NCBI RefSeq assembly: GCF_000384075.1
Contig: NZ_KB913025.1
Coordinates: 3,657,721 to 3,721,720, forward strand
Length of the DNA: 64,000 bases
Reading direction: 5' to 3'
DNA from: Methylovulum miyakonense HT12
Lineage (GTDB): Bacteria; Pseudomonadota; Gammaproteobacteria; Methylococcales; Methylomonadaceae
Shown: positions 1-64,000 of the stretch, one piece after another
How the letters are laid out: every line of letters starts with the position of its first letter
Position numbering within the stretch: position 1 is the stretch's first letter
Position numbers and translations under genes: made by a program
The notes under the pieces: generated by a model
What the model was told of the DNA's origin: nothing
Database searches by the model: none
Seen by the model: the letters and a program-made list of their open reading frames with translations, nothing else

Positions 1-3000
1 CGTAAGGCCTGATCCTTGCTTGCCGCGTCGATTTTGCCTTGCCGGGCGCGTTCACGGACATTTTGCGCCAAACGGCCAAAATCGCCGATGTCTTCATAGC
101 CGCCAGCGATGCGCTGGTAAACCTGTTCGTCGATTTGCCGGCCTGAAAACAATGGCTCCAGACTGGCCAGCATGGCTTGCGTGTGTTCGGGATGACCGTC
201 GTCCTGATAGGCTTTGGCCAAGGCTGTCAGCGCATTGCGGGCAAATTTCAGGAACGCACCGAAAGCCGCTTCGGACACTGGCTGACCGCCGTTGCCCAGG
301 GTTTCAATGGCCTGGCGGTAATTATCGGAAAAACGGTCGGACTCGGCTTGCGCCGTCGCAAAACCGGTTTGGCGCTGGTTCAGGGCACGGGCCTGGGCAA
401 TGCGGGCGGCCAACTGGCGGCGGGTTTCCAACGCCACCGCAGGCCGCTCATCCATCGCTTTGTTGGAGCTTTCTATGCCTTTTTCCTGACGGAATCCGGC
501 CACCAGCCCCTGCCGCTGTGCCGATAACAATTGGGCAACAAGGCTTTCATCCATATCGCCTGCGCTGCCACCCAACGATGCAATACCGTTGGCAAAGCCC
601 GTCATCGCGGCATGGATTTCGTTTTCGTCTGCGCCGACAAACAAATACAATCCACCCAAGGCCAGAAAACCAATAAAATCCAACTCCGCCAAGGTCAAAC
701 CGCTGCCGATACGCACTAAGGCTTCCACCAGCATCCGGTCGCGTCCGCTGTCACGGCCGAAACGGCCTAGCTTATCGGTTTCAGTTAAGGCCGACTGGAT
801 TTCATGATCCTGCTGGATTTCGCCGACAACACGCGCGTAAAGCTGGTTGGCAAGCGTAAGATTTTGGGAAGTTAAAGCTTGCCAAAGCCGTTCGGCGCGA
901 CGACGGCGACGGCGCATGTCCGAACGCCAGGCTTCGACGGTTTGCTGGCCCACGCCCACGCTTAAATAGATGGATTCTTTGCCCAGGCGTTCGGCGGCGG
1001 CAAACCAGAGCATGACATCGCCACGGTTCATCGCCCGATGCCTAGCCCCGGCTGCGCCATCGGCAATCACCAGGGCGCTGTTCGGGTTTCCTTCCAACAT
1101 CAGGCGGCAAAGCCGGGCGGGGTCGGCCAGCAATTCCAGCAGGCTGCGGTGGGGAATGCCGGTGTCGATGACATCCGCGCCCTGCACGGCGTATCCGTAA
1201 TGCCGATCCGGCCCCAACACGGCTAGCGCCAGCGCATGGATACGTCCGCCCAGCCGCTCCTGTAAATCCGCGCCAAGCACCGAACGATAATCCCATCGGC
1301 CCAAGCGGCCGCCCCAGGTGCGCAAATTGGCTTCGATTTCCTTATCGCTCAAGCCCAGCGCCAGCAACTCCCGGCGGGTTGCATCGGCGATGGCTTCAAG
1401 CCGGGTGTCGCTGGTGTAATTCAGCAAATCCTGGGTGGACAAGCCTGTCGGCGAAACCATGCGGATTTCCGCAGGCGGCTTGGCGGGCGGGAACAACGGG
1501 GGCAACTGGGCGATGGCGGCCTGGTCATCTCCGTTTATCCCCATCATGTCCCGGATACGGCCATCCCAACCGCGCTGCCGCACACTGGCAAAGCCTTCGT
1601 TCATTAGCACGGCAACCATGCGGCCATCCAGGTCAAGGGCGTGCAGCAAATGCCCGCCGGTACCCGCCAAGATTTCAAACTTGCGCAAACCGGTGGCGAA
1701 ACGGGCATCCTGGGTGTCGGGTTTGTATTCGGCGGTCAGCACGACCACGCAGTTTTCAAAATTGATGGCAATGTCAGGACGGCGGCGGGCGGCTTCGGCA
1801 ACGCCCTGGCGGATCAGCCAGGATTTGAAGAAGGGCATGAAGCGGTTGACCTGCTCGCCGCCAGTCACCATTTTATGCAAGCCCCAACCGGCGGCCAGGC
1901 CGGAGGCGACCCGATAAGGATCACGCAGCTGCGGTTTGCCCAAATGCTCCAGGACATGCGCGATACGGGTGATCTGGAACACCGGCAGGCCACGGCTGAC
2001 GCTGAAATAAGGTTTCAGGCAATCTTGCCGCTGCAATTGTCCGGCGGCCCAGTGTTCCCATTCCAATGGGCTGGCAAATTCCGGTTTGCGGTCGAGCAAA
2101 CGGTTGGCCAGCGCGACAACGGCTTGATGGTACATTTCGGGCAAACCGATCTGGCGTAGTTTTTCCGTCCGGTTCAAGGTCAACACGAATTCCAGGAACA
2201 ACCCGTCCTTGGGCACACAATAACCGCCGTAACCTTCTCCAGCGGGATGGATAAAACGGTCGGAACGCTGGTTCATCAAATCCGCCATCGCCTCGAAATC
2301 GCCGTGCGCCGATGCCGTCACCATCATGCCCAAGGCATTGGAAAAACCGAAATGCGAAGCCATAGACGCATTTTCACCCGTTTTCAGTATTTCCGGCTCG
2401 GTCAGGCTTTCAAAACAACGCACATCTTTATTGATCAGGCTGTAGATTTGCCGCCCCACTTGGGCGGCGGCGCGGTCGGCACCGCCCACCCATTGCGCCC
2501 AGGTTTCCACGGACTCGCGCTCGCGTTTGCCCAAATCCACGCGGCTGGGGGTGTAAATCAGATGATAACGTTTACCGCCGCCGCTGGCTTTGAAGTAATA
2601 CAGCGGGCTCAGCGTCAGGTGGTTCAGGCCGCCCTCGGCAATAATCTCCTTGCGGGCGGTGGTTTTGCGCAACTGTTGGAAACGGCGCAGATAGGTTTCG
2701 CGGCATCCGTTTAGATGCCGTTCCGGGTATTCGGCATCCAAAGCCGCCAATACCCGGCGGCGGGCAGTTTGGCGCGTGTAGGCTTGCAGGTCTTCACGGT
2801 AATATTCATCCGCCAAAACCCTGCGGCGCAAGGCATCGTCGGTGCAATCCCCATCCGTCTGGCTAGCCAACATGTCGCGGTTGCGGGCGATAACCTGTGC
2901 CAGCGCCGCTTCCTGCAAGGCTTCGGTATGCTTACGCAAATAATCTTCCACCGCTTCCGGCTCATCACAGTCTTCGGCGTTTTTGCGGCCTTGCCGGGTT

Positions 3001-5351
3001 TCCTCAAATTCCAGCAAGGCCCCCAGGCAGGACAGTTCATCCTGGATCAGGCGGTTCCGGTTGATGACCCTTAATACGGCGGCGGTTTGCGGGATTTGCT
3101 CGCTGGCGCATAACTCTTCGACTTCTATCCAAACACCCAGCTCGCGGATGACTTTCTCGCCCAAACTCAGGATACGGGCGGCAAAAAATGCCTCGCGTCC
3201 GGCTATTTGCCCGTGCAACTGCAAGTCTTCGGCGATGTTGAACAAAGCCATCGACTCTTCCAGCCAAGTGCGGATGTAGCCTTCGGTCATGCCCGCCGAT
3301 TGGGTGGTCAGCACATGCAGGGTCGGCAACGGACGCCGGGGCTTGAAGGCTTGGGCTTTAAACCGGGAACACTGCTGGTCGAAACCGTCGTTTTGCAGTA
3401 ACGCCTTAACCGATGCCGTCCAGGAACCGGTAATGCGCTGATGTTGCTCCAGCGGCATCAAACGGCCGTCGGCCAGCAGGATTTGGCGCAGGGCCTCGAA
3501 CGGCGCAAGCTCTTCGGCTTCAACCAGTGCCTGGATGTCACGGATACGCGCTTGGTAAACGTCGGCAAGAAACACCGCCACGGCGGCAATTTCGTCACCA
3601 TCACCTGCTTCGCGCAAACGCTGGCGCAGGCCGTCTTCATCAAGACCGGGGAAGTTTCCGGCGGCAACACATTCTCTCGCCAAACAAAGCAACTCGCTGT
3701 CCAGGACTTGGCGGAGATTGCCCGCCCACAAGTCAGCCATTTCTTCACGGAAGGACACTTCCATGCCGGAAATGTCGATGACGGTACGGGTGGTTTCCTG
3801 CCCGTCCTGCACCAGCACTTCTTCCTTGATGAACAGCGGGATGGCCTCTATCCAATGGTCGGCGACGGCGAGCCAGCCATAATCGGGGCTGCTGTAAATG
3901 CGGTCTCCTGCCAGCCGGACCAGCTTGCGCAGGTTTTCTGACTTGCCCGGATACGGGTCTTGGAATTCGTTGATTTTAACCAGCAAATGCGATCCGGTAG
4001 GCGAAGGCCGTTGGCTGATGACGACATACGCAGCGGGGCGTTTGGCCGCGGCCAAAAATGCCTGGCGTATGCCATCGACCAGACGCAAGCCCTGCCCTGC
4101 CCGCGCCATGATAGCCTCGTGTGCGGCCATTGGCTGAAATGGCCTGGCCAACGGGTCGCTATGGTCTTCCACCCGGGTGCGGGAACCCATCAGCGCATCC
4201 TCCAAAGCCTTTTTTTGCCCGTCCAGAACCGCCGCTTCGAAACGTTCGCAAGCGCCTTCCAGCGCCGTCAGCGGGATTTCGGTGGCACTGTCCAGCAACA
4301 ACGCCAATGCCCCGGCGCTAGACTGTAAATCCGGGGATTGGTGCGCCAGCACAGGCAATTCAGCCGCCAGTTCCCGCCAACCCGGAGCAGGCGTCAGCCA
4401 TACCGCGTTGGCGAACAGCGTCGCCTGGTTGTGGAAAGCCCGGCTCATGCGCCCGAAAACCAGTTGTTGGCGGGCTGCGCGCACTTCGGAGGCAATACGT
4501 TGAATATTGCGCTGTTCCAAGCGTTTGTCGTAACCGCGCAGCAGACGGTAAAGCCGCGCACGCTGTTCGTCCACGTTGGTTTCATTCTGCAGGATGTCCA
4601 ACGCCGCCTGGCGCGGATAAGGCAGGTCAATCCTGTCCTGCCCCAGCAGCCAGGTGATCTGCTGGTCTTGCCATACTTCCGGCTGAAGGTTTCCGATGCC
4701 GGTGGCAGGGGTTGAAGCGGCGCGTTTCAGGAAAATGCCAAACAAGTTGCCGCTATCCAGGCGGCTTTCCTCCAACACGCCATGTAGGCTATCGCGTTCG
4801 GCTTTTGAAAACGAGGCGTAGAGCCTGACGGTTTTGGCAAGCGCCTGACGCGGCGGACAATCCAGCAGCCAGCGCAAAAAAAGATGGTGGTGGCCCAGCA
4901 TCAGCAAGGTTTCCAAACTTTGCTGGCCTTCCGCCTTAAGGGTGGGCTCATCACCCCGAAAAGTTGCATCGGGATCACCATAAAGCCCGGCCAAGTCGCA
5001 GGCGACCAATAGGACGCCGCCACTGTCAAGTTCCAACAAATGCCCCTGGCCTTCGGTAAAGGCGACAGGCAACTCGCGCCCGGCCAATTTTTCCAGTATG
5101 TCCATGTTGGGGCCATCCGCTTTAAGACGGGAAAGCATCCGTTCCAGGGCGTTTCCACACAGTTGCGCGGTAATGGCTACCCGGCTGCCGGTATCGCCGA
5201 AAACGCTGACTTGCAGCCCTTCCAAAAGATTTTGCCCGAAACGGTAGGCGCCCCGGGCAACAACAACGCCAGCGCCACGGCGGCCACGCGAAGTCCCGTT
5301 GTCCGTATTAAGCTGATCGGCAATACGCAGGGGGAAGTTGTAGTTATTCAC
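1..5351 (-). CDS. giant uncharacterised protein, N-terminal 1783 residues (partial)
   Basis: One uninterrupted reading frame runs from a GTG at 5351 off the left edge of the window. The frame has no ATG in its first codons, and an in-frame stop at 5364-5366 (the stop of the gene before it) fixes GTG as the start. An AGGA motif lies about 9 nt upstream. The product is rich in Ala, Leu, Glu and Arg, with no signal peptide and no long hydrophobic segment, so it looks cytosolic. I recognise no domain. One visible motif is Gly/Cys-rich, GEGYGGYCVPKD near residue 1040, faintly like the GGSCFPKD loop of UDP-sugar dehydrogenases, but the surroundings do not fit that family. A run of arginines near residue 1480 follows a DVMLWFAAAERLG segment. 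Expression is probably coupled to the MASE1 gene 12 nt upstream. Function unknown; the C-terminus lies outside the window. Confidence 0.85.
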   Translation of the reverse strand, partial: MNNYNFPLRIADQLNTDNGTSRGRRGAGVVVARGAYRFGQNLLEGLQVSVFGDTGSRVAITAQLCGNALERMLSRLKADGPNMDILEKLAGRELPVAFTEGQGHLLELDSGGVLLVACDLAGLYGDPDATFRGDEPTLKAEGQQSLETLLMLGHHHLFLRWLLDCPPRQALAKTVRLYASFSKAERDSLHGVLEESRLDSGNLFGIFLKRAASTPATGIGNLQPEVWQDQQITWLLGQDRIDLPYPRQAALDILQNETNVDEQRARLYRLLRGYDKRLEQRNIQRIASEVRAARQQLVFGRMSRAFHNQATLFANAVWLTPAPGWRELAAELPVLAHQSPDLQSSAGALALLLDSATEIPLTALEGACERFEAAVLDGQKKALEDALMGSRTRVEDHSDPLARPFQPMAAHEAIMARAGQGLRLVDGIRQAFLAAAKRPAAYVVISQRPSPTGSHLLVKINEFQDPYPGKSENLRKLVRLAGDRIYSSPDYGWLAVADHWIEAIPLFIKEEVLVQDGQETTRTVIDISGMEVSFREEMADLWAGNLRQVLDSELLCLARECVAAGNFPGLDEDGLRQRLREAGDGDEIAAVAVFLADVYQARIRDIQALVEAEELAPFEALRQILLADGRLMPLEQHQRITGSWTASVKALLQNDGFDQQCSRFKAQAFKPRRPLPTLHVLTTQSAGMTEGYIRTWLEESMALFNIAEDLQLHGQIAGREAFFAARILSLGEKVIRELGVWIEVEELCASEQIPQTAAVLRVINRNRLIQDELSCLGALLEFEETRQGRKNAEDCDEPEAVEDYLRKHTEALQEAALAQVIARNRDMLASQTDGDCTDDALRRRVLADEYYREDLQAYTRQTARRRVLAALDAEYPERHLNGCRETYLRRFQQLRKTTARKEIIAEGGLNHLTLSPLYYFKASGGGKRYHLIYTPSRVDLGKRERESVETWAQWVGGADRAAAQVGRQIYSLINKDVRCFESLTEPEILKTGENASMASHFGFSNALGMMVTASAHGDFEAMADLMNQRSDRFIHPAGEGYGGYCVPKDGLFLEFVLTLNRTEKLRQIGLPEMYHQAVVALANRLLDRKPEFASPLEWEHWAAGQLQRQDCLKPYFSVSRGLPVFQITRIAHVLEHLGKPQLRDPYRVASGLAAGWGLHKMVTGGEQVNRFMPFFKSWLIRQGVAEAARRRPDIAINFENCVVVLTAEYKPDTQDARFATGLRKFEILAGTGGHLLHALDLDGRMVAVLMNEGFASVRQRGWDGRIRDMMGINGDDQAAIAQLPPLFPPAKPPAEIRMVSPTGLSTQDLLNYTSDTRLEAIADATRRELLALGLSDKEIEANLRTWGGRLGRWDYRSVLGADLQERLGGRIHALALAVLGPDRHYGYAVQGADVIDTGIPHRSLLELLADPARLCRLMLEGNPNSALVIADGAAGARHRAMNRGDVMLWFAAAERLGKESIYLSVGVGQQTVEAWRSDMRRRRRRAERLWQALTSQNLTLANQLYARVVGEIQQDHEIQSALTETDKLGRFGRDSGRDRMLVEALVRIGSGLTLAELDFIGFLALGGLYLFVGADENEIHAAMTGFANGIASLGGSAGDMDESLVAQLLSAQRQGLVAGFRQEKGIESSNKAMDERPAVALETRRQLAARIAQARALNQRQTGFATAQAESDRFSDNYRQAIETLGNGGQPVSEAAFGAFLKFARNALTALAKAYQDDGHPEHTQAMLASLEPLFSGRQIDEQVYQRIAGGYEDIGDFGRLAQNVRERARQGKIDAASKDQAL

Positions 5352-5363
5352 ACGTATCGGTTC

Positions 5364-6383
5364 CTAATAACAGGGTAAGGTGATTTGCCGGGAAAAGATG
5401 GCTCCCCGCCCGCACCGGTGTAAACCATTCCCACCGTTTTTTCCAGAGCCAAAGCTTGCATGAGGCAAAATGGAGGCCAATACCGAACCAATAGCTGATG
5501 ACACGAGCGTGTAGAACCAGAAATTGGCCACGCCTTTGTGAAAATCGCCCGCGCCGAAATAACCGACATGCCGGATTAGCCCCAACAAGCCTTGTACCGC
5601 TATGACCAACAGGATTAGCAAAGCGCCGTGTGATTCAAAGCGGACGGCCCCCCACACTAAAAACACGAACATCCAAAAACCCAACATCGGCTCCAACACA
5701 TCATTAAACCAGCCAAGAAAAATGATCTGCCCGAAGAGCCAGCTCAAGCCAAAACAAGCGATGGTTTCCAGCACCCGATCCGCTTTGAACCAACCGATAG
5801 GCGGTTGCCGCCACACCAAGATTAGCGGAGCCATCAAAACGATGCCTAGAAAATCGCCCTGCCACCAGTTAAGCCCGATCGAGAGATAGTCCTGTGCCGT
5901 TAAAGGCCCGGACAACCGTAAGGCGCCCGTGCCGATCACCGCGCTCACACATGAGCTGACCATACCGGCCGCACCTACGATAAAATAATTTTTAGGGTCT
6001 TTTAGGACAAGGTCAAAATGGCGGTTGCGGGCCAACAGCCAAAACCCTGCCAATGCTTCCAAGGTGTTACCCAAGGCGATAAAGGTGGAGATGGCCAGTG
6101 GATTGCCGGTCATGAAGCTGCCAAGCAATGCCCCGATAAAAACACCTGGCCAGTATTTTTTACCGCCTATCAGCAATGCGGCGAGTGCGAGGCCGCTACA
6201 AGGCCAAACGATGGAAACCCAGCCGTTAACGGAAAAAAAACTGATGGAAATTTTCGCAAATACTGCGTATACGGCGGCCAGAAGCGCTAATTTGAGTAAA
6301 TAAGGCTTATAAGAAGCTGTTATGTGATCCAAGCATACACACCGTAGGATAAGTTGATGTTTTTGAAGTTTAACAATGATCAT
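5364..6383 (-). CDS. stand-alone MASE1-domain membrane protein
   Basis: The protein (339 aa) has about eight hydrophobic segments. The pattern, including NGWVSIVWPCSGLALAALL, then LNWWQGDFLGIVLMAPL and WGAVRFESHGA, is typical of the MASE1 integral-membrane sensory domain. MASE1 normally precedes a histidine kinase, GGDEF or EAL module. Here the frame ends about 30 residues after the last membrane segment in a Gly/Arg-rich tail with no output domain, so it is either a natural stand-alone sensor or a truncated receptor. Its stop lies 12 nt before the GTG of the giant downstream gene, which suggests one transcript. The ATG at 6383 has no clear Shine-Dalgarno, so the exact start is uncertain. Confidence 0.8.
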   Translation of the reverse strand: MIIVKLQKHQLILRCVCLDHITASYKPYLLKLALLAAVYAVFAKISISFFSVNGWVSIVWPCSGLALAALLIGGKKYWPGVFIGALLGSFMTGNPLAISTFIALGNTLEALAGFWLLARNRHFDLVLKDPKNYFIVGAAGMVSSCVSAVIGTGALRLSGPLTAQDYLSIGLNWWQGDFLGIVLMAPLILVWRQPPIGWFKADRVLETIACFGLSWLFGQIIFLGWFNDVLEPMLGFWMFVFLVWGAVRFESHGALLILLVIAVQGLLGLIRHVGYFGAGDFHKGVANFWFYTLVSSAIGSVLASILPHASFGSGKNGGNGLHRCGRGAIFSRQITLPCY

Positions 6384-6892
6384 GGAAATTGTACAAACGG
6401 ATATTCATATCGGACAACGTAGATCTGGCCGCCCCTTTTTGTGGCCCATCATCTATCATTTTTGTTTAGTGGTTTTTGCGCTTTGGCGGTATTGCCATGT
6501 CCAATAAGCCAATCAAAGGGCACGCCGCCCATTGGCGGTTTTGTAGTTTTGGTTTTTATTAAGGCTAGGCAGCTTCGCTTAAGCCCGCGGATGTTGAACG
6601 GCAATTTTCTGGCCCTTACCCGCGTTATCCTAAAATTATTGATAGGCCGCCTTTGCGCCGGACTGGAGCCATCAGTGTCAAATCCAATTCCAAAGAAGGA
6701 TAAACCAACCAATGGACATGGCTTTGGCAGTTTGTAGCGGGCGCTTAACATCAGCTACAATGGGAAGGCACGGCTGCATTCTTGATCCCTCCATCATCCC
6801 CAATCAACACCGGCCCAAAGCACCTTTGCCGCCTAACGACGGGAGTTGGCGTTTTGCAGATGTATGTCATAGGACATGACAAAACTTTAACT
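6384..6892. other. intergenic region, no convincing gene
   Basis: About 500 bases separate the MASE1 gene from the divergent HD-GYP regulator. Open frames of about 100 codons exist on both strands near 6441-6751, but both are low-complexity, lack Shine-Dalgarno sequences and resemble no family I know. The region probably holds the two divergent promoters. No strong inverted repeat was noticed. Confidence 0.5.
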
Positions 6893-7957
6893 ATGGCCCT
6901 GATGCTCATGGATACGAAAAACGTTGAAATATTGATTGTTGATGACACCCCTGCAAACTTGCAGTTGCTGGCGGGCATACTCAAGGATGAGGGTTACAAA
7001 GTCCGCCCGGCGTCCAGCGGCAGGATAGCCCTGGACGCCATCGCCAAAAGGCTACCTGACCTGATCCTGCTCGACATCAAAATGCCGGAAATGGACGGTT
7101 ACGAAGTCTGTGCGGCACTGAAGGGCAACCCGCTCACCGCACCTATCCCCGTGCTATTCATCAGCGCCCTGACCGACGTCAATGACAAACTCAAGGCCTT
7201 TAGTGTCGGCGGCCTTGATTACATCAGCAAACCCTTCCAATTTGAAGAAGTGAAGGCCAGGGTTTCCACCCACCTGCAATTGAAGGCCTTGCAAAACCAA
7301 ATGGAGCAGAAGATTGAAGAAGGCATCAACAAGATCCAGGCGCTTAACCAGGAAATCCTTGACACCCAACGCGAAGTGATCCTGACCCTGGGCGAAATTT
7401 GCGAGACACGCTCCCATGAAACCGGCCTGCATGTCAAACGGGTGGCGGACTATTCCTACTTGCTGGCGCAACTGTCTGGCTGCGCCGACGCCGAACTGAT
7501 CAAACAAGCCTCGCCTATGCACGACATAGGCAAAGTGGCGATACCGGACCGCATCCTCAACAAACCCGGCCCATTGACCCCGGATGAATGGGAAATCATG
7601 AAAACCCATAGCCAACTAGGTTTCCAGATGCTATCGGTGTCCAGCCGCCCGCTGCTTAATTTGGCGGCGATCATCGCCCACCAGCATCATGAGAAATGGG
7701 ATGGCAGCGGCTACCCGCAAGGCCTGAAAGGTGAAGATATCCACATCGCCGGGCGGGTGACCGCCATTGCCGATGTCCTGGATGCTTTAGGCCATAAGCG
7801 TTGTTATAAGCCCGCTTGGGAACTCGACAAGATTTTGGCCTTGTTTAAGGAAGAACGGGGCAAGCATTTTGATCCGGCGTTAATCGACTTGTTTTTCAAT
7901 CATCTCGACCAGTTTTTGGCCATCATTGAACACTACCGGCAATTTGAGCATGACTGA
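6893..7957 (+). CDS. response regulator with HD-GYP c-di-GMP phosphodiesterase domain
   Basis: An N-terminal receiver domain (ILIVDDTPANL; phospho-acceptor Asp in LILLDIKMPEMDG near residue 61) is followed by a coiled linker and an HD-GYP domain with HDIGKVAIPD near residue 210 and the complete HHEKWDGSGYP signature. All hallmark residues are present, so it should hydrolyse cyclic di-GMP when phosphorylated (RpfG-like). The frame is open further upstream; ATG at 6893 was chosen because the receiver fold begins just after it, but ATG 6902 or 6908 is equally possible and none has a strong Shine-Dalgarno. The hybrid kinase encoded at 11061 is a plausible partner. A second REC/HD-GYP protein lies at 29287. 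Confidence 0.93.
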   Translation: MALMLMDTKNVEILIVDDTPANLQLLAGILKDEGYKVRPASSGRIALDAIAKRLPDLILLDIKMPEMDGYEVCAALKGNPLTAPIPVLFISALTDVNDKLKAFSVGGLDYISKPFQFEEVKARVSTHLQLKALQNQMEQKIEEGINKIQALNQEILDTQREVILTLGEICETRSHETGLHVKRVADYSYLLAQLSGCADAELIKQASPMHDIGKVAIPDRILNKPGPLTPDEWEIMKTHSQLGFQMLSVSSRPLLNLAAIIAHQHHEKWDGSGYPQGLKGEDIHIAGRVTAIADVLDALGHKRCYKPAWELDKILALFKEERGKHFDPALIDLFFNHLDQFLAIIEHYRQFEHD

Positions 7958-8068
7958 AGCCCGACAAGGGCCTGCCCCCTGCCGAAACGGTGCGGACCTA
8001 GCCGGGCGGCTGGTCTGCCGTTGACCCCCATCACCACCCGGCTGAATTTAATCGGCGAAGGAGCATCC

Positions 8069-9394
8069 ATGAACAAACGGCTTTGGCTATTTCTGGCGCT
8101 ATTTTTGGCGCAAACCACAGGGTTTGGCAAAGGCCCGCCAAGCACCGTCAAACCGGAATCGGTAGGCCTGTCTGCGCCGCGTTTGCGGAACATTGACCGC
8201 CTGATCGACCAGCATATCGGGGAAAAGAAAATTGCCGGTGCGGTGGTGCTGGTGGCGCGCAAAGGCAAGATCGCCTATTTTCGCGAAGCCGGGCTGGCCG
8301 ACACCGGCAAGCCGATGCAAAAGGACACCATTTTCAGGGTCGTGTCCATGACCAAGCCGCTCACCAGCACCGCCATCATGCTGCTGTATGAGGAAGGCAA
8401 GCTATTGCTGTCTGATCCGGTCTCCAAATACATCCCCGAATTCAAGGGTCCGAAGGTGCTGGAACTGCAACCGGAAGGCTCGGCATCCGAATACAAGCTA
8501 GTGCCTGCGCACCGTGAGATCAGCATCCGCGACCTGCTCACTCATACCTCCGGCCTGCTCTATCTGTTCCCCAACAATTATTACCACGAGCGCGAACGGC
8601 AACTGGTGGTCGATTTTTATAAGGAAGCCGGGATTACCGACGGTTTTTGCCGCCCTAACGAGACCATCGGCGACATGGTCAAACGGCTGGCGCGTTTGCC
8701 GCTGTACAAACATCCGGGCGAAGTCTGGGATTACAGCCTGGCCAGCGACGTGCTGGGCTACCTGGTCGAGGTGGTGTCCGGGATGCCGTTCGATCAATTC
8801 ATGCAGAAACGGGTTTTCGGGCCGCTGAAAATGCGCGACAGCCATTTTTACATCCCGAAAGAAAAATTGGGGCGCGTGGCCGCAGTCTGGAAAAGTGATT
8901 GGCAAGGCTCGCTAAACAAAGTGACCGGGCCGATGATAGACCGCGATCTGGCGCTGTGCCCGTCCGACGCCTATGCCTTGTCCGGCAAATACCTGACTGG
9001 CGGCGGCAATGTGTTGTCAACGGCTTACGACTATTACCGCTTCGCGCAAATGCTGCTCAACAAAGGCGAGCTGGACGGCGTGCGCCTGCTCAGCCGCAAA
9101 ACCGTGGAACTGATGACCGCGACCAACCATATCGGCAACTTCGACGCGACCTTCCTGCATGACCACGGCTGGAAATTCGGCCTGGGTTTTGCGATCCAGC
9201 AAGACCGCGCGCATGATGTCGATGCCGGCGATGTGGGCGTGTTTGAATGGGCGGGGATTTATTCGACCCGTTTCAGCGTCGACCCTAAAGAAGACAAAAT
9301 CACCATTTTCATGTCGCAAACCTCACCGTTTAACCTGCATTTCAATTTGTGGGATAAATTGCTGGTGTTGTCGGGTTCGGCGATTAACGATTGA
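8069..9394 (+). CDS. secreted serine hydrolase of the beta-lactamase (class C/esterase) family
   Basis: The product (441 aa) begins with a signal peptide (MNKRLWLFLALFLAQTT) and carries the SxxK nucleophile motif as SMTK near residue 97 of the precursor and a YSL motif (WDYSLASDVLG) in place of the YxN of true AmpC enzymes. These are features of the broad beta-lactamase-related esterase/transpeptidase-like group. LTHTSGL is another family landmark. Start at ATG 8069 is supported by GAAGGAG just upstream. Likely role is hydrolysis of an ester or peptide in the periplasm. Antibiotic resistance should not be assumed, because this family is mostly esterases and D-peptidases. Confidence 0.9.
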   Translation: MNKRLWLFLALFLAQTTGFGKGPPSTVKPESVGLSAPRLRNIDRLIDQHIGEKKIAGAVVLVARKGKIAYFREAGLADTGKPMQKDTIFRVVSMTKPLTSTAIMLLYEEGKLLLSDPVSKYIPEFKGPKVLELQPEGSASEYKLVPAHREISIRDLLTHTSGLLYLFPNNYYHERERQLVVDFYKEAGITDGFCRPNETIGDMVKRLARLPLYKHPGEVWDYSLASDVLGYLVEVVSGMPFDQFMQKRVFGPLKMRDSHFYIPKEKLGRVAAVWKSDWQGSLNKVTGPMIDRDLALCPSDAYALSGKYLTGGGNVLSTAYDYYRFAQMLLNKGELDGVRLLSRKTVELMTATNHIGNFDATFLHDHGWKFGLGFAIQQDRAHDVDAGDVGVFEWAGIYSTRFSVDPKEDKITIFMSQTSPFNLHFNLWDKLLVLSGSAIND

Positions 9395-9408
9395 ACGGAG
9401 GTATTTCG

Positions 9409-10242
9409 ATGGATATTAAAAAACGGCCCGCACGGCTGGCGGTCTTGTTGTTGGCCATAGCGGTTTGCCCCGCCAGTGTTTGGGCCACCGGGCCCCGCAT
9501 CAAGCAAGATTTGTTCACGCCCAACGCCAACGTCATTTATGCGCTGGATTTCCCGCCGTTCATCACCACGGAACTGGCGGGCGGCGGCATCGCCATTGAG
9601 CTAGTGAACACGGTGCTGCAAGCGGAAAAAATCAACGCCCCGATCAACACCCTGCCGTCACCCCGGATGCTGGCCTACTATATTTTGCAGGAAAAGGCCT
9701 TGGCGGCAGTCGGCGGCCATTTGCATTTTACGGCCGAAGAGCAGAAGTCACTGGTCTTCGTGCCGCTGTTGCGCCTACAAGAACACTACTATGTTTACCG
9801 GCCCAAACATCCCCAAGGCCTGCCTTGGCAAGGGGACTTGAAGGCCTTGGCAACATACGTCTATGGCGCCAACCAGAAAGAAGACGTGGCCGCCTACCAA
9901 CAAGCCGGGGTCAAAGTCGAAACCGGCAACACCTTGACCTTGTTGGAAAAACTAAAGGCCGGGCAGGTCGATTTTATTGGCGGCCCGGAACTGGCGATCA
10001 ATTGGTATCTGGACAGGAACTTTGCGGCTGACAAAGACAAGTTCAGCAAGTTGGAGCCCAATGCCGGTGAAGGGACGCTATTTATTATCTTCAACAAAAA
10101 GCATCCGCAAGGCGAAACCTTGGCTAAGCAATTTAAGAAAGGCCTCGCAGCCCTCATCGCCAATGGCCAATATCAGGCGTTGCTAGAAAAACAGTTGGGG
10201 GGCGGTGACGCCGTCAGCCGCTACAGCCTGCCGCTGCAATAA
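9409..10242 (+). CDS. periplasmic family-3 solute-binding protein (orphan)
   Basis: A signal peptide (residues 1 to about 27) precedes a bilobed binding-protein fold of the amino-acid/ectoine type. Typical landmarks are IYALDFPPFITTELAGGGIAIELVNTVLQ at the start of lobe 1 and a KKGLAALIANGQYQALLEK C-terminal helix. ATG 9409 is placed by a good GGAGG 7 nt upstream. No ABC permease or ATPase is encoded nearby; the next genes are a paralogue and a hybrid histidine kinase. I infer that it senses a ligand for that kinase or has lost its transporter, rather than supplying uptake. Confidence 0.85.
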   Translation: MDIKKRPARLAVLLLAIAVCPASVWATGPRIKQDLFTPNANVIYALDFPPFITTELAGGGIAIELVNTVLQAEKINAPINTLPSPRMLAYYILQEKALAAVGGHLHFTAEEQKSLVFVPLLRLQEHYYVYRPKHPQGLPWQGDLKALATYVYGANQKEDVAAYQQAGVKVETGNTLTLLEKLKAGQVDFIGGPELAINWYLDRNFAADKDKFSKLEPNAGEGTLFIIFNKKHPQGETLAKQFKKGLAALIANGQYQALLEKQLGGGDAVSRYSLPLQ

Positions 10243-10255
10243 CGGGCGGCAAGCC

Positions 10256-11044
10256 ATGATACGCCTGTGCCTTTTGCTGTTGCTGCTGTTTCCGGGAGGG
10301 CCTGCTCAGGCCGGCACCATCGTGCTGGAAGCCAACGAAAGCCCGCCGTATTGGAGCAAATCCCTGCCCGGCGGGGGGCTAGGCAGCGAATTGGTGCAGG
10401 CGGTTTCCGAAGCCGCAGGCCTGCAAACCCGGATCGACTTTGTGCCCTTGTCGAGGATGATAGAAGATCGGGGCAACAACGATTTGGGCAACCCCGAATT
10501 TTATATGGCGCAACAGGAGTTCGCCGCGGTCATCCCGATTGCGGTGTCGGAAGCGGCGATTTTTTATTACCGCCCCCGCCACGGCCCGCCACCGAAAATC
10601 AACAGTTTTGACGATTTGAAACAATACAAAATCGGCGTGTTGAAAGGCACCCTGATCGACCGGCGGGCGTTTGAACAAATGGGGCTGCATTTTGAATCCA
10701 GCTATGCCCAAAGCTCGTTGTTCAAAAAACTTAAGCTGGGCAGGGTCGATCTGGTGTTTGAAATTGACTTGGTTGGCCAACAAATCCTTGCCCAATTGTT
10801 TCCTGGACAAAAAAATGATTTTGTCCGGCAACCGTTGCCCAACAGCATTTCCCCCATCGCCATCATGATCGACGCCGAATACCCGCAGGCCAACGAAATA
10901 GCGGCGCAATACCGGAAAGGCTTGGCGGCGATCATCGCCAATGGCCGCTATCGGCAAATTGCCGAAAAATACTACCCGGACGGGCAATTGCCCCCCGGTT
11001 GGTTCGCCCATTTACAGCGCTTCCAGCAGCTGTATGCTTTCTAA
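10256..11044 (+). CDS. second periplasmic family-3 solute-binding protein
   Basis: This 262-residue protein starts 13 nt after its neighbour and is its paralogue: signal peptide MIRLCLLLLLLFPGGPAQA, then VLEANESPPYWSKSLPGGGLGSELVQAVSEAAGL and a C-terminal AAQYRKGLAAIIANGRYRQIAEKY. The framing motif (ligand-cleft PPxW/PPF, GGGLGSELV) is shared with the upstream copy, so the two arose by duplication. The frame is open upstream of ATG 10256, but the signal peptide starts exactly there. It is followed 16 nt later by the hybrid kinase gene, which makes a sensory role likely. Ligand unknown. Confidence 0.85.
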   Translation: MIRLCLLLLLLFPGGPAQAGTIVLEANESPPYWSKSLPGGGLGSELVQAVSEAAGLQTRIDFVPLSRMIEDRGNNDLGNPEFYMAQQEFAAVIPIAVSEAAIFYYRPRHGPPPKINSFDDLKQYKIGVLKGTLIDRRAFEQMGLHFESSYAQSSLFKKLKLGRVDLVFEIDLVGQQILAQLFPGQKNDFVRQPLPNSISPIAIMIDAEYPQANEIAAQYRKGLAAIIANGRYRQIAEKYYPDGQLPPGWFAHLQRFQQLYAF

Positions 11045-11060
11045 CCGATACGGGTAGCGC

Positions 11061-13343
11061 ATGAAAAAACGTCCGAAAAGCATCAAAACCCGTATCACCG
11101 TTTGGTTGCTGGCGGTTGTCGTGATCGGCTTGGCCCCTTACGAAATACTGAACTATATCCAGGTTGAACAGCGCCTGCACGGCGAATTGGAAAACCAAGC
11201 CGATAGGAAAATACTGCGCCTGAAAGAAAACCTGATCATTCCGCTGTGGGAAATGGATGAGGAATGGATAGGCAAGATGGTCGACGTGGAGATGATGGAC
11301 AACAACGCCTATGCCGTCCAGGTCAGCGGCGGCGGGCCTGTCTTCGTCTCCCGGATGAGGGACGGGCGCTGGCAAGTGGTCAAAGGCGGCAACCCTCCCA
11401 TAACCGGCGATTTCGTCGTGCGCCAGCAAGAGGTCTTGCACGACGGCACCCCAATTGGCCATGTGCAGCTTTATCTCAGCAAACATAGCCTACAGGGGCA
11501 ATTGCGGAACGAAGCGTTGGCGGCGGTGACCCGGGCGGCGGCGCTGATTTGTTTGATCGTGCTGTTTTTAAGGATGGCCGTGAACCAACTGGTGGTCAAA
11601 CCGCTGTTCCGGATTTTGGACGTGGTCAACGCCATCGCCAGCGGCAAGTATGATGTCACCTTTTCCGAGCAACGTAACGATGAACTGGGGGTGCTGGCAT
11701 CGGGGATCACCCTGATGCTGGAAAACCTGCGCTTGCGTGAAACCGAACGTGACCTTGCCACCGCCGGATTGCAACAGGCCAACCAGCGGCTGGAATGGGA
11801 ATTACAGGAGCGCACCAAAGCGCAAGCCGCGCTGAAAGAATTGAATGAAACCTTGGAGCAACGCATACAGGAACGGACAACGGATTTGCAGGTGAGCAAC
11901 CGGCACCTGCAAGAAATGGGGGCGGTGCTTGAAAAAGCCAAAAACGACGCCGAAGCCGCCAATCGGGCGAAAAGCATTTTTCTCGCCAACATGAGCCATG
12001 AATTGCGCACACCGATGAATGCCGTGCTGGGTTTTTCCCGGCTGATGCAAGGCGATGAAGGGCTGACCGCGTCGCAACGTGAAAACCTCGACATCATCAA
12101 CCGCAGCGGCAACCATTTGCTGGATTTGATCAACCAAGTGCTGGATATGGCCAAAATCGAGTCGGGGCGCATAGTTGTCGAAAATGCGCCGTTTGACCTG
12201 GGTGCGGTGATCCGCGACATCATTGACATGATGCACGAACGCGCCGAATCAAAAGGGCTCAGCTTAAACATAGACCAAGGCTCGTCATTTCCGCGCTTCG
12301 TCAGTGCCGATGCCAGCAAGCTGCGGCATATCCTGATCAACCTGCTGGGCAACGCGATCAAATATACCCTACAGGGCCAAGTGATCCTGAGGCTGGGCAC
12401 GCAAGCGCCATCACAGGACGGCTCGTTGGTTCTGGTTTGCGAAGTCGAAGACACCGGTATTGGCATTTCCGGGCAGGATTTATCACAAATTTTCCATGCG
12501 TTCGTCCAGGTCGGCAAGCTGACGGACCAACATGGCACCGGTTTGGGGCTGGTCATCACCAAGCAATATGTGGAACTGATGGGCGGGTCGATTACGGTCA
12601 GCAGCCAGCCCGGTAAAGGCTCGCTATTCCGGGTTGAAATTCCGGCGGCCCGCGTACCCGAATCGACCATAGAAAGCTTCCATGGCTCCATCGCAAGCCG
12701 AGTGGTCGGCCTAGAACCCGGACAACCCGATTACAAGATACTGATCGTCGAAGACCGGGCCGAAAACCGCTTGTTATTGAAAAAAATCCTGGAGTCGGCC
12801 GGTTTTCCGGTGCTTGAAGCCACCAATGGCCTGGAAGCTGTGGAAGCCTTTAAGCGTTGGCATCCCGATTTTATCTGGATGGACCGGCGTATGCCAGTGA
12901 TGGACGGGATAGAAGCCACCCGGACGATTTTAGCCTTACCGGAGGCGAAAAACGTCAAGATCGCGGCGATAACCGCTTCAGTGTTTTTGGAAGACCGGCA
13001 GGCCTTATTCCAAGCCGGTGCCTGTGCGATTATCAATAAACCCTACCGCAATGAAGAAATTTTTGATTGCATGGCCCAGCAATTGGGTGTCCGCTACCTC
13101 TATGAGGAAGGCCAGGGCAAGCCCGTCATGGATGACAGCTTGAGCCACGACGAACTGGCCAAGAAGCTGGAAGCGCTGCCTAAAGACTGGCTAAGGGCAT
13201 TACAAACAGCGGCGGTTGAACTGGATGTCGAACAATGTTTGGAGCTTATCCACCAGACGGATCCGGTTGACCCGGCGTTATCCAGGCAGTTACAGGCATT
13301 AGTCAACCAATTTGATTTTGAAGGTTTGTTAAAGCTATTGTAA
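11061..13343 (+). CDS. membrane hybrid sensor histidine kinase with receiver domain
   Basis: Domains in order (760 aa): transmembrane helix about 13-30; periplasmic sensor about 31-155; second membrane helix about 157-180; HAMP (VKPLFRILDVVNAIASGKYDV); coiled coil about 225-300; HisKA with SHELRTPMN (His near 312); HATPase with NLLGNAIKYT, DTGIGI and HGTGLGL; receiver with the Asp in FIWMDRRMPVMDG near 609. A C-terminal tail of about 75 residues has no clear Hpt histidine. It starts 16 nt after the second binding protein, so the two binding proteins and this kinase form a probable ligand-sensing unit. The HD-GYP regulator upstream is a candidate output partner, which is inference. Confidence 0.93.
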   Translation: MKKRPKSIKTRITVWLLAVVVIGLAPYEILNYIQVEQRLHGELENQADRKILRLKENLIIPLWEMDEEWIGKMVDVEMMDNNAYAVQVSGGGPVFVSRMRDGRWQVVKGGNPPITGDFVVRQQEVLHDGTPIGHVQLYLSKHSLQGQLRNEALAAVTRAAALICLIVLFLRMAVNQLVVKPLFRILDVVNAIASGKYDVTFSEQRNDELGVLASGITLMLENLRLRETERDLATAGLQQANQRLEWELQERTKAQAALKELNETLEQRIQERTTDLQVSNRHLQEMGAVLEKAKNDAEAANRAKSIFLANMSHELRTPMNAVLGFSRLMQGDEGLTASQRENLDIINRSGNHLLDLINQVLDMAKIESGRIVVENAPFDLGAVIRDIIDMMHERAESKGLSLNIDQGSSFPRFVSADASKLRHILINLLGNAIKYTLQGQVILRLGTQAPSQDGSLVLVCEVEDTGIGISGQDLSQIFHAFVQVGKLTDQHGTGLGLVITKQYVELMGGSITVSSQPGKGSLFRVEIPAARVPESTIESFHGSIASRVVGLEPGQPDYKILIVEDRAENRLLLKKILESAGFPVLEATNGLEAVEAFKRWHPDFIWMDRRMPVMDGIEATRTILALPEAKNVKIAAITASVFLEDRQALFQAGACAIINKPYRNEEIFDCMAQQLGVRYLYEEGQGKPVMDDSLSHDELAKKLEALPKDWLRALQTAAVELDVEQCLELIHQTDPVDPALSRQLQALVNQFDFEGLLKLL

Positions 13344-13429
13344 GGGAGGCCATGCTAAAGGCGAGCGCTGCCGCCCAGGTCGGACTTCCCGCCCCCCCAA
13401 CCGGCCTATGCCCCCATCCGCCCCATTAT

Positions 13430-14962
13430 TTACGGATCAGCTATTTTTAAAATCAATTGCCCCGCTTGCGATGCTTGCTTGCGCCATTGCCGCCAATAAC
13501 TGGCCGTTTGTTGCTGGCGTAAACAGCGTAGATACCGCACCCGTTGGGCGGCATCCAAGTGCTCATGGATCAGTGGCATCAGGCCATCTTCCACATTGTA
13601 GGCAGCCTGCCCGGCGGCGAGGCATACGGGCACAACGCAGTCTAAAGGCAGGCTTAACTCGTGGGCGATCGCTTCACACGCCTGCCGGATAGTGTGGGCT
13701 TTGGCGTTGTCCGGCTGTTGGATATTGTAAGGCGGTTGCCATTCCCGCACGGGGCGCAAGCGGTCGATTTGCGTTGCCACGGCAATGATGACCGGTAACG
13801 TCTGGTTGGGGCATTGTTCCTGGAAATACTGGCGTATGGCCTCCAGCTGTTGCACATCGGCTAGCCGGGCGGCTTGCGCGGCATGGCACACCATTAAAAT
13901 GACGTCGACCTTCGCCCATTCTTGTTTTAAGGCTTCGGAACTCTGCCCGTGGGCCAATCCGCCGTAACCCGCACTATCTAAGATAATGGCTTGTTGCAAG
14001 CCATCCCGCTCCAACAAATAGGGGACAATCCCTGCGGTGGTTGGCAGGACGCCTTCCGCACTTTTGATCTCGCCAAACAAGGCATTGATCAAACTGGACT
14101 TACCGCTGCTGACTTGGCCTAAAACCAGGAAACGCAGCGGTTCCATTGATAACCCATGCGTGGCGCTTTCAGCGATGTCTTGCCTTGAGGCGGTGCTTAA
14201 CATCCCGGTCGGAACCATATCATCCAAAGTCAATTGGCCGCTATAAAGCTGGATCGCGTAATAGCCCAATTTGTTGATATAAGCACTAACCAGGCGTTTC
14301 GACAGCTCGTCCGTCACGGTATTCAGGCCTTTGGCAACCAACAACCCCCGCGCTTTCGCCAGTGCCGCGCCAGACCAGTTGAACAACCAGTTCCCGATAC
14401 TGAAGGCCGATTTGAATTTATTCAGGGTATCGACCGCCTGCTTGGCGCGTAGCAAGTCGCCGACCAGCACGGCATGGCTGCCGGGGATTTTGTCCAGGAC
14501 CTCGTGCTGGATGTCCCCGCACACCAAGACGATCAGCTTGAGCAAATACGGCAACGGAAATTCCAATACAGGATATGGGGAATCCGCATGGAAATGCCGA
14601 GCCACCAGCGTCAACACTTCGTTGGTCAGTTTTAGGGCCTTGCGGGTGTCGGTCAATACCCCCGTTTCGGTTTGCCAACGCTCGGCCAAAGGCTGAAGGT
14701 CTTGCCAAGCCAATTGGGCTTTATCCGGCCAGTTAGGATTTGCTTGGACGGTAAACGGCTCTATGAACACCGGCTTGGCGCTACGGCTGCGCCAGTGCAG
14801 CAAGCCGTACACCAGCGCGATATTGGCGGATAACATGCCCATACCTTCGTAAAGCCAACCCTGTTGCCATAACCAATAACCGCCCAAACCGGCCAACGCC
14901 AGCCAGGGCAATACCAACAGCACGGTGACCAAGAAACCAAAGCGCGTCAGTGACATGGGCAT
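13430..14962 (-). CDS. membrane-anchored dynamin/Era-like GTPase
   Basis: Two hydrophobic helices at the N-terminus (about 8-28 and 38-54) are followed by a helical region of about 220 residues and a GTPase domain: P-loop GQVSSGKSSLINAL near residue 282, switch motif DSAGYGG in place of DxxG, and G4 motif TQID. The TQID differs from canonical NKxD but is common in YcjX/DUF697-type GTPases. Its ATG lies 2 nt after the stop of the other GTPase gene, so the pair is co-transcribed and probably acts together at the inner membrane. Substrate process unknown. Confidence 0.85.
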   Translation of the reverse strand: MPMSLTRFGFLVTVLLVLPWLALAGLGGYWLWQQGWLYEGMGMLSANIALVYGLLHWRSRSAKPVFIEPFTVQANPNWPDKAQLAWQDLQPLAERWQTETGVLTDTRKALKLTNEVLTLVARHFHADSPYPVLEFPLPYLLKLIVLVCGDIQHEVLDKIPGSHAVLVGDLLRAKQAVDTLNKFKSAFSIGNWLFNWSGAALAKARGLLVAKGLNTVTDELSKRLVSAYINKLGYYAIQLYSGQLTLDDMVPTGMLSTASRQDIAESATHGLSMEPLRFLVLGQVSSGKSSLINALFGEIKSAEGVLPTTAGIVPYLLERDGLQQAIILDSAGYGGLAHGQSSEALKQEWAKVDVILMVCHAAQAARLADVQQLEAIRQYFQEQCPNQTLPVIIAVATQIDRLRPVREWQPPYNIQQPDNAKAHTIRQACEAIAHELSLPLDCVVPVCLAAGQAAYNVEDGLMPLIHEHLDAAQRVRYLRCLRQQQTASYWRQWRKQASQAGQLILKIADP

Positions 14963-14964
14963 CG

Positions 14965-16140
14965 TTAATCTCCCCTTCTGTTGAGAAATTGCCGGGCTTG
15001 GGCGAAGGCTTCGTCATACGCTTGTTTTAACAGCGCATGATCAGGCAGGGCCCCGCGCCCGACACCATACAAATACACGCAAAAGGCTTTGCCCAACGCG
15101 TAAGTCATCGCTCCCGAATAAACGCCCGCCACCGCCGCACCGTACACAGGCACCAGTTTCAGCAATTCCCGCCCTAAAAAACCAAAGCCAGCACTGACAC
15201 CGATCAGGCTGGTGAATTCGGCGTACAGCCTGCGGGTCAATTCCAAACCATAAATGGACGCGATGCTATGGAACAGTTTCGCTTGCACCGCCAGCACCAA
15301 AGGCAAACCTGCCAAAGGGACTGCACCCAAACCGACATTCAACACGGCATAACCGATCAGATGCGGATGGGCTTGCCTGGCATGAAAATCCAGCAAGGCC
15401 TTGTGGTGTTCAGTCCCGCGCAATAAGCCGATCACGCCTATGGGCAACGCGTTTTCAACCGCGTCCCATAAGGCATCCAGGCCATAATCGGCAGGTTCAA
15501 AACCATCGTCGGGCAAAGTGAAATCGACAGGGACAAAATGTGCCGGCACGGTTTTAAACCAATCACGCTGATGCAACAGCGCTTGTGCCAAGGCATGGGG
15601 CACTTGCGGCGGGAACGGGGATTGTTGAAAAGGATAAGGTTGCAAATGCCCGGCACCCCGGGCATAGCCTTCATGCAAAACGGTTTGCACCACGATGATG
15701 GGCCAGTCCGGGTGTTGCTTGTGGATGCCCAGCACGCTATCGACCACCCCGGCCTGGTTCATGTCCAAAGCGCGGAGCACCACGACCAATAAATGCGCCT
15801 GCCGGGCGCACCAAGCCAAATCTTCGCCAGGGTCATAAGCCGTTTCGCCTAAGCCGCGCGTGTCCAGAAAACGCAGCATCGGATGGCTAGCCGATGGAAA
15901 ATCATAAAATTGCGAGCGTTTCGTACAGGCCTGGAAACCATTGCCAATTTCCGCCGCCCCATTGCCCGTCAAGGCGCGGATCAACGAGGTTTTCCCCGAT
16001 TGGGTTTTGCCCAATAACCAAAACACCGGAATCGGCAAGCGTTGCCTGACTTCGTTGATTTTCGGATCCACGCCGCTGGCTTTTGGGCTAAAAAGCGCGT
16101 CGCTTAAACCTTTCCACGTCCAATTGCCGATCATATTCAT
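14965..16140 (-). CDS. GTPase with C-terminal DUF697-like membrane domain
   Basis: The N-terminal GTPase domain has P-loop GKTQSGKTSLIRAL near residue 44 and switch II FLDTRGLGE; a canonical NKxD is not obvious (VVQTVLHEG occupies the position). The C-terminal third is hydrophobic (GYAVLNVGLGAVPLAGLPLVLAVQAKL, then an amphipathic helix with LTRRLYAEFTSLIGVSAGFGFLGRELLKLVPVYGAAVAGVYSGAMTYALG), as in DUF697 proteins. It is the first gene of a two-GTPase operon. The two proteins differ in architecture (membrane anchor N-terminal in one, C-terminal in the other), suggesting a hetero-complex. Biological role unknown. Confidence 0.85.
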   Translation of the reverse strand: MNMIGNWTWKGLSDALFSPKASGVDPKINEVRQRLPIPVFWLLGKTQSGKTSLIRALTGNGAAEIGNGFQACTKRSQFYDFPSASHPMLRFLDTRGLGETAYDPGEDLAWCARQAHLLVVVLRALDMNQAGVVDSVLGIHKQHPDWPIIVVQTVLHEGYARGAGHLQPYPFQQSPFPPQVPHALAQALLHQRDWFKTVPAHFVPVDFTLPDDGFEPADYGLDALWDAVENALPIGVIGLLRGTEHHKALLDFHARQAHPHLIGYAVLNVGLGAVPLAGLPLVLAVQAKLFHSIASIYGLELTRRLYAEFTSLIGVSAGFGFLGRELLKLVPVYGAAVAGVYSGAMTYALGKAFCVYLYGVGRGALPDHALLKQAYDEAFAQARQFLNRRGD

Positions 16141-16231
16141 ACTGGTTGCTTTAACAGGTGATATTTGGAAACAGTAGCGGCAAGCGGCTACCCGCCTGAT
16201 AGCTTTGGGGTTAAGTAAAACGGAGGGTATT

Positions 16232-16762
16232 TCAATAAAGCTTCCCCACCAAATCCAGGTAAGTCAGATACAGCCGCATATCAAATTCCAATTGATGGTA
16301 GCCGGGTTCCATATACTTGCATAAGTTATAAAACGCCTTGTTGTGCTGCTTTTCGCGTAAATGCGCCAATTCATGCACGACGATCATCCTCAGAAATTCA
16401 GGTGGCGACTGTTTAAAAACCGAACCGACACGGATTTCATGTTTCGCTTTCAAATTACCGCCCTGCACCCTGGATACAAAGGTATGCATGCCTAAGGCCT
16501 GGTGCAGCACATCCAGCTTGTCGTCGTAGGCCACCTTGCTCAACGGGTTGGATTGCCGGAGGAACTGGTTTTTCAGCTCCACCGTATAGTTGTATAAGGC
16601 TTTGTCTGTCCTGACATCATGGACAACCGGATATTTTTTTAACAACAGGCCAGCCAATTTATCGCTGTCCAGCAGCCCTTGCACTTGGTCTGTGACATTG
16701 GCCGGGTATCCGGCCAAATATTTTAAGGTGTCCATATTTTCAATACCGGAGCCAAAGGCCAT
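16232..16762 (-). CDS. YgjP-like zinc metallopeptidase
   Basis: The protein contains HELAHLREKQHNKAFY near residue 129, matching the HExxH zinc motif and downstream NxxF of the YgjP/DUF45 (M48-like) metallopeptidases, followed by PGYHQLEFDMRLYL. No signal peptide, so cytosolic. Two starts are possible: ATG 16762 or ATG 16735. The second gives the more typical MDTLKYLAGYP start; neither has a strong Shine-Dalgarno. Physiological substrate unknown. Confidence 0.82.
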   Translation of the reverse strand: MAFGSGIENMDTLKYLAGYPANVTDQVQGLLDSDKLAGLLLKKYPVVHDVRTDKALYNYTVELKNQFLRQSNPLSKVAYDDKLDVLHQALGMHTFVSRVQGGNLKAKHEIRVGSVFKQSPPEFLRMIVVHELAHLREKQHNKAFYNLCKYMEPGYHQLEFDMRLYLTYLDLVGKLY

Positions 16763-16827
16763 AGGTGCGGCCTTTATGGGGGAAAGCGGGCATCATCAAG
16801 CAATTCTCATTATGACACCCAGCAGAG

Positions 16828-17012
16828 TGGCTTGTGGTGCTGGGATTGCGCTATCGCTTCATCCAGCCTACGACACTTACGGCCTATTTATGTAGATATT
16901 TTTCGGGTAGGTCAGGTCGCCTAAATGCGCCAACTGTTGGTAGCGGTAACGTAACCCGACAACATCCGAGCGGCAACCGTTGGGTTACGCTATTGCTAAC
17001 CCAACCTACATA
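16828..17012. repeat. two adjacent palindromic intergenic repeats
   Basis: A short repeat near 16829-16875 contains the familiar CTGGGATTGCGCTATCGC/CAGCC type sequence. A second at about 16904-17012 has arms ending GTAGGTCAGGTCG and CTAACCCAACCTAC with inner CGTAACCCGAC and GTTGGGTTACG blocks. The second is related to the palindrome at 25036-25119. They occupy the gap between ygjP-like and yajQ and look like small non-autonomous palindromic elements. Confidence 0.7.
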
Positions 17013-17102
17013 ATCTAACAACAGAATGATTTTATTATCTTATTTATTAATTTAACGGCATTGGTTTCAATCCCCATCCTGCCCTAGGCATCATCAAGCG
17101 GG

Positions 17103-17585
17103 TCAATCCCGGAAATTCTCAAACTGCAAGGGCCTTTCCAGTTTTTCTTCGCGCAGCATTTGGATCACTTCCTGTAAATCATCGCGTTTTTTGCCGGTCA
17201 CGCGGACTTGTTCGCCTTGTATCGCCGCTTGCACCTTCAATTTTTTGTCTTTGATCAATTTGACGATTTTTTTGGCCATCGCCGAATCCAAGCCTTGCTT
17301 TAAGGTAATTTCCTGGCGTAGGGACTTGCCGCTGCCTTTGGCTTCGCCGACTTCCATACAGGCGATGTCTATCCCGCGCCGGCTCAACTTGGCGCAGACG
17401 ATGCTGAAAATTTGCTGCAATTGGAAGTTGGACCCGGAAACCATCACAATTTTTTCATCGGTCAGCTCCACCGAGGAATCCGTGCCTTTAAAATCAAAGC
17501 GGGTGTCCACTTCTTTGCTGGCTTGGTCAATGGCGTTTTTTACTTCGTGTTTATCAAATTCAGAAACAATATCAAAGGTTGGCAT
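17103..17585 (-). CDS. yajQ: YajQ family nucleotide-binding protein
   Basis: From ATG 17585 the product is 160 aa, the standard YajQ length, starting MPTFDIVSEFDKHEVKNAIDQ and containing DTRFDFKGTDSSVEL and LRQEITLKQGLDSAMAKKIVKLIKD. The open frame extends 25 codons further upstream, but that part runs into an inverted repeat and is not YajQ-like. Family members bind tRNA/GTP or cyclic di-GMP; a c-di-GMP role is possible here given the HD-GYP proteins in the window, but the sequence does not decide it. Confidence 0.95.
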   Translation of the reverse strand: MPTFDIVSEFDKHEVKNAIDQASKEVDTRFDFKGTDSSVELTDEKIVMVSGSNFQLQQIFSIVCAKLSRRGIDIACMEVGEAKGSGKSLRQEITLKQGLDSAMAKKIVKLIKDKKLKVQAAIQGEQVRVTGKKRDDLQEVIQMLREEKLERPLQFENFRD

Positions 17586-17640
17586 AGCGTTAGGTTTTGG
17601 CAAATAAATGGTTTGTGTGGTTTTTTTAACATCTCGAAGA

Positions 17641-17686
17641 ACACGAAGGCCACGAAGCATTGCATAAAACTTCGTGGCCTTCGTGT
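17641..17686. repeat. perfect 17-bp inverted repeat upstream of yajQ
   Basis: Arms ACACGAAGGCCACGAAG (17641-17657) and its exact complement (17670-17686) flank a 12-nt spacer. The stem is long and perfect but has no adjacent T-run in either direction, so it is more likely a dispersed palindromic element than a simple terminator. It lies between cca (stop at 17726) and yajQ (ATG 17585), both on the minus strand, and would be transcribed in the yajQ leader. Confidence 0.85.
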
Positions 17687-17725
17687 GCTTTGCGGGTTGT
17701 TAAACGGATAAGGTTCGCCGTTATT

Positions 17726-18958
17726 TTACAACGATTTGTAAGTATTGATAGCGTCAGTGACCGCTAGTATCCGTAATTGGCGTATCGCCTCACCGATTTT
17801 TGCACCCTGCAGCTTGCCGTTGACGATGGTGGAAATGTCAATGGATACCGCCGCCTTAGCCGCCGCCCTGAACAATCCCGCTTGCGGATAAGGGCGGTTT
17901 TCAAACCCCGTCCGCCCCCGCGCATCGGCTTCGCAAGCCAGCAAAAAGCTTTCCAAGGTATTGGCGGGTTTAAACGCACCCAAGGCCGCCAGGGTGTCAG
18001 TCAAGGTGGACGGGCGCAAATCGGCGGCTTTGTGGCAATGCGTGTGGTACTGCATGACATGTTGCGCCAAGGCCTTAAAACTGTTGGGGATCCGCAAGCG
18101 TCCGCACATCGCTTCCAAAAGCGGCAAGCCACTGGTTTCATGCCCGTAATGATGCGGCAAATTATCTTTCGGCGAGAGCGCCTTGCCCAAGTCATGCACC
18201 AAAGCGGCAAAACGCACTTCGGGGCTGGCGGACAACGCAGCCGCCTGCTCCAGGCACATCAGGCTATGGATGCCCGTGTCAATCTCAGGATGGTATTGCG
18301 CAGGCTGCGGTACCCCGAACAGGTTGTCCAACTCAGGGAAAATCTTCGCTAACGCGCCACAGGCTTTTAGGGTCGTGAAAAAAGCCGCTGGTGTCTTCTC
18401 GTTAAGGGCTTTGGCCAATTCCGCCCACACCCGCTCGGACACCAAATAATCCACTTCGCCCGCGCCCACCATGGCCTGCATCAGCCCTAGGGTTTCCTCC
18501 GCCAAGGTAAAGCCCATGGCACCGTAACGGGCGGCAAACCGCGCCACCCGGAGGATCCGCACGGGGTCTTCGGCAAACGCGGGCGAGACATGGCGGAATA
18601 TACGCTGCTGCAAATCCCGTTGGCCGTGGTAAGGGTCGATGACACGGCCGTCCGGCGCCATCGCCATCGCATTGATGGTCAGGTCACGGCGGATCAGGTC
18701 TTCTTCCAGCGTCACATCCGGCGCACTGTAGATACTAAAACCTTTGTAACCATGCGTGGTTTTCCGCTCCGTCCGCGCCAGCGCGTATTCCTCTTGGGTT
18801 TGTGGATGCAAAAACACCGGGAAATCCTTGCCGACCGGGCGGAAGCCTTGTTTCAGCAAGCTGTCCGGGGTTTCGCCCAGCACCACCCAATCCTGTTCGG
18901 TCACGGGAAGGCCCAGCAACTTATCACGCACTGCACCGCCGACGAGATATATTTCCAT
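17726..18958 (-). CDS. cca: CCA-adding tRNA nucleotidyltransferase (multifunctional, HD domain)
   Basis: The product (410 aa) begins MEIYLVGGAVRDKLLGLPVTEQDWVV, the class II nucleotidyltransferase GG/VRD motif, followed by RRDLTINAMA and the EDPVRILRVARFAARY region that binds the tRNA end. The C-terminal half carries an HD motif (VHDLGKALSP), giving the full multifunctional gammaproteobacterial Cca with phosphohydrolase domain. It repairs or adds the 3' CCA of tRNAs. The metallophosphoesterase gene is transcribed divergently. Confidence 0.97.
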   Translation of the reverse strand: MEIYLVGGAVRDKLLGLPVTEQDWVVLGETPDSLLKQGFRPVGKDFPVFLHPQTQEEYALARTERKTTHGYKGFSIYSAPDVTLEEDLIRRDLTINAMAMAPDGRVIDPYHGQRDLQQRIFRHVSPAFAEDPVRILRVARFAARYGAMGFTLAEETLGLMQAMVGAGEVDYLVSERVWAELAKALNEKTPAAFFTTLKACGALAKIFPELDNLFGVPQPAQYHPEIDTGIHSLMCLEQAAALSASPEVRFAALVHDLGKALSPKDNLPHHYGHETSGLPLLEAMCGRLRIPNSFKALAQHVMQYHTHCHKAADLRPSTLTDTLAALGAFKPANTLESFLLACEADARGRTGFENRPYPQAGLFRAAAKAAVSIDISTIVNGKLQGAKIGEAIRQLRILAVTDAINTYKSL

Positions 18959-19109
18959 GGTTTGATCTTGGCTGATTAAGGGGTGGGGCTTAGGATAACA
19001 TAGCTTTTGCCGATTTTTTGGGTCTGCGTGGGGCTATAAATTCAACAGCAATCCCCTTCCATCCATGTGATAAGCTGGGCTGGCCATTTTCTGACCCAAG
19101 GACATACCC

Positions 19110-20141
19110 ATGACTAAAGCCTTAAAATTGACAGGCCTACTAATGCTGGTTTTAGCCGCCGCATTTTCGGCGGTAATGCTGGCAAACCGCCACACCTATT
19201 CATTTGCCCTTTGGGGCGACATGCCCTATGCCAGGAATGGCGACGGCGCCAAAGACGGTGAAAAAATGGCCCGTCTGGTTGCCAGCATGAACGCGGTGGA
19301 GCTGGCTTTTACCGTGTTTGATGGCGACACCAAGGATGGCTCCTCACCCTGCACGGACAATGCGATTGGCCAAGAAACGATGGATTTGTTCAACAAAATC
19401 AAAGCGCCCACAGTTTATGTGCCGGGCGACAATGAATGGGCGGATTGCCATCGCCTGAACAACGGCGGCTATAACGCATTGGAACGGCTGGATTATTTGC
19501 GTAAGACCTTGTTTGCTGACGGTTTTAGTTTTGGCCAAACCAAAATGCCCTTGCACCGCCAAGGCCCGGCGCGGGGGCTGTATGCGGAAAATGTCCGTTG
19601 GCTGAAAGGCGGCGTGGTTTTTGTAGGCTTGAACGTGCCTGGCAGCAACAACAATAAAGTCCATGACGGCCGTTGCCTCAACGATAAAAGCGCCCGCACA
19701 CTAGCCGATTGTGCTGCGGATAACGCCGAATACCTGGCCCGTGATGCCGCTAACACCGCGTTTCTGCGTGAGTCTTTCCACATCGCCAAACAGCAACAGG
19801 CGGTGGGGTTGGCGGTGGTCATGCAGGCCGACCCTGGCTTCGACTTACCGGAAACCGAGGCGGATAATGAAAGGAAAAAAGCCGGTTTTGATGGTTACGA
19901 CAACTTTTTGGCGGCCTTGGTCGCAGAAACCACGGCATTTAATGGCCAAGTGTTGTTGGTGCATGGCGACACGCATTTTTATAAAGTCGACAAACCCTTG
20001 ATTGACCAAGCCCATTTAATAAAAAACCTCACCCGCATAGAAACTTTCGGTAGCCCGAATTTGCATTGGGTCAAGGTGTCGGTGGACATTAACAACCCGG
20101 ATGTGTTTAGTTTCCAGCCTGTGTTTGTGCAGGGAAATTGA
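19110..20141 (+). CDS. exported calcineurin-like metallophosphoesterase
   Basis: A hydrophobic N-terminus (KLTGLLMLVLAAAFSAVMLA) indicates export or an N-terminal anchor. Metal-ligand motifs of the calcineurin superfamily are recognisable in modified form: LWGDMPY for the first DxH-like motif, FDGDTKDG for GDxxD, PGDNEW for GNHD/E and VHGDTHFYKVD for GHxH. Such variants occur in secreted metallophosphoesterases of unknown substrate. ATG 19110 follows a weak purine-rich AAGGA. An inverted repeat at 20161-20210 follows the stop. Confidence 0.8.
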   Translation: MTKALKLTGLLMLVLAAAFSAVMLANRHTYSFALWGDMPYARNGDGAKDGEKMARLVASMNAVELAFTVFDGDTKDGSSPCTDNAIGQETMDLFNKIKAPTVYVPGDNEWADCHRLNNGGYNALERLDYLRKTLFADGFSFGQTKMPLHRQGPARGLYAENVRWLKGGVVFVGLNVPGSNNNKVHDGRCLNDKSARTLADCAADNAEYLARDAANTAFLRESFHIAKQQQAVGLAVVMQADPGFDLPETEADNERKKAGFDGYDNFLAALVAETTAFNGQVLLVHGDTHFYKVDKPLIDQAHLIKNLTRIETFGSPNLHWVKVSVDINNPDVFSFQPVFVQGN

Positions 20142-20160
20142 CCAGGGCCTAACCCTATCA

Positions 20161-20210
20161 AAAGGTTTGTATGAAATGGTTTAGGGCAACAGCGTATCAT
20201 ACAAACCTTT
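20161..20210. repeat. 14-bp inverted repeat between metallophosphoesterase and CorA-like genes
   Basis: AAAGGTTTGTATGA (20161-20174) and its exact complement (20197-20210) enclose a 22-nt loop, right after the metallophosphoesterase stop. No T-run follows, so it is either a weak terminator or a protein-binding palindrome ahead of the CorA-like gene. Confidence 0.7.
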
Positions 20211-20283
20211 GGTAAAATTGCATGGGCTTCACAATTACGGTCTCCCGCCCGGTTCATTTAACACTCTACCCTCACTTTCTGAC

Positions 20284-21636
20284 ATGCAAAAAGAGCCATC
20301 AGCCAAATACCGTAATAGCCAGCAAGCCGTATTGGATATATTGCTCAAGCAAAAGCTGATTGCAGATTTGGTGCATAAACAGGATATGCCCCACCATGAC
20401 CTGGTGGAGTCGCTGGTGCGCAAAGAAAACATGGCGCAATTGCAGCAGATACTCAACCATTTGCCTTCTGCGGAAATCGCCCATATTTTGGAAGGTTTGC
20501 CGTTAGAAGACCAGCTGCTCATTTGGGAGCAACTGGATGACGAGCATAAACAGCCCATTTTGCTGGAAGCCCCGATTTCTGTTTTGCAAATACTGGGCAA
20601 ACAAGATTACAAAACTGAAAAATCCCGGATCAAAGCCTTTGATTTACGGGAAGGCCGGTTGCACGAAATTACGCTGGATACCCCCAAAGACTTGCGTAAA
20701 GCCAAACCCATTTGGATAGACTTGGTGGCGCCAACCTTTGAAGACCGGATCTGGGTCGGCGATATTTTTGGCATCGAATTCCCTGACCCGGACAAATTGA
20801 GTGATCTGGAATCCAGCGCGCGCTTCTATGTGGAAGAAAACGGTGAAATCCACTTGCATTCGGATTTCTTGCTCGACAAGGATGACGTGTCCCGCAACAT
20901 CGCCGTCGCCTTTATCCTGTACCAGGACATCCTGTTCTCGATACGCAAGGAAGAGCTGCCGGTGTTCCGGCTCCAGCGTTTGCGGGCCCTGAGCCAACCG
21001 GATTTTGTCGCCAACGCCAGGGATATTTTGCTAGATTTGTATGCCGCCAACGCCGAGTATTCGGCTGACGCGCTGGAAGATGTCTATCTGGCGTTGGAAG
21101 TGGTCGGCACCCATGTGCTGAGCAAACCCATGAGCGATGAAGAAGCCGCCAAGATATTGGTTGACATCGCCAATGAGGAGGATCTGAACGGGCGGATACG
21201 CCGTAATGTGATGGATACGCGGCGGGCGGTTTCATTCCTGATGCGTGGCAAATTCCTTGCCAAAGACCAGCTGGAATACTCACAGCAGATTCTGCGTGAC
21301 ATCGAATCGCTGGACGGCCACACCGCATTCCTGTTCGACAAAATCAACTTTTTGATGGACGCGTCGGTGGGTTTCATCAACATCAACCAAAACAAGGTCG
21401 TCAAACGCTTGACCGTGGTCAGCGTGGTGTTTATGCCGCTCAATGTCTTGGCGGGCATCGGCGGCATGTCCGAATTTTCAATGATGACAAAAAACATACC
21501 TTGGCCCATCTCTTATAGCATTTTCACCCTGGGTTTGGTCATTGTCGGCTGGCTCACGTTTATCATCTTACGGATCCTTGAAAACCACGAACACCAAAAA
21601 TCCGACAAGCGCCAGCCCAAAACCGGCATTCCCTGA
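20284..21636 (+). CDS. CorA-family transporter with N-terminal MgtE-like domain and GGMSE selectivity motif
   Basis: The N-terminal ~120 residues resemble the helical MgtE intracellular N-domain (LVRKENMAQLQQILNHLPSAEIAHILEGLPLEDQLLIWEQL). The rest follows the CorA plan: a cytosolic alpha/beta domain, a long helix and two C-terminal membrane helices. The normal Y-GMN loop between the helices is replaced by GIGGMSEF. ATG 20284 gives 450 aa; a TTG further upstream at 20209 is in frame but lies over the inverted repeat. No strong Shine-Dalgarno. A canonical CorA follows 99 nt later. Probably a divalent-cation channel with altered selectivity (inference). Confidence 0.88.
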   Translation: MQKEPSAKYRNSQQAVLDILLKQKLIADLVHKQDMPHHDLVESLVRKENMAQLQQILNHLPSAEIAHILEGLPLEDQLLIWEQLDDEHKQPILLEAPISVLQILGKQDYKTEKSRIKAFDLREGRLHEITLDTPKDLRKAKPIWIDLVAPTFEDRIWVGDIFGIEFPDPDKLSDLESSARFYVEENGEIHLHSDFLLDKDDVSRNIAVAFILYQDILFSIRKEELPVFRLQRLRALSQPDFVANARDILLDLYAANAEYSADALEDVYLALEVVGTHVLSKPMSDEEAAKILVDIANEEDLNGRIRRNVMDTRRAVSFLMRGKFLAKDQLEYSQQILRDIESLDGHTAFLFDKINFLMDASVGFININQNKVVKRLTVVSVVFMPLNVLAGIGGMSEFSMMTKNIPWPISYSIFTLGLVIVGWLTFIILRILENHEHQKSDKRQPKTGIP

Positions 21637-21723
21637 GGCACAAACCTGCTTAGTCCCTTTTTCCTCATGCGCATCCGGCCCGGAATACGGCCCATGGGTT
21701 GGCGGCGTTTTTAAACAACATCA

Positions 21724-21738
21724 TAAGGAGGCTTTTTG
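21724..21738 (+). promoter_or_regulatory. strong Shine-Dalgarno fixing a TTG start for corA
   Basis: TAAGGAGGC precedes TTG 21736 by about five bases. This is one of the best ribosome-binding sites in the window and argues for TTG initiation, which may keep translation modest. Confidence 0.75.
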
Positions 21739-22725
21739 AGCTTGGAAACCGACACCAGCATGGTTATGAAATGTGTGGCTTATAAACACGGCATCAGCCT
21801 TGGCGATGTCACCATTGAAGACATCAGCGAAGTGCTTAAACACCCTGAAACCTTTGTTTGGCTGGGCCTACGTGAGGCGGACACCGAACTATTGCTGAAG
21901 ATCCAGGAAGAATTTGGCCTGCATGAATTGTCCATTGAAGACGCTTGCGCCGCCCACCAGCGGCCTAAATTGGAAGAATACGGCGAGTCCTTGTTTATGG
22001 TCTTGCACACCGCCGCCTTAAGCGAAGACAGCGTCGATTTTGGCGAAACCCATATTTTTGTCGGCAGCCAGTTCGTGGTTACGGTTAGGCATGGTTCGGC
22101 GCTGGACCACCGCAAGATCAGGGCGCGCTGCGAATCCATGCCCCATCAGCTGGCCAAAGGCCCCGGCTTTGTGCTGTATGCCATCATGGACTTTATTGTC
22201 GATAATTATGTGCCTGTCATTGACGGCTTGCAGGAACGTTTCGAATTGTTGGAATTGGCCATTTTTGAGAACCGGCCCAGCCGTAAGACAATGGAAGATT
22301 TGTACGAGCTCAAACGCGAACTGTTGTTGCTGAAAGGCGCGATCATGCCAGTGATTGATATTTGCAATGAGTTGATGCGCTTCCACAACGGCATTATCCC
22401 CAAAGACGTGCGGGTGTATTTCCGTGACATAGCCGACCATATCAAACGCGTGGACCAAGCCATAGACAGCACCCGGGAAATGCTGATCTCAGCGATGCAC
22501 GTCCATTTGACCTTCGAGACCGTCAGGCAAAACGAAGTGGTCAAACGTCTGGCAGGTTGGGGGGCGATACTCGCCATCCCCACCATGGTGTTTAGTTGGT
22601 ACGGTATGAATTTCAAACACATGCCTGAATTGAACTGGGAATACAGTTACCCGCTGGTCGTTGGCGGGGTGATTTTCGGCAGTGCGCTTTTATATCTTCG
22701 TTTAAAACGTGCGGGGTGGTTATGA
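21736..22725 (+). CDS. corA: CorA magnesium/cobalt transporter
   Basis: The product (329 aa) has the canonical C-terminal YGMNF loop (SWYGMNFKHMPELNWEYSYP) between two membrane helices and ends in a short basic tail, as in CorA. The cytosolic domain carries the EDACAAHQRPKLEEYG signature. The start is TTG at 21736: an excellent AAGGAGG lies a few nucleotides upstream, whereas the first in-frame ATG (21760) has none. The stop overlaps the next gene's ATG (ATGA). It forms a tandem with the GGMSE-type CorA homologue. Confidence 0.95.
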   Translation: MSLETDTSMVMKCVAYKHGISLGDVTIEDISEVLKHPETFVWLGLREADTELLLKIQEEFGLHELSIEDACAAHQRPKLEEYGESLFMVLHTAALSEDSVDFGETHIFVGSQFVVTVRHGSALDHRKIRARCESMPHQLAKGPGFVLYAIMDFIVDNYVPVIDGLQERFELLELAIFENRPSRKTMEDLYELKRELLLLKGAIMPVIDICNELMRFHNGIIPKDVRVYFRDIADHIKRVDQAIDSTREMLISAMHVHLTFETVRQNEVVKRLAGWGAILAIPTMVFSWYGMNFKHMPELNWEYSYPLVVGGVIFGSALLYLRLKRAGWL

Positions 22726-23327
22726 GTGGGCATACCCAAAAATTGGGTTTTTACCGTTGGCTGTTTTTCCTCTTATTGGCTGTCCCAGGCTTCTCTTCAG
22801 CAAATGATTTTACCGAATGCTGGTATTTCCCAAGCACAGGAAATGATGAGGCGCATGAAAATCAATGCCTGCTTTTTTTGGGCGGGGGCGGCTTGCAAGA
22901 TGAGGCGCTCATCAATAAAAAAGTGGCCATTGGATTGGCCTATGATGCCGACGGCCTAGCTTATGTCCGGACACAAGACAGTTTTTTATATGTGACCAGC
23001 GACGGTTATGCCAGAAAAACCCTTAGCTACGATAATGGCCCTGATGTTTTTGCCGAAGGCCTTGCCCGGATCCGGAAAAACGGAAAAATAGGCTATATCG
23101 ATAAATCGCTAAAAATCGTCATTCCCCCCCTCTATGATTTTGGCTTCCCATTTGACGGCGGTTACGCCATTGTTTGTAAGGGTTGCGTGGAGCAGCCGGA
23201 CGGGGAGCATAAAATGTGGGTTGGGGGGCTGTGGGGAGCGGTGGATCCGTTGGGTAACATCAAATACGACCTTAAATATCCTGCCGAGGAGATTAGGCCT
23301 TTGGTTAAAGACGGGCTCCAGAGATAA
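22722..23327 (+). CDS. exported WG-repeat protein
   Basis: The ATG overlaps the corA stop (ATGA), so translation is coupled. The 201-residue product has a signal peptide (LFFLLLAVPGFSSA) and WG-type repeats: GLARIRKNGKIGYIDKSLKIVIPPLYDFGFPFDGGYAIVCKG and then GLWGAVDPLGNI. WG repeats form beta-propeller-like or beta-rich surfaces of unknown function. Co-transcription with corA is suggested by the overlap; whether the two proteins are functionally linked is not shown. Confidence 0.8.
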   Translation: MSGHTQKLGFYRWLFFLLLAVPGFSSANDFTECWYFPSTGNDEAHENQCLLFLGGGGLQDEALINKKVAIGLAYDADGLAYVRTQDSFLYVTSDGYARKTLSYDNGPDVFAEGLARIRKNGKIGYIDKSLKIVIPPLYDFGFPFDGGYAIVCKGCVEQPDGEHKMWVGGLWGAVDPLGNIKYDLKYPAEEIRPLVKDGLQR

Positions 23328-23558
23328 AAGCGCCGCCGTACCTAGCGATTGGTCGCGCCAGCAAGCCCTGGTGGCCGTGGTTTCCCAGCAAAGTCAACAT
23401 AGCACACCGGTTTTGCATTGCGTACCTGGGCATCCATTAAGGCCAACCAGGCGTCCCTATTGAATTGTAAAAATTATGGGCCACATAATATCGGTTTTAT
23501 AATTGCAGGCCGCAAGGCCTCATTTGGAAGCCTAAACCAAACCAACCTGAGAAAACCT

Positions 23559-23765
23559 ATGAGATTTAACCCTTGTGCTGACTTATGCACAAAAGATGGC
23601 ACCCATTGCGAAGGCTGTGGGCGCTCACATGAAGAAATAGCCAAAACTAAAGCGCTGGTGGCGTCGATTGTTGATTTTATCAAAGCCCAAGAATATGAAA
23701 ACAGCGATGATTTCATTGATATGGTCAGCAAGAAGGTACGTAAGAAATTGTTGAAAACCACCTGA
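23559..23765 (+). CDS. small Cys-rich DUF1289-like protein
   Basis: The 68-residue product starts MRFNPCADLCTKDGTHCEGCGRSHEEI, matching the C-x3-C-x6-C-x2-C-G-R-x3-E-I pattern of DUF1289-type small cysteine proteins, which probably bind a metal or Fe-S cluster. A longer open frame upstream (from 23418) is unlike the family and lacks a start signal. The rest is a charged helix. Function unknown. Confidence 0.75.
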   Translation: MRFNPCADLCTKDGTHCEGCGRSHEEIAKTKALVASIVDFIKAQEYENSDDFIDMVSKKVRKKLLKTT

Positions 23766-24230
23766 TCCCGATGGTTGTGTTTGCCAGGCCTTGTCGCCGA
23801 GGTTACGCAAAGGCGACCATTCCCCACGCACAACTCAAAGGGCATGGAGAGGCCTTTGTCCAGCAGCAATTCCCCTTTGGACAAAGGCGGTGGGGCATAG
23901 GTACCTGCACAATTTTTATACGGGTAACCTATGAGGACGAAGGGTTTTCTGGCCGCCACCCACCCGAGCGCCATCCGTACCCAATCCCCACCTAATTTCC
24001 GACAGATTAGGCACTTGCACAATAAGTTTGTACGGTATCGAACAGACAGTTAGCGGGAACTCCACTATATTTTCTTTCAGGACTTGGAAATAGGTCGCCA
24101 TGAAAAGCGGTTACACCTTAGGTCTGTATACAAAGCAAAGCATTCTACCTAGCTAATTTTCCGGCAAAAAACGCCCTACTTAGAGCTTTCATAATTACCC
24201 CAATAATCCAATAATAAAAGGCGGCAAGAT
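23766..24230. other. intergenic region, nothing recognised
   Basis: These 465 bases contain only weak direct repeats around CACTTGCACAA and CACCTGCACAA-like sequences near 23904 and 24012, and no open frame that looks coding. The downstream end carries AAGGCGGCAAG, the ribosome-binding region of the next gene. Confidence 0.5.
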
Positions 24231-24737
24231 ATGACACAATTTAAAGCTTCACTAATCGCCAAGCTTGTTTTAAGCGCCGTGGTGATTTTTACGGCGGGGT
24301 CGGCAATTGCCGACAAAGACAACAATAATGGGCATAAAGGGCACCACCAAGAGCACAATGACCAACGGAACAATAGTGACGACAACCATGACCGCGATGG
24401 GGACGGACATAACCCTGGCAACAGGTATTTCATCAACGACCAACATCGGACAATTGTCCGGGACTACTATGTCAATAAATATCAATCCGGCCGTTGCCCT
24501 CCAGGTTTGGTAAAAAAACACAACGGGTGCATGCCTCCAGGACAAGCTAAAAGATGGGTTATGGGGCAACCTTTACCCAGGAACGTGGTGTTCTACGATT
24601 TACCTCCGGAAATGCTGACTACCCTCGGGCCACCGCCTCCAGGTTATCGTTTAGTGCGGGTTGCCTCCGATATTTTATTGATTACTATCGGGACGGGCAT
24701 AGTGACGGAAGTGATCAATAACTTGGGCGGGTATTAA
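24231..24737 (+). CDS. exported RcnB/CigR-like protein
   Basis: The product (168 aa) has a signal peptide (residues 1 to about 27, ending AGSAIA), then a very hydrophilic His/Asn/Asp-rich segment (DKDNNNGHKGHHQEHNDQ), and a conserved C-terminal part with RCPPGLVKKHNGCMPPGQAKRW and PPPGYRLVRVASDILLITIGTGIV, which is the pattern of CigR/RcnB-family periplasmic proteins. The His-rich stretch suggests metal binding, as proposed for RcnB, but this is inference. It is a single-gene unit. Confidence 0.8.
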   Translation: MTQFKASLIAKLVLSAVVIFTAGSAIADKDNNNGHKGHHQEHNDQRNNSDDNHDRDGDGHNPGNRYFINDQHRTIVRDYYVNKYQSGRCPPGLVKKHNGCMPPGQAKRWVMGQPLPRNVVFYDLPPEMLTTLGPPPPGYRLVRVASDILLITIGTGIVTEVINNLGGY

Positions 24738-24929
24738 ATCCAAGCATAAGGCCCGTAAAGTCCCGTAGGCCAGAAGTACAAATTTAGGTTGTGCTTCAAA
24801 GGGTTTTTAAATTGCCAAGCTTAATTCGTGCGCGTCCTTACGGGTAACCGTCCAGGAAAATAGGGACACCTACACGCTCCTCTTGTTGGCTAACGTTTTT
24901 ACATCAGATTGGCTAAGAGCCTATGCTGT

Positions 24930-25012
24930 GAACGGTCAAGTTTTCGGTTTTTAGGTAGGGTACGCACAGCGTACCCTACCGTGGATTGTAAAAGCCGAAG
25001 ACTTGACCGTTC
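24930..25012. mobile_element. MITE-like palindromic element, copy A
   Basis: Outer inverted termini GAACGGTCAAGTTTTCGG (from 24930) and CCGAAGACTTGACCGTTC (to 25012) differ at one position over these 18 bases. They enclose an inner perfect 12-bp palindrome GGTAGGGTACGC/GCGTACCCTACC (24954-24980). The same termini recur at 56425-56584 and in degenerate form near 38795-38865. No coding capacity; a small non-autonomous element. Confidence 0.75.
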
Positions 25013-25035
25013 CTCCAATCTCTAGCACACGTCAA

Positions 25036-25119
25036 TCGTAGGTCGGGTTAGCGATAGCGTAACCCGACGCTGCCAGCACCCAAAATGTCGGGTTACGCTG
25101 ACGCTAACCCGACCTACGA
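25036..25119. repeat. 33-bp inverted repeat of the GGTCGGGTTAGC family
   Basis: Arms 25036-25068 and 25087-25119 are complementary over 33 nt with two mismatches; the ends read TCGTAGGTCGGGTTAGCG and CGCTAACCCGACCTACGA. A related, more diverged copy lies near 16904-17012. The hairpin sits between the RcnB-like gene and the next plus-strand gene, only about 20 bases from copy A of the MITE-like element. Confidence 0.8.
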
Positions 25120-25215
25120 ATTCGTAATACATTGTTTAAATTTACATTAAATTATTAACTTAATGGCAGTGAGGCAGCCCCTCCCTTCATATCCGGCGCC
25201 TTTTGGATTAAAACT

Positions 25216-26193
25216 ATGCCACACCCAAAAACCAAGAATTATGCCGCCATCCCCTTTTTGATCTTCGGGATAATTTTGACAACCGCCTTTTTCTTGAAGT
25301 ATTTCCAACCCATGCTTCCTGATATTTTGCAAAATTGGGCCGAACACTTGTCAATTGCCTTGATTGTTGCCGTGGTCATCGGTTTGACGTATGAGTACAC
25401 CTCACACCTTTTTCGCGAAGAGATCCTTAAAAACTTGCTGCACGAGAGCCAAGAGCAGGTTTACCAAGCCCTCAAGGCCTATAACGTGCTCACGCCCGTT
25501 GAAGTTTTCCGCTTATTGAAAGAAATAGCCAGCCAAATTGACCAGACCCCTACCCTGCTATATCCGGCACGGCCCAATAGCGGCGAATGCACATTTACCG
25601 AAAGTATGGACTTTTTCGACACGCTGGTAAAAATGCAGCCCAAAGAAATCGTCAAAATCCTCGGCACTTGGATAGAACCCAAAAGCCATAAGAATTTGAA
25701 ATACCTTGCCAGTGACTTTATCGGCAAATATCAACTCACCGAGCTATCTGACGAACTGCTCCGCCAAGCGGAACCCATTTTACACTTGGGCAACTTGACG
25801 GATGAGGACAGGGGTTGGGTGCTCAATTATATTTGGGCTTATTCCCGGTGCGAAAAACCCATGTACAAAATACTGGCCGATGTGATGCGCACCACATCAG
25901 ACCATGAAATCGAAAAATGGCTGCTTTTCCTCCCCGTGCAAATGCCGTCAATCGAGCTTGCCGCTATGGTTAATGATTATTTGGAACGGGACGCGCCCAT
26001 CGCTGATGACAATTTGTTGCTGGTGATCCAAGCGGTTGCGTCTTTGCATCGGGCACAAGTGGCCAATGGTGTGGCCTTGCTAAAAAAATTCCCGGACCGC
26101 TTTGGGCTGCATCATCAAGAAGATGTGGAACGTATCTGGAGAAATTACGCGCTAGTGCCAGAAGAATTGAAAGGCATTTTTTTGCCGACTTGA
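25216..26193 (+). CDS. membrane-anchored helical protein of unknown function
   Basis: I do not recognise the family. The 325-residue product has two hydrophobic helices near the N-terminus (about 10-30 and 44-62), then a soluble alpha-helical region with repeated short helices (QVYQALKAYNVLTPVEVFRLLKEIASQ; WVLNYIWAYSRCEKPMYKILADVMR; LLLVIQAVASLHRAQVANGVALLKKF), suggestive of HEAT- or TPR-like packing. The reading frame and codon use look genuine. It is convergent with the peroxiredoxin gene, with 28 bases between the stops. Confidence 0.7.
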   Translation: MPHPKTKNYAAIPFLIFGIILTTAFFLKYFQPMLPDILQNWAEHLSIALIVAVVIGLTYEYTSHLFREEILKNLLHESQEQVYQALKAYNVLTPVEVFRLLKEIASQIDQTPTLLYPARPNSGECTFTESMDFFDTLVKMQPKEIVKILGTWIEPKSHKNLKYLASDFIGKYQLTELSDELLRQAEPILHLGNLTDEDRGWVLNYIWAYSRCEKPMYKILADVMRTTSDHEIEKWLLFLPVQMPSIELAAMVNDYLERDAPIADDNLLLVIQAVASLHRAQVANGVALLKKFPDRFGLHHQEDVERIWRNYALVPEELKGIFLPT

Positions 26194-26221
26194 TTTCAAC
26201 GGGCCTTGGCGCAAATCCCGT

Positions 26222-26740
26222 TTAACCCAAATAATTCAACATAGTGTCGGCATCGCTTACCGTAAAGGGATCGTTAGGGCTATTATCAGCTTGGCCGGGT
26301 TCGCTGAATATTTGGAGGATTTTTTTATCATCGACAAGCATCGAATAACGCCATGACCGGCTACCAAAACCAACATTCCTTTTTTCCACTAACATGCCCA
26401 TAGCCCTTGTAAAATCGCCATTGCCATCGGGCAGCATCTTTACATGCTTAATGCCTAAATGCTTGCCCCATTGATACATGACAAAAGCATCATTAACGCT
26501 CACGCAATAAACCTCATCGACACCTTGATCAATAAACTCCTGATACTTGGCTTCAAAGCCAGGCAAATGTTTGTTTGAGCAAGTCGGTGTGTACGCGCCT
26601 GGAAGGGACAAAACAATAATTTTTTTCCCTTTAAAAACATCATCGGTGCTGACATCCTGCCAACGGAAGGGGTTATCGCCCGGGATACTTTCATCGCGGG
26701 CCCGCGTTTTAAAAATGACGTCTGGTACAGTTGAAACCAT
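26222..26740 (-). CDS. peroxiredoxin of the Prx5 type
   Basis: The product (172 aa) carries the peroxidatic PGAYTPTCS motif near residues 48-56 (P-x3-T-x2-C) and the Prx5 landmarks VYCVSVNDAFVMYQWGK and GSRSWRYSMLVDD (conserved Arg). No glutaredoxin domain is fused. It reduces peroxides using glutathione or thioredoxin. It lies at the edge of a stress-protein cluster on the same strand. A 14-nt sequence shared with another promoter region lies 27 nt upstream of its ATG. Confidence 0.93.
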   Translation of the reverse strand: MVSTVPDVIFKTRARDESIPGDNPFRWQDVSTDDVFKGKKIIVLSLPGAYTPTCSNKHLPGFEAKYQEFIDQGVDEVYCVSVNDAFVMYQWGKHLGIKHVKMLPDGNGDFTRAMGMLVEKRNVGFGSRSWRYSMLVDDKKILQIFSEPGQADNSPNDPFTVSDADTMLNYLG

Positions 26741-26766
26741 GTCGGATCTCCTAGGTATATCGGTTA

Positions 26767-26780
26767 GGATGTAAGTTGAT
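26767..26780 (-). promoter_or_regulatory. 14-nt motif shared with 28998-29011
   Basis: GGATGTAAGTTGAT occurs exactly twice in upstream regions of this cluster: 27-40 nt before the peroxiredoxin ATG and 84-97 nt before the ATG of the 26-residue membrane protein. A degenerate form (GAATGTACGTTGGA) lies at about 38606, upstream of the second YflT-like gene. Possible common promoter or regulator site. Confidence 0.4.
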
Positions 26781-26940
26781 GGGAAAACACTGGCGGACGC
26801 GTGGTGCGGCCATCAGTAGAAGCGGGTTAAGGGAATGGTAACAGGGCGGTCGAATTGGGTAGCGCTGGAAAAAATGACAGTATGTTCCTCTGAAGACCCA
26901 TACTGTCATCAATCAAAAATTTACATGCTATAGAAAAAGC

Positions 26941-27381
26941 CTAAGCTTCGACAGCTAACAGCCGTTCTAAAGCATTGATATGCCCTTGTTGGGCGGGCAA
27001 CAGTTGCGTTTCTATCAAAGCACGAATATCAGCAAGCAACTCGGTATCCTCTAACGCCCGCCGATAATCCTCGGCACCATTTATTTCGCCTTCCTGTAAA
27101 GTCCGTAATACAGATTCCTTACCCAGCATGCTCGCACCACCCAGGATTATTTTCGCCCAAGCCCCCCACGCACCTGAATCTTCAGCAGGCGTCCCTCCCA
27201 ACCGAAGGGTCAGTGCCTGTAAACTGGAAACGGCATCTTTATGGTCTTCATAAATGGGTATTAAATGCTCCGCTTCACCTAGTCCGACATCTTCCTTAAA
27301 TTTATCTAAAGCCTGTAGGTAGGTTTCGGTTGCTGACAATTCGTCTTTCAGCAATTTTTCTATTTGTTCAATGTGATGCAT
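26941..27381 (-). CDS. DUF2383 ferritin-like four-helix protein
   Basis: The 146-residue protein is almost wholly alpha-helical and carries EKLLKDELSATETYLQAL, PIYEDHKDAVSSLQAL and EGEINGAEDYRRALED, the carboxylate/His pattern of DUF2383 (PA2169-type) ferritin-like proteins. No signal peptide. Function in this family is not established; the neighbourhood (BON, YqjD-like, YflT-like, peroxiredoxin) points to stress response. Confidence 0.88.
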   Translation of the reverse strand: MHHIEQIEKLLKDELSATETYLQALDKFKEDVGLGEAEHLIPIYEDHKDAVSSLQALTLRLGGTPAEDSGAWGAWAKIILGGASMLGKESVLRTLQEGEINGAEDYRRALEDTELLADIRALIETQLLPAQQGHINALERLLAVEA

Positions 27382-27432
27382 AACAAAATTCCTCTGTGAT
27401 TGGTTTGTATACAGGTAATGGCATCATCAGGC

Positions 27433-27954
27433 TTAAGCGCTGATTGAGGCTTCCCCGGTAATGGAAATGTCTTCTGCGTGGGCCCGCTCGAAGATTTTTT
27501 TCGCGATATCACGCTCATCGCTGGTTGTCGCACGTACCGAAATCAAGGCGCTGCCGCCCTTGATTTTCCCTTCATAACGTTTGGCTTCATATTCGGGGAT
27601 TCCAATCCCGATCAATGCGCCTGTCAAACCTCCCGTAGCGGCACCGACCGCCGCGCCGCTCAATGCACCCATAATGGGCCCTGCGGCGATAAACGGGCCG
27701 ACACCAGGGATAGCCAAACTGCCTATCCCCGCTAACCAGCCGAACACAGCACCCGCACCTAAACCCACCGTCCCGCCAATGGCAGCCCCTTCGGGGGCTT
27801 TGGTATGCTTTTCATGGGCGAAATCTTGGCTGGTGGATTTGTCGGGGAACAGCACTGAGATGTCATTGTTTGAAAAATCAGCCATCTTCAGATGGTTAAC
27901 AATAATTTCTGTCTGATCCATAGTTTGGGTGATACAAAAAACTGCTTTAGTCAT
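27433..27954 (-). CDS. YflT-like general-stress protein with Gly-zipper segment
   Basis: An N-terminal alpha/beta segment (AVFCITQTMDQTEIIVNHLKMADFSNNDISVLFPDK) resembles the YflT/heat-induced stress domain. It is followed by a long Gly/Ala-rich hydrophobic stretch (about 56-120) and a C-terminal domain (GIPEYEAKRYEGKIKGGSALISVRA) also seen in low-temperature-induced proteins. A paralogue lies at 37922. Probably membrane-associated. It starts 17 nt after the BON-protein stop, so the two share a transcript. Confidence 0.85.
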   Translation of the reverse strand: MTKAVFCITQTMDQTEIIVNHLKMADFSNNDISVLFPDKSTSQDFAHEKHTKAPEGAAIGGTVGLGAGAVFGWLAGIGSLAIPGVGPFIAAGPIMGALSGAAVGAATGGLTGALIGIGIPEYEAKRYEGKIKGGSALISVRATTSDERDIAKKIFERAHAEDISITGEASISA

Positions 27955-27971
27955 GACGTTCTCCTAGGCCT

Positions 27972-28379
27972 TTATGGCGTGTTAAATTCAAGTTGGTTGT
28001 CCACCCGCGTTACGCCATGCGTTTTCTGGGCGATTTTTTGCAGATTCATGCTTTCAGCTTCACTTTTAACAGGCCCGCGCAAAGTCACCACCCCATTACG
28101 GGTGATGATTTTTACATTCTGCGCATCAGTTGAGAGTGACTCATCTTTAACCAAGGTTTTACGGATATGTGCTGTGATTTTTATATCCGTCTTGGTTTCT
28201 TTCTGTTCTTCCGGGGTTAAAGTCGTGCCATCCTTATCGCGGATGTTGATCCGGGTATTTTCCAATGCCGAGCTACCCGCCAAATAAATGGCGGTATCAT
28301 GGTTGGCACGGGCAATGCCAGCGGTTATTAGTAAACTGCCAGCTAACGTGAACATAATTAATCCTAAGCGTGTAGACAT
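27972..28379 (-). CDS. exported BON-domain protein (OsmY-like)
   Basis: A signal peptide (LIMFTLAGSLLITAGIARA) leads into a single BON domain: DIKITAHIRKTLVKDESLSTDAQNVKIITRNGVVTLRGPVKSEAESMNLQKIAQKTHGVTRVDNQLEF. BON domains of OsmY-like periplasmic proteins bind phospholipid surfaces during osmotic stress. It lies directly upstream of the YflT-like gene in the same operon. Confidence 0.92.
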   Translation of the reverse strand: MSTRLGLIMFTLAGSLLITAGIARANHDTAIYLAGSSALENTRINIRDKDGTTLTPEEQKETKTDIKITAHIRKTLVKDESLSTDAQNVKIITRNGVVTLRGPVKSEAESMNLQKIAQKTHGVTRVDNQLEFNTP

Positions 28380-28521
28380 AGTGGTCTCCTCAAGTGAGTT
28401 TTTTCAACATAATCAAACGGCGTCCATGCCTGTTTTACGGTTCTAAACCCACAATAACTAGGCTATGTATCTAACATTAATGGGAAGTGGGCTTAATTTT
28501 TTGTGCAGTAAAACGGAGTGG

Positions 28522-28719
28522 CTAACGGTTACCCAATAACCGGCTAAAAAGAAAGCCCAACCCTACGGCTATACCTAACGAAATAAGCGGGTTGTCGTGG
28601 ACATAACCACGGCAGTTGTCCACTAAATGCTGTTCGGCATTTTTTAGTTGCCCGGTTTTTTCACTGAACAGGTCTACTGCCTGACTGCTTGCATGGGCTA
28701 ATTTATCTTTTGTTTTCAT
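28522..28719 (-). CDS. YqjD/ElaB-like (DUF883) C-tail-anchored protein
   Basis: This 65-residue protein has an amphipathic N-terminal helix and ends with DNPLISLGIAVGLGFLFSRLLGNR, the conserved C-terminal membrane anchor (VHDNPWxxxGxxxGxGxLxGxLL) of YqjD/ElaB/YgaM, which tether ribosomes to the inner membrane in stationary phase. It is shorter than E. coli YqjD. The ribosome-binding part is not conserved enough to be sure. Confidence 0.88.
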   Translation of the reverse strand: MKTKDKLAHASSQAVDLFSEKTGQLKNAEQHLVDNCRGYVHDNPLISLGIAVGLGFLFSRLLGNR

Positions 28720-28833
28720 ATTTGGTTTCCTTTGAAAAATAAGTCTTAGGTAAATTTGAACAGGCTATGGTTAAAAAACACCAACGACAAAAACCACCGC
28801 AGTATTTGCCAAAACAACCTAAGGTATGAACAA

Positions 28834-28914
28834 TTAATGGTTGAAAAATATATAAATGATGGCCAGGACGATCACTGGCACACCCATCAGCCAGCCTATG
28901 AAATACTTACCCAT
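28834..28914 (-). CDS. 26-residue single-span membrane protein
   Basis: A small open frame starts at ATG 28914 with a GAGG just upstream and stops at 28834. The peptide begins MGKYFIGWLMGVPVIVLA and ends in aromatic/hydrophobic residues then Asn-His, forming one transmembrane helix. The GWLxGVPVIVL core matches small hydrophobic proteins I have seen near stress genes in proteobacteria. It lies upstream of the YqjD-like gene on the same strand. Function unknown. Confidence 0.65.
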   Translation of the reverse strand: MGKYFIGWLMGVPVIVLAIIYIFFNH

Positions 28915-29286
28915 GACACCTCACCGCTTATGTATCCTTATAATAATTGCCTTTTATAGGCATCGGCTTACATTCAAAACAGCCGTCAATTGTTTCTGGA
29001 TGTAAGTTGATAAGGAGCATACCGAAAAAGCGGCTTAAGATCGGTACGGTGTCGCACGTAGGTGATAAATGGTTTTAATTGACTGGACTCAATCCATTTT
29101 TTGATACAGGTCTTTCAGCCATAACAACTTCGAATAAGCGGCCCACAGCCGGAACGGGTTTGCAACCTGTTCCGTAATATTTTGAGCGCCTATAGATATG
29201 TTGAAACCTTAAGGCCAGATAAAACGGTGGGCAGAACAGCATTGCCCACAGATAAAATTACAAACCTAATCCGCCACCATCAAAAC
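28915..29286. other. intergenic region with promoter-like repeats
   Basis: About 370 bases without a gene. Contents seen: the 14-nt motif at 28998-29011, and at about 29037-29080 a sequence (ATCGGTACGGTGTCGCAC) that resembles one at 38644 (ATCGGTGCGGTGACGCAC), the region upstream of the second YflT-like gene. No terminator was evident behind the HD-GYP gene. Confidence 0.5.
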
Positions 29287-30351
29287 CTATGCCGCGTATC
29301 TTTCGAAAATATTGCGGAATGTTTGGTGGTTTTGCGCGAAAGCCGTAAGAACGAACGGGTCAAAATGCGCTGGCCAGGTGCGCCCATCGCCATGCGTGAT
29401 GATGTCCACCGCCTTCAAATGCTCGAAAGCGGGCTTGTAGGGCCGCTTGCTGCGTAGGGCGTCATAAACATCGCAGATGCTCATGATACGCGCCGCCAAT
29501 GGGATGGCTTCACCCCGTTTGCCATGAGGATAGCCACTGCCATCCCAACACTCGTGGTGGTTGAGCGCGATTTCAGCCCCCATCATGAGGTAGGGCGACT
29601 TGCTGTTACCAAGGATCTTTGCACCCATGGCGGCATGCCCCTTCATGATCTCCCATTCATCGGGCGTGAAGCTGCCGGGTTTGAGCAGGATATGGTCAGG
29701 GATGCCTATTTTGCCTATGTCATGCATGGGGCTGGCAAAAAAAATCTTGTCGATAAAGGCATCATCCAGACCCAGCATTTTGGCCAGTTCGCAACTGTAA
29801 TAACTGATGCGTTGGACATGGGATCCCGTGTCTTCATCCTTGTGCTCGGCCGCGCGGGTCAATGTGAAAATAGTTTCCATATAGCTACCCTGAAGATCGG
29901 CGGTCCGCTCCTGTACGCGTTGTTCCAGCATGTCGTTGGAATGGTGCAACTCCTTGTGCAACAAGCGCACCTCCAGCATATTGCGTGCCCGTAACAGCAC
30001 TTCGGACAGTTCAAACGGCTTGCTGATGAAATCCTTGGCTCCGGCTTTCAGTGCAGGCAACTTTTGGTCCGGTTGGGCAGTTATCACGATGACCGGCAGG
30101 TAATCAACCGTTTCGATTTCCTTTAGGCCTTCCATCACTTGGAACCCGTCCAGTCCGGGCATCTTAAGGTCGAGCAGGATCAGGTCGTAACGGTGCTTGC
30201 GGTGAAGTTCGCAGACCTCGGCCGGATCCATCGTGGAGGTGATGGCAACATAGCCGGCCCCGTGCAGTATCTGTTTGAGCAAAAGGACATTAGCCTCCTG
30301 GTCGTCGACAATCAGGATTTTGCCTTGAAGAATGTCAGATGAATTTATCAT
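29287..30351 (-). CDS. response regulator with HD-GYP domain
   Basis: Receiver domain (ILIVDDQEANVLLL; Asp in LILLDLKMPGLDG near residue 60), coiled linker, and HD-GYP domain with HDIGKIGIPD near residue 206 and HHECWDGSGYP. All catalytic signatures are intact, so it should degrade c-di-GMP. Its ATG overlaps the stop of the upstream hybrid kinase (ATGA), so this is the cognate output partner of that kinase. It is similar in plan to the regulator at 6893 but clearly distinct in sequence. Confidence 0.95.
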   Translation of the reverse strand: MINSSDILQGKILIVDDQEANVLLLKQILHGAGYVAITSTMDPAEVCELHRKHRYDLILLDLKMPGLDGFQVMEGLKEIETVDYLPVIVITAQPDQKLPALKAGAKDFISKPFELSEVLLRARNMLEVRLLHKELHHSNDMLEQRVQERTADLQGSYMETIFTLTRAAEHKDEDTGSHVQRISYYSCELAKMLGLDDAFIDKIFFASPMHDIGKIGIPDHILLKPGSFTPDEWEIMKGHAAMGAKILGNSKSPYLMMGAEIALNHHECWDGSGYPHGKRGEAIPLAARIMSICDVYDALRSKRPYKPAFEHLKAVDIITHGDGRTWPAHFDPFVLTAFAQNHQTFRNIFERYAA

Positions 30352-32903
30352 GGGTATTCCGTTACCTTGTTTGTGCCTTCAGATGGTTTTCCTGCAGACG
30401 CCATTGCCATATCTATCGCTTCCATAAACTCTTTGACTTTGATTGGCTTGGTGATATAGCGGAAAAACCCTGCCTTCAGGCCATTATCAATGTCAAGCGG
30501 CATGGCATTGGCACTGAGGGCGATGACCGGGATGTGTGCCGTGGCGGGGTCTGAGCGCAGGATTTTCAATGCCTCGAAGCCATTGATGCCGGGCAAATTA
30601 ATGTCCATCAGGATCGTATCAGGCTGGGATGAGCAGGCAATGTCGATGCCGCTCCTCCCGTTTACAGCAGTCAGCAGGCGAATATCAGGGTGGCGGGCGA
30701 TGATTTGTTCGACCAGATTGAGGTTGGCGGGGTTGTCCTCAACATAAAGCAAGGTATGGTGCCGCTCCCTGCGGATTGGCGATGGTTGCTGCGCCAATGC
30801 CTCCGCCTCGCTGTCCACTTCGGAAAGGTGGGGGCCGGCAATCGCGAGCAACTCAAACCAGAACACGCTGCCCACCCCGACGGCGCTTTCCACCCCGATG
30901 ACCCCGCCCATCAGTTCGACCAGCCGCTTGGCGACCACTAGGCCGATACCCGTGCCCTCCTCCACGCCGTTCTCTTGCCCAAGCCGGTTGAAGGGCTGGA
31001 ACAGCTGCGCCAGCTTCTCCGGAGCCAACCCCCCGCCCGTGTCCCTGATGCTCACCCGGATGTGTCCGGGCGAATTTTGGGTGCATTCCACCCCGACTGT
31101 CCCGTGCATGATGTTGTATTTAATCGCGTTGGAAAGTAGGTTGATGAGGACTTGCTTCACCCGGGTCCTATCGGCACGGACAAAATAGGGGATGTCGGGC
31201 GGGGGGAAAGTCATCTGGATGTCGCGCTGTTGCGCCTGCGGTTCGATCATGCCCTGGCATTCGAGCATGACCTCGGCCAGCGACACCGGCTCCTGCGACA
31301 GCGGCACATGCCCGGACTCGACTTTGGCGAGGTCGAGGATTTCATCAATCAACTTCAGCAGATGCCAGCCCGCCTGAAGGATCTTGGCAATGCTTTCCTT
31401 TTGGCTGGTGGTCGGCGGCGGGGAATCGGATTCCATGAGTTGCGAGAAGCCAAGTATGGCATTGAGCGGGCTGCGCAATTCATGGCTCATGCTGGACAGG
31501 AATTCAGACTTGGCGAGATTGGCTTTTTCCGCCACAGACTTGGCAATTTCCAGTTCGACATTCTTTTCCTGCAACACCTGGTCCAGGCGTTTGCGTTCGG
31601 TGACATCGCGGGCGGCGGCGAACACGCCCTGTAGCTTGCGGTCCCGGTCATAAAAGGTGGTCGCATTGTAGGACACCACGGTTTCCATACCGTCCCTGGC
31701 TCGTACCGTGAGTTCGTAGTTGGTGATTTTCTTTTCGCTGAGCACCCGCTTGATGCCCGTCTCGGCCCGTTCAGGGTCGGTGAAGTAATTTTTGAACGGC
31801 GCCCCGATCAACTCGTCGCGAGTGCAATCGGTGAGCGCCTCCATCTGCTTGTTGACATCGGTGATGATGCCGGCCGGATCGGTGGTCATGATCGCGTCGA
31901 TGTTGGACTCAATGAGCGAGCGCGTGTAAAACTGCTGGTCGCGCAAACGCTGGTCGAGCTTTTTCTGCTCTTCTTCGACCTGCTTGCGGGCGGTGTTGTC
32001 CGTGCCGATCAGCAGGTAGCCGATAATGGCGTCCTGATCGTCGCGTAGCGCCGTGACCGACACAATGGCCGGAAAACGGCTGCCATCCTTGCGGATATAG
32101 GTCAGTTCGTAAATGTCCTCGATGCCGCGTGAGGCCTTGAACACCAAAGCCTCAAAGCCCGGCGTGATCGGCGTTCCGAGCTCGGCGCTCAAGGCCTTGG
32201 CACGGACGACAACTTCCAACGGATCAGAAATGTCGGCGGGGGTGATCTTGTTCATCACATCGTCAGCCAAGTACCCCAGCATACGCTCAGCACCGACATT
32301 GAAAATTTGGATGACGCCTTTCGCGTCGGTGGCGATGCTTGAGAAATTGGCGCTATTGAAAATCGCATTCTGCAAAGCCCCGGCCTTGAGCAGGGCCTCT
32401 TCCGCTTGCTTGCGGGCGGTGTTGTCCGTGCCGATCAGCAAGTAACCGATGATGGCGTCTTGCGCGTCACGCAACGCGGTGACCGACACCACCGCCGGGA
32501 AGCGGCTGCCATCCTTACGGAAGTAGGTCAGCTCGTAAATGTCTTCAATACCGCGTGAGGCCTTGAACACCAAAGCCTCAAAGCCCGGCGTGATCGGGGT
32601 TCCCAGTTCTATGCTCAACGCTTCGGCGCGGGCGACCACTTCCTGCGGATCGGAAATGTCGGCCGGGGTAATTTTGTTCACGACCTCATCGGCTTCGTAG
32701 CCCAGCATACGCTCGGCACCTACATTGAATAACTGGATGACCCCTTTTTCGTCAGTGGCGATACTAGAAAAATTTTGGCTGTTGAGGATGGCGTCCTGCA
32801 AAGCCCCCGCTTTAAGTAATGCCTCTTGGCGGCGCAGTTCAACGCTGCCCTCAGGTGTGCCAGTAGGGTTAAGAAAGGAAGGCTTAAGGATATTTTTGAA
32901 CAT
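30348..32903 (-). CDS. soluble hybrid histidine kinase with duplicated PAS domains
   Basis: Domains (851 aa): PAS 1 (about 27-168), PAS 2 (169-310), a third divergent PAS (about 325-450), HisKA with SHELRSPLN (His near 474), HATPase (NLLSNAIKYN, DTGGGLAPEKL, GTGIGLVVAKR), and a receiver with ILMDINLPGINGFEAL (Asp near 767). No membrane segment or signal peptide, so it is a cytosolic sensor. The first two PAS units are direct tandem copies of 142 residues, about 89% identical. It is translationally coupled to the HD-GYP regulator and lacks an Hpt domain. The signal is unknown. Confidence 0.95.
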   Translation of the reverse strand: MFKNILKPSFLNPTGTPEGSVELRRQEALLKAGALQDAILNSQNFSSIATDEKGVIQLFNVGAERMLGYEADEVVNKITPADISDPQEVVARAEALSIELGTPITPGFEALVFKASRGIEDIYELTYFRKDGSRFPAVVSVTALRDAQDAIIGYLLIGTDNTARKQAEEALLKAGALQNAIFNSANFSSIATDAKGVIQIFNVGAERMLGYLADDVMNKITPADISDPLEVVVRAKALSAELGTPITPGFEALVFKASRGIEDIYELTYIRKDGSRFPAIVSVTALRDDQDAIIGYLLIGTDNTARKQVEEEQKKLDQRLRDQQFYTRSLIESNIDAIMTTDPAGIITDVNKQMEALTDCTRDELIGAPFKNYFTDPERAETGIKRVLSEKKITNYELTVRARDGMETVVSYNATTFYDRDRKLQGVFAAARDVTERKRLDQVLQEKNVELEIAKSVAEKANLAKSEFLSSMSHELRSPLNAILGFSQLMESDSPPPTTSQKESIAKILQAGWHLLKLIDEILDLAKVESGHVPLSQEPVSLAEVMLECQGMIEPQAQQRDIQMTFPPPDIPYFVRADRTRVKQVLINLLSNAIKYNIMHGTVGVECTQNSPGHIRVSIRDTGGGLAPEKLAQLFQPFNRLGQENGVEEGTGIGLVVAKRLVELMGGVIGVESAVGVGSVFWFELLAIAGPHLSEVDSEAEALAQQPSPIRRERHHTLLYVEDNPANLNLVEQIIARHPDIRLLTAVNGRSGIDIACSSQPDTILMDINLPGINGFEALKILRSDPATAHIPVIALSANAMPLDIDNGLKAGFFRYITKPIKVKEFMEAIDMAMASAGKPSEGTNKVTEYP
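31974..32825 (-). repeat. tandem duplication of a 426-bp PAS-encoding unit
   Basis: Residues 27-168 and 169-310 of the hybrid kinase align without gaps with 16 differences in 142 positions by eye. The unit boundaries coincide with EALLKAGALQ at each start and DNTARKQ-x-E at each end, so the duplication kept the linker register. Confidence 0.9.
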
Positions 32904-32944
32904 GGCTTACCTTCGTGCAAATCGTAAAAAAATCTGGTGACGGA

Positions 32945-35035
32945 TCAAGCAAGCCCCCTGACGCCCGCTTCCCTACCCCATTGGCGCGTCTTTGCTGCGG
33001 TAACGAAACTACCTAAGATGTCAATTGCAATGACCCCCGCATCCTGTTGGGTACCCGCTAGCTTCAGTAAAGCCGCGCCGCCTTTATCAACCGCAATGGC
33101 TTTCAGATGGCCGAAAGCATCACGCACGAAATCAATGGCGGCCGCTTCCTTACCCAATAAAGTGGCGGCTTCTTCGGAAAGGATGACGGCGACCGCATCG
33201 AACAGGACTGACGGCGTGCCAGCCAATTGGCTATCGACTGGCAAAACCGAACCATCGGCAAGTATCGCGTTGCCTATTTTCGCTGCAACCATTTTCACTT
33301 TTGCACCGGCGGCAGTGACCGCCTTTTTGACCGCAACGATGCTTGCCGCGTCTGAGCCATCCGCAATCAGTATCGCGACGGCACGGCCTTCAAGCGTGGC
33401 TTTCATTTTGCCGATGAGTTGCAATGCGGGGGATAGCTCTAAATCTTGTACGGCCATAGCCACCAAGGGCGCGGGCGGCAGTTCTTTAATACCAAGCCCG
33501 GAAGCAACCCGTATGGCAAGGTTTTCGTTGATATGGCGCAAGTGACCGACCATGGCCACACGGATATGCGGATGCTCGACTTTTGACAATTCAAACACCA
33601 AGGCGGAGGCCAAATGCGCCTGTTCGTAAGCGCTTTGGCTCAGATAAAACTGCCGCGCCTGGCTGTAATGGTCGGCAAAACTCTCTGCACGAATGCGCCC
33701 CTTCGCGCCAGTTTCCCCCACCTCCGCGCTATGGAACCCCAGGGCCGGTTGTTCGTGTGGGGAATCCGCCGCCAAGGTATTGGGTTCATAAGCCACCCGT
33801 CCAGTCGGTTGCGCCATTTGCATGTGCCCGTCACGTTGGTGATTGGCAAACGGGCACTGCGGCGCGTTGACGGGAATTTGGTGAAAATTCGCCGAACCCA
33901 AGCGCGACAATTGCGTATCCAAATACGAGAACAAACGGCCTTGCAATAAAGGGTCATTGGAAAAATCAATGCCCGGTACGACATGCGACGGACAGAAAGC
34001 CACTTGTTCGGTTTCGGCAAAAAAGTTGTCCGGCCAGCGGTTTAGCATCATGCGTCCGATCACTTGCAAGGGGACCAGTTCTTCGGGTATCAGTTTGGTG
34101 GCGTCGAGATGGTCGAACGGGAAGGTATCGGCTTGGGCTTGCGTGAACAACTGCACGGCAAAGTCCCATTCAGGAAAATCCCCCGCGCTGATGGCTTCGA
34201 ACAAATCGCGGCGATGAAAATCAGCATCGGCACCGGCAATTTTGACCGCCTCATCCCAAAGCATCGATTGCAAACCCAGTTTAGGCCGCCAGTGGAATTT
34301 CACGAAAGTCGATTCACCATTGGCATTGATCAGCCGGAAGCTATGGACGCCAAAGCCTTCGATCATGCGCAACGAGCGCGGCAAGGTGCGGTCGGACATG
34401 ATCCACATCACCATGTGCATGGCTTCGGGCGTTAAGGAAATAAAATCCCAAAACGTGTCATGCGCCGTGGCCGCCTGCGGAAAGCCCCGGTCAGGCTCCA
34501 TTTTGACGGCATGGATCAGGTCGGGGAATTTAATGGCGTCTTGGATGAAAAATACCGGGATATTGTTACCGACCAAATCCCAATTGCCTTCCTTGGTGTA
34601 AAACTTGACCGCAAACCCCCGGACATCACGCGGGGTATCGGCAGAACCCGATCCGCCCGCAACGGTAGAAATACGCGTGAACAACGGCGTTTGCACCCCC
34701 ACTTCGGTCAGCACTTTGGCAATGGTATAGTTCGCTAGGGAATGGGTCAGTTCGAAAAAGCCGTGTGCGCCTGTGCCACGCGCGTGGACGATGCGCTCTG
34801 GAATGCGCTCGTGGTCGAAATGGGTGATTTTTTCGCGTAGGATAAAATCTTCCAGCAAGGTCGGGCCTTTGGGATTCGCACGCAAGGAATTTTGGTTGTC
34901 GGCAATCGGCAAACCTTGATTGGTTGTCAATGTGGGTTGGTCGGCGGTGGCGGACTGATGCCATTCGCCGCCGTTACCAATAGCAATAGGCGGTACTTCT
35001 GGTGCAGTTAAATCCGTAGTTGAGGTTTGGGCCAT
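32945..35035 (-). CDS. katE: large-subunit catalase (HPII type)
   Basis: The 696-residue length and C-terminal flavodoxin/GATase-like domain (about 540-696) define a clade 2 catalase. Haem-pocket landmarks are visible: ERIVHARGTGAHGFFE with the distal His, VGNNIPVFFIQDAIKFPD in the distal Asn region, and the proximal Tyr in RLFSYLDTQLSRLG. It decomposes hydrogen peroxide in the cytosol. The start MAQTSTTDL at 35035 is preceded by a weak purine stretch. The bacterioferritin-like gene lies 82 nt upstream on the same strand. Confidence 0.97.
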   Translation of the reverse strand: MAQTSTTDLTAPEVPPIAIGNGGEWHQSATADQPTLTTNQGLPIADNQNSLRANPKGPTLLEDFILREKITHFDHERIPERIVHARGTGAHGFFELTHSLANYTIAKVLTEVGVQTPLFTRISTVAGGSGSADTPRDVRGFAVKFYTKEGNWDLVGNNIPVFFIQDAIKFPDLIHAVKMEPDRGFPQAATAHDTFWDFISLTPEAMHMVMWIMSDRTLPRSLRMIEGFGVHSFRLINANGESTFVKFHWRPKLGLQSMLWDEAVKIAGADADFHRRDLFEAISAGDFPEWDFAVQLFTQAQADTFPFDHLDATKLIPEELVPLQVIGRMMLNRWPDNFFAETEQVAFCPSHVVPGIDFSNDPLLQGRLFSYLDTQLSRLGSANFHQIPVNAPQCPFANHQRDGHMQMAQPTGRVAYEPNTLAADSPHEQPALGFHSAEVGETGAKGRIRAESFADHYSQARQFYLSQSAYEQAHLASALVFELSKVEHPHIRVAMVGHLRHINENLAIRVASGLGIKELPPAPLVAMAVQDLELSPALQLIGKMKATLEGRAVAILIADGSDAASIVAVKKAVTAAGAKVKMVAAKIGNAILADGSVLPVDSQLAGTPSVLFDAVAVILSEEAATLLGKEAAAIDFVRDAFGHLKAIAVDKGGAALLKLAGTQQDAGVIAIDILGSFVTAAKTRQWGREAGVRGLA

Positions 35036-35117
35036 TAGCTTGCTCCAGGTGATCTTAAGCGGTGATCTTAAGCGACGGCAAGGTATCCGTCATGGGTGGG
35101 GATAGGTTGGTGGTTGG

Positions 35118-35672
35118 CTAATTAACCGTCTGTTTCGGCGGCATGGCAAACAGCAAATCGGACAAATCATCCGCATGTTCCTCTTCCACGGCGAGGATAG
35201 ACTCCAGCAGACGTTGCGTGGTGGGGTCTTGGTTGCCTAGGTACTGGATAAATTCTCGGTAGCTGTCGATGGCAATACGCTCCGCGACAAGGTTTTCCTC
35301 AATCATGTCCGCCAGCGTGACCCCTTCCACATATTCGGCGTGGCTACGGGCCATTAAATTTTCAGGTGAAAAATCAGGCTCCCCGCCTAGTTGGACAATG
35401 CGTTCGGCGAGCAAATCGGCATGTTCCAGCTCTTCGTCAGAATGCAATTGGAATTCTTCGGAAATGGCTTGGGAGTGGATGCCCCGCACCATAAAATGAT
35501 GGCGACGGTAGCGCAGCATACAGACGATTTCAGTCGCCAGCGCATCATTAAGCAGTTTCAGCACGGTCGTCCGGTCAGCAAGATAGCCTGAGGTGACCGC
35601 ACCGGCTTCGATATGTTGGCGGGCGCGTTCGCGCAGGGTTTTAACATCGGTCATTACGGTTGGATTTTTCAT
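35118..35672 (-). CDS. bacterioferritin-like diiron protein
   Basis: A four-helix ferritin-like protein of 184 aa with a complete diiron set: ATEIV (Glu), EELEHADLL (ExxH), EENLVAER and EEEHADDL. The pattern LNDALATEIVCMLRYRRHHF is typical of bacterioferritin/Dps-related proteins. ATG 35672 is used; ATG 35654 is an alternative. Being directly upstream of catalase, it probably sequesters iron to limit Fenton chemistry. The upstream region holds the inverted repeat at 35745-35838. Confidence 0.88.
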   Translation of the reverse strand: MKNPTVMTDVKTLRERARQHIEAGAVTSGYLADRTTVLKLLNDALATEIVCMLRYRRHHFMVRGIHSQAISEEFQLHSDEELEHADLLAERIVQLGGEPDFSPENLMARSHAEYVEGVTLADMIEENLVAERIAIDSYREFIQYLGNQDPTTQRLLESILAVEEEHADDLSDLLFAMPPKQTVN

Positions 35673-35744
35673 AATTGTCTCTTGTGTGCTGGCGGTTGAT
35701 TAGCGGCGTTTAGGGGTCAAACAATAATGCCAAGTCCTGCGGTT

Positions 35745-35838
35745 GTCGGTGCGTTGTGACACATAAAGCCCGCTATGGGGCCGGCAAATTATTGGACACA
35801 AGAGGGTTGGCCTTAGCACTGTGCGATAACGCACCGAC
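35745..35838. repeat. interrupted inverted repeat GTCGGTGCGTTGT upstream of bacterioferritin gene
   Basis: GTCGGTGCGTTGT (35745-35757) and ATAACGCACCGAC (35826-35838) are complementary at 12 of 13 positions, 68 nt apart, in the divergent region between the bacterioferritin-like and copper-protein genes. Possibly paired regulator sites. Confidence 0.5.
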
Positions 35839-35948
35839 TGCGTGGGTTTTTATGGCTAGAGTGCGCCCTGAGATGGTCGGGTGAATGGCCGTGCCAAGGC
35901 ACAAAAGCCGTTCATGACCCGATCCGCTCAGCCCCCGGTTTTCTATTT

Positions 35949-35998
35949 AAGCGGCAACGCCTTAAGTGGGTAGCCGCTTTTTTAAGCCGCCAGTTGCC
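35949..35998 (+). promoter_or_regulatory. attenuator-like hairpin in the leader of the copper-storage gene
   Basis: AAGCGGC (35949-35955) pairs with GCCGCTT (35973-35979), followed by TTTT: a terminator-like hairpin in the plus direction about 30 nt before the csp ATG. GGCAAC (35953-35958) can instead pair with GTTGCC (35993-35998), which would disrupt the first stem. It may be an attenuator, or simply the terminator of an unseen upstream transcript. Confidence 0.4.
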
Positions 35999-36014
35999 AA
36001 CCCGGAGCATCCTA

Positions 36015-36365
36015 ATGGACCACTTGAGCCAATCTGTAGAAGCGATGCAAGCTTGTATAAAAGCCTGTTGCCATTGCCATAAAACCTGTTTGCAAACCGC
36101 CATGAACCATTGCCTGGAAGCAGGCGGCGAGCATGTTGGAGCTGAACACTTCCGTCTGATAATGAACTGCGCCGAAATCTGCCAAACTTCAGCCAATTTC
36201 CAGCTCAGCAATTCCCATTTTCACCATCAGGTTTGTGCCGTTTGCGCGGAAATTTGCGAAGCCTGTGCGCTGGACTGCGAAAAAATGGGCGGTATGGATG
36301 AGTGTGTTGAAGCCTGTAAAGCCTGTGCCGAAAGTTGTCGGCAAATGGCGGACGTGAAGCATTAA
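36015..36365 (+). CDS. Cys-rich four-helix copper storage protein (Csp3-like, cytosolic)
   Basis: The 116-residue product has 17 cysteines spaced along helices (ACIKACCHCHKTC, NCAEIC, VCAVCAEICEACALDC, DECVEACKACAESC), the pattern of Csp copper-storage proteins that line a four-helix bundle core with thiols and bind many Cu(I). No signal peptide, so it belongs to the cytosolic Csp3 group. ATG 36015 has GGAG about 8 nt upstream; a frame extension to 35994 lacks a ribosome site. Csp proteins were first described in methanotrophs, which fits the suspected host but is not exclusive to it. Confidence 0.92.
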   Translation: MDHLSQSVEAMQACIKACCHCHKTCLQTAMNHCLEAGGEHVGAEHFRLIMNCAEICQTSANFQLSNSHFHHQVCAVCAEICEACALDCEKMGGMDECVEACKACAESCRQMADVKH

Positions 36366-36374
36366 GATTTTTTG

Positions 36375-37778
36375 ATGATAGCCTTCCAGCTAAAACTTTG
36401 TTTGTCGGCGCTTATGGCGATAGCCTTGGCGGCATGTGGCGAAGTGGCACAGTTGCCGCTTTCGGCGGGTGTCGGTAGCCATCCGCAATTGCCGCCACCC
36501 CACCCGACCTTGGTTCCCACAGTAAACATCGCGCCCGCTGTGGGCTGGCCTGCAAATGGAAAACCCATCGCGGCATCAAGAATGGCTGTAAACGCTTTCG
36601 CCAGCGGACTAGACCATCCGCGCTGGCTTTATGTATTGCCTAACGGCGATGTGTTGGTTGCCGAAACCAATGCGCCACAACGCCCCGAAGAGAGTAAAGG
36701 CATCAAAGGTTGGTTCATGGAGCAGGTCATGGACAGGGCTGGCGCAGGCATGGCCAGCGCCAACCGCATCACACTATTACGCGACAACAATGGTGACGGC
36801 GTGGCGGAAACGCGGACGGTGTTCCTAAAAGGACTTAACTCCTCCTTCGGCATGGCGTTAATAGGCAACGATTTCTATGTTGCCAACACCAATGCACTAA
36901 TGAAGTTTCCCTATCAATCCGGTGCCACACAAATCCTCCAGCCAGGCATTAAAATTCTGGACTTGCCAGCGGGGTCCATTAACCATCATTGGACGAAAAA
37001 TATTCTCGCCAGTCGGGATGGCAGCCGGATTTATGTGACTATCGGATCGAACAGTAATGCCGCTGAAAACGGCATAGACAAGGAATTAGGCCGTGCCGCG
37101 ATTTGGGAAGTGGATTTAAAGGGCGGAAACTACCGCATCTACTCGTCCGGGCTGCGCAACCCGAACGGGCTTGCTTGGGAATTGGATAATGGGACGCTGT
37201 GGACGGTGGTCAATGAACGCGATGAAATTGGCAGCGATTTGGTGCCCGATTATCTGGCTTCAATCACTGACGGTAGTTTTTTTGGTTGGCCTTACAGCTA
37301 CTTTGGCCCGCATCGGGATGAACGGGTGCAGCCCCAACGCCCAGACTTGGTCGCCAAAGCCAGTGTGCCAGATTACGCACTGGGTTCGCACACCGCGTCA
37401 CTGGGTTTGGTGTTTGCAAAAAATACCGTCTGGCCTGCACCCTTTAACAATGGCGTTTTTATCGGTCAGCATGGTTCGTGGAACCGTGAACCGCGCAGTG
37501 GCTACCGGGTTATTTTTGTCCCGTTCAAAAACGGCAAGCCCTTTGGCGAGCCTTTAGATGTGTTGACTGGTTTTGTCAGCGAAGATGGCGATGCCTTCGG
37601 TAGGCCTGTGGGCGTTGTGCTGGACAAACAAGCGGCGTTGCTAGTCGCCGATGATGTCGGCAATACCATCTGGCGGGTTACCGCGGCGCTGCCATTCCAT
37701 GCCAATCTGTGTGCATCCAACAGGGCGTTGGCAGATAAATTCAGTTCGCATGTACTTCGATACAGGCTTTACTGCTAA
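36375..37778 (+). CDS. PQQ-type soluble aldose/sorbosone dehydrogenase lipoprotein
   Basis: A lipoprotein signal peptide ends in LAAC near residue 21, followed by a Pro-rich linker and a six-bladed beta-propeller of the PQQ glucose/sorbosone dehydrogenase family: [85 protein letters not shown] and [18 protein letters not shown]. The conserved catalytic His is probably in INHHW. ATG 36375 was preferred to the in-frame TTG 36372. It lies 9 nt after csp and may be co-transcribed. Confidence 0.88.
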
Positions 37779-37921
37779 AACCCCAAATGCTTAAGGACAG
37801 GCATGATAGCTAAACTGGATGCTGGCAAGGGTGCGCACAAGCCGCCCTATGTCTTACCGTTAGGATCGCCCATTCGTCTTATGGCGATTAACACACGCCT
37901 ATGCCTTTAATGGCCATCCAC

Positions 37922-38443
37922 TTAATAAGTAGTGGCTGGGGATGATTCCTCAGTCGAAGAAATATTCTCGGCATCAGCTTGCCCAAAAATCTCTTTCACA
38001 CTGTCCCGGTTTTCGGAACTTGCCGTATTGACCGAAAACAGCACCCCCCCTTCTTTGATTTTTTCTTGATAATCGTTGGTCTCATACTCGGGAATGCCCA
38101 CCCCAATTAAAGCCTCAGCCAAACCCATTCTGGCAACACCAACCGGGGTATTGCCCAATGCGCTCATGATGGGGCCGGCGGCAATAAACGGGCCAGTCCC
38201 CGGGATAGTCAGGCTGCCCATCCCCGCTAACCATTCGAGCCCCCCGCCAAACGCCACTGCCCCATCAATAGCGATCCTTTCCTGAACCTTGGTTCCTTTT
38301 TCATGCGTCAAACCTTGGTTGCCGGATTTGTCGGCAAACAGCACTGATATGTCATTATTTGAAAAACCAGCCGTCATTAGGTTATTAACAATGGCCTCTG
38401 CCTGGCCGATCGTTGGGGCGATACAAAAAATGGCTTTATACAT
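37922..38443 (-). CDS. second YflT-like stress protein (diverged paralogue)
   Basis: This 173-residue protein parallels the product at 27433: AIFCIAPTIGQAEAIVNNLMTAGFSNNDISVLFADKSGN at the start and IPGTGPFIAAGPIMSALGNTPVG then GVGIPEYETNDYQEKIKEGGVLFSVNT. The Gly-zipper hydrophobic part is shorter and more degenerate, and the C-terminus diverges. It stands alone, so it may be evolving under relaxed constraint. Confidence 0.82.
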   Translation of the reverse strand: MYKAIFCIAPTIGQAEAIVNNLMTAGFSNNDISVLFADKSGNQGLTHEKGTKVQERIAIDGAVAFGGGLEWLAGMGSLTIPGTGPFIAAGPIMSALGNTPVGVARMGLAEALIGVGIPEYETNDYQEKIKEGGVLFSVNTASSENRDSVKEIFGQADAENISSTEESSPATTY

Positions 38444-38794
38444 GGCTTTCTCCTAGGCCTTTTCAGGCACTTTATTGTCCAGCGGATTATTTGTTACTGC
38501 ACACCCCCCAATAAGGGTTGTTGCAGCCCCGTGCTTTTGGTTTCATTCCCAACAGACCCGGGCGCAATTCCCCGCGATGGCTGATAATTGTGGCATTTTG
38601 GCAATGAATGTACGTTGGAAGAGCTTACTAAAAACACCATTTAGAATCGGTGCGGTGACGCACTTAGGGAATAAACGGTTAAAAGCGTATTTAACAAGTT
38701 CAAATAGCCCACGGGCAGTGCAATGAGGATAAAAACCTGGCGGATATTTAAAATCTGTCAGGTTTGTTCATGCTTTCGCGCGGTTATGTTTACG

Positions 38795-38865
38795 GCTCAC
38801 ACGCTTTTGTAGGACACGCATAAATGAGTGCCCTACATAAAAAATCGAATTGTGACCGTTCAGAG
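38795..38865. mobile_element. degenerate MITE-like element, copy C
   Basis: AAAAAATCGAATTGTGACCGTTCAG-type right end (38841-38865) matches the termini of copies A and B. Inside lies a partial GTAGGACAC.../GTGCCCTAC palindrome (38810-38836) corresponding to the inner hairpin of copy A. The left end is weak. It abuts the outer-membrane-protein relic. Confidence 0.45.
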
Positions 38866-38883
38866 TATAAACAGTGGGACATA

Positions 38884-39081
38884 CGACTGCCGCTAATATT
38901 GGGCCCATTAGAGCCTGCCGCGTTAGCCTTGCCGCTGTTTGACGGCGGCTCGCACAGTGCGCAAATGACCGCCGCCATGAACAACTTCGATGCCAGCGTC
39001 GCCGCACTGGCAGACGGTTTTAACCAGCTTCCGGGAAGTGGAAGATTATCTGGCCGCGCTACGCATACTGAAGTCAGAACA
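38884..39081 (+). pseudogene. relic of an efflux outer-membrane lipoprotein (NodT/TolC-like)
   Basis: One frame reads LALPLFDGGSHSAQMTAAMNNFDASVAALADGF, the family motif PIFDGG...L..A...YD.AVA; a +1 shift at about 39028 then gives FREVEDYLAALRILKSEQ, the matching FxEVEDNLAALR helix. The frameshift and loss of both ends show a pseudogene. The homology ends abruptly at about 39082, where a different relic begins. Confidence 0.75.
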
Positions 39082-39163
39082 AGGCCATCGGCTTGGCAAG
39101 GCTGGCTTACAGGATAGCGGCGCGGAGAAACTTTAGGGGGAAATTCATGGCGGTTCCTTGCAG
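39082..39163 (-). pseudogene. 5' relic of a third DNRLRE/DUF1566 paralogue
   Basis: Read on the minus strand this sequence matches the leader, ATG and signal-peptide codons of the two intact paralogues (AAGGAACCGCCATGAATT at about 39146-39163; ATCCTGT-A-AGCCAGCCTT further in), but an in-frame stop occurs after 13 codons and the similarity ends at 39082, fused to the outer-membrane-protein relic. Confidence 0.8.
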
Positions 39164-39205
39164 GGGGAGATGATTAGGCCGCAAAGCGGGAGGTAAATTT
39201 TAGCT

Positions 39206-39231
39206 GGCGTAAAAAACAGGTTTTTTACGCC
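39206..39231. terminator. 12-bp hairpin downstream of the first DUF1566 gene
   Basis: GGCGTAAAAAAC (39206-39217) and GTTTTTTACGCC (39220-39231) form a perfect stem with a 2-nt loop, 34 nt after the gene's stop. A diverged copy of the same sequence follows the second paralogue at about 40709-40733. The stem is A/T-rich, and T-runs flank it on the gene-proximal side, so termination is plausible but not certain. Confidence 0.55.
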
Positions 39232-39265
39232 AAAAAAATCGACCGCCTCTTCGTGGGAAAAATAG

Positions 39266-40651
39266 TTAAAAAGCCCTCGCAGCACGGACATAAAACGCGT
39301 AGCGCTTATTGTTGTTATTCTGGGCGCCACTGGCGAAATACTGGTACCAAGCGTTGCTGCCGTCGTACTCGGACGAACCCCAGTATAAGGCGGCGGCAAA
39401 CCCCCCGGCATTGGTTAACGGCGCGGCAGCCCCCGGCCCGATGTTCTGGTACATCAGATTCAGCTCAAATTTTGACGGTAAGTACCAGTCACCATAAGTA
39501 ACGCCGTCAACGGTCACTGAATAATCGGCACACACTTTCGCAGCAAAATTACCCGCTAGAGTATCGCTGATTTGGGTCGCCACTATCATCGCGGTGTTCA
39601 TGGCACCGGCGCCTACGCCATCGCCTGTGGTGCCGGTAACTCTATAAGTTCCGTTATACCATGGTATGGACGTGCTTTGGTCGGTTGTGGCGGCGATTAA
39701 ACCGTGCCGTCCGCCATCATAAACATAAAATACTTTACCGCCGCCATAGCTCTCGCCAATGGCATGGATACCTGCGGCATTGCTGGCGAAAGCCGTCGTC
39801 GCCAGTTGGTTGGTGTTGGTCCCCGCCGTGGCGGTCGGTGCGACGGGTACGCCAGTGAATGTGGGCGAAGCGAGATTGGCTTTTCCAGCTAATGCGTTTT
39901 GGGTAGCCGTGCTGACGGGTTTGTTCGCATCGCTGGTGTTATCCACATTGCCTAAACCAATATGGGTTGTCTTTAAGGTGATGGCACCGGCAATTTGCGT
40001 GACACCATTCACGGAGGTGGTTAGGCCGTTTGCGCCCGCCAAGCCTGGTACGCCCGTGTCACCTTTGTCACCCTTATCGCCTTTTGCCCCCACCGCCCCC
40101 GCCGGGCCTTTCAAGGCGATTTCGATATAGGCAGGGTGGCTGGTTTGGATGGCTTCTTTGCTATCTAGCGTGATGGATGCTGCCGGTGTCGAGCTATCCG
40201 GCTCAAGCACGAGGCCTTGGTTGTTGGCGGGAGTATCAACCCAGTCCAGTACCAGATTAGTGACATCGAGGGCAAAATAAGTGTTGCCCCGGCTGATGAT
40301 GGCGCTGCTTGCCGTTGCCGCGCCTTGGCTGGGGGCGGTGGTGACGGTGGTTTCGTTCCAGGTTTGGGTAACAGGGCTGACTTGGATCTTGCCGCTGGCC
40401 GGTACGGTTTTTACATACAACACCAGTGTCGCTTTGGCAATGTCGCTGGACGTGATGCCGACGGGCAAGGTTGACAAATCAAAAGCCAGCAACGCTTTGG
40501 TGGCGGGCCGGATGTTGATGGCTTGGGCGGCTCCGACATTCGGCAAGGCCACGTTGGTGTCGGCGGTGAGGGGGGCGATTACGGCCTGGGCCGCCAACGG
40601 GCTAAGGCTGGCTAACAGGATAAGGGCCCGAAGTGCATTTGGAAAATTCAT
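39266..40651 (-). CDS. exported DNRLRE/collagen/tail-fibre-like/DUF1566 protein, putative DGR target 1
   Basis: Modules in order (461 aa): signal peptide (ALILLASLSPLAAQA); DNRLRE beta-sandwich about 25-185; short collagen-like stretch (GPAGAVGAKGDKGDKGDTG); a segment typical of phage tail fibres (IGLGNVDNTSDANKPVSTAT, ANLASPTFTG, TNTNQLATTAF); and a C-terminal DUF1566/Lcl C-lectin-like domain with DWYLPSKFELNLMY. The last 40 residues contain YWGSSEYDGSNAWYQYF, AQNNNNKR and VRAARAF, the format of DGR variable regions in DUF1566 proteins. Probably a surface-displayed binding protein. The N-terminal ~190 residues are nearly identical to the paralogue at 40880. Confidence 0.88.
   Translation of the reverse strand: MNFPNALRALILLASLSPLAAQAVIAPLTADTNVALPNVGAAQAINIRPATKALLAFDLSTLPVGITSSDIAKATLVLYVKTVPASGKIQVSPVTQTWNETTVTTAPSQGAATASSAIISRGNTYFALDVTNLVLDWVDTPANNQGLVLEPDSSTPAASITLDSKEAIQTSHPAYIEIALKGPAGAVGAKGDKGDKGDTGVPGLAGANGLTTSVNGVTQIAGAITLKTTHIGLGNVDNTSDANKPVSTATQNALAGKANLASPTFTGVPVAPTATAGTNTNQLATTAFASNAAGIHAIGESYGGGKVFYVYDGGRHGLIAATTDQSTSIPWYNGTYRVTGTTGDGVGAGAMNTAMIVATQISDTLAGNFAAKVCADYSVTVDGVTYGDWYLPSKFELNLMYQNIGPGAAAPLTNAGGFAAALYWGSSEYDGSNAWYQYFASGAQNNNNKRYAFYVRAARAF
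39284..39385 (-). other. putative DGR variable region 1
   Basis: Codons 3'-proximal in the DUF1566 domain. Compared without gaps with 40898-40999, invariant codons (TGG, TCG-TCC-GAG, CAG, TTC, GGC, AAG, GTC-CGT) alternate with codons differing at positions 1 and 2, nearly all ending in C or T. Four consecutive AAT/AAC codons (AAT AAC AAC AAT) remain in this copy. Confidence 0.7.
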
Positions 40652-40735
40652 GGTGGTTCCTTGGAGATTTTAGGGTCCGCGTAAATGGATTTTTAGTAAA
40701 TTTCAGCCGACGTAAGAAGCTGGTTTTTTACGCCA

Positions 40736-40870
40736 AAAATTTGACCGCTACAAGGTTCTGTTAAACGATTAAAGGGTTGGCGTGGTGGCCTTAGCTGGAG
40801 CGCAGGTCTCGCTGTCCGCGCCTTATGTGGTCAAGATGTCCGCGCTCCAAGTCAAAACCTAACCACCAAG
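40736..40870. repeat. hairpin-rich insert between the two paralogues
   Basis: About 110 bases present here but missing after the first paralogue. It contains CTGGAGCGC/GCGCTCC and GGTTGGCGTGGTGG/CCTAACCACC complementary blocks. It looks like a small palindromic element inserted into the duplicated spacer. Confidence 0.5.
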
Positions 40871-40879
40871 GTTGAAGGG

Positions 40880-42169
40880 TTAAAAAGCCCTCACCGCACG
40901 GACTGCCATCGGGCCGAACTTAACGCAGTTGCTCTGAAGGCCGTTGTCGAAGAACTGGCACCACGCGAGGGTGTTGATGACCTCGGACGAACTCCAGTAC
41001 GAGAGATCGGTAAAACCCCCGATAGCGGTTCTATTGACATACAATTGCTTTAACTCGTCTTTGCTGGGTAAATACCAGTCGTTATAACCATTTATGGTAG
41101 CAAATCTTGCTGCCCCTAGTTCTAAACAACCCGCTTTGATAGCTGAGGTGTTCTGTTGGCCGGTACCTATGGCGGTGCCATGGGCTCCTGAAATGGCTGT
41201 TCTATCACAACCCCACCCGATATGAGTACTTTGATCACTGGGGGCCGCTATTAAACCATGCTGGACATGGGCATCGTAACCTGGATCGCCAGCCTGTAAA
41301 ATATACGCGACTTTACCGCCTAGGTAGTCATCACCCACTAATATTGGGCAATCCCCCCATGTGGGTACGCCGTTGCAATAGCTTAGTGATTGTTTATGCG
41401 TTCCCGGCGCTATGGTAATCCACGCACTACCATCCCAATAAAGCATTTGACCGGCTTGCGTACCGGTTTGAAAGGTGCCTGTGGCGCCCGTGTCACCTTT
41501 TGAACCCGTTGCTCCCGTATCACCTTTCGCCCCTGTGTCACCTTTTGCACCCGTTGCACCAGCCGGGCCTTGCGAACCTGTCGCGCCCGTGTCACCTTTC
41601 GCACCAGCAGCTCCCGCAGGCCCTTTCAAGGTGATTTCGATATAGGCGGGATGGCTGGTTTGGATGGCTTCTTTGCTATCTAGCGTGATAGACGCTGCCG
41701 GTGTCGAGCTATCCGGCTCAAGCACGAGGCCTTTGTTGCTGGCGGGAATATCAACCCAGTCCAGCACCAGATGGGTGACATCGAGAGCAAAATAAGTGTT
41801 GCCTCGGCTGATGACAGCGCTACTTGCCGCTGCCGCGCTTTGGCTGGGGGCGGCGGTAACGGTAGTTTCGTTCCAGGCTTGGGTAACGGGACTGGCTTGG
41901 ATCTTGCCGCTGGCCGGCACGGTTTTTACATAAAACACCAGCGTCGCTTTGGCAATGTCGCTGGACGTGATGCCGCCGGGCAAGGTTGACAAATCAAAAG
42001 CCAACAACGCTTTGGTGGCGGGCCGGATGTTGATGGCTTGGGCGGCGCCGACGTTCGGCAAGGCCACGTTGGTGTCGGCGGAGAGGGGGACAACCACGGC
42101 CTGGGCCGCCAACGGGCTAAGGCTGGCTAACAGGATAAGGGCGCGGAGGGATTTTAGGTGGGCATTCAT
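40880..42169 (-). CDS. exported DNRLRE/collagen/DUF1566 protein, putative DGR target 2
   Basis: The 429-residue paralogue has the same signal peptide and DNRLRE domain, a longer collagen-like stretch of Gly-x-y triplets (GAKGDTGATGSQGPAGATG and on), no tail-fibre segment, and a DUF1566/Lcl C-terminal domain with YNDWYLPSKDELKQLY, YWSSSEVINTLAWCQFFDNG and VRAVRAF. Extra cysteines in the DUF1566 part (YCNGVPTWGDCP; ELGAARF preceded by AGCL) suggest disulphides after export. The middle differs completely from the first copy while both flanks match, so the pair shows module swapping as well as terminal variation. Confidence 0.88.
   Translation of the reverse strand: MNAHLKSLRALILLASLSPLAAQAVVVPLSADTNVALPNVGAAQAINIRPATKALLAFDLSTLPGGITSSDIAKATLVFYVKTVPASGKIQASPVTQAWNETTVTAAPSQSAAAASSAVISRGNTYFALDVTHLVLDWVDIPASNKGLVLEPDSSTPAASITLDSKEAIQTSHPAYIEITLKGPAGAAGAKGDTGATGSQGPAGATGAKGDTGAKGDTGATGSKGDTGATGTFQTGTQAGQMLYWDGSAWITIAPGTHKQSLSYCNGVPTWGDCPILVGDDYLGGKVAYILQAGDPGYDAHVQHGLIAAPSDQSTHIGWGCDRTAISGAHGTAIGTGQQNTSAIKAGCLELGAARFATINGYNDWYLPSKDELKQLYVNRTAIGGFTDLSYWSSSEVINTLAWCQFFDNGLQSNCVKFGPMAVRAVRAF
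40898..40999 (-). other. putative DGR variable region 2
   Basis: Counterpart of 39284-39385, aligned codon for codon at the same distance (119 nt) from the stop. Pairs such as TAC/GTC, GAC/ATC, GGC/AAC, AGC/ACC and AAC/CTC occur in one run of five codons, all consistent with template codons AAC. Confidence 0.7.
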
Positions 42170-42199
42170 GGCGGTTCCTTGCGTTTAGGTTATGGAGGA

Positions 42200-42823
42200 T
42201 CAGGCTGTAACAAGGGAGGGGATGCGGGTTTTGCGGTGTCTGGCACCCAAACCGATCAGGCCGATGAGTGTCAATGTCAACGTTGCAGGTGCCGGGACAC
42301 TGGACGAAGCGCTGGCTGCATCGACATTGCTGATGTCAACCGCCCAATGGCCGCTACTGCCGCCGCTATAGGCAGTAAAGGGTGCAACGCCAAAATTAGT
42401 CAATCCTAGCGCGTAAGCAAAGCCATCTGACAAAAAATCTCCAGCCCTGATGTTGTCGAATTGCGTCAATGCCAAAATGTAATCACCGGCTAATAAAGGG
42501 TTCGCGGTAATAACCGCCTCATCCGCATCGTTCTTCGTTTCGGTAGAATAAACCCAAGCCCCGTCGGCTTTGTTGAATAGGGCAAGATAGGGATCAAAAC
42601 CACCGCCCGCTATAGGTGTGCCATCCGCGTTGACACCGCCATTCAGTGAAAAGGTGTGGATAAGGACGGCGGGCGAATCGGCCGCGATGGAAAAATCAAA
42701 AAACTGTATGTCGTTGTCGTAGGTGAAATTGCCGGTAAAACTAAAGTTGGCTGCCATTACCGATTGGCTACCGAATAGCAGCAGGACAAGTTTGAAGGCG
42801 GTGAGCGTGTGTTTTACTGTCAT
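42200..42823 (-). CDS. PEP-CTERM-type exported protein (DVUA0089-like domain)
   Basis: A signal peptide is followed by FSFTGNFTYDNDIQFFDFSI, GGVNADGTPIAGGGFDPYLALF and LAGDYILALTQFDN, the pattern of the DVUA0089-type beta-rich domain. The C-terminus VPAPATLTLTLIGLIGLGARHRKTR is a PEP-CTERM sorting signal (here VPAP, then hydrophobic helix, then basic cluster). Such proteins are processed by exosortase and associated with exopolysaccharide. No exosortase gene lies in the window. Confidence 0.88.
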   Translation of the reverse strand: MTVKHTLTAFKLVLLLFGSQSVMAANFSFTGNFTYDNDIQFFDFSIAADSPAVLIHTFSLNGGVNADGTPIAGGGFDPYLALFNKADGAWVYSTETKNDADEAVITANPLLAGDYILALTQFDNIRAGDFLSDGFAYALGLTNFGVAPFTAYSGGSSGHWAVDISNVDAASASSSVPAPATLTLTLIGLIGLGARHRKTRIPSLVTA

Positions 42824-43317
42824 GATGCTTATTCTTTCCTATGCTTATGATTAAAAATCTAAATTGCTTCAAAAACGTTAGAGTCTAACGGTTTTTAGCC
42901 ATATTCCAAGCTGATTCTTGCATTTATAATCATATCCAGTATCCCCCCTTTTAATCTTACCCCCATCTCACTCTAAAACCGTTTAACTTTAGAACGGGCT
43001 ATAAAATCAAGTAGATTGCGCATTAAGCCCTACCAGCGTTTCCGTCGGGCTTTGTTTTTAGGCTATGTCACCGTTATTGGTTGAAGCGTTTTTTTTCGGC
43101 GCAAAGCCTTATTTAATACGGATTGTGGCTTTCGCTCAAAGCCGCATCATTTGGGGAGTAGTAACCGTTTACATGATGTCAAAATGAGCCGCTATCATTA
43201 ATTTAGATGTTATTAAGCCAGGTTTTTCTAACATTTAAAATTAGGTTCCCAGTTGAAAATCACCGTGGCTTATGTTGCAATCAGGATCCGCGTGGATACC
43301 TATGGTTTCAGAAGCAA
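42824..43317. other. intergenic region with palindrome CGTTAGAGTCTAACG
   Basis: CGTTAGAGTCTAACG at 42876-42890 is a perfect 7-bp palindrome around one base, 53 nt upstream of the PEP-CTERM gene, and a possible operator. A weaker hairpin with AGCCC/GGGCT arms and a following TTTGTTTTT lies at about 43028-43061. Nothing else was recognised in this 494-base divergent region. Confidence 0.5.
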
Positions 43318-44904
43318 ATGACAGCGAACGACACAAACCGCATACAGGACTCTAGTTTTACTTTGATTCAAGCCCTTTGCGAAGCGGGAACTTATCCCCA
43401 CCCGACCGGCCCTATCCATCTGATTGAAACCCATATTTCCTGGGTCTTGCTGACCGGGCAATACGCCTACAAAATCAAAAAGCCGGTCAATTTCGGGTTC
43501 CTGGATTTTTCCACCTTAGAAAAACGCCAGTTTTTTTGTCATGAGGAAGTAAGGCTGAACCAACGCCTAGCGGCATACTGGTATCTTGGGGTGGTGCCGA
43601 TAACAGGCTCCCCCGACCATCCTAAAATGGCCGGCTCAGGCGAGGCCATCGAATATGCCGTCAAAATGCGGCAATTCCCTTCGGCGCAGACCTTGCGTGA
43701 GCCAGCCGAGCGTGGCCAGTTAAAAAGTGATGAAATTGACCAGATCACCCGCCTGATTGCCAATTTCCATAAGACGGTTGCCAAAACCGACGGGCAGTCC
43801 CCTTACGGTGACGGCCAGGAAATCAAGTATTGGTTTGTCGAGAATTTCGACGGTATCCGGCCTTTACTGGAGGATACGCACCAGTTGCAACAATTGGAAA
43901 CCATCGAATCCTGGGGTGGCGACGAATGGGCCAACAAATCCCCGCTGATGCAACAACGCAAGCAACAAGGCTTTGTGCGCGAATGCCACGGCGATTTGCA
44001 TTTAGGCAATATGACCCTGATCGACGGCCAAGCCGTCCTATTTGACTGTATTGAGTTCAACCCGATGCTGCGCTGGATTGACGTCATGAGCGAAGTGGCC
44101 TTTCTGATGAACGATTTGCTGCGTTTTGGTTATGAAGCTTATGCCTACCGTTTTCTCAACCGCTATCTCCAGGAGACTGGCGATTACCAAGGGCTAGGCT
44201 TATTGCGCTACTACTTGGTTTACCGGGCATTGGTGCGGGCTAAAATCGCTTTGCTGCGGGCGGACCAAAACCGGGACGCCGATGTTTATGCCCAAATCCG
44301 TTCCGAATATGGCATTTTTGCCAACTTGGCCGAGCGCTTTACCCAAACGGGACAGACCGTGCTGGCCATCACCCACGGTTTTTCAGGTTCAGGAAAATCC
44401 ACGCTGGCTTGCCAATTGGCCGAACAAATCGGCGGCTTACAGATACGTTCGGACATTGAACGCAAGCGGCTGTTCGGCTATGCCGCCCAGGCCCCTACTG
44501 GTAGCGGGCTTGGCGGTGGCGTTTACACCCAGGAAGCCAGCCAACAAACTTACCGGCATTTGTGCGGGCTGGCCAGGATGGCGCTTGAGGCGGGTTTTCC
44601 GGTCATTGTCGATGCGGCCTTCCTGAAGCAGGAACAACGGGGCTTGTTCCGGCAACTTGCCGAAGACTGCCAAATCCCCTTTTTTATCATTGATGTCCAA
44701 GCGTCCGACAAAACCTTGGGCAGACGCATCGGGCAACGGCAGCATGACGCTTCGGAGGCGACGGTGGCGGTCTTGCAGCAACAGCGGCTGACGGCGGAAC
44801 CGCTACAGGGGGAGGAACAGGACGATGCCATCACCGTCAGCACTGAAAAGGGTGATGCGCTGGAAACCCTGTTAACCCGCTTAGGAAAAACATCGCCGCA
44901 CTAA
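43318..44904 (+). CDS. bifunctional aminoglycoside-phosphotransferase-like/AAA kinase fusion
   Basis: The N-terminal ~330 residues show the APH kinase-like fold with ECHGDLHLGNMTL (HGDxxxxN catalytic loop) and LFDCIEFNP (metal-binding Asp). The C-terminal ~190 residues are a P-loop kinase: THGFSGSGKSTLACQLAEQ, then IRSDIERKRLFG and IVDAAFLKQEQR. This fusion is widespread in proteobacteria, and its substrate is unknown; antibiotic resistance should not be assumed. ATG 43318 was chosen because the upstream 37 codons are not family-like. Confidence 0.9.
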   Translation: MTANDTNRIQDSSFTLIQALCEAGTYPHPTGPIHLIETHISWVLLTGQYAYKIKKPVNFGFLDFSTLEKRQFFCHEEVRLNQRLAAYWYLGVVPITGSPDHPKMAGSGEAIEYAVKMRQFPSAQTLREPAERGQLKSDEIDQITRLIANFHKTVAKTDGQSPYGDGQEIKYWFVENFDGIRPLLEDTHQLQQLETIESWGGDEWANKSPLMQQRKQQGFVRECHGDLHLGNMTLIDGQAVLFDCIEFNPMLRWIDVMSEVAFLMNDLLRFGYEAYAYRFLNRYLQETGDYQGLGLLRYYLVYRALVRAKIALLRADQNRDADVYAQIRSEYGIFANLAERFTQTGQTVLAITHGFSGSGKSTLACQLAEQIGGLQIRSDIERKRLFGYAAQAPTGSGLGGGVYTQEASQQTYRHLCGLARMALEAGFPVIVDAAFLKQEQRGLFRQLAEDCQIPFFIIDVQASDKTLGRRIGQRQHDASEATVAVLQQQRLTAEPLQGEEQDDAITVSTEKGDALETLLTRLGKTSPH

Positions 44905-45071
44905 AGCTCGGCCTGATTAGTGTTTCAACGGCTTAACTGAAGCGGAAAGGCGATAGGGTTTGCAGAAAGCCAATTTACAAAGGGTATGTCCCCCAATTTT
45001 CCCCCATGTATGTTGCAGGGCCGGGGCGGAATAACCTTACCTTTTGCAAGCCCCATAAAAGTGGCTTGGCG

Positions 45072-46307
45072 TCAAACCGGTGCCCGTGCCATTGCGCGGT
45101 TGCCCTTCACAATCTTATCAACCAAGGCCTCGGCCCCGTCAAGCTGTGTATCATAAACGTCGGTGCGGTAGGATTCCGGCGGCGTGGCTGTAAAAGGTTG
45201 CAAAACCGAACGCCCCTTTTGGCGGGTGTCAATGCGGGCGACCGCCGACAATCCGGGCCGTAATGGATGGGCTTTCAACTCCTCCGGCCTCAGGCTAATC
45301 CTGACCGGCACCCGTTCGGTGATGTGGATGTAATTCCCCGTCGCATTATCGGGCGGCAGCAAACCAAACACGCTGCCCGTACCCGCGCCTATGCCCAACA
45401 CCTCACCATGGTAGACAATCTCGGAACCATACAAATCAACGGTGATTTCCGCCGCCTGTCCAGGTTGCACCTCCGTCAATTCGTCTTCCAGAAAATTGGC
45501 CTCTATCCATAAATAATCCAAAGGCACTATCGCCAATAATGGCGTGTCAGGATGCACCTGTTCGCCGGGCTGGATATGGCGCTTGGCGATGTACCCGGAC
45601 ACGGGGGCAACGATATTTTGCCTGACCTTATCCAGGTAGGCTTGCTTAAGTGCGCTGGCGGCCTGCAGCACTTTTGGGTTGTGTTCCAAGGCGACGCCGT
45701 GTATCAAAGCTTCTGCCCCGCCCAATTCGGCGCGGGTTTGCCGGATGCCGGCTTCCAGTTCACGCACCGTAAATTCGGTGTTTTCTATTTGCTGGGCGGA
45801 CACGGCGCCCTCTTGCGCAACGCTTCGGTAACGCAGCAAATCCCGGCGTGTCCGCCCCAATGGCGCTTCTTGGGCGGCGATTTTTTGGCGCAACCTCTCG
45901 GCGGTGCTGGACAGCGTTTCGACCTGACGCACGGTTTCGGCGAGATTAGCCTCGGCCTGCTCCAGGGCGACCTTTGCCGCCAAACCATCAAGGCGCACCA
46001 ACACCTCGCCCTTATGCGCATATTGGGTGGTGTCCACGCGCACATCAACCACCGTACCGCTAGTCTGCGCTTTGAGCGCGACCAGATTGCCAATCACATA
46101 AGCATCGTTGGTGGTCACGAAATGGCTGGCATGGCGCTGCCAGTAAGCCCAATAAACCACCCCGACTAAAACGGCGGACAAGGTCACCGACAACAGGCGG
46201 CGGTTACGCCGGTACCGCCATTGCCGCAGCTGCCCGCCTGCTTTATCGCCCAGTAAATTAGCGATGTTTTTGAACCGGTGCCTAGATTTTTTTACAGTGT
46301 CCATCAT
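45072..46307 (-). CDS. emrA: EmrA/HlyD-type periplasmic adaptor of an MFS efflux system
   Basis: The 411-residue protein has one N-terminal membrane helix (LLSVTLSAVLVGVVYWAYW), then the EmrA-type lipoyl halves and alpha-hairpin: TTNDAYVIGNLVALKAQTSGTVVDVRVDTTQYAHKGEVLVRLDG and IVAPVSGYIAKRHIQPGEQVHPDTPLLAIVPLDYLWIEANFLEDEL. Its start region overlaps the OMF stop (ATGATG), with AGGAGG 9 nt upstream. Third gene of the operon. Extrudes hydrophobic compounds with its partners. Confidence 0.93.
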   Translation of the reverse strand: MMDTVKKSRHRFKNIANLLGDKAGGQLRQWRYRRNRRLLSVTLSAVLVGVVYWAYWQRHASHFVTTNDAYVIGNLVALKAQTSGTVVDVRVDTTQYAHKGEVLVRLDGLAAKVALEQAEANLAETVRQVETLSSTAERLRQKIAAQEAPLGRTRRDLLRYRSVAQEGAVSAQQIENTEFTVRELEAGIRQTRAELGGAEALIHGVALEHNPKVLQAASALKQAYLDKVRQNIVAPVSGYIAKRHIQPGEQVHPDTPLLAIVPLDYLWIEANFLEDELTEVQPGQAAEITVDLYGSEIVYHGEVLGIGAGTGSVFGLLPPDNATGNYIHITERVPVRISLRPEELKAHPLRPGLSAVARIDTRQKGRSVLQPFTATPPESYRTDVYDTQLDGAEALVDKIVKGNRAMARAPV

Positions 46308-47767
46308 GGTTGTTTACCTCCTGCCCTATTTTCATATCCACCCCCCAAGGCTTCGATCAAACCGACCGCAGACTGGAGATGCCCGGCCTCAAGCTGGCTG
46401 AGTTTAAGGCGTTGTTCAAGTAACCCGGCATCCGCATCAAGCTCGCCGTCGCGGCTGCTAAGGCCAGCCTGATAGCGTGTCGCCGCCAGTTTGGCGTGTT
46501 CTTGCGCCGCATGCACCGCGCTTTCTTGGGCTTCATCATGGTGTTGGCTTTCCCGCCAGCGGGCAAGCGCGTCGGCGACTTGTTGCACCGCAGCCAACAA
46601 GGTGCTGTTGTAACTGGCCACGGCACTGTCGTAACCGGCCTGTCCATTCGCAAGCCCGGCTTCCAAACGTCCGCCTTCAAAGATTGGCAAGGTGATGGTC
46701 GGCCCGATGGAATACGCGGCACTCGCACCTTGCGACGCCACCAAATCTTTCAAATTCAAGCTGCGCAAACCGGTAAACCCAACCAAATTGACATCAGGGT
46801 AAAAATGGGTCTTGGCGACTTTCACCGTTTGTGCGGCGGCTTCCACCCGCCATAATGCCGCCGCCACATCCGGCCGGTGCGCCAGCAACCCTAAAGCCAA
46901 GTTTTTTGGCAAAGGGAATTGCCCTTCATAGCGGGCGGGTGAAACCGCAATCGTTTTGCCCCAGTCCGCCCCCTGCCCTGCCAATGCCGCCAAACGGTTA
47001 CGCAGGATCTGGGCTTCGGCCTGTAAACTGGCTTCACGCTGACGCAAGGCCTCCAGTTTCTGTTCGTTGGCATAAACAGGGTCCAGGCTGTCTAAGCCAC
47101 TATCAAACCGTTGTCTGGCCAAACGTAGCTGCCGTCCGGCGTTGGCAATCAAGGTTTGGCTTAATTTGGCCTCTTCTTCTGCCGCGCATAAACGAAAATA
47201 ACCGCGTGCCAGACTGGTGCCCAATAACAGCCGGGCCACCGCCAGTTCCGCCACTTGCGCCCGCTCCTTGCCCACCGCCGATTCCAAAGCCGCCTTATCC
47301 TTGCCCCATAAATCCAGGTGGTAACGGAAGATGAAAGGGTCAATATAAGCCCCGGTAAACGTATGGTCCCCAGCCGGGCCGTAAAAGTCTTTCCCGGAAA
47401 AATGCCGCGTATGGAAATCTGCATTGGCGCCAATACTGGGCAATAGCTCCGCCGCCTGATAATCCGCCATCGCCTGCGCCTGTCCCACCCTGGCGCTGGC
47501 GGCCTTTAACGTGGGGCTGCCTTGCAAGGCGGTGCTCACCAAACGATCCAGTTCCGGGTTGTGGAATTCTTTCCACCACTGCGCCCCGGGCCATGCCTGC
47601 ACCCATTTTTCAGCATCCTGGCCCGACGTTAAGGTCTGCGCCATGCCGGGCATGGCCATCAATTTTTCCCGTACGCCTTCTTGAGGCAACCACGCACAGC
47701 CGTTCATCAGTAACGTTGACGCTAGCAGCGGCAGGATGCATTTTCGATGGTTAATGCGGTTCATCAT
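46304..47767 (-). CDS. NodT-type outer-membrane efflux lipoprotein
   Basis: From ATG 47767 the 487-residue product starts with a lipoprotein signal (LPLLASTLLMNGC) and contains the two repeated outer-membrane-factor coiled-coil/beta modules: LVSTALQGSPTLKAASARVGQAQAMADYQAAELLPSIGANADF and FEGGRLEAGLANGQAGYDSAVASYNSTLLAAVQQVADALA. GGAGGAG sits directly before ATGATG, and the ATG overlaps the EmrB stop. The open frame extends 40 codons further upstream inside the emrB gene and is not used. Confidence 0.95.
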   Translation of the reverse strand: MMNRINHRKCILPLLASTLLMNGCAWLPQEGVREKLMAMPGMAQTLTSGQDAEKWVQAWPGAQWWKEFHNPELDRLVSTALQGSPTLKAASARVGQAQAMADYQAAELLPSIGANADFHTRHFSGKDFYGPAGDHTFTGAYIDPFIFRYHLDLWGKDKAALESAVGKERAQVAELAVARLLLGTSLARGYFRLCAAEEEAKLSQTLIANAGRQLRLARQRFDSGLDSLDPVYANEQKLEALRQREASLQAEAQILRNRLAALAGQGADWGKTIAVSPARYEGQFPLPKNLALGLLAHRPDVAAALWRVEAAAQTVKVAKTHFYPDVNLVGFTGLRSLNLKDLVASQGASAAYSIGPTITLPIFEGGRLEAGLANGQAGYDSAVASYNSTLLAAVQQVADALARWRESQHHDEAQESAVHAAQEHAKLAATRYQAGLSSRDGELDADAGLLEQRLKLSQLEAGHLQSAVGLIEALGGGYENRAGGKQP

Positions 47768-49416
47768 GGCTCCTCCACCAGGCTTTCCAGGGCATTTTCG
47801 CGCAGCCTTTCTTTTTTGCCCATTTTGGTTATTGGTTTTACCGGGTAGGCAAACCAGACCCAGGTGGCCAAGCCCAAGAATATCCAAGCCGAGAGACGGA
47901 AGGCATCATCCAATCCCAGGATGGCGGCATGTTGATTGGCGGCTTGCGCCAGCCTAGCGATGGTAAGCTGGCCATGGAAACCTGCGGTGTCCAGGCTGGT
48001 AAGCGCCTCCCTACCCAAAGCATCGTAAGTGCCCAGGGTTTGGACGATATGGCTTTGATGGAAAGCGGTGCGCCGCTCCCAAAGCACGCCCAGCAGCGGC
48101 GACGCTACACTGCCACCCAATATGCGCAGTATCCCGCCCAATTCCACGGCCTGGGTTTGGCGTTTGGCGTTAAGTCCGGACAAAAACAGCGTTGTCATTG
48201 GCACAAACAATCCTCCTAAGCAAAAGCCTTCCAAAACCTGCGACCACAAGGTATGGGTAAACCAACTGTTGCGCTGAAAAAAGTCATAGGTGCTGGTCAT
48301 ATAGCAAAACAACGCGAAGCTAAGCATATTCAGGCAGACCAGCAAGCGTGCATCGTAGCGGTGCACGATCAGGTGAAAAAAGCCCGCCATCGGCTTGGCA
48401 AAAAACAGCAATGGCACCAACACCGCACCCGCCAGAAAAGACGTGTAACCGGACACCGATTGCAAACGCACCAGCAGCACGGAAAGCAGGCCGTACATCA
48501 ACAAAAAGCTCACGCTCAGGCCGATGGTGCCAATGGCGAAATTGCGGCGGGCGAACAGGCGCAGGTTCAGCAGCGGGTAACGCTCGCCCAGCTCCCAGAT
48601 GATGAAATAAACCAAGGCCAAAACCCCGGCAATCGCCAGCGACACGATGAACGCCGAGTTGTACCAGTCTTCATCCTGCCCTTGGTTCAGTGCCGTTTGC
48701 AAACAGGCCAAGGCAATCGCCAGCAACACAAAACCCATCGTGTCGAACGGCCGCAAGCTGCGCACCGAAACCCGGTCGGACAGCAACGCCCAAACCAGCG
48801 CCGCCGATAACAGCGGCAATGGCACATTCAAATAAAACAGCCAATGCCATCCTAAGTTATCGGCAATCCAACCGCCTAGCAAAGGCCCCAACGTAAACGG
48901 GCTGAGCGCCGCCATGCTCCACAGCGAGATGCCAAAAGCTTTTTTCGATTCGGGGTATTCGCGCAACAGCAAGGTCTGCGATAGCGGTATCGTCAGCCCG
49001 CCGAAAAAACCTTGCAAGGCTCGGCCCAGCAAAAACCAGGTCAGATCATGGGCCAGCGAGCACAGCAGCGAACCCAAGGCCATCGCCAGCATCGCAATCA
49101 GATACCAACGCACTTCACCGAAACGCGCCGCCAGCCAGGCACTGACCGGCAACGCAATAGCCAGGCTGATGAAATAATAGGTCTGGATCCAGGATGCATG
49201 GCTAGGGCTTACGCCCAATTCGCCAGTGGCATGCAGGCTGATCGACGCAAACGCCCCGGTATTGAACAGCACCAGCACATTGCCGAGCAGCAAGGCGAAA
49301 TTCAGCAAGACAAACTGGCTGGCGCCCAGCGAGCTTTTACCAGCCAGCTCCGCATTCAGGCTGTCGTGGGTCAACGGCGCCCAAGCGGCGCGGGTGTTAT
49401 CGTCATCAAGGCTCAT
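47764..49416 (-). CDS. emrB: EmrB/QacA-type (DHA2) MFS drug transporter, 14 TMS
   Basis: The 550-residue protein has about 14 hydrophobic helices and DHA2 landmarks: SHASWIQTYYFISLAIALPVSAWLAARFGEVRWY near the loop 2-3 motif A, LGRALQGFFGGLTIPLSQTLLLREYPESKKAFGISLWSMAALSPFTLGPLLGGWI (motif C), and LNWGQ-like LNLRLFARRNFAIGT. First structural gene of the emrB-OMF-emrA operon, overlapping a 31-codon frame upstream by ATGA. Confidence 0.95.
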   Translation of the reverse strand: MSLDDDNTRAAWAPLTHDSLNAELAGKSSLGASQFVLLNFALLLGNVLVLFNTGAFASISLHATGELGVSPSHASWIQTYYFISLAIALPVSAWLAARFGEVRWYLIAMLAMALGSLLCSLAHDLTWFLLGRALQGFFGGLTIPLSQTLLLREYPESKKAFGISLWSMAALSPFTLGPLLGGWIADNLGWHWLFYLNVPLPLLSAALVWALLSDRVSVRSLRPFDTMGFVLLAIALACLQTALNQGQDEDWYNSAFIVSLAIAGVLALVYFIIWELGERYPLLNLRLFARRNFAIGTIGLSVSFLLMYGLLSVLLVRLQSVSGYTSFLAGAVLVPLLFFAKPMAGFFHLIVHRYDARLLVCLNMLSFALFCYMTSTYDFFQRNSWFTHTLWSQVLEGFCLGGLFVPMTTLFLSGLNAKRQTQAVELGGILRILGGSVASPLLGVLWERRTAFHQSHIVQTLGTYDALGREALTSLDTAGFHGQLTIARLAQAANQHAAILGLDDAFRLSAWIFLGLATWVWFAYPVKPITKMGKKERLRENALESLVEEP

Positions 49417-49508
49417 GATAGGGCTCCCGTAACCAATGGGGTTACAGGCAAGCGTATTCCGTGCGTGCTGGCGGCGACGCTGGTTTGGCGGTTGGGGATA
49501 GGTTTCAT
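49413..49508 (-). CDS. possible 31-codon leader peptide coupled to emrB
   Basis: A short frame starts at ATG 49508 with AAGGAG 10 nt upstream and ends in TGA overlapping the emrB ATG (ATGA). The peptide is basic and Thr/Pro-rich (starts MKPIPNRQTSVAAST), with no membrane segment. The exact stop-start overlap and Shine-Dalgarno favour translation, either as a regulatory leader or as a small protein. No homologue is known to me. Confidence 0.45.
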   Translation of the reverse strand: MKPIPNRQTSVAASTHGIRLPVTPLVTGALS

Positions 49509-49647
49509 GACCCGGAATCTCCTTGGGTATTGCTTACAGGTTGTTAACCGGTATTTTGCAAATCCCTTGCCAATTACATAAAAATTAATAAAATCAATAA
49601 GTTATTAAAAATACCAGAAATTACCAGGCATAATCAAGGTGACTAAA

Positions 49648-49680
49648 ATTACGATATTTCGTAATTTCACGGTATTCCGT
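49648..49680. promoter_or_regulatory. two adjacent palindromes upstream of the efflux operon
   Basis: ATTACGA-TATT-TCGTAAT (49648-49665) and ACGG-TATT-CCGT (49669-49680) share the central TATT and are 3 nt apart, about 140 nt upstream of the leader frame. On the minus strand a TTGATT/TATTTT-like pair with an 18-nt spacer follows at about 49605-49635. This resembles a TetR- or MarR-type operator next to a promoter, but no regulator gene was found beside it. Confidence 0.5.
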
Positions 49681-50332
49681 ATCATCCGCCAGGCGGCCTT
49701 GAACATGATCAGGCAAACTCCAAAAGGACGCATGGGTGTCAAACGGATGCGCAGGCGGCTGCTTGGGATGACCCGCGTTAACCGGGGTTTTGGCTCAGAA
49801 CGTGTTTTAAAAGTGTCACGGGTGCAACGGCTGCAAGGATGCCGCCACAAGGGCGGCCTAGGGAGGACCAGAGGGGAGCAGCTGCCGAGGCGCACGGAGC
49901 CTTACCTTACCCTCAAACTTGGAAAATTTGTGACCGCGCCCGCCCGATTGACCTAAACCCAGACTGTGAGTGCCTGGCTGGCGGTTTTCTGGCAGCCTTT
50001 GCCGCCTGTTTAAGATAGAGCCACCATCAAAAGCTAAAAAGCGCTTCTTTTTTGCCCGTCCCTAGAAAATCGTCATTAAATTTAGTGAGTTATTTCATGA
50101 TATTAGGGCTTATATGGCTATATTAAGTGAAAAACTCACGTTTGGGGAGGTCATAGTTCATTTTAGGGGCACCACGTTTTTCTTATACTTTTTCCCATTC
50201 TCGGCCCGACAAATTGGCTAAAAGGGGCGATCCAATCGTCAGAGTCCGTTTAAGGCCTGTTTTAACCCCCGGGTAGGCTGTCCTTGCCCATCCCGTGAAT
50301 CCCTATACGTCAACCAGAACCAGGAGAAAACC
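49681..50332. other. intergenic region, no convincing gene
   Basis: An Arg-rich open frame at 49639-49956 (plus) and its complement overlap the palindromes and have no family resemblance or ribosome site. The remainder is AT-richer and probably carries the promoter of the decarboxylase gene, whose CAGGAG ribosome site is at about 50321. Confidence 0.5.
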
Positions 50333-51670
50333 ATGATAAGAGCCAACAAACGCCGCATAGGGGGATGGCTACCATCCAACCCCGAAGTGCTCCGCAAATG
50401 GGTCGCCAATTTATTGGCCAAACCAGTGGCCGAGCCTTCAGATTATGTGCAGCCTATCCAAGACTTGCAGAACTTGGTGGCCAGCACGTTTAGCCTGAAT
50501 GCGTCCACCCAAGCCATGTTTACCGAAGCCTACATATACGACCCAAACGACCCTACCGGCGCCCCTGCCCTGACCAGTTGGCCGCAATTTCTGGGGGTGC
50601 TCAACAATATCATGACCACCGCCCCGGAATTTATCGTGGATAGCCACGGGGATGCGCAAGGCCTGGTCGGTTTCCCCATCAATGCCGTTTTGGATTGGCC
50701 TATGGGCACCACCGCCGGCTATTCGGTATTTTCATCCGACCTGTTTAACCGCCAACTCCAAAAAGTCCTCCAATACTGGGGACAGTTTTTGACCACCGAG
50801 GCTTCCCGTTATGTCTTGGCTTATGGCACCCCCGACACTGACCCGCCCTCGATCGCATGGCTGAGCCCACAGGCCAAGCAACAGATAGTGGCCGTGGCCT
50901 GCCAACCCAGCAACAACCCTGACTGCAAGAATTACACTTTCGAAGACATTTTCCAAGTGCCCGACCCCTACGACCCCGTATACCTGGGCTTCACCTCGTG
51001 GGACCAGTTCTTTGTCCGCGAGTTCCAACCGGGCATACGCCCCTTGGGTGACACCGTGCTGGTGAGCGCCTGTGAGTCGGCACCGTTACAATACAATACT
51101 GGCGTAAAACTGAGCGACCAATTTTGGCTGAAAGGGCAGCCTTACTCCCTTGAAAACATGCTCAATTTCGACCCGTTGACCAGCCAGTTTGACGGCGGCT
51201 CGGTGTACCAGGCGTTTCTGAGCGCGCTTAGTTACCACCGCTGGCACAGCCCCGTGGACGGGGTCATCAAACAGGCTTTTGTGGTCAACGGGGCTTACTA
51301 CCTGGAGAATATGGCCGAGGGCGTGAATAGCCCTGATCCTGACCCTTCCGCGCCCAATGCGTCACAACCGTTTATCACCTCGGTGGCGACACGGGCGGTC
51401 ATTTTCATCGAGGCCAACGACCCCGGTATCGGCCTGATGGCTTTCGTGGCGGTGGGTATGGCAGAAGTGTCCAGCAGCGAAATCACCGTCAACGTAGGTG
51501 ATACCGTCAGCCGGGGCGACCAATTGGGCATGTTCCATTTTGGCGGCTCCACCCATTGCCTGGTGTTCCGCCCCGGCGTTTCGCTCTCCTTCCAGGTGCC
51601 TGTCACCGACCAGCCCAACCTGGATGCCACCAACGTGGCCGTGAACGCCAACCTGGCCACGGTGGGCTGA
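50333..51670 (+). CDS. pyruvoyl-dependent decarboxylase of the phosphatidylserine decarboxylase/PsiD-like family
   Basis: The protein (445 aa) has an N-terminal helical domain like that of PsiD-type enzymes (about 10-165), then the PSD core: SWDQFFVREFQPGIRPLG near 225-238, YHRWHSPVDGVI near 301 and FGGSTHCLVF near 404. GGST replaces the usual LGST; Ser near 406 would form the pyruvoyl group by self-cleavage. No membrane segment is evident, unlike Psd for phospholipids, so the substrate could be an amino acid such as tryptophan, as in fungal PsiD. That is inference. A good AGGAG precedes ATG 50333. Confidence 0.85.
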   Translation: MIRANKRRIGGWLPSNPEVLRKWVANLLAKPVAEPSDYVQPIQDLQNLVASTFSLNASTQAMFTEAYIYDPNDPTGAPALTSWPQFLGVLNNIMTTAPEFIVDSHGDAQGLVGFPINAVLDWPMGTTAGYSVFSSDLFNRQLQKVLQYWGQFLTTEASRYVLAYGTPDTDPPSIAWLSPQAKQQIVAVACQPSNNPDCKNYTFEDIFQVPDPYDPVYLGFTSWDQFFVREFQPGIRPLGDTVLVSACESAPLQYNTGVKLSDQFWLKGQPYSLENMLNFDPLTSQFDGGSVYQAFLSALSYHRWHSPVDGVIKQAFVVNGAYYLENMAEGVNSPDPDPSAPNASQPFITSVATRAVIFIEANDPGIGLMAFVAVGMAEVSSSEITVNVGDTVSRGDQLGMFHFGGSTHCLVFRPGVSLSFQVPVTDQPNLDATNVAVNANLATVG

Positions 51671-51845
51671 GGGTGGCTAGCGGGAACGCCCCTGATTGGG
51701 CCAATAGTATTGCCCGGGGATAATAACTAAAATATTTTCCCTTCCGACAGGCATTCAAGTGATTGAAACATAACGCAATACAAAACTAACCAGTTCGGGC
51801 GGCAACTGCCACCCGAACTGGCCTACCATCAATTTTTCTTGACCT

Positions 51846-52166
51846 TCACTTTAAAACGCTGGCATCCTCCCTGCCCTCACCCTCCCGCCACCGCGTGGCC
51901 TCGTGCCGCAATCCCTCGCTGGTATGGCGGGTTGGCCCCGGTTCCGGTAACAAGGCAATTTGTTGGCTTTTCCGGTGCTGCTTGCCCTGGTATTTCTCTT
52001 CGGAAGATTGCTTTTCTTCGGTGATCACGATGCTTTCTGCCAGTTCCCGCTCCAGCATAACCAGGGCGGGCATGGGCAGGTCAACCATGACGCCGGGTTC
52101 GGACGCCGCGTCATCGCGCGCGAACGGCAAACTCGAAACCAACATCGTGGCCATCCGGAAAATCAC
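51846..52166 (-). CDS. small hypothetical protein coupled to the SWIM gene
   Basis: A frame of 106 codons begins with GTG at 52166, overlapping the stop of the SWIM gene (GTGA), or at ATG 52154 or 52145. The product is charged (ELAESIVITEEKQSSEEKYQGKQHRK), without membrane segments or known domain. The position at the end of the SNF2-SWIM operon and the overlap favour a real gene. Function unknown. Confidence 0.5.
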   Translation of the reverse strand: MIFRMATMLVSSLPFARDDAASEPGVMVDLPMPALVMLERELAESIVITEEKQSSEEKYQGKQHRKSQQIALLPEPGPTRHTSEGLRHEATRWREGEGREDASVLK

Positions 52167-53002
52167 ACGTTTTTCAAAACACCCTTGCGCATCCTAAGAT
52201 AAAAATCCTCCATCACGTCAATAAACGAGCTTTGTTTTTGCCAAAAGCCCGGGAAATCGCCGCCTTTTTTGACCAGCATGGCCGGGATAATGGCGGCTTG
52301 GGCGGGTTCTATGCTGCCCGGTAACGGCTGTCGGCCTTGCCAGAAATGTTTGGCAGCCATGGATTGGGGAAGATCAGCGGGGATGGGACGGGTGTAATAA
52401 CTGTCCACAGGAACCAGCCCTGCCTCCGTACCACTTTTAGCATCGCTTAAGACCTTGCCCAAAGGCGATTTTGCCAGTTCCTGAACCAACTTTTCCGGTG
52501 CCAGGCCGCGCATTTCAAACAGCAAAAACGGGTCTTGATCAAACGCCCCCGCCAGCCGGTAACAGACTCCGGCAATATGCTTGCACGGCACTTCATAATC
52601 GGGGCAATCGCATGCCACCTTAAAATCTTTATAGCTGTTCGGCAATAAATGTACGCCCGTCTCGGCAAACACGGTTTCGATGTTTTCGGGGATTTCGTCC
52701 AATAACAATTTGGCGATAAAGCTCGCCCGTTGCGTGAGTTTTTGGATGATGGTTTGCCATTGCGCGTCGCTCAAATGCCCCAGTTGCACGCTGACTTTAT
52801 AGGTCGGCTCCTTATACACGCCAAAATAGGGATTGACGTTGCCGCGTATGTTGGCCTCGACTTTTCCGTCGTACACCCGCCAGTGCTTGATCCGGTTGTC
52901 GGTGGAATAGGAACGCCCGCGCTGCAAACGTCCGCTGTCGGTAAAATCTTCCAACGCGGCGATAAACTTTTGTCCCCACCAGGTTTTTGCGGCTTTGCCC
53001 AT
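52163..53002 (-). CDS. SWIM zinc-finger protein
   Basis: The 279-residue protein contains CDCPDYEVPCKHIAGVCYRL near residue 130, the CxCx(n)CxH SWIM zinc finger. SWIM proteins of this type are regularly encoded beside SNF2 helicases in bacteria. The ATG follows the SNF2 stop by one nucleotide, so they are one operon. Likely binds DNA or the helicase. Confidence 0.92.
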   Translation of the reverse strand: MGKAAKTWWGQKFIAALEDFTDSGRLQRGRSYSTDNRIKHWRVYDGKVEANIRGNVNPYFGVYKEPTYKVSVQLGHLSDAQWQTIIQKLTQRASFIAKLLLDEIPENIETVFAETGVHLLPNSYKDFKVACDCPDYEVPCKHIAGVCYRLAGAFDQDPFLLFEMRGLAPEKLVQELAKSPLGKVLSDAKSGTEAGLVPVDSYYTRPIPADLPQSMAAKHFWQGRQPLPGSIEPAQAAIIPAMLVKKGGDFPGFWQKQSSFIDVMEDFYLRMRKGVLKNV

Positions 53003-53003
53003 G

Positions 53004-56000
53004 TCAGTCTTCCATAATGCTGTGTTTGTTGAGGGCGATCAGTTCTTTAAACGCCCGGTTGTCGAGTTTGGTCAGCCAGCTTTCGTCATTACCGACGATG
53101 CTGTCCGCCACTTTTTGTTTGTCGCTGATCATTTGGTCGATGCGTTCTTCCAGCGTCCCCAAGGTGATGAATTTATGCACGAAGACATTTTTTTGCTGGC
53201 CGATACGGAAGGCGCGGTCTGTGGCCTGGTTTTCGACGGCGGGGTTCCACCAGCGGTCAAAATGGAAGACATGGTTGGCCCGTGTCAAGGTGATGCCCAC
53301 CCCGCCCGCTTTCAGCGACAAGATAAACACCGCAGACCCGGTGTCTGGATTTTGGAAGTCGGCGATCATCTGTTCGCGTTTGCTGCGTTGCGTACCGCCG
53401 TGCAGATAGTAGGTTTTATAGTGTTTGTCGCGGCTTAGGTAACGGTTCAGATGCTCGCCGATTTCGGTGAATTGGGTAAACACCAGGACGCTGTCGCCTT
53501 CCGCCAGCGCTTCTTCCAGCATGTCGCCGATGCGCTCCAGCTTATGCGAACGCTCCGGTGTGAATGCGCTGCCGTCCTGTAAAAACTGCATCGGATGGTT
53601 GCAGATTTGTTTCAGTTTCATCAAGGTGGACAGCATCAAGCCCTGGCGTTGGATGCCTTCGGCTTCTTCCAGTTGTTTGACCACGTCCTGCACCACCACT
53701 TCATACAAGGAAGCCTGTTCCTTGCTGAGGTTGCAGTAAATTTTGTTGTCGATTTTGTCCGGCAAGTCTTTGATGATGTTCTTGTCGGTTTTTAAACGCC
53801 GCAAGATAAACGGCTGGATTAGCCGTTTCAGTATCGCCGATTGGACAGGGTCATTGTCACGCTGCACGGGCAACTCATAGGTTTTACGGAACTGCGCCTG
53901 TTTGCCTAAATAGCCGGGGTTTAGGAAGTTGAAAATCGACCATAAATCCATCAGGCGGTTTTCCACGGGCGTACCCGTCAAGGCCAGACGCGACTCGGCG
54001 GGCAATTTTAAGATGGCTTTGGTTTGCGCGGCGGTGGGGTTTTTGATGTTTTGCGCTTCGTCCAAAACAATCCGCCGCCAGATCTGTGCTTCCAGCAGTT
54101 TGTTGTCTTTGCGGGCCAAGGTGTACGAGGTGATCAGCACGTCGTGCCGCCCGCACAGTTCGGTGAAAGTGGCGACATTTTGTTCGCGGCGGCTGCCGTG
54201 GTGGATCAAGGCGGTCAATTGCGGGGCGAATTTTTCCAGTTCTTTCTGCCAATTGCCGATCACCGAGGTGGGGGCGATCAGCAGGGTCGGCGCGGGCTTA
54301 TCTTGGTCTTGCTCGCGCTCTAACAATAATAGGCTAATGACTTGCATGGTTTTCCCCAAACCCATGTCATCCGCCAAGCAGCCGTTCAGCCCCAAACGTT
54401 CCAGATAACGCAACCACGCCACGCCGCGTTTTTGATAATCGCGCAACTGGGCGTTGAGCATTGCCGGATTGTCTATCAGCTCCAACTGGCTGGTGTCGGA
54501 CAATTTCGCCAGCATTTGCGCCAAGCTGTCGTGGACATCCAATTCAAAACTATCGGCTTCTTCCGCCAGCTTTTTCAGCAAATCCTGCATAGCCCAATCC
54601 GGCCTATCCTGGGGCTGCTGCATAAACGCCAGCATCTCCTGCATGGAATCCCTATCCAATTGCATCCATTGGCCACGGAAATACACCAGCGGCGCTTTGG
54701 CCTCGACCAATTGTTGCCATTCTTCGGGGCTTAGGGTTTCATCGCCCAAGGCCAGCTCGTACTGGTAGTCGGTCAGGGTGTCCATGGAAAAATAGCCTTT
54801 TGCCGCCGCGGGTTTGGCTGTGCTTTTCCCGGTACGCAGCCGGATCTTGGCGCGGCGGCGGCCTTTGGGCGTGAGCCAAGCCGGGATAATGACTTTAAAT
54901 CCTGCATCTTCCAGTAGCCAGGCACTTTCTTGTAGGAATTCAAACGTTTCATCCAAACTCAGTTGCACACTGTCCGGTTTGCTGCCTTCCATGCCTTGCC
55001 AGAGTTTGGGATAGATACGGGCGGCTTGCGCCAAATTGACCAATATCTGTTGTTCAACCGTTGCCCCGGAAGCTTGTTGCAATAATTGGCAGAAATGGCT
55101 TTTCTGCGCCCAAAAATCCGCCAAATCGATTTTCAGCGACGGGTCTTGCTGCGAGGACAAAAAGAACGCCAAGCGCCATTGGTCAACGCGTTCGGCGGGA
55201 GCTTCCAATAATTGCAAACCTAATTGCAAGGCATTGTGCGATGGTGTCCCCAGCAGTTTTTGTTGCCATTGCCGCCAAGCAATAAATTCATCCGGCACTT
55301 GCAGGCATGTCCTGATGCTTCCCTCGGTTAGTTTATGAAACAATATCGTTTCCAAGAAGTCATCACGGACTTTTTTCACGAACACGTCCGGCATATCCTT
55401 GGCGGCAGCCGCCAGTGTGTCGTCCACCAGCACCTCGGCAACATGCCTCAACACCGATTCGGCTTGGTAGTGCTGGCTGCAAACCAGCGGCATGGAAGCA
55501 AGCGCCCTTTGGATCAGGCTTTCGTAGCCGCTGGACACGATTTGCCAACGCCGATAAAAGCTGATGTTTTTGCCCGATTTTTGGCTCAGTAACATCGGCA
55601 GGTATTGGTCTTTGGCAAGAAATTGTTTCAGGGACTGGCTAAACCAATACCAAAACACAAAATCACTACCGAGCCGGACATTGCTGACTTGGTAACAGGA
55701 CAAGAAATGGATGTTGTTGATGGTCTTAAGCGGACTAGACAAGAGATAAGCGTAAACCTGCCACGTTTGCAAAATGACCTCGCCTTCGATATCGACAGCC
55801 TGCAATTCAGGGGAAGGCAAAGGTTTGCCCGCGTAAGTGGGCAATAACAGCGGCACCATTGTCCCCAGATTTGGCTTGATGCCAGCCACCGCCAATTCGG
55901 TTGATAAATAAGCCAGGCAGGCTTTTTCTGTTAAATGCTGAGGATGCACTGCGTCAGAAACCTTGATGCGGACTTCGTCGCTTTCTACCCACAGATAAAA

Positions 56001-56063
56001 TGCGCCGGATTGGATAAAATCTTGGGTAGCTTGTGGCAACCAAATGCCATGGATGATATTCAT
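53004..56063 (-). CDS. SNF2-family helicase
   Basis: The 1019-residue protein has an N-terminal unknown region, an SNF2-helicase-associated domain (about 400-510: APLVYFRGQWMQLDRDSMQEMLAFM), the ATPase lobe with LADDMGLGKTMQ near 567 and VLDEAQNIKNP near 668, LTGTPVENRLMDLWSIFNFLNPG, and helicase C with LSLKAGGVGITLTRANHVFHFDRWWNPAVENQATDRAFRIGQ. All SF2 motifs are intact. It is an ATP-driven DNA translocase, possibly in repair or transcription recycling, and is paired with the SWIM protein. Confidence 0.95.
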   Translation of the reverse strand: MNIIHGIWLPQATQDFIQSGAFYLWVESDEVRIKVSDAVHPQHLTEKACLAYLSTELAVAGIKPNLGTMVPLLLPTYAGKPLPSPELQAVDIEGEVILQTWQVYAYLLSSPLKTINNIHFLSCYQVSNVRLGSDFVFWYWFSQSLKQFLAKDQYLPMLLSQKSGKNISFYRRWQIVSSGYESLIQRALASMPLVCSQHYQAESVLRHVAEVLVDDTLAAAAKDMPDVFVKKVRDDFLETILFHKLTEGSIRTCLQVPDEFIAWRQWQQKLLGTPSHNALQLGLQLLEAPAERVDQWRLAFFLSSQQDPSLKIDLADFWAQKSHFCQLLQQASGATVEQQILVNLAQAARIYPKLWQGMEGSKPDSVQLSLDETFEFLQESAWLLEDAGFKVIIPAWLTPKGRRRAKIRLRTGKSTAKPAAAKGYFSMDTLTDYQYELALGDETLSPEEWQQLVEAKAPLVYFRGQWMQLDRDSMQEMLAFMQQPQDRPDWAMQDLLKKLAEEADSFELDVHDSLAQMLAKLSDTSQLELIDNPAMLNAQLRDYQKRGVAWLRYLERLGLNGCLADDMGLGKTMQVISLLLLEREQDQDKPAPTLLIAPTSVIGNWQKELEKFAPQLTALIHHGSRREQNVATFTELCGRHDVLITSYTLARKDNKLLEAQIWRRIVLDEAQNIKNPTAAQTKAILKLPAESRLALTGTPVENRLMDLWSIFNFLNPGYLGKQAQFRKTYELPVQRDNDPVQSAILKRLIQPFILRRLKTDKNIIKDLPDKIDNKIYCNLSKEQASLYEVVVQDVVKQLEEAEGIQRQGLMLSTLMKLKQICNHPMQFLQDGSAFTPERSHKLERIGDMLEEALAEGDSVLVFTQFTEIGEHLNRYLSRDKHYKTYYLHGGTQRSKREQMIADFQNPDTGSAVFILSLKAGGVGITLTRANHVFHFDRWWNPAVENQATDRAFRIGQQKNVFVHKFITLGTLEERIDQMISDKQKVADSIVGNDESWLTKLDNRAFKELIALNKHSIMED

Positions 56064-56110
56064 GAATAATGAAAACAGAAAAATATATTTGGGATTGGCT
56101 CTGGTGGCTG

Positions 56111-56340
56111 TCAGTCAGGTTCGGCCAAAATGGCACGGACGGTTTCCAGCGCCATCATGAGCGCCACCGGCTGGTGATTCCAGGAAGCCGTATGTAGGCT
56201 ATAGTAGCCAATCACGTTCCCTGCATGCAACACCACTCGCGTGACAGCCCTACCATGCTTCTTGAAGGCATGCCTTTTGAGCTATTCGTTCAGGGAGAAT
56301 TCTTCGCTATCGAAACCCGACACGTCTAGGCCTGTTGCGA
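56111..56340 (-). pseudogene. relic of a GNAT-family toxin (TacT-like)
   Basis: On the minus strand, TGLDVSGFDSEEFSLNE is followed by an in-frame TAG (56282-56284, where Trp is usual) and then LKRHAFKKHGRAVTRV, VIGYYSL and ALMMALETVRAILAEPD with a TGA at 56111. These are landmarks of type II toxin GNAT acetyltransferases (FDCGNxxLNxWL, RTFVxxxGxVxGYYSL, TLMLxLxxxRAAL). About 80 residues between GYYSL and the C-terminal helix are missing. No antitoxin gene remains. Confidence 0.75.
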
Positions 56341-56424
56341 TTGGCGCTGGCGGCTTAAGATCGGGTGCTGACGCTTCGTAAAATACGGAAGCGCATTTTA
56401 ACGCCATATAGGCACATTTATTTC

Positions 56425-56584
56425 AAACGGTCAGGTTTTCGGTTTTTGTATGAGAGTTCTATTGTTGGTTTCAAAAAAACCAATTGAGTCCCCCCTCTTT
56501 GAAAAAGAGGGGTTAGGGGAGATTTTTTGCACTTTGGGCGCTTTTTCAAAGGGAGATGATAAAAAACGGAAACTTGACCGTTCA
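56425..56584. mobile_element. MITE-like element, copy B
   Basis: AAACGGTCAGGTTTTCGG (from 56425) and ACGGAAACTTGACCGTTC (to 56583) form imperfect inverted termini matching copy A. The interior differs from copy A: it contains CCCCTCTTTGAAAAAGAGGGG (about 56494-56514) and a GCGCTTTTTCAAAGGGAG stretch. Shared ends with different cores suggest that the ends alone are mobilised. Confidence 0.65.
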
Positions 56585-56873
56585 GGGCATATGCCAACAT
56601 CAACCGTCCGTACGTCCTATGGGCGGTTAGGGCATTGGAACACAAATGAGTAATAAATGGGATTTACAATAATCTATGATGTGTGGTTTCGTCACAGATC
56701 CCGTAATCCTTGGGCCATACAAGGATCCCTGATTACGACAAACCCCATTCAATGCTTATTGTGCATAAGTTCCTATGTATACCCTTTGCACTTCAATCTC
56801 GGGCGATGCTTGAGTGTAAGAAAGCAATTTGATACTGTGCCGCTATTACTGACATAGCCCACGGAGTTTTATT
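56585..56873. other. intergenic region, no gene recognised
   Basis: Contains a short ATCCTTG/CAAGGAT inverted repeat at about 56706-56726 and no credible coding frame. It probably includes the promoter of the small membrane protein. Confidence 0.45.
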
Positions 56874-57158
56874 ATGATTGGCACAATTACCGCTTTCCTG
56901 ATCGCCTATTGGTTTTACAAAAAGGCCGAAGCGACCGGGAAGAACCCCTTGTCCGCCGCCGGATTAGGTTTTCTGTCCTATCTGATCCCCTGTATGGTCT
57001 GGACTTTAACCGTAACCCCCGGCCTACGTGATGCGGTTGACCATAATCCAGGCACCCTGTCCGGCTTGATTGTCAATTACGCTTATATCTTGGTGGGCGC
57101 TGCCTGCGCTATCGGGATCAAATTTTTGCATTTCAAACCATCCAACGTAACAAGCTAA
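56874..57158 (+). CDS. small three-helix membrane protein of unknown function
   Basis: The 94-residue product has three hydrophobic helices (about 3-16, 30-46 and 65-86) and short polar loops (FYKKAEATGKNPLSAA). ATG 56874 follows ACGGAG at a suitable distance. The YWFYKKAEATGKNP motif looks conserved in appearance, but I know no functional family. Confidence 0.7.
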   Translation: MIGTITAFLIAYWFYKKAEATGKNPLSAAGLGFLSYLIPCMVWTLTVTPGLRDAVDHNPGTLSGLIVNYAYILVGAACAIGIKFLHFKPSNVTS

Positions 57159-57235
57159 GATACGCCGAGGCACGGAGGAGATGTAGGTAATAACCACTCC
57201 TCGCCAGATACATCCAACCGTAGGAATCAGAAAGC

Positions 57236-57889
57236 ATGTGCGGGCGTTTTTATTTAATAGCCAAACCGGATGACATCATCGGGCATTTTCACTTGCAGAA
57301 ACTGCCAAGCTACCAGCCTAGCTACAACATTACCCCCGCCCAAAAAATCCTCACCATCGTCGGGTTGGAGGATAGCTCCTTAAAAGCGGTCAATTTGTTC
57401 TGGGGCTTAGTGCCATCCTGGTCTAAAGACAGCAAGAACAGCCACCACCTGATTAACGCCCGTGCGGAAACGGTCAGCGAAAAGCCCTCGTTTCGGGCGG
57501 CGTTCCATAAGCGGCGTTGCCTGGTCGTCGCCAGCGGATTTTACGAGTGGGCAAAAACAGAATCCGGCAAGCAAGCGTTTAACATCCACCGCCAAGACAA
57601 GCAGCCCTTTGCCTTTGCCGGGCTTTGGGAGCATTGGGAGCACGAACAAGGCACGTTATATTCCTGCACGATCATCACGGCCCAGGCCACGGGCATCATG
57701 CAACCCATCCATGAACGGATGCCCGTGGTTATTTCACCGGATCACTACCGGCCATGGCTGGATAAGGCCACGGACGGACAACACGCCTTGCCACTGCTCA
57801 ACAATGAGGCCTATGCCCAAATGCTGGCGACCCCCGTCAGTGATTGGGTGAACAATCCCCGGCATGATGATGAAAGGTGTTTGCAGTGA
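57236..57889 (+). CDS. yedK: SRAP-domain abasic-site DNA-protein crosslink protein (YedK/HMCES-like)
   Basis: The 217-residue protein begins MCGRFYL, with Cys2 as the nucleophile exposed after Met removal, then YNITPAQKILTI, NARAETVSEKPSFRAAFHKRRCLVVASGFYEW and HERMPVV (conserved His). It forms protective crosslinks at abasic sites in single-stranded DNA. All catalytic landmarks (Cys2, Asn in NARAET, Glu in FYEW, His in HERMP) are present. SOS control is not evident from the sequence. Confidence 0.95.
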   Translation: MCGRFYLIAKPDDIIGHFHLQKLPSYQPSYNITPAQKILTIVGLEDSSLKAVNLFWGLVPSWSKDSKNSHHLINARAETVSEKPSFRAAFHKRRCLVVASGFYEWAKTESGKQAFNIHRQDKQPFAFAGLWEHWEHEQGTLYSCTIITAQATGIMQPIHERMPVVISPDHYRPWLDKATDGQHALPLLNNEAYAQMLATPVSDWVNNPRHDDERCLQ

Positions 57890-57946
57890 CTGGAACGTTG
57901 CCAATCTGCACGTTCTGGCCAACGGACGATTGCAGGAAAAAACCGC

Positions 57947-59161
57947 TTAGCGGGGCGCCCGTGCGACACGGGCAAGATTATCCGGTTTCTGATGGGCATC
58001 GGCGACACTCACCTGTTCGCCGTCGACCAACAAATCCGACGGGCTAGCCACCAAGGTATCATCCGGCGAGATACCTTCCAAGACTTCAACTTCCCGCCCA
58101 AAATCACGGCCCAACTTGACGGGACGGAAAGCAATGCGCTTTTCGGTATTGACCACAGCCACATACGCCCCCGCCTTATCAATCACCAAGACATTGGCAG
58201 GCACCACTAAAGGGTTCGCTTTTCCGACCACGTTGATCGAGATTTCCGCATACGAACCGGGCAACAGTTTGCCGTCAGGGTTAGGCAGGGTAATGTCCAC
58301 TTGGCGGGAACGGTTGACGGGGTCCAATGCCCCGGAAACATGGTCGATACGGGCGGCGAGGGTTTTGCCTTGGGCTTCAATCAAGCGCACCGACACTTCC
58401 TGGCCGTCCTTGATTTCGTTGGCATAAGCTTGCGGCACCCAAACCGTCAGGCGTAGCGGGTCGGTTTGCGTCAGCGCGAACAGTTCCTGGGTACCGGCGT
58501 TAATCAGCCCGCCCAATTCGACCGCCCGGCGGGTAATGACGCCAGAAAAAGGCGCGGTGATGCGGCGGTAGCCTTCGATTTTCTCCAGGCGTTTGACATT
58601 GGCGTCGGCGGCCGCCAAATCGGCTTGCGCTTGCAGGACGGCGCTGCGTTTTTCGTCAAACTCCTGTTGCACGACGCTGTCGGTTTCGTTCAACAGCGTC
58701 CAGCGTTTCAGGGTTGATTTCGCCAGTTCCAGCCTGGCTTTAACCTGTGCCTGGGCGGCCCGACCTTGCGCCAATTCATCTTCCAATTCCGGCACGTCAA
58801 TCACCGCCAGCAGCTCGCCTTTTTTGACCGGGTCGCCGATGGTCTTGTGCCAGGCGCTCAGATAACCGTTGCTACGCGCATAAATTTGCGTTTCCGTGTT
58901 GCCGCGCAAACTGGCGGGCAAGACGATTTTGCGCGAGCTTTCGCCGGGACGCGAACGCACGGCAATCACGCTACGCGGCAAGCTGGCGATAGTGCGTTGC
59001 TGCAAATCCTTGGCTTCACTCTGGTTAAGCACTAAGCGCCAGCAACCCGCCAGCAATAAAAACAAGGCCAGGAAAATGGTTGTCCGTTTGACCGCAACCA
59101 AAGTGCGTTGCGGGTTCTCGACGGACGGTAAAGCAAAAGTGTGGGTTTGACGATGATTCAT
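57947..59161 (-). CDS. RND-type periplasmic adaptor (membrane fusion protein)
   Basis: The 404-residue protein has an N-terminal membrane helix or lipoprotein-like segment (LALFLLLAGC), then IYARSNGYLSAWHKTIGDPVKKGELLAVID (lipoyl half), an alpha-hairpin with QQEFDEKRSAVLQAQADLAAADANVKRLE, and RITAPFSGVITRRAVELGGLINAG. It is the partner of the RND pump encoded upstream, separated from it by a 320-bp palindromic element. No outer-membrane factor lies beside it, so the NodT-type protein at 46304 or one elsewhere must serve. Confidence 0.93.
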   Translation of the reverse strand: MNHRQTHTFALPSVENPQRTLVAVKRTTIFLALFLLLAGCWRLVLNQSEAKDLQQRTIASLPRSVIAVRSRPGESSRKIVLPASLRGNTETQIYARSNGYLSAWHKTIGDPVKKGELLAVIDVPELEDELAQGRAAQAQVKARLELAKSTLKRWTLLNETDSVVQQEFDEKRSAVLQAQADLAAADANVKRLEKIEGYRRITAPFSGVITRRAVELGGLINAGTQELFALTQTDPLRLTVWVPQAYANEIKDGQEVSVRLIEAQGKTLAARIDHVSGALDPVNRSRQVDITLPNPDGKLLPGSYAEISINVVGKANPLVVPANVLVIDKAGAYVAVVNTEKRIAFRPVKLGRDFGREVEVLEGISPDDTLVASPSDLLVDGEQVSVADAHQKPDNLARVARAPR

Positions 59162-59180
59162 GGCAGTCTCATTTAGTAAC

Positions 59181-59500
59181 TGATGTTACGCAGTCATTTT
59201 TGTCTTGTTGAAAAATGGGCTGTAGAGTCGCTATCGCGACAGTTTATTTAAAGTCGGTTTCCGCACCGACAAGCGGGATACTTTCTTTTGCGCCGCCAAA
59301 AGAAAGTATCCAAAGAAAAGGCGGCCCGATTGCCGCTTTTGCCTTGCGCTCCTCGATTTTGTCGGGGATCGGCAGAAGGGGCTTCCTGCCCCTCTGCCGA
59401 TGCGCGGCTTCCCTGCCGCGCCCCTGCGGGCTGATCCCGACAAAATCTGCGGTGCTCAGCGCGGCAGACGGGAATAAAAAGACGTTACTGCGTAACGTCA
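59181..59500. mobile_element. 320-bp non-autonomous element with terminal inverted repeats
   Basis: TGATGTTACGCAGT (59181-59194) and ACTGCGTAACGTCA (59487-59500) are inverted with one mismatch. Inside are GATACTTTCTTTTG/CAAAAGAAAGTATC (about 59277-59311) and nested stems with GATTTTGTCGGGGATC/GATCCCGACAAAATC arms (about 59355-59448). No coding sequence. The right end supplies the stop codon of the RND pump gene. A clear target duplication was not found. Confidence 0.65.
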
Positions 59501-62500
59501 GTCAGTAATAAGGATGGCGCGGTTCGAATAACGGCGGTCTAGCCAGCGGTGGGTACCGGCGAAAACCAGCGGGACAAACAGCAACGTGGAAACCGTGGCG
59601 AACATCAAACCGCCAATGACCGCACGGCCTAACGGGGCGTTTTGCTCGGCGCCTTCGCCCCAGCCGACCGCCATCGGCAACATGCCGACGATCATCGCAA
59701 AAGCGGTCATCAGCACCGGACGCAAGCGGGTCGCGGCGGCTTCCAAAGCAGCCATCACCGGCGTCACGCCATCACCCAGACGGGTGCGGGCGAAGGACAC
59801 CAGCAAGATGCTATTGGCGGTGACCACGCCCATAGCCATGATGCTGCCGGTCAAGGCCGGGATGCTCAGCGTGGTGCCGGTCAGGAACAAAGTCCAGGCG
59901 ATGCCCGCCAACGCGGCTGGCAAGGCGCTGACGATGATGAACGGATCCAGCCAGGACTGGAAATTGACCACCAGCAACAGATACAGCAACACGATGGCGA
60001 CGGCCAGCCCGGTCGCCAGGCCGATAAACGAACTGTTAAGCGTCTGGATTTGCCCGCGCACCGCCAACTCGACGCCGCGCGGCAATTTCGCTTGGCTGTC
60101 GGCAATCAATTGGTCAATTTCGACGCTGACCGAACCCAAATCACGGCCTTCGACGCCAGCGTAAATGTTAAACACATTGTTGGCATTAAAATGCGTCACC
60201 ATCGCCAGTTGCACCGAGCGTTTCAGGCTCACCAAGTTGCCCAGCACTTGCGGCTGGTTATTATCGGCACCGCCCACTGGCGTGCGCATCAGCGCGTCGA
60301 TGCTGTCCAAATCCAGCGGGTTGCCCATGACGCCGATGTTGACGGTATTGCCATTATTCGGGTTTAACCAATAAGTCGGCGCGGTTTGCATGCTGCCGCT
60401 CAACGTCAGCAACAGGTTTTGCGCCAAATCCCGCGCCGACAAGCCCAGTTGCTGGAGCTGCGGGCGGTTCATTTCCAAAGCCAAGGCGGGCTTGTTGCTG
60501 CGTTGGTAGATATGGGCGTCGACGATACCGGGGATTTGCCGGATGCGGTTATTGAGTCCGACCACCAACGGCATCACTTCATCGGGTTTGCCGCCGACAA
60601 ACTGGATGTCGATAGGCGCCGGAATCCCGAAATTAAGGGTTTGGCTGACCTGGTCGGCGGGTTGGAAAAAAAATTCGATGCCCGGAAAGCGTTTGGGCAA
60701 TTCGGCGCGCAAGGCTTTGATGTAATCGGCGCTAGGCGCATGGCCGCCAGCGCGTAGCGAAATCATGATTTCGGTGTCGGCGGTCTCCACCGTGCCGGAG
60801 TTGCCGAACAAAGTGTTCCTAGTGCTGTACGGGCCGCCGATGATGTCCAGCATATCGGCCAGCTCCGCGGCGGGGATGCGTTCGCGGATGGCTGTCTCCA
60901 CCTCGTCTATCAATTGCGGCATTTCTTCTATCCGTGTACCGGACGGTGCACGGACATGCAGCCTGATTTGCCCGGCATCCACCGCCGGGAACAAATCCCG
61001 GCCCAGCAAAGGCGTGAGCGCCAACGACAGCAGGCAAAACCCTAAAAAAGCCGAGCCGTACAGTAATCGGGCTTTTAGCAAATGGCTTAACAGCACGACA
61101 TAGTGGCCGCGCAAGGTTTCAAAGCTTTGTTCGAAAGCCTGGTGGATTTGTGTAAAGGCGAAAGCAATGGCATGGGCCGACGCTTGCCCTTTATGGCCAT
61201 GATGCCCGGCCATCATATACATCACCAGCGTCGGCACCAAGGTCCGCGACAATAAATAAGACGCCAGCATCGCGAACACCACCGCTTCCGCCATCGGCAC
61301 GAACAGGCTGCGGGCGACGCCGGTCAGGAAAAACATCGGCACAAACACGATGCAGATACACAAAGTCGACACGAACGCTGGCATGGCAATTTCCGCCGCG
61401 CCATCCAAAATCGCCTGATGCGGGTTTTTGCCCATCAGCATTTGCCGCTCGATGTTTTCGATTTCGACCGTGGCGTCGTCCACCAAGATGCCCACCGCCA
61501 GCGCCAAACCGCCCATCGTCATCAGGTTGATGGTTTCGCCCAGCAAATACAGCACGATCAGCGAACACATAATCGACAGCGGGATCGACACGGCAATAAT
61601 GCAGGTGCTGCGCCAGTTGCCGAGGAACAGCAAAATCATCGCCGCTGTCAAGCCTGCGGCAATCAGGGCCTCGTGCAGCACGTTGCCGATTGCCGCCTTG
61701 ACGAACAAGGACTGGTCGAACATCAGTTTCATATTGATGCCCTCGGGCATTTGCGCGAGCATCGTCGGGATGGACTCTTTGACAAAGTCCACCACGTCCA
61801 AGGACGAGACATTGCCGCGTTTGAAAACGGAATTCAGGATACCGCGTTCGCCGTTTTGGCGGGCGATGGTCGTGGTCGGCGCCGAACCGTCGCGCACGTT
61901 CGCCACATCGCGTATCAGCGTGGTGTCGCCGTTGGCCGTGCGCACCGGAATATCGCCAACTGTAGGGATAGCCGCAATCGCGCCGTTTAATGTGACATCG
62001 TACTCGGTCGGGCCAATCTTGATAGTCCCGGTCGGCAAGATCAGGTTCTGCACCGCCATCGCATCGACCAAATCGGCGGGGGCAAGCCCGCGTGCCAGCA
62101 AGGCGGGCGTATCGACATCAACGGTGATCTGGCGGCTTTTGGAGCCGAACGGGTTAGTGACGGCAACCCCGCGCTTGGATTGCAACACATTGCGGACGAC
62201 ATTATTGGTGAAATCGTTCACTTCCGTTTCCGGCACGGTGCTGCTGGAAATGCCCAGTTGCACCAACGGCAAATCGGAAGCCGAATATTGGATGATCTGC
62301 GGCGGGGCGGTGCTGGTAGGCAACGAACGGTAAACCGAGTTGCTGCTGGACATCACCTGGGCAAGCGCCGTGCGGATGTCGGTATCGGGATGGAAAAACA
62401 CTTTGATGACCGAGGAGCCGCCAAAAGACAGCGATTCGCTATGCTCGATGCCGTCAATCAAGGACATGGAGCGTTCCACCGACCCGGCGAGACGGTCGGC

Positions 62501-62677
62501 AATCTCCTGGGCGGTCATGCCTTTGTAATCCCACAACATGGCGACCACCGGGATGTCGATATCCGGGAAAATATCGGTCGGCATATTGCGCAGCACATAA
62601 GGCGTGGACAAAAGGATCAATAAGGCCGCCACGATGAAAGTATAAGGGCGGCGCAGGGCAATATTAACAATCCACAT
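59498..62677 (-). CDS. RND-family efflux pump inner-membrane subunit (HAE1/MdtB-like)
   Basis: The 1059-residue protein has 12 TMS in two halves with large periplasmic loops: [23 protein letters not shown] start, [44 protein letters not shown] with the paired Asp of TM4, and a C-terminal [42 protein letters not shown]. The transmembrane Asp pair and the absence of CusA metal motifs point to a drug/solvent pump of the HAE1 group. It precedes the adaptor gene, the reverse of the usual order. The final codons run into the terminal repeat of the downstream element. Confidence 0.95.
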   Translation of the reverse strand: [1059 protein letters not shown]

Positions 62678-62988
62678 GGGCTTTTGGGAAAATCTGGTTT
62701 ATTGGCAGGCCGGTGCGGGATGGTCTAGCCGATTTTTGATTGCTGTTGCTACAACAAATAACACATTGGAGTATCAAAGCAATTCGCATACCAAATACTA
62801 CGCTTTGAGACAAGTTAAACACGTTTTCCCTGCTTGCCCCTGTATTAGAACAACTTACCCCTTATTCGACCCGTTTGTTGGGCAGATTTTACTGGCGGAC
62901 ATGCCGCGGCCAACGGCGTTGCCTGTTGATCCCGCAACAGGGGTTCATCACGGTTGCTATTTCAACACCATTGAAACCCCAACCCAGA
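62678..62988. other. intergenic region, nothing recognised
   Basis: About 310 bases upstream of the RND gene and downstream of the arylsulfotransferase-like gene. No inverted repeat with a T-run and no credible open frame were seen; it presumably holds the RND promoter. Confidence 0.4.
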
Positions 62989-64000
62989 TCAAGGCGCGGC
63001 CGGAATCCGGAACTGGCCCAATTCGGGCGGGACCACCTTTTTTTCAGAATGCGGTGTCCCGGCGGGCACCCATCCGTAAGGCACGGGCTGGCCTCGGTAT
63101 AACTGGTTATTGGCGGTGGCGCGGCCAGTCAGCGGGTCTTTGCCAACCCGGAAATAAGGGTTGACGTATTCCCAAACGATGTCGCCGGTGTTGGTCACTT
63201 GGAGCAAGCGGCCGCTTTGGCCTTCGTCGATGAAGGTGTTGCCGTTGGGCAAGCGGCGGGCGGCGCTGATGTGGGTGCTACGGAACGACCAAGCCGAGCC
63301 GCCGGAATCCTCGCCGGTGTATTGCCAAACCACTTCATTCTTGACCGGATCAATTTCCAACACGCGGGAGCCGCCCGTCCTGGGCACCGCCGCCATTGGG
63401 TAACCCGCCAAGCCTTGGTTGTCGAACACCAGCAAATTGCCAGCGCCCGGCAAGCCTTCGGGAATGATATGGGCATCGTGCTGGGCACTGATTTGATCCA
63501 CCGGCCTGGGCACATTGCGGGGCTGCGCTTGTTCTTCGCTGGCGGCCTTGTAGTGCGGGCCTAAATGCCAGACGATTTTGCCGGTCTTCTTGTCGATGAT
63601 CGCGATGAAATTGGCGTTACGCGCATCAAACAACAAATTGTCAGGGTTGAAGCGTTTGTCGCCTGCGGCAAACCAATGGTTAGGGCCGACGACCTTCAAG
63701 TTGTTGACGTGCAAATAATCGGCAATCGCGGCATTGCGCACCAGCTTAAGCTCTTGCTTGTTAAAACCGAATTCATTGATATGCTCGGACGCGACCCATT
63801 TCCAGACCACTTCGCCTGCCGGGTTGACCTCGTAAACCACATCATCCAATACCTGCGGTTGCTTAAAACCTTTCACCGGATGGACCAGGTTAGCTAGCAC
63901 TACGGTATTGCCGTTAGGCAGCCGCGCCCAATCATGATGCTGCTGCGCCGCACCGCATGGGGCTTTGGCGCCGAAGCTCCAGACCACCTTGCCGTCCCAG
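62989..64000 (-). CDS. arylsulfotransferase-like (ASST) protein, partial
   Basis: The frame runs off the right edge (the codons at the edge read WDGKVVWSFG), so the N-terminus is missing. The visible ~336 residues show the beta-propeller of the arylsulfotransferase family: HDWARLPNGNTVVLANL, ISAQHDAHIIPEG, NLLVFDNQG, RVLEIDPVKNEVVWQYTG and SFRSTHISAARRLPNGNTFIDEGQSGRLLQV. The repeated LPNGNT blades with adjacent HD/TH are typical. True ASST enzymes use a catalytic His; many homologues are uncharacterised. Confidence 0.88.
   Translation of the reverse strand, partial: WDGKVVWSFGAKAPCGAAQQHHDWARLPNGNTVVLANLVHPVKGFKQPQVLDDVVYEVNPAGEVVWKWVASEHINEFGFNKQELKLVRNAAIADYLHVNNLKVVGPNHWFAAGDKRFNPDNLLFDARNANFIAIIDKKTGKIVWHLGPHYKAASEEQAQPRNVPRPVDQISAQHDAHIIPEGLPGAGNLLVFDNQGLAGYPMAAVPRTGGSRVLEIDPVKNEVVWQYTGEDSGGSAWSFRSTHISAARRLPNGNTFIDEGQSGRLLQVTNTGDIVWEYVNPYFRVGKDPLTGRATANNQLYRGQPVPYGWVPAGTPHSEKKVVPPELGQFRIPAAP

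Follow-up and report, generated by a model that had tools for sequence, protein, structure and literature searches.

NDP-sugar dehydrogenases, such as those acting on UDP-glucose and UDP-ManNAc, are proteins of about 425 aa recognized by the models TIGR03026 and PF00984. A survey of 229 of these enzymes identified 18 invariant residues (PMC4794789). In the human enzyme, the active-site cysteine forms both a thiohemiacetal and a thioester, while a lysine and an aspartate act in catalysis (PMC3184952). Two other described systems deal with glucuronate. In zebrafish, a glucuronokinase is fused to a putative UDP-glucuronate pyrophosphorylase, an arrangement known to serve the salvage of glucuronate (PMC3938481). 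Cj1438 of Campylobacter jejuni is a fusion of a GT2 glycosyltransferase with a TupA-like ATP-grasp amidoligase, which amidates the C6 carboxylate of GlcA (PMC11800379).

In this study, a stretch of 64,000 nucleotides from Methylovulum miyakonense HT12 (the window) was analyzed, which begins inside a gene for a giant protein. The giant shares with NDP-sugar dehydrogenases the equivalents of E201, K204, N208 and N219, the GGxCxPKD loop and possibly the FKPxTDDxR motif. In contrast to them, it is 2,485 aa long, has no detectable NAD-binding domain, carries serine in place of Glu141 and a long insertion before the C-terminal motif, and has about 2,000 unassigned residues around the core. As in zebrafish, a GHMP sugar kinase and a uridylyltransferase-type gene occur together (at locus L042 and on a Rufibacter plasmid); however, these are separate genes, and the likeness is one of arrangement. 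The giant system would resemble Cj1438 in joining uronate chemistry with ATP-grasp, a likeness of proposed chemistry and not of sequence. No glycosyltransferase was found here, and whereas Cj1438 belongs to a capsule system, the giant lies in a small operon in which export genes are not obvious.

The giant protein and its dehydrogenase-like core

The frame of the giant gene is unbroken in its own genome, a single contig of 4,687,143 bp (Table 1). The first-pass annotation had described a continuous, well-coded frame of at least 1783 residues, starting with GTG and continuing past the window, and both observations held. The full protein aligned with its relatives end to end at 51–75% identity, homologues began at the same position, and NG86 dN/dS was 0.10–0.22 in four comparisons with saturated dS. 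The giant frame is coding and under strong purifying selection. Its only candidate transmembrane stretch, at aa 1554, is borderline, and profile comparison of its segments with each other revealed no internal repeats.

Table 1. Features of the giant locus. Positions written with two dots refer to the window; those written with a hyphen refer to the contig of the same genome.
Feature	Position	Strand	Remarks
Giant gene, part in the window	3..5351	minus	Residues 1-1783 of 2,485 aa; GTG start at 5351
Giant gene, remainder outside the window	3655614-3657722	minus	
ATP-grasp partner gene	3654137-3655630	minus	Before the window
GHMP kinase gene	about 3653041-3654051	minus	Before the window
MASE1 protein	5364..6383	minus	PF05231, E 1.6e-26; 12 nt upstream of the giant, same strand
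Nucleotide-sugar-dehydrogenase-like core, aa 925-1057	2181..2579	minus	End of NAD-domain region, central domain, catalytic loop
PSRV, aa 935-938 (P935, S936)	2538..2549	minus	Ser replaces the family-invariant Glu141 in each of the 12 giants
PEILKTGEN, aa 986-994	2370..2396	minus	E987, K990, N994 correspond to SpUGDH Glu201, Lys204, Asn208; invariant; roles from PMC4794789
GGYCVPKD, catalytic cysteine loop, aa 1042-1049	2205..2228	minus	C1045, D1049 invariant; PMC4794789, PMC3184952
KPDTQDAR, aa 1210-1217	1701..1724	minus	Resembles UDP-binding FKPxTDDxR (Lys320, Arg327) of the UGDH C-terminal domain

Eleven full-length relatives were identified, with a patchy distribution in Methylococcales; the giant is present in 15 of the 301 genomes of this order. 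Two named relatives, Methyloglobulus morosus KoM1 and a Methylovulum MAG, likewise belong to this order. No giant was found outside the order: in 369 genomes of the class and 398 of the phylum (overlapping draws), the only match was the own genome. None was found in plasmids, phages or viral contigs. A scan of genome contigs with exact peptides missed the relatives at 53–56% identity. The tree of the 12 full-length proteins set two bacterial families cleanly apart, which is compatible with old residence and many losses, and the genes flanking the giant vary from locus to locus. Across the Methylococcales, class and phylum samples, the giant is a conserved, previously unclassified family, so far present only in some methane-eating bacteria.

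According to the first-pass annotation, the protein resembles no known domain. This is still accurate for most of its length: the parts outside aa 925-1057 are mostly without significant match in Pfam, NCBIfam or solved structures, and aa 400-700 and 1290-1790 yielded nothing significant against PDB and Pfam. However, aa 925-1057 hold a divergent UDP-sugar-dehydrogenase core. In a profile-profile comparison (hhalign), of the kind that the annotation had recommended, this core matched a UGDH profile from the same order with a probability of 94.6% and E 6.5e-8 at only 26% identity. The core also matched TIGR03026 (E 1.1e-15, under that model's full-length cut-off), PF00984 (26.1 bits, cut-off 25.4) and PDB 4r16 (E 4.7e-6). 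PF00984 was matched by all 12 giant members, with a best E of 6.6e-6. Two AlphaFold models of the giant, built on alignments of only 3 and 2 sequences, had pLDDT of 36 and 34 and were unusable. Consequently, no fold backs any giant domain outside the core, and with alignments so restricted AlphaFold could not decide between the functional readings.

Ten of the 18 residues invariant in NDP-sugar dehydrogenases lie in the matched stretch, and nine of these are invariant in all 12 giants: P935, E987, K990, N994, N1005, G1042, G1043, C1045 and D1049, the counterparts of P140, E201, K204, N208, N219, G257, G258, C260 and D264, respectively. Further towards the C-terminus, N1169, K1210 and R1217 are invariant and in the expected order; however, the N287 equivalent (N1169) was placed by eye, and the stretch is not significant alone. 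The likeness of KPDTQDAR to FKPxTDDxR is suggestive only, since the K320 motif by itself gave P 0.08 in hhalign. The NAD domain of UGDH (GxGxxG, T83, S117 and T118; six invariant residues) had no hhalign match in aa 1-925 or 1230-2485, and no GxGxxG is invariant in the 12 giants except within the cysteine loop. With nine residues invariant and those of the NAD domain not found, the giant retains the chemistry half of a UDP-sugar-dehydrogenase site, the redox half being missing or unrecognizable, possibly as a very divergent domain. We regard it as containing a domain derived from NDP-sugar dehydrogenases; it is not itself classed as one, since a search for Glu141 and for an NAD domain found neither.

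Neighboring genes

The gene order in the own genome is MASE1, giant, ATP-grasp and GHMP kinase. The start codon of the ATP-grasp partner overlaps the giant stop by 17 nt, and an ATP-grasp gene is next downstream at all loci that extend beyond the giant 3′ end. The partner profile matched 11 of 201 sampled genomes, every one of which carries the giant. All 13 partner proteins matched ATPgrasp_ST (PF14397) at E<1 (best 5.5e-6), and the best match to ATPgrasp_YheCD (PF14398) reached 1.2e-8. The own-genome copy scored under the curated cut-offs of these families, and the partner belongs to an uncharacterized branch. Its residues K274, K315, E476 and N478, the lysines, glutamate and asparagine of the ATP and metal site, are invariant.

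The C-terminus of the giant (about aa 1950-2485) looks ATP-grasp-like by eye, with invariant K2101, K2164, SGGR (2169-2172), QE (2210-2211), D2364 and EPN (2417-2419). In three members, the same two ATP-grasp families gave weak matches whose places agreed (E 0.025-0.26, far under cut-offs). Most of the other members had no such match, and unrelated weak matches of similar size, one family each, were seen among them. A search against PDB returned nothing for this region, and profile comparison of the giant with the downstream partner indicated no relation. The region is likely an ATP-grasp-like domain, which leaves about aa 1-900 and 1300-1900 of the giant without assignment.

The constant neighbor of the giant is the downstream ATP-grasp gene, not MASE1. 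The first-pass annotation had correctly placed a MASE1 protein directly upstream in the own genome, an orphan of 339 aa without output domain, and had presented the giant as coupled to this sensor, advising a survey of gene neighborhoods. The short spacing and shared strand in the own genome would suit a giant acting as the output of the sensor. However, direct search found MASE1 upstream at none of the 12 other loci with readable upstream DNA, the outcome that the annotation itself had named as refuting; the coupling is therefore rejected, and the idea of a MASE1 output is hardly credible.

At most loci, the giant and its partner are followed by a gene for a GHMP sugar kinase, by GalU, or by the two together. 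The GHMP kinase of the own genome matched PF00288 with 41.0 bits (cut-off 22.3); its nearest NCBIfam model was HddA (3.1e-8, far under its cut-off). We presume it to be akin to plant glucuronokinase. The kinase profile matched 6 of 201 genomes, all with the giant. GalU follows at five loci, scoring above the TIGR01099 cut-off at four and 326.3 against 326.8 at the fifth, and at L042 giant, ATP-grasp, GHMP kinase and GalU stand together. Neither gene is a constant partner, because both are lacking beside the giant-partner pair in G003, G118, G228 and G246. Among the loci read, neither a glycosyltransferase nor an exporter stood out as a constant neighbor.

Possible function of the giant system

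Our preferred reading, still a tentative one, places the giant in a small nucleotide-sugar operon as a soluble enzyme with several domains, the operon forming a UDP-glucuronate-centered, ATP-dependent carboxylate ligase system. This reading draws on the homology to UGDH with its nine invariant residues, the linkage to the ATP-grasp partner, the kinase and GalU neighbors and the kinase-galU pair on the Rufibacter plasmid, and on the precedents of Cj1438 and the zebrafish kinase-pyrophosphorylase fusion; the weak ATP-grasp matches in the C-terminus and the lack of a clear transmembrane stretch also point to it. The kinase and GalU would supply UDP-glucuronate or UDP-glucose, the giant would bind the UDP-sugar, and Cys1045 may handle its C6 carbon as a thioester or a thiohemiacetal. 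Activation of a carboxylate with ATP, giving an amide or ester, would fall to the partner and probably also to the C-terminal ATP-grasp-like domain of the giant. A UDP-uronate in modified form, or a small molecule derived from it, would be the product, and methanotrophs may thus make a uronate-derived metabolite that has so far not been described.

The strongest rival, which we consider possible if doubtful, holds that the giant is an oversized ordinary NAD-dependent UDP-glucose dehydrogenase whose NAD domain has diverged very far and lies before residue 925 or elsewhere, and that it converts the UDP-glucose made by GalU to UDP-glucuronate. The retained active-site cysteine, lysine, asparagine and aspartate and the five loci with adjoining GalU are in line with such an enzyme. 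The giant would then belong to a familiar pathway and stand out there by its unusual size. Against it stand the failure to match a UGDH NAD domain on either side of the core, the serine at the position of Glu141 in 12 of 12 proteins, and two canonical NDP-sugar dehydrogenase genes already present in the genome. The undetectable NAD half and the lost glutamate would instead suit a UDP-sugar-sensing or scaffold module with a non-catalytic cysteine, organizing the ATP-grasp partner and the kinase or GalU, as would the tight genetic link of giant and partner. Yet the equivalents of the catalytic cysteine, lysine, asparagine and aspartate are invariant in 12 divergent proteins, which is needless for mere binding, and we judge this module unlikely.

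An uncharacterized defense or conflict system would fit the patchy occurrence in Methylococcales, the differing flanks and the combination of a giant protein with a partner. However, PADLOC gave no match at E 1 for the giant, the partner, the kinase or the MASE1 protein, the partners are nucleotide-sugar genes, and the split of the tree into two bacterial families fits a gene long resident and repeatedly lost, making defense a poorer candidate still. Within the ligase reading favored here, the UDP-sugar-dehydrogenase site might have been reused without redox: ATP-grasp would load the carboxyl of a UDP-uronate on the cysteine as a thioester, which would be passed to an amine or hydroxyl by an undescribed nucleotide-sugar ligase. 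We rate this specific chemistry as improbable. A half-site under strong selection inside a giant, with no recognizable NAD half, would be an unusual re-purposing of an enzyme.

Features of individual loci

A same-type GHMP kinase (47% identical), directly followed by galU, was found on the Rufibacter tibetensis plasmid NZ_CP012644.1 (Bacteroidota; L062:11998-13936). This plasmid pair occurs without a giant, so the kinase and GalU form a module of their own. Several genes are interrupted. In G246 (L038:6976-14433), one in-frame TAG breaks the giant frame into two ORFs (1041 aa and 1432 aa), reflecting either a pseudogene or an assembly error. The GHMP kinase genes at L056 (G135) and at L055 and L057 (G102) either are split where a contig ends or contain stop codons, of which G135 has two (both TGA).

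In the window, the MASE1 gene adjoins a response regulator gene at 6782-7957 that is transcribed divergently and includes a region recognized by eye as HD-GYP-like. In G087, the giant is directly preceded by genes for ethanolamine ammonia-lyase-like large and small subunits (by eye; L017:167-2362). The Campylobacter capsule has ethanolamine among the amines attached to glucuronate, and these neighbors may be a coincidence. A transposase-like fragment, also recognized by eye, is located downstream of the ATP-grasp gene in G003 (L016:244-564).
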